Shown here one piece after another: positions 1 through 11,558 of a DNA stretch of 11,558 bases. The stretch's first letter is position 1, and each line of letters opens with the position of its first letter. A program made the position numbers and the translations under genes. The stretch is from Gammaproteobacteria bacterium (GTDB lineage: Bacteria > Pseudomonadota > Gammaproteobacteria > GRL18): NCBI GenBank assembly GCA_013139395.1, contig WTAX01000008.1, positions 1 through 11,558 of the forward strand, in the 5' to 3' direction. The notes beneath the pieces were generated by a model. That model was not told where the DNA came from, did not search any database, and saw nothing but the letters and a program-made list of their open reading frames with translations.

Positions 1-369
1 TCTGGTCTGTTCTCTTTGTTTGATTAAATCGTTTTTCACCCATCAATTCAAAAAAATTATCATCTAATTCTTTAATATGAGCTTCCAGCATTCCTTCTAC
101 AAACTGTTTTCCATTAATTTCGACTATTCTTGGCTCGTTTTCTTTAATAAATATTGCCCCAACAGAGAAAAGAATTTCCTCAGAAGGCCAGCCTGCCTCA
201 ACTGGAATGTTATTGGGTATGCTTAGAATTTCTTGTGAACTTGCGGAACCAAAGTTATAGCCTTCAAATTCTTCATGTAACTTAGATGCTTCTTTTTAGA
301 CGAAGCAATAATGAACCAGTCTTCATGGCGATCTTCTGTTGTAACCCAGTATAATTTCATGTTTTCCAT
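1..369 (-). pseudogene. frameshifted gene for small protein of unknown function (3' end outside window)
   Basis: Reading the minus strand from an ATG at 369 (or an in-frame ATG at 360, which has GGA close upstream) gives a hydrophilic N-terminus beginning MENMKLYWVTTEDRHEDW. At the T5 run at 293-297 (A5 on the coding strand) the frame is lost, and this frame ends after about 48 codons. The shifted frame is then open without a stop to the window edge, with normal protein-like composition (…EGYNFGSASS, GWPSEEILFSVGA, INGKQFVEGMLEAHIKELDD, LMGEKRFNQTK). One extra A would join the two frames into a continuous protein of at least 120 residues. I do not recognise the family; it has no membrane segment or signal peptide. 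It could be a true pseudogene, a sequencing or assembly error in a homopolymer, or a gene read through by slippage. The broken reading frame is clear; the reason for it is not. Confidence 0.7.
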
Positions 370-661
370 TTCTAATCCAGAACTATTTGCCAAACAAATC
401 CTATATAAATTTCAGTTTTTCCCTTCATACAACTCGCATTATTTTATTCTATCATAAGCCATGCACTAAAATAATTATTCAGCAAGAAAGACCACTACTA
501 CATTATAGGCAAGCACTCTATGTTGAACGTACACGCCCTTCTTCAATCAGGGACAGCAGGGGAACAAAAAAAAATAACATAGAGATTGTGGGGTTTGCAG
601 GTGTGTCTGGATGGGGTTTAGGATGACACGGACATCATCCTTAAGCGACATAGGGATATGC

Positions 662-688
662 CTGAGCGTCCCCATCAAGACGCATCAG
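662..688. repeat. inverted repeat, 9-bp stem with one-base bulge
   Basis: CTGAGCGTC at 662-670 pairs with GACGC-A-TCAG at 679-688, leaving A684 bulged and an 8-base loop. It is the strongest of three neighbouring stems in the region downstream of nhaD. No U-tract follows on either strand, so it is not a standard intrinsic terminator. It could be a structured RNA remnant or mRNA 3'-end stabiliser. Confidence 0.4.
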
Positions 689-713
689 CATACCCCGTAT
701 CGGTTTTATAGAA

Positions 714-738
714 TACTTACTCAATTCCACTGTAAGTA
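714..738 (-). terminator. weak candidate terminator of nhaD
   Basis: A 7-bp stem (TACTTAC/GTAAGTA) with an 11-base loop starts 8 bases beyond the nhaD stop codon on the minus strand. It is AT-rich and lacks a good U-run, so it is only a weak candidate for transcript termination. Confidence 0.25.
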
Positions 739-745
739 CTTTATA

Positions 746-2197
746 TTAAAACAAAGCACTATTCAGCCACATATGCGTACCGATACTGGCAAAGTATCCT
801 ACGGCAATCGCAGGAGTCCATTTTAAATGACTGAAAAAGGTATATTGTCCTCGCGCCTGTCCCATAAGAGCAACCCCTGCTGCCGAACCAATGGACAAGA
901 GTGAACCGCCAACTCCGGCAGTCAATGTCACTAATAACCATTGCCCTGCTGACATATCAGGATGCATCGTCAACACCGCAAACATCACCGGAATATTATC
1001 AACAATTGCAGATAAAACACCCACACTAATATTAGCATAAGTGGCTCCCCATTGATGATACATGAGCTCTGAAGCCAGTGATAAATAGCCCAGAAATCCC
1101 AGACCACCGACACACAGCACAACACCGTAAAAAAATAATAAAGTATCCCACTCTGCCCTTGCTATGGGTACAAATACATCAAAGGCAACCACATCGCCCA
1201 GTTCAGCTCCCTGTCTTTCATATTGTCTGCGTTCATGCAGAACGCATTTCTGCCTGGTCTGTTTGAGGTAATAGCCAAATAGCTGAAGATAACCAAGACC
1301 CGTTAACATACCGATAACCGGAGGCAATCCAAAAACACTATGAAAGCTGACAGCGCTTATAATCGTCATTAAAAAAAGCATAATGATACGTCGGGCTCCC
1401 CGCTTCATAATAACAATACTGTCTGAAGCACCCGGGTGTTCATCAGGAATGGCAAAATGCATGATGGCAGCAGGAACAATAAAATTGATCAGAGACGGTA
1501 TAAACAACACAAAGAAATCATTAAAATTCAGTATTCCTTTTTGCCAGACCATTAAGGTTGTAATATCACCAAATGGACTAAATGCACCTCCTGCATTAGC
1601 AGCAACCACCACATTGATACAGGCCAGAGTCACAAAGCGTGAATTCGTCCTGCCAACGGCTAAAATAACCGCACACATGAGTAAAGCTGTGGTTAAATTA
1701 TCTGCGACAGGAGAAATAAAGAAAGCCAGAAAACCAGTCATCCAAAACAGTTGACGAAACCCAAACCCCTTGCGAATTAACCAGGCACGCAGCGAATCAA
1801 AAATACCCCGCTCCTGCATACTATTTATATAAGTCATGGCAACCAGCAAAAACAGCATCAACTCAGCGTATTCCAGTAGATTATGACGTACAGCGCTTTC
1901 TGCCATATCAGATAAACCATGCTGCATATAAACCCAGCCAATCATTGACCAGATAATACCGGCGGCTAAAATAACAGGTTTGGATTTACGCAGACGAGTA
2001 AATTCTTCTGTCATTACAAAAAGATAAGCAATGAGAAAAAATATCAGTGAAAGATAGCCAATAGGACTGGAAGTCAGATCGAGTGTTTCATGGCTGCTAT
2101 TTCCCTGAGCATAAAGTTGCGCAGGAAATAATAATGGAATAAGAATAAAAAGAACGAATGGATGATTTTTAAAGATAGTCATATTTCTCACAAACAA
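746..2197 (-). CDS. nhaD: NhaD-type sodium/proton antiporter
   Basis: Inner-membrane Na+(Li+)/H+ antiporter of the NhaD family (ion transporter superfamily), expelling sodium in exchange for protons. The 483-residue product has an N-terminal hydrophobic signal-like stretch ending near residue 30 (…PAQLYAQG), then about a dozen membrane segments. Family hallmarks are present: SPVADNLTTALLM (162-174), VVAANAGGAFSPFGDITTL (197-215) and SAIVDNIPVMFAVL (396-409), with TAGVGGSLLSIGSAAG (426-441) near the C-terminus. D166, D211 and D400 in these motifs are likely in the ion path. Length is normal. A TTG start is preferred because GAGGGG sits 7 bases before it; an in-frame ATG at 2182 would shorten the protein by five residues and has a weaker site. 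The gene lies 116 bp downstream of an SLC13-type permease on the same strand and may be cotranscribed with it. Confidence 0.93.
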   Translation of the reverse strand: MFVRNMTIFKNHPFVLFILIPLLFPAQLYAQGNSSHETLDLTSSPIGYLSLIFFLIAYLFVMTEEFTRLRKSKPVILAAGIIWSMIGWVYMQHGLSDMAESAVRHNLLEYAELMLFLLVAMTYINSMQERGIFDSLRAWLIRKGFGFRQLFWMTGFLAFFISPVADNLTTALLMCAVILAVGRTNSRFVTLACINVVVAANAGGAFSPFGDITTLMVWQKGILNFNDFFVLFIPSLINFIVPAAIMHFAIPDEHPGASDSIVIMKRGARRIIMLFLMTIISAVSFHSVFGLPPVIGMLTGLGYLQLFGYYLKQTRQKCVLHERRQYERQGAELGDVVAFDVFVPIARAEWDTLLFFYGVVLCVGGLGFLGYLSLASELMYHQWGATYANISVGVLSAIVDNIPVMFAVLTMHPDMSAGQWLLVTLTAGVGGSLLSIGSAAGVALMGQARGQYTFFSHLKWTPAIAVGYFASIGTHMWLNSALF

Positions 2198-2204
2198 GAA
2201 TCAT

Positions 2205-2210
2205 CCCCTC
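2205..2210 (-). promoter_or_regulatory. ribosome binding site of nhaD
   Basis: GAGGGG on the minus strand lies 7 bases before TTG at 2197-2195. The spacing is ideal and supports the TTG start over the ATG five codons later. An ATG starting right after the GGGG is out of frame. Confidence 0.55.
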
Positions 2211-2313
2211 ATTCTGAATAATTATTTAAAAAGAATAAGGAGATTGATGTTTTATTGAAAAATAATTATCTCAAAAGTGTTTAAGTAAGTAAATTAAACC
2301 TATTTATAATCGC

Positions 2314-4275
2314 TTAAAAAATAATATTCATCATTGTAATCATAACCACTAAGAACAATATGGTCATAATACCACCGGCTTTCATAAAATCAGGCACTTT
2401 GTATCCACCTGGTCCCATAATAAGTGCATTCACCTGATGCGTTGGGATTAAGAAGGAATTAGAGGTTGCTATCGCAACTGTCAAAGCAAATACAGCAGGA
2501 TTGGCACCGACACCCAGGGCAATGTTAACGGCAAGAGGTACCAAAAGCACCGTTGCACCAACATTTGACATCACTAAGGTAAAGAATGTTGCTAATACCG
2601 CAATTGAAGCCTGAATCACCCAGATCGGCATATCACCAACCACTTTAAGTGTTTGCTCTGCAATCCATCCGGCAGTACCTGAGGTTTCAACAGCAAGTCC
2701 CAGTGGAATCAAACTGGCCAGCAGAAAGACTGTCTTCCATGATACCGCTTCATAGGCTTCATCAATTTTTAGTACACCAGAAAGGATCATGCCGATAGCA
2801 CCCGTCAAAAGCGCCACTGATAATTTTAAATCAGTGAACAACACCATTGTTAAGGCAACAGCAAAAAACAAACCAGCCCAGCCGACTTTATGGGGGCGAG
2901 TTTCTTCATGCGGGTATTCTGTTGTAACAACAACAAAATTTTTGTCTTTCGTAATGTGACTCAAATTATCCCAAAGAGTATGAACCACCAGCGTATCACC
3001 TGCCTGGAAAGGTAAATCACGGATCCCTTCACCTGAGCTTAACGTTTCTCCTTCACGATGCAGGGCGACCATAGCCAGACCATAGACTTTTCTTAACCAG
3101 ATATCACGAGCTGATTTACCAATTAATTGTGAGCCGGGTGGAATAACCACTTCGGCAACACCGGAACGTGAAGCTGACAAGGTTTCTGAAAAGTTTTCCA
3201 GATTGTCTTTTAATTCAAGTGAGTAATCCTGAGCAAAATCTTTAATAAATTTTTCAGAGCCAAGGATACCTAAAACAGTATTTGCTTCAATGGTATAGTC
3301 TCTGGCAACACCATTGGGACCAATAGTGACATCTTTGGTATTCCCTTTGACAGCAGCAATAATACGAATATGTTCTTTTTGTTCAATGTCATTTAACACA
3401 TGACCAACTAAAGGACTATTAACCGGTACTTGCAGTTCAAATAGCGCATAATCAATACCATAGATGTTCTGGAAATAATCCATGGTATTTGTGCCGCTGC
3501 TGGCATCTGCTTTATCACTCATTTTTGGCAGTACAAAACGCCCTGCCAGAACAAAATAAATAATACCCGTAAAAACTAAAGCGATACCAACAGGAGTCAC
3601 TGAAAATAAACCCCATGTTTCCATATGCTGTGCTTCAGGTAACGCCTGATTTGAGGTTAATATTAAATCATTTAAGAGAATAAGAGGTGATGAACCCACC
3701 ATAGTGACCGTACCACCTAAGATGGCACAAAAGCCCATAGGCATTAAGAGACGGGACATAGGTAAGCCTGAACGAGCAGAAATCCTGCTCACTACTGGAA
3801 TAAATAGTGCAGCAGCACCCACATTTTGCATAAAAGAAGAAATAAAACCAACAGTACTGGAAACAATGGGAATAATACGTTTTTCAGAAGTGCCGCCCAC
3901 ATTTAAAATAAAACTGGCGACTTTTGACATAATACCGGTTTTGTCCAGACCTGCGCCAATAATCATCACGGCAATAATGGACATTACGGCATTACTGGAA
4001 AAACCGTTAAACAGTTTATCAGTAGAAACCAGACCTGTTTCCAGTCCCATAATGGGGGCAAATAATGTTGATAAGCCCAGCAGAACCATAATGGAAATTG
4101 CCGTGACATCGACCTCCAGAACTTCAAAAGCAAACAGATAAACCGTTAAAACTAACAATCCCATTACCCAGGCTATTTCAATGCTGGGAACGACACCTGC
4201 CATCACTATGGCAAATATCAGGAAAAAGATTCCTGCAATTATCTTTTTTTTCTGCGCTTTAATTCTGTCTTTCAT
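2314..4275 (-). CDS. SLC13/DASS-type permease with two RCK_C (TrkA_C) domains
   Basis: Large inner-membrane anion or dicarboxylate permease of the SLC13 (DASS) group; bacterial members with this layout are often annotated as sulfate or sodium/anion permeases, but the substrate cannot be read from sequence. The 653 residues comprise an N-terminal membrane half (about 12-250), a soluble middle with two RCK_C-like domains (about 278-350, LFELQVPVNSPLVG; and 373-437, VAEVVIPPGSQLIGKSARD), and a C-terminal membrane half (about 465-653). The substrate-binding repeat motifs occur twice: QNVGAAALFIP (150-160) with GGTVTMVGSSP, and SNVGATVLLVP (570-580) with ATSNSFLIPTHQVNALI. The first has QNVG where many members have SNT. 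AGGAG 11 bases before the ATG supports the start. It lies upstream of nhaD on the same strand, suggesting a shared role in ion balance or sodium-coupled uptake. Confidence 0.88.
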   Translation of the reverse strand: MKDRIKAQKKKIIAGIFFLIFAIVMAGVVPSIEIAWVMGLLVLTVYLFAFEVLEVDVTAISIMVLLGLSTLFAPIMGLETGLVSTDKLFNGFSSNAVMSIIAVMIIGAGLDKTGIMSKVASFILNVGGTSEKRIIPIVSSTVGFISSFMQNVGAAALFIPVVSRISARSGLPMSRLLMPMGFCAILGGTVTMVGSSPLILLNDLILTSNQALPEAQHMETWGLFSVTPVGIALVFTGIIYFVLAGRFVLPKMSDKADASSGTNTMDYFQNIYGIDYALFELQVPVNSPLVGHVLNDIEQKEHIRIIAAVKGNTKDVTIGPNGVARDYTIEANTVLGILGSEKFIKDFAQDYSLELKDNLENFSETLSASRSGVAEVVIPPGSQLIGKSARDIWLRKVYGLAMVALHREGETLSSGEGIRDLPFQAGDTLVVHTLWDNLSHITKDKNFVVVTTEYPHEETRPHKVGWAGLFFAVALTMVLFTDLKLSVALLTGAIGMILSGVLKIDEAYEAVSWKTVFLLASLIPLGLAVETSGTAGWIAEQTLKVVGDMPIWVIQASIAVLATFFTLVMSNVGATVLLVPLAVNIALGVGANPAVFALTVAIATSNSFLIPTHQVNALIMGPGGYKVPDFMKAGGIMTILFLVVMITMMNIIF

Positions 4276-4342
4276 CTACAACACGGCTCCTGAAAAGAAT
4301 AGTTCACCTGTCAAATACATCTACAGGCCTTTTAAGAAGCGC

Positions 4343-4374
4343 ATTATAATATACTGATTCACTGTATTTCACAA
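4343..4374 (-). promoter_or_regulatory. candidate sigma-70 promoter for the SLC13-type permease
   Basis: On the minus strand TTGTGA (4374-4369) and TATTAT (4351-4346) are separated by 17 bases; a perfect TATAAT overlaps at 4348-4343. This predicts a 5' leader of roughly 60 bases before the ATG at 4275. Inferred from consensus only. Confidence 0.4.
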
Positions 4375-4456
4375 GGAAATATTATCCGGCCATCAGCTAA
4401 CATACTCTATTTAAAGTGTTTTTTAGAAATGCAAAAAATTATTAATAAAGTGCATA

Positions 4457-4488
4457 GCCTGCTTCACAACAGGCATCAAACTGTTGTG
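4457..4488. promoter_or_regulatory. overlapping inverted repeats upstream of the metallopeptidase gene
   Basis: CACAACAG (4465-4472) and CTGTTGTG (4481-4488) form a perfect 8-bp inverted repeat with an 8-base spacer. GCCTG (4457-4461) and CAGGC (4470-4474) form a second 5-bp stem that shares bases with the first, so only one can form at a time. No U-run follows. It lies between two divergent genes and could be an operator or a leader-RNA switch. Confidence 0.4.
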
Positions 4489-4553
4489 GATATTTATTTC
4501 AGCAGAAACAGGTTAAAATAAAGGTAAAATTAAAACCCGGTTGAATTTAAACT

Positions 4554-5234
4554 ATGCTTTACATTATTTTGCTCATCTTTTTTATAGGTATTTTTTTCCT
4601 GCCGCAATGGTGGGTGAAACATGTAATGAAGCGCTATAGCAAAACAATTAATGGCCTGCCAGGCACAGGAGGAGAGCTTGCACAGCACTTGATTGACCAG
4701 TATCAACTCCCTGTCACTCTCGAAGCAACTGATCAGGGTGATCATTATGATCCGCAAAGTAAAACAGTTCGCTTAAGTACTGAATATCTCAATGGAAAGT
4801 CACTCACAGCTATTGCCATAGCTGCTCATGAAGTCGGTCATGCGGTTCAGGATTTTCAAAAAGACGAGTTATTGATATTACGTGGAAAAATGGTTGTTAC
4901 CTCACAACGCTTTCAAAAAATAGGTGCGGGTATTATTTTTGCGGCACCTTTAATGACGGCATTCACACATTCTCCTTTAGCAGGAGTTATTATCGCTCTT
5001 ATTGGTTTTTTTAGTATTGCTTCATCTGTGGTGGTTCATCTTATTAGTTTACCGGTTGAACTTGATGCCAGTTTTAATAAAGCATTACCACTGCTTAAGG
5101 AAGGCAACTATGTTACCAAACGAGACCTCATTGCCGTGCGTCAGGTATTATTAGCAGCCGCACTCACCTATGTTGCAGCAGCATTGGCGGGTTTATTAAA
5201 TGTCTGGCGTTGGATTGCACTCTTACGAAGATAA
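4554..5234 (+). CDS. YugP-type membrane zinc metallopeptidase (Zn_peptidase_2)
   Basis: Membrane-bound putative zinc protease of the YugP/COG2738 family; its substrates are unknown. The 226-residue length matches the family. An N-terminal membrane helix (about 2-20) is followed by a soluble part with GLPGTGGELAQHLID (34-48), then the zinc-binding AHEVGHAVQ (91-99), in which H92 and H96 bind zinc and E93 is catalytic. Two further helices span about 124-165, and LPVELDASFNKAL (166-178) supplies the probable third ligand. A last hydrophobic segment (about 197-215) precedes a basic C-terminus. The upstream ribosome binding site is weak, but the ATG is required to keep the full N-terminal helix. 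It is monocistronic, divergent from the SLC13-type permease and convergent with lolD. Family assignment is secure; function is not. Confidence 0.92.
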   Translation: MLYIILLIFFIGIFFLPQWWVKHVMKRYSKTINGLPGTGGELAQHLIDQYQLPVTLEATDQGDHYDPQSKTVRLSTEYLNGKSLTAIAIAAHEVGHAVQDFQKDELLILRGKMVVTSQRFQKIGAGIIFAAPLMTAFTHSPLAGVIIALIGFFSIASSVVVHLISLPVELDASFNKALPLLKEGNYVTKRDLIAVRQVLLAAALTYVAAALAGLLNVWRWIALLRR

Positions 5235-5264
5235 AGGGTTAGAAGGTAAGAGTTACGAAGATAA
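5223..5264 (+). repeat. two direct copies of a 12-bp sequence at the metallopeptidase 3' end
   Basis: TTACGAAGATAA occurs at 5223-5234, where it contains the stop codon of the metallopeptidase gene, and again at 5253-5264, with a 30-bp period. It looks like a small local duplication or slippage product. No function is evident. Confidence 0.5.
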
Positions 5265-5338
5265 GGTAAAGCGATAAGTTTAGCAACTATTCAGCATGTA
5301 TTTGTTAATTACTGCGGTTAAACCTTATATATTAAATG

Positions 5339-6025
5339 TCAGAGATCAATATCAGCTAAATTACCATCTGAGAGCAGCAGCACTTTATCCATGCTGGCAG
5401 CCAGTTTTTCATCATGAGTCACCAGAACCAGACTGATATTCATTTCTTCATTCAGTTTGATTAATAAATCATAGACTTGTCTGGCCGTCGTATTATCTAA
5501 ATTACCAGTGGGTTCATCGGCGAGCAGACATTTAGGGTTAGTGACCAAAGCCCGGGCAATGGCTGCACGCTGTCTCTCACCGCCGGATAATTCACCCGGT
5601 TTATGGGTGACACGATGACTTAAGCCAACTTGTTCCAATAGATAATTGGCTTTTTCTCTTGCCTGTGAGGTACTGTCTCCACGGATCAAAAGCGGCATGG
5701 CGACATTTTCCAGGGCTGTAAATTCTGGCAATAAATGATGAAACTGATAAACAAAGCCCAGAGTTTTATTACGTAACTGACCCAGTTTCTTAGCATTTAA
5801 TTTGCTGATATCCTGCCCGTCAATAAATAACTTACCTGCTTTGATGATATCCAGACCGCCCATCATATACAGCAATGTACTTTTACCCGATCCCGAAGCA
5901 CCGACTATCGCCAGACGTTCCCCCCTCCTGATCTGTAGATTGATATTCTGAAAAATATCAACCCGACCATTACCATCATCAAAGTATTGGTCTAAATTCT
6001 GACAATCAATAATAATATCACTCAT
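5339..6025 (-). CDS. lolD: lipoprotein-releasing ABC transporter ATP-binding subunit LolD
   Basis: ATPase of the Lol complex, which extracts mature lipoproteins from the outer leaflet of the inner membrane and hands them to periplasmic LolA. The product has 228 residues, normal for LolD. Visible motifs are Walker A GASGSGKST (42-50), Q-loop FVYQFHHLLPEF with Q94 (the LolD-characteristic FHHLLPEFTALENV region), signature LSGGERQR (146-153), Walker B LLADEP with D170 and E171, and the H-loop H204. The ATG at 6025 is chosen over a longer in-frame reading starting at 6088, because GGAGG lies 9 bases upstream and the extra 21 residues (MWRLFIPPGAHPEF…) would be an antecedent read from inside the permease gene. 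The start overlaps the permease stop by 8 bp, indicating translational coupling. Confidence 0.96.
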   Translation of the reverse strand: MSDIIIDCQNLDQYFDDGNGRVDIFQNINLQIRRGERLAIVGASGSGKSTLLYMMGGLDIIKAGKLFIDGQDISKLNAKKLGQLRNKTLGFVYQFHHLLPEFTALENVAMPLLIRGDSTSQAREKANYLLEQVGLSHRVTHKPGELSGGERQRAAIARALVTNPKCLLADEPTGNLDNTTARQVYDLLIKLNEEMNISLVLVTHDEKLAASMDKVLLLSDGNLADIDL

Positions 6026-7265
6026 AGCGTAAAGCCTCCGCGGGTTGAACTCTGGATGCGCGCCAGGCGGGATAAATAGTCGCCACAATCGTTAAACTAA
6101 AGGAAATAGTACCCGTTACCAACACATCAGACCATTTCAATTCTGATGGCAGATCACTAATAAGATAAATATCAGGTGCTAAAAATTTTATACCCAGAAG
6201 GCTTTCCAATGCAGGAACCAGGATATCAATATTCTGTGCCGTCAAAATCCCCGTCACCACCCCTAATAAAGTCCCCACAATTCCAATCACCATTCCCTGA
6301 GAAATAAAGATTCGCATGATCATGCCCGGGCTGGCACCTAAGGTTCTTAAAATGGCAATATCAGCCTGTTTATCATTCACCACAATGACAAGAGTAGAAA
6401 CGATATTAAAGGCTGCAACAGCAATGATCAGGGATAAAATAATCAGCATCATGGTTTTTTCAATATTAATAGCACGAAACAGGTTGGCATGATGTTGAGT
6501 CCAGTCGATTACTCTATGGTAGCCTTCAATCTTGCTCTCGATCTCCCGGCTAATTCGAGGGGCATCATAGAGATCATCCAGTTTAAGGCGGATACCTGTC
6601 ACCAGACCTTTCATTTTAAATAGAATTTGAGCATCACGAATATGTATCAGCGCCATATTACTATCGTACTGATTATGCCCGACTTCAAAAATTCCGACCA
6701 CGGTAAAACGTTTCAGTCTGGGCATGATTCCTGCCGGAGTAACATTGGCTGACGGCGTAACCATCGTCACTTTAGAGCCAACAACAGCACCAATAGAACG
6801 GGCAAGGTAACGGCCAAGAATAATGCCATATTTTTTCTGATTCAAAGCTTCATAACTACCCTGAACAATTTTTTCAGACACTTCTGAGACACTTTTTTCT
6901 TCTTCCGGGTCAATACCCCGAATTAAAGCACCATGCACATTAGATGCATTGGTTAACATAGCTTCTTTTAAAATATAGGGGGCAGAACCTTCCACATGGG
7001 GTTGTTGTTCAACTAATTTATCCACCGACGGCCAGTCTTCTAATTTGCCGTTAATACCACTGATAGTAGCATGCGAAGCCATACCTAAAATACGATCACG
7101 AATTTCTGCCTGAAAGCCATTCATGACAGAAAGTACGGTAATGAGCGCCCAGACACCGATGGCAATGCCGATAAAGGAACTCAGGGTAATAAAAGAGATA
7201 AATTGATTTCGACGTTTTGCACGGGTATAGCGAAAACCCAGAAAGAGTGACAGTGGTTTAAACAT
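6018..7265 (-). CDS. lolC: lipoprotein-releasing ABC transporter permease, LolC/LolF type
   Basis: Transmembrane subunit of the Lol lipoprotein-release complex. The 415-residue product has the family fold: one membrane helix (about 22-47), a large periplasmic domain (50-265), then three helices (about 271-297, 318-342, 379-400), and a conserved C-terminal end PAWRASRVQPAEALRYE. The periplasmic loop PSANVTPAGIMPRLKRF (171-187) resembles the LolA-binding Hook of LolC more than the corresponding part of LolE. The segment NDKQADIAILRTLGASPGM (297-315) is the typical cytoplasmic coupling region. The start ATG has no good ribosome binding site, and an in-frame stop lies just upstream, so no longer form exists. 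It is followed directly by lolD. No lolE is adjacent, so it may act as a LolF-like homodimer, or lolE may lie elsewhere. Confidence 0.92.
   Translation of the reverse strand: MFKPLSLFLGFRYTRAKRRNQFISFITLSSFIGIAIGVWALITVLSVMNGFQAEIRDRILGMASHATISGINGKLEDWPSVDKLVEQQPHVEGSAPYILKEAMLTNASNVHGALIRGIDPEEEKSVSEVSEKIVQGSYEALNQKKYGIILGRYLARSIGAVVGSKVTMVTPSANVTPAGIMPRLKRFTVVGIFEVGHNQYDSNMALIHIRDAQILFKMKGLVTGIRLKLDDLYDAPRISREIESKIEGYHRVIDWTQHHANLFRAINIEKTMMLIILSLIIAVAAFNIVSTLVIVVNDKQADIAILRTLGASPGMIMRIFISQGMVIGIVGTLLGVVTGILTAQNIDILVPALESLLGIKFLAPDIYLISDLPSELKWSDVLVTGTISFSLTIVATIYPAWRASRVQPAEALRYE
6035..6039 (-). promoter_or_regulatory. ribosome binding site that fixes the lolD start
   Basis: GGAGG on the minus strand lies inside the last codons of the permease gene, 9 bases before the ATG at 6025. 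It supports the shorter, canonical LolD start and coupling with the upstream gene. Confidence 0.75.
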
Positions 7266-7585
7266 AAGTGCTTATATTATTTCCTGTTTGTAAATAAAAA
7301 GCGACATAAGAAGATTAAATAAAAGTTCGAAGAGCAAGACTATACCTATCATAGGAACAGATATCAAGCATAAGGCTGACTGACTATTATGAAACAGATC
7401 AGAGATGCATGGCCATTTTTTTAAACTTATAATAATAATGCTTCACAACTCTTATAGAGATTAAATTAGACAAAGCAAAGCGGTTCAGTATAAATGAGTG
7501 AATCGTTGTACGAAAATATGTGCTTATGCTAATATTAAGATGCTAAGTTTTAGAAAAATAGAACCCTCTATCTGTAGGAAATGCA
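7266..7585. other. divergent intergenic region between the lol and GAK-type operons
   Basis: The 320 bp hold no credible gene; a short plus-strand frame beginning at 7498 runs into the ATP-grasp gene out of frame and is rejected. The best promoter faces right (7467-7494). The lolC promoter should also lie here but I see no convincing match. Near the lolC start, ATAAG/CTTAT around 7266 forms a small palindrome, and CCTATCATAGG occurs at about 7346-7356. Confidence 0.5.
7467..7494 (+). promoter_or_regulatory. candidate sigma-70 promoter of the ATP-grasp/phosphatase operon
   Basis: TAGACA (five of six matches to TTGACA) at 7467-7472 and TATAAA at 7489-7494 are separated by 16 bases. This would give a leader of about 85 bases before the ATG at 7586. 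Consensus match only. Confidence 0.4.
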
Positions 7586-8476
7586 ATGAAAAAAATTGGC
7601 GTGATTGGAATACCCGGCAAATGGTCAACAGAGACTTTAGCCGATGCCATCGAACAACGAACAGGATTTCGCCTTGTTATTGATATGAGTCGAGTCAGCT
7701 TAGATTTATCTAATAACGAATTAAACTACTTAGATGCAGATAAAAAAATAAATCTATGTGATTTAGATGGGTTGATCATCAAAAAAATTAGTGCTGAATA
7801 TAATCCCAATACTCTAGACAGACTAGAGTTGCTGCTCATTGCTCAAGCTCAGGGAGTTAAAATATTTAGTGCGCCAGAAAAAATCATGCGCTTAATTGAT
7901 CGCTTAAGTTGTACCGTTATGTTACGTAAAGCTGATTTACCGATGCCCGACACCATTGTGACTGAAGATATTAATGAAGCAATTGAAGCAGTTAAAAAAT
8001 TCTCCAGTGCTGTTTTTAAACCACTTTTTTCAACCAAGGCACGAGGAATGGTCATCATTGATTCCAGCAAACCTATTGAACAGATAAAGAGTGAAATTAA
8101 ACAATTTCAAGCAGAGCATCAAATGATGTATATTCAGAAAAAAGTCAATTTACCAGGACAAGATCTTGGCCTGGTTTTTTTAGGTGGTCAATATCTGGGG
8201 ACTTATGCCAGGGTCAATCAATCCGGCACCTGGAACACGACTATTAATAGTGGCGGCCGATATGAAAAGTTCACGCCTTCTGAAGAAATTATCAGTATTG
8301 CACAACGAGCACAGGATCTTTTTTCAATGGATTTTACCACCGTTGATATTGCTGAAACAGATAATGGCCCAATTGTATTTGAAGTATCTGCCTTTGGCGG
8401 TTTTCAGGGAGCATTAGATGGGATAGGCATCAAAGCAGCCGAGTTATATGCTGATTATGTGCTTAATAAGATGTAA
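7586..8476 (+). CDS. GAK-system ATP-grasp enzyme (RimK-like fold)
   Basis: ATP-grasp ligase-like enzyme of the family NCBI calls GAK-system (grasp-amphipathic-kinase), related to RimK-type carboxylate-amine ligases; the substrate is unknown. The 296 residues open with MKKIGVIGIPGKWSTETLADA. Then follow DGLIIKKISAEYNPNTLDRLE (61-81), FSAPEKIMRLIDRLSCTVML (94-113), LPMPDTIVTED (118-128), the ATP-binding FKPLFSTKARGM (144-155, with K145 and K151), and FEVSAFGGFQG (265-275), whose E266 with D254 probably binds Mg. S268 stands where many ATP-grasp enzymes have Asn, as I recall being usual for this family. AGGA lies 8 bases before the ATG. A histidine phosphatase, a metallophosphoesterase and a PhoU-like gene follow on the same strand. 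The last codon and the stop lie at the edge of an inserted MITE: the G of ATG and the TAA belong to the element. Confidence 0.87.
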   Translation: MKKIGVIGIPGKWSTETLADAIEQRTGFRLVIDMSRVSLDLSNNELNYLDADKKINLCDLDGLIIKKISAEYNPNTLDRLELLLIAQAQGVKIFSAPEKIMRLIDRLSCTVMLRKADLPMPDTIVTEDINEAIEAVKKFSSAVFKPLFSTKARGMVIIDSSKPIEQIKSEIKQFQAEHQMMYIQKKVNLPGQDLGLVFLGGQYLGTYARVNQSGTWNTTINSGGRYEKFTPSEEIISIAQRAQDLFSMDFTTVDIAETDNGPIVFEVSAFGGFQGALDGIGIKAAELYADYVLNKM

Positions 8477-8661
8477 CTACTCAGCGTGTTTAGATTTTGC
8501 CCAAATTCTAGGCATTTTTGCACGGCCCTTTATGGGCGCCACAGGCGTTGTGTGAGCATATATAAATATGTGACCATTTCCAGGTGCCCCTTGAGGGTAG
8601 AGTACAAAAATAACGACGAAGTTGGGTAAAAGATGAATACGCTGAGTAGTTACAATAAGAT
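8465..8661. mobile_element. 181-bp palindromic MITE-like element with IS66-type ends, plus 8-bp target duplication
   Basis: The element spans 8473-8653 and is bounded by perfect 15-bp terminal inverted repeats, GTAACTACTCAGCGT and its complement. Imperfect symmetry continues inward to about 36 bp, and further matches follow (ATTTTTG-AC, CCCT…GGGC-CC) to a palindromic centre CATATATAAATATG at 8557-8570, which is exactly the midpoint. AATAAGAT flanks both ends (8465-8472 and 8654-8661), a perfect 8-bp target duplication. GTAA termini and 8-bp duplications are known features of IS66-family elements, so it is probably a non-autonomous relative moved by an IS66-type transposase. There is no transposase inside. 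The intact target duplication points to a fairly recent insertion. Confidence 0.9.
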
Positions 8662-8690
8662 TTAATTATACATAAAATAGACTTAACACT

Positions 8691-9407
8691 ATGGCAAGAA
8701 TCATAGCCGCGTTAATACGACATGGTGATTATCACCAGCTAAAAGATACACCCAGTGCCTGGCAGCCTTTTCCTTTAAATGAAGCAGGAAAAGATCATGC
8801 TCGCTCAGCAGCACAAGACATCCATAACACACTGATTCAACAGAATTGGCTGCTGCACCCGGCCTGTGATTCATCACGACTATTAAGAGCATGGCAAACA
8901 GCAGAAATAATTTGTGAGCAATTAAAAAATACTCAGTCTCATAAAAGAGAGCACGTTATTACCATTGACAGCTTTGATGCATTAGCAGAACGAAGTGTTG
9001 GCAGCGCAGCTAACTTAACTCTTGCTCAGATTGAGGAAATAATTCATAGTGATCCTCGTTTTGATTCCTTACCAGAAGATTGGAAATCAAACAGCCATTT
9101 TTGCCTGCCTTTACAAGGGGCTGAATCCCTAATGAATTCAGGGAAACGTGTTGCCGATCATATAACAAAAAGCCTGTCTGATTTACAAAAATCAGTTAAA
9201 CAGCCTACACTAAAACTATTTGTTGGCCATGGTGCTGCTTTTCGACATGCGGCCTATCATTTAGGCATACTGTCATTTGAACAAATAGCCCGGTTAAGTA
9301 TGTACCACGGCCAACCCGTATTTATAGAACGACGAGAAGATGGTTCATGGACTCATATCGCAGGACAATGGAAAATTCGAGAAAAAAACACCCAGTACAC
9401 TGATTAG
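8691..9407 (+). CDS. SixA-like histidine phosphatase
   Basis: Cytoplasmic histidine-phosphatase superfamily enzyme (branch 1) that should form a phospho-histidine intermediate; its substrate may be a phosphorylated protein or small molecule. The RHG motif is ALIRHGDYHQ (7-16) with R10 and nucleophile H11; SSRLLRAWQTAE (61-72) provides R63; E100 in LAERSVG is the likely proton donor; and H180 in LFVGHGAAFRHA is the second catalytic His. All four key residues are present, so it should be active. At 238 residues it is longer than E. coli SixA (about 160). No strong ribosome binding site precedes the ATG. Its distance from the ATP-grasp gene is caused by the MITE; without it the gap would be about 25 bp, so the two were once tightly coupled. 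Its stop codon lies in the first unit of a tandem repeat. Confidence 0.88.
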   Translation: MARIIAALIRHGDYHQLKDTPSAWQPFPLNEAGKDHARSAAQDIHNTLIQQNWLLHPACDSSRLLRAWQTAEIICEQLKNTQSHKREHVITIDSFDALAERSVGSAANLTLAQIEEIIHSDPRFDSLPEDWKSNSHFCLPLQGAESLMNSGKRVADHITKSLSDLQKSVKQPTLKLFVGHGAAFRHAAYHLGILSFEQIARLSMYHGQPVFIERREDGSWTHIAGQWKIREKNTQYTD

Positions 9408-9570
9408 GACTATAGGAAATTTATTTCCGAAATAGTCATTATCCTGGTAATTAGGACTATAGGAAATTTATTTCCGTAAATAGTCATTATCCTGGTGACT
9501 AGGAATATCGGAAATTTATTTCCGCAAATGGTTATTATCCTGGTGATTAGGACTTTAGATTGTTATTTCC
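9403..9570 (+). repeat. tandem repeat, three 47-48-bp hairpin-forming units plus a degenerate fourth
   Basis: Units lie at 9403-9449 (47 bp), 9450-9497 and 9498-9545 (48 bp each); a partial unit (9546 to about 9570) keeps ATTAGGACT and TTATTTCC. Each unit contains GGAAATTTATTTCC, a 6-bp inverted repeat with a TT loop, and in units 1-2 this core is enclosed by GACTAT/ATAGTC, giving a stem of about 12 bp with a small internal loop. Unit 3 has lost part of the outer stem but extended the inner one to CGGAAAT/ATTTCCG. The array starts at the phosphatase stop codon and ends before the metallophosphoesterase ribosome binding site. It may act as an RNA processing, stability or attenuation element. 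There are no spacers, so it is not CRISPR. Confidence 0.88.
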
Positions 9571-9602
9571 ATAACCTTAAATATTCATATAAAGAGCAAT
9601 TA

Positions 9603-10964
9603 ATGATTCCAGAAAAATATAATAAATATTTTAATCGCTATTATGGTAAACAATGGATTAATGCCAGATTACCATCCAAACCACAAGTATGGTTGATGGG
9701 GCCTTACGAGCAATCCATAAAAAAAGATACTAAAATAACCAGGACTATCGCCTGTGAAATAAAAGCTCATCTTGAAAGTGATTCCTGGGTCTGGCCAAAT
9801 CAGACTATCTATTTTTTTTCTGATATGCATGCTGATGCCGATGCATTTATTGCTTCACTAGTCGCCTCAGGCGGTGTCAAAAAAACGGGCTCAAAAGATA
9901 AACAATTTAAGCTCACGGCTGAGGGAAAAAAAGCGCGCTTTATTCTTGGTGGAGACTATTTTGATAAAGGCCCCAGTACCTTACGACTTTTGGATGTTAT
10001 TAAACTGCTTATCGATAAAGGTGGCGATGTTGTTATTTTAGCAGGCAATCATGATACCAGAACATTAATTGGCATTCGTTCACTATCCAGGAGACACATC
10101 TCCACAGAACATTTTTTTGTTCGAATGGGATTTAAACCTATCTCTCTTTTTAAAGAAATATATGAGCGCTACTTAAAAGGAAAAAAAGGCAAAAAATATA
10201 AAGCTCCTGGTATTAAGAAGTGTAGAAAAAAATTATTTCCTTCTAAAAATTGGGTAAAAAAATTTCCAGATATTGCCAGACAGCAAGTATCCCAGATTGC
10301 TCTACAAAAAGATATGAAACGAACCATTGAAAAAATTGATAATTTTGAACAATGGTATACTGATGAAAATATGAGTCTCAAACAAATATATTCTGCAGTC
10401 AAAAAATGGAAAGAATTATTTTTATATCCAAAAGGTAAATATTACTGGTTTTTTAAGCATCTTCAGTTAGCCAGCAAAGAAGGATCATTTTTCTTTGTTC
10501 ATGCGGGTGTCGATGATTTAAGTGCCAAAATGATTCGAAATCATGGTATTAAAAAGCTTAATAAACAATTCAGAAAAAAACTAAAATCTGAATTATTTGA
10601 CCTTTATTATGGGCCATTAGGTAATATGATTAGAACGAAATATCGTAACTGTGATCGTCACTTTACTAAAAAAGGTGCCTTAATGATGTATAATTCAGGT
10701 ATCAATACGATTGTTCATGGACATAGAAATTTATATTACGGACAACGTATCATGCTGCGTAAAGGACTCTTTAATTTTGAGTGTGATACCTCTTTAGACA
10801 TTAATACTCGAAAAAAAGAAGGGATTGTTCATGGTCCGGGAGCATCAGTTACTATTATTCATCCCAATAAGATTATTTTAGGAATAAGTAGTGATTATCC
10901 ATATATTAAAGTGTTTGAGCCCGAATTAACCCTAAAGCTGTGTGAGCTATATAAAGAGAGATGA
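9603..10964 (+). CDS. calcineurin-like (PPP-type) metallophosphoesterase with large Lys-rich insert
   Basis: Dinuclear-metal phosphoesterase related to the PPP/calcineurin group. Metal and catalytic motifs appear in order: FSDMHADADAF (72-82; D74, H76), LGGDYFDKGP (115-124; D118, D121), AGNHD (147-151; N149, H150), FVHAGVDD (298-305; H300) and VHGHRN (371-376; H372, H374). The first motif is SDMH instead of the usual GDxH, and DKGP replaces DRGP. Between GNHD and FVHAG lies a segment of about 140 residues, rich in Lys and aromatic residues, longer than in typical family members. The 453-residue form starts at ATG 9603 with AAGAG 7 bases upstream. A longer frame from GTG at 9495 would translate the tandem repeats and is rejected. 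It follows the histidine phosphatase and precedes the PhoU-like gene by 7 bp, so it is likely cotranscribed. Substrate unknown. Confidence 0.86.
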   Translation: MIPEKYNKYFNRYYGKQWINARLPSKPQVWLMGPYEQSIKKDTKITRTIACEIKAHLESDSWVWPNQTIYFFSDMHADADAFIASLVASGGVKKTGSKDKQFKLTAEGKKARFILGGDYFDKGPSTLRLLDVIKLLIDKGGDVVILAGNHDTRTLIGIRSLSRRHISTEHFFVRMGFKPISLFKEIYERYLKGKKGKKYKAPGIKKCRKKLFPSKNWVKKFPDIARQQVSQIALQKDMKRTIEKIDNFEQWYTDENMSLKQIYSAVKKWKELFLYPKGKYYWFFKHLQLASKEGSFFFVHAGVDDLSAKMIRNHGIKKLNKQFRKKLKSELFDLYYGPLGNMIRTKYRNCDRHFTKKGALMMYNSGINTIVHGHRNLYYGQRIMLRKGLFNFECDTSLDINTRKKEGIVHGPGASVTIIHPNKIILGISSDYPYIKVFEPELTLKLCELYKER

Positions 10965-10971
10965 AATACTT

Positions 10972-11558
10972 ATGACTATTTTCAATGAAGTAAATGAAAA
11001 TTTACAATTTCTGATCTCTGAAGTGTCACTACAAGTCACCAATCTGCAACTTTATTTAAAAAACCCATCCAAAGACCTGGCTAAACACATCCTGGACAGA
11101 AGCGGCTATTTTTATAATTTGAAAGTACGTATACAAAATACCTGCAGTCGAATTATTGCCCAGAACAAAGAGCCTGAATCTGTTAATAGAAAATTAAAAG
11201 CACTTGACTCTATTGCTTCAAGTTTAACAGAGATAGCTGAATTATGCGGAAATTGTGTTTCTAACATTCAATCCTGTAATAAAAAGAAATATATTTATAA
11301 TAAAAAATATAATGACATGTTAAATGATGTCAAAAAACAAATCAGTAAAATTGAACTCAGTATTTATGATGATAATACTAAGTTAGCTTTAAAAATTGGC
11401 CAGGTTCATAAAAAATTCAGGAAAATAAATCACCAACAGCAAAAACAATATAGTCGCAAACTTTCCAGAAAAAAATCTGTCAAAAAATTAATGACATTTG
11501 TTAATGTGATGAACACATTAACACAAATGGGAAAAGTTCTATTAAACATTAGTGAGAC
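10972..11558 (+). CDS. PhoU-like helical protein (3' end outside window)
   Basis: The frame is open from ATG 10972 to the window edge, giving 195 codons. It starts 7 bp after the metallophosphoesterase stop; GAGAG about 11 bases upstream is a possible ribosome binding site. The protein is all-helical in appearance, very rich in Lys, Asn and Ile, with no signal peptide. Two segments resemble PhoU helix patterns (compare the PhoU consensus LERIGDxxxNIA): LDSIASSLTEIAELCGNCVSNI (78-99, split around E87) and TFVNVMNTLTQMGKVLLNISE near the visible end. The metal-binding E/D residues of PhoU are only partly kept. C92, C95 and C102 form an unusual CxxC-x6-C cluster. PhoU domains normally sense or relay phosphate state with transporters or kinases. 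If the two-repeat reading is right, little of the protein is missing. The PhoU assignment is by pattern only. Confidence 0.6.
   Translation, partial: MTIFNEVNENLQFLISEVSLQVTNLQLYLKNPSKDLAKHILDRSGYFYNLKVRIQNTCSRIIAQNKEPESVNRKLKALDSIASSLTEIAELCGNCVSNIQSCNKKKYIYNKKYNDMLNDVKKQISKIELSIYDDNTKLALKIGQVHKKFRKINHQQQKQYSRKLSRKKSVKKLMTFVNVMNTLTQMGKVLLNISE

Follow-up and report, generated by a model that had tools for sequence, protein, structure and literature searches.

What process would bring together, on one strand, an ATP-grasp gene of the GAK system, two phosphatases and a PhoU-like protein, and is this arrangement a local one or part of a wider system? The question is raised by a stretch of 11,558 nt, hereafter the window, which is an entire contig (C412) of its source genome (G000; 550 contigs, 79% complete) and so stops inside the last gene. 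The GAK gene cluster is scattered through many bacteria and the window carries the front (left) part of one: four frames, all on the plus strand, run from position 7586 to the contig end, with NhaD, a DASS/CitMHS transporter, a Zn peptidase and lolCE/lolD upstream (left) of them. In the following list the starts at 9603 and 10972 are the ATG codons which alignment with relatives indicates as probably the real ones.

7586..8476, plus strand: GAK-system ATP-grasp enzyme, 296 aa (TIGR04356 and PF08443 matches)
8472..8654, no strand: MITE-like insert with imperfect inverted-repeat symmetry, between the ATP-grasp and histidine-phosphatase genes
8691..9407, plus strand: histidine phosphatase, branch 1, 238 aa (PF00300, 54.8 bits, cut-off 21.7)
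9401..9558, no strand: tandem repeat, 48 bp x 3.3, around the 3' end of the histidine-phosphatase gene and the spacer that precedes PPP
9603..10964 (probable start; open frame from 9495), plus strand: PPP-type calcineurin-like metallophosphatase, about 453 aa (PF00149, 43.8 bits, cut-off 21.5)
10972..11558 (probable start; open frame from 10942; gene cut by the contig end), plus strand: N-terminal PhoU domain of a PhoU-kinase fusion (PF01895)

The MITE-like insert, of which two further copies (about 75%) lie elsewhere in the same genome, fills a gap between the ATP-grasp and histidine-phosphatase genes; in L058, the closest sibling, these two genes are 23 bp apart.

The initial annotation had assigned the ATP-grasp enzyme to the GAK type, and the TIGR04356 model bears this out, matching the protein over its full length with 448.6 bits against a cut-off of 300. 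Its nearest named relatives come from gammaproteobacterial genomes, including symbionts of Lucinoma and other marine animals. The solved structures closest by sequence are RimK and LysX-type ligases, and the next-best NCBIfam models are MptN (157 bits, cut-off 350) and the RimK family glutamate ligase TIGR00768 (115.4 bits, cut-off 143.4), with CofF lower down; the protein falls below the cut-offs of all three. In an alignment of 27 rows D254 and E266 are invariant, and in every row Ser268 replaces the Asn that is usual in the ExN motif at the metal site of ATP-grasp enzymes.

A histidine phosphatase and a PPP-like metallophosphoesterase had been reported to follow on the same strand; both frames are present and their active-site motifs are directly seen to be intact. 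The PF00300 match and the catalytic core of RHG and second His place the former in branch 1 of the histidine phosphatase superfamily, where R10-H11-G12, R66, E100 and H180 are conserved in at least 90% of 32 rows; it fails the SixA, CobC and Pgm models. The latter belongs to the calcineurin-like metallophosphatases by PF00149 and its metal-binding motifs, with D110, H112, D154, N185, H186, D187, H336 and H410 identical in 26 of 26 rows, window included. Numerous Arg and Lys residues are also invariant in this alignment, as might be expected if the substrate were rich in phosphate. By the ApaH model (NF001204, 20 bits against a cut-off of 176) the enzyme is no ApaH.

The last gene, described at first as encoding a PhoU-like protein, does contain a PhoU-like frame, yet it is the N-terminal domain of a PhoU-kinase fusion and not a stand-alone PhoU. 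Frame 10942-11556 has the PhoU fold, matches PF01895 (36.6 bits, cut-off 23.5) and misses the stand-alone PhoU model TIGR02135 (24.9 bits, cut-off 130.25). The fragment aligns to positions 1-195 of the fusion profile, and in full-length relatives, where the fused architecture is directly visible, the gene goes on for about 350 residues as a kinase domain. PhoU regulators are expected to carry an E/D-xxx-D metal motif in both repeats; the motif is absent from the window's PhoU domain, and both repeats keep it in just two of 56 rows. Small-molecule kinases make up the majority of the structural matches of the PhoU-kinase, and LxmK, a peptide-modifying kinase, is also among them.

The suggestion that an HprK-related kinase might lie past the right edge is supported by siblings: the window's contig ends first, and in siblings HprK-related kinase B and amphi-Trp lie beyond the corresponding edge. 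In the source genome kinase B is found on a separate contig, C31 (309 bits, 374 aa), where it groups with full support with those of three other genomes (G004, G009 and G015). Contamination was not supported as the source of this kinase, parts of the 9,900 bases queried matching 14 of the other 15 genomes of the genus. Searched by sequence against solved structures, kinase B gave no HprK match; its name comes from NCBIfam and from weak matches in control genomes (Lactococcus, Caulobacter) which we take to carry HprK.

Co-occurrence was scored in 398 Pseudomonadota genomes, the source genome included. The ATP-grasp gene matched in 14 (E 1e-40 or better; 13 over the cut-off), the PhoU-kinase in 13, and kinase B in 14 over the cut-off and in two contig-end fragments (G125, 198.9 bits with a cut-off of 200, and G275). 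All 14 ATP-grasp genomes had a kinase B match and 13 had the PhoU-kinase, while G125 lacked the first third of the ATP-grasp match and had no fusion match. Kinase B stood alone in G231 and G275, at a contig end in both. Each pair among the three genes gave a Fisher p < 1e-21, a value that ignores shared ancestry. Kinase B exceeded its cut-off in 10 of the 24 genomes of the window's own family, and in a search of relatives the ATP-grasp gene did so in 14 of 96 genomes, 10 of these being among the 16 of the genus. This patchy distribution, the existence of plasmid copies and the insertion of AAA and RloB-like genes in one cluster are what an anti-phage or other conflict system could display, but when nine proteins (three from the window and six from sibling L048) were scanned with PADLOC eight matched nothing and only the Nudix enzyme hit one candidate model at 34 bits; we consider such a role highly improbable.

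Gene order was examined in 41 loci, of which 27 were judged uncut, their core genes not running into a contig end (L032, L036, L038-L043, L045, L047, L050-L052, L061-L063, L065-L069, L071-L073, L083-L085). The first batch (the window and L031-L059) served to train the per-locus HMMs; L061-L074 and L083-L085 lay outside that training set, yet had been fetched through kinase B, PhoU-kinase or ATP-grasp matches. PhoU-kinase and ATP-grasp genes were present in all 27 uncut loci, kinase B and amphi-Trp in 26 each, PPP in 24, histidine phosphatase in 23, SixA-Nudix in 11, CofD-like in nine and Nudix in eight. Both phosphatases recur beside the ATP-grasp gene, and neither outcome that the initial annotation had named as refuting it (a GAK score below the cut-off, phosphatases that do not recur) was observed. 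The gene set and its recurrence are direct observations: the usual members are the PhoU-kinase fusion, ATP-grasp, kinase B, PPP, histidine phosphatase and the small amphi-Trp protein, and the Nudix, SixA-Nudix and CofD-like proteins are optional. Because the PhoU-like protein is a PhoU-kinase fusion the set comprises three ATP-using enzymes, with up to four phosphohydrolase genes (histidine phosphatase, PPP, Nudix and SixA-Nudix). The usual order is PhoU-kinase, ATP-grasp, kinase B, (SixA-Nudix), histidine phosphatase, PPP, amphi-Trp, and it is kept on complete plasmids of Qingshengfaniella, Pseudooceanicola and Tritonibacter, two of which also carry a divergent CofD-like gene. In the window's lineage the ATP-grasp and phosphatase genes come first and the rest follow (L036 and L032, and L034 and L035, which continue as L075 and L076 on other contigs of the same genomes). 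Reduced forms exist: the Nitrospirae locus L045 lacks both PPP and histidine phosphatase but retains genes for amphi-Trp, PhoU-kinase, ATP-grasp, kinase B and the CofD-like protein, and L041 is a PhoU-kinase and ATP-grasp pair alone in a genome with no kinase B match. L045 has one additional gene, of 386 aa, with no Pfam match.

The positions of amphi-Trp and CofD-like genes would fall past the end of the window's contig. Two plasmid records use the name "GAK system CofD-like protein", and together with the CofD-like genes of nine uncut loci and the MptN, RimK and CofF models that come next for the ATP-grasp protein this could speak for a cofactor-like route. In it the CofD-like protein would add a phospho-acid moiety and an MptN/CofF-like ATP-grasp enzyme an amino acid, while the kinases and phosphatases would play a supporting part. 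However, those ligase models are all missed, 18 of the 27 uncut loci are without a CofD-like gene (though some loci stop soon past the cluster), the only copy scanned, from L048, scored 255 with a cut-off of 340, and several phosphatases fit a biosynthesis poorly, which makes this route distinctly unlikely.

Neighbouring genes in some genomes, namely pst, phoU, CHAD or ppk, are likewise observed directly and point to phosphate homeostasis. On contig C31 of the source genome kinase B comes after pstSCAB and two phoU genes, ending a pst-phoU operon. In G004 the cluster start adjoins the last 30 residues of PstB, the cluster itself contains a phoU gene (182.6 bits, cut-off 130.25), and a 22-residue PstC-like start lies at the opposite contig end; in G015 a PhoU remnant of 26 residues is immediately upstream of the cluster. 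The richest case is G493, where about 26 kb hold the GAK genes with PstS-, PstC-, PstA- and PstB-like genes, a PhoU-LMW-phosphatase fusion, a ParA-like ATPase, CHAD, two CNNM, CofD-like and Nudix genes, a further histidine phosphatase, a Na/Pi-cotransporter-PhoU gene and Ppk, with two more CNNM genes right after. CHAD and a ParA-like ATPase lie within the cluster of G207, CHAD adjoins that of G247, and a Na/Pi-cotransporter-PhoU gene is near that of G108. Links of this kind were seen in only seven genomes, and at the other loci none appeared among the commonest flank families listed. The initial annotation's idea of a phosphate connection had been a guess from the PhoU fold alone.

Flanking genes were tallied within three ORFs of a GAK gene (near flanks; 147 proteins, 19 of 166 ORFs excluded, six from L063 and three from L058 as close siblings and 10 as short or doubtful frames) and in far flanks (149 proteins, three of 152 ORFs excluded, two from L063 and one from L058). 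The near flanks gave three CHAD, two Na/Pi-cotransporter and five CNNM matches among the best 25 of 192 Pfam families, a depth at which single phosphate genes may be missed, and the far flanks gave none of these among the best 25 of 217. A phmmer scan of both flank kinds and L060 placed CHAD and Na/Pi-cotransporter in near flanks only, and the best 25 of 1059 NCBIfam families in near flanks included CorC/CNNM and LolD types and no phosphate family. The 37 GAK genomes contain 27 CHAD genes, three of them near GAK genes where uniform placement predicts 0.17-0.33; this enrichment is suggestive only because two of the three share a family. A general pst-operon link was rejected: with pstB at E 1e-80 or better, the 37 genomes had pstB genes in the vicinity of GAK genes in G000 (kinase B, C31) and G493 only, the two PstB-like genes of G493 being below the family cut-off and the PstB end fragment of G004 having been found otherwise. 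The pst linkage is sporadic and we claim no rule. A general ppk1 link was rejected as well, since ppk1 matched in 25 of the 37 (E 1e-30 or better) and lay near GAK genes in just one, G493.

These neighbours also bear on a direct handling of polyphosphate, in which the enzymes would attach, trim or sense inorganic polyphosphate or polyphosphate-bound proteins. CHAD is reported as a polyphosphate-binding domain in excerpts of PMC6537752, and it stands with a ParA-like neighbour beside or inside the GAK genes in two loci and by itself in a third; ppk is in the G493 island; in prokaryotes the genes most often found after ppk include those for Nudix, MutT and histidine-phosphatase proteins, according to excerpts of PMC8003754; and the basic residues of the PPP enzyme would agree. 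Yet 12 of the 37 GAK genomes had no ppk1 match at that threshold and the kinase fold is mainly of the small-molecule type, so we hold this reading to be unlikely.

The GAK cluster is most likely a phosphate-homeostasis module. The best fit, to which we give a probability of about 40%, is a circuit linked to phosphate in which phosphoryl groups are put on a small molecule and taken off it. The PhoU domain would gate a small-molecule kinase, which would phosphorylate a sugar-like compound or another one with hydroxyl groups. The product, or a carrier protein, would next be the target of the ATP-grasp enzyme and the HprK-related kinase, and histidine phosphatase, PPP and Nudix enzymes would remove the phosphoryl or pyrophosphoryl groups again. 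That the enzymes share a substrate, that it is a small molecule, that PhoU gates the kinase and which way each step runs are what we infer.

The main rival, which we regard as possible although less probable, is protein or peptide modification: the ATP-grasp enzyme would add an amino acid as RimK does, kinase B would phosphorylate a small protein as HprK does HPr, with the amphi-Trp protein (about 90 aa) as its natural candidate target, and the phosphatases would reverse these steps. LxmK among the structural matches of the PhoU-kinase speaks for it to a small degree. Against it, those matches are mostly small-molecule kinases, the Nudix enzymes and the phosphate neighbours are left unexplained, and an unsystematic look noticed no precursor-like peptide.

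Overall the initial annotation's observation emerges stronger than it had been stated, with the GAK enzyme, the recurring phosphatases and the kinase B of siblings upheld and the stand-alone PhoU-like protein as the one correction. Among openly licensed PubMed Central papers we found none on the four GAK families with curated NCBIfam names, nor on the PhoU-kinase fusion. The analysis recognises this fusion as a usual GAK member and places the cluster inside phosphate and polyphosphate gene islands in some genomes. A named but functionless system thereby gains a direct test, the search for a phosphate-dependent phospho-metabolite, and the small-molecule circuit, if true, would add a new layer of bacterial phosphate control.

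Comparison with known systems begins with the GAK system of NCBIfam, which names TIGR04354 (amphi-Trp, which we take to be part of the system by definition), TIGR04355 (HprK_rel_B), TIGR04356 (grasp_GAK) and TIGR04357 (CofD_rel_GAK). The window's ATP-grasp enzyme is over the cut-off for it and relatives add kinase B, amphi-Trp and sometimes a CofD-like gene alongside; the fusion and the two phosphatases, PPP and histidine phosphatase, are almost as frequent as these named parts, but the names they bear in the three plasmid records are no more than generic. With RimK, LysX and MptN ligases the ATP-grasp enzyme appears to share fold family and ATP-binding core, and it differs in its sub-threshold model scores and in the Ser of its metal site. 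The PhoU-kinase has the kinase fold and catalytic residues of the 5-methylthioribose kinase/aminoglycoside phosphotransferase superfamily, whereas identity is only 8-17% (structural rows) and a PhoU domain stands in front. From the PhoU regulator of phosphate signalling the GAK domain departs in being fused to a kinase, in its degenerate metal motifs and in scoring below TIGR02135. Finally, the eukaryotic inositol-pyrophosphate cycle (PPIP5K, Nudix pyrophosphatases), whose turnover by histidine-phosphatase and Nudix enzymes serves phosphate homeostasis according to excerpts of the literature, may work alike in combining kinase, histidine phosphatase and Nudix. It is doubtful, though conceivable, that the GAK cluster is a convergent bacterial counterpart, in which the PhoU-gated kinase and an ATP-grasp kinase would build a multiply phosphorylated or pyrophosphorylated messenger that sets phosphate uptake and polyphosphate storage and is erased by histidine-phosphatase, Nudix and PPP enzymes; the likeness would be one of logic and not of descent, the GAK ATP-grasp enzyme being nearest to ligases.

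The GAK clusters of the genus fall into two lineages which differ in gene order, one comprising those of genomes G004, G009 and G015 and the other the loci L036 and L032 together with the window. In the genome from which the window derives, the ATP-grasp gene lies in the arrangement of L036, L032 and the window, and the HprK-related kinase B belongs to the lineage of G004, G009 and G015. The following repeats were identified in the window:

8472-8654: insert resembling a MITE, about 180 bp long and showing an imperfect inverted-repeat structure, between the ATP-grasp and histidine-phosphatase genes
9401-9558: tandem repeat with 3.3 copies of a 48 bp unit, spanning the end of the histidine-phosphatase gene, ahead of the PPP gene

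In the closest sibling locus (L058) the ATP-grasp and histidine-phosphatase genes are separated by only 23 bp, in contrast to the MITE-like insert present in the window, of which the same genome carries two further copies, both diverged. The kinase B locus of this genome (L060, contig C31) contains two short repeats, at approximately 8136-8301 (about 165 bp) and approximately 13946-14035 (about 90 bp), which occur in several to many copies in this genome and in some sister genomes.

Several GAK clusters are adjoined by Mg/Co transporter genes of the CNNM/CorC and MgtE types (flanks of L037, L038 and L049; L050:374-1810). Ahead of the amphi-Trp gene, a Nitrospirae locus (L045:4842-6002) and a Coatesbacteria locus (L046:1895-3076) encode a protein of 386-393 aa; the L045 copy, which was the one tested, gave no Pfam match. 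On contig C123 of G493 (loci L086 and L087) an island of about 30 kb unites GAK genes with pst-like genes, a Na/Pi-cotransporter, ppk, a PhoU-LMW-phosphatase fusion, a ParA-like ATPase, CHAD and four CNNM-type genes. Pairing of a ParA/MinD-like ATPase gene with a CHAD gene was seen at two GAK loci from different genomes (L069:12790-15137 and L086:11900-14243), and the two products are perhaps a pair that positions polyphosphate granules.
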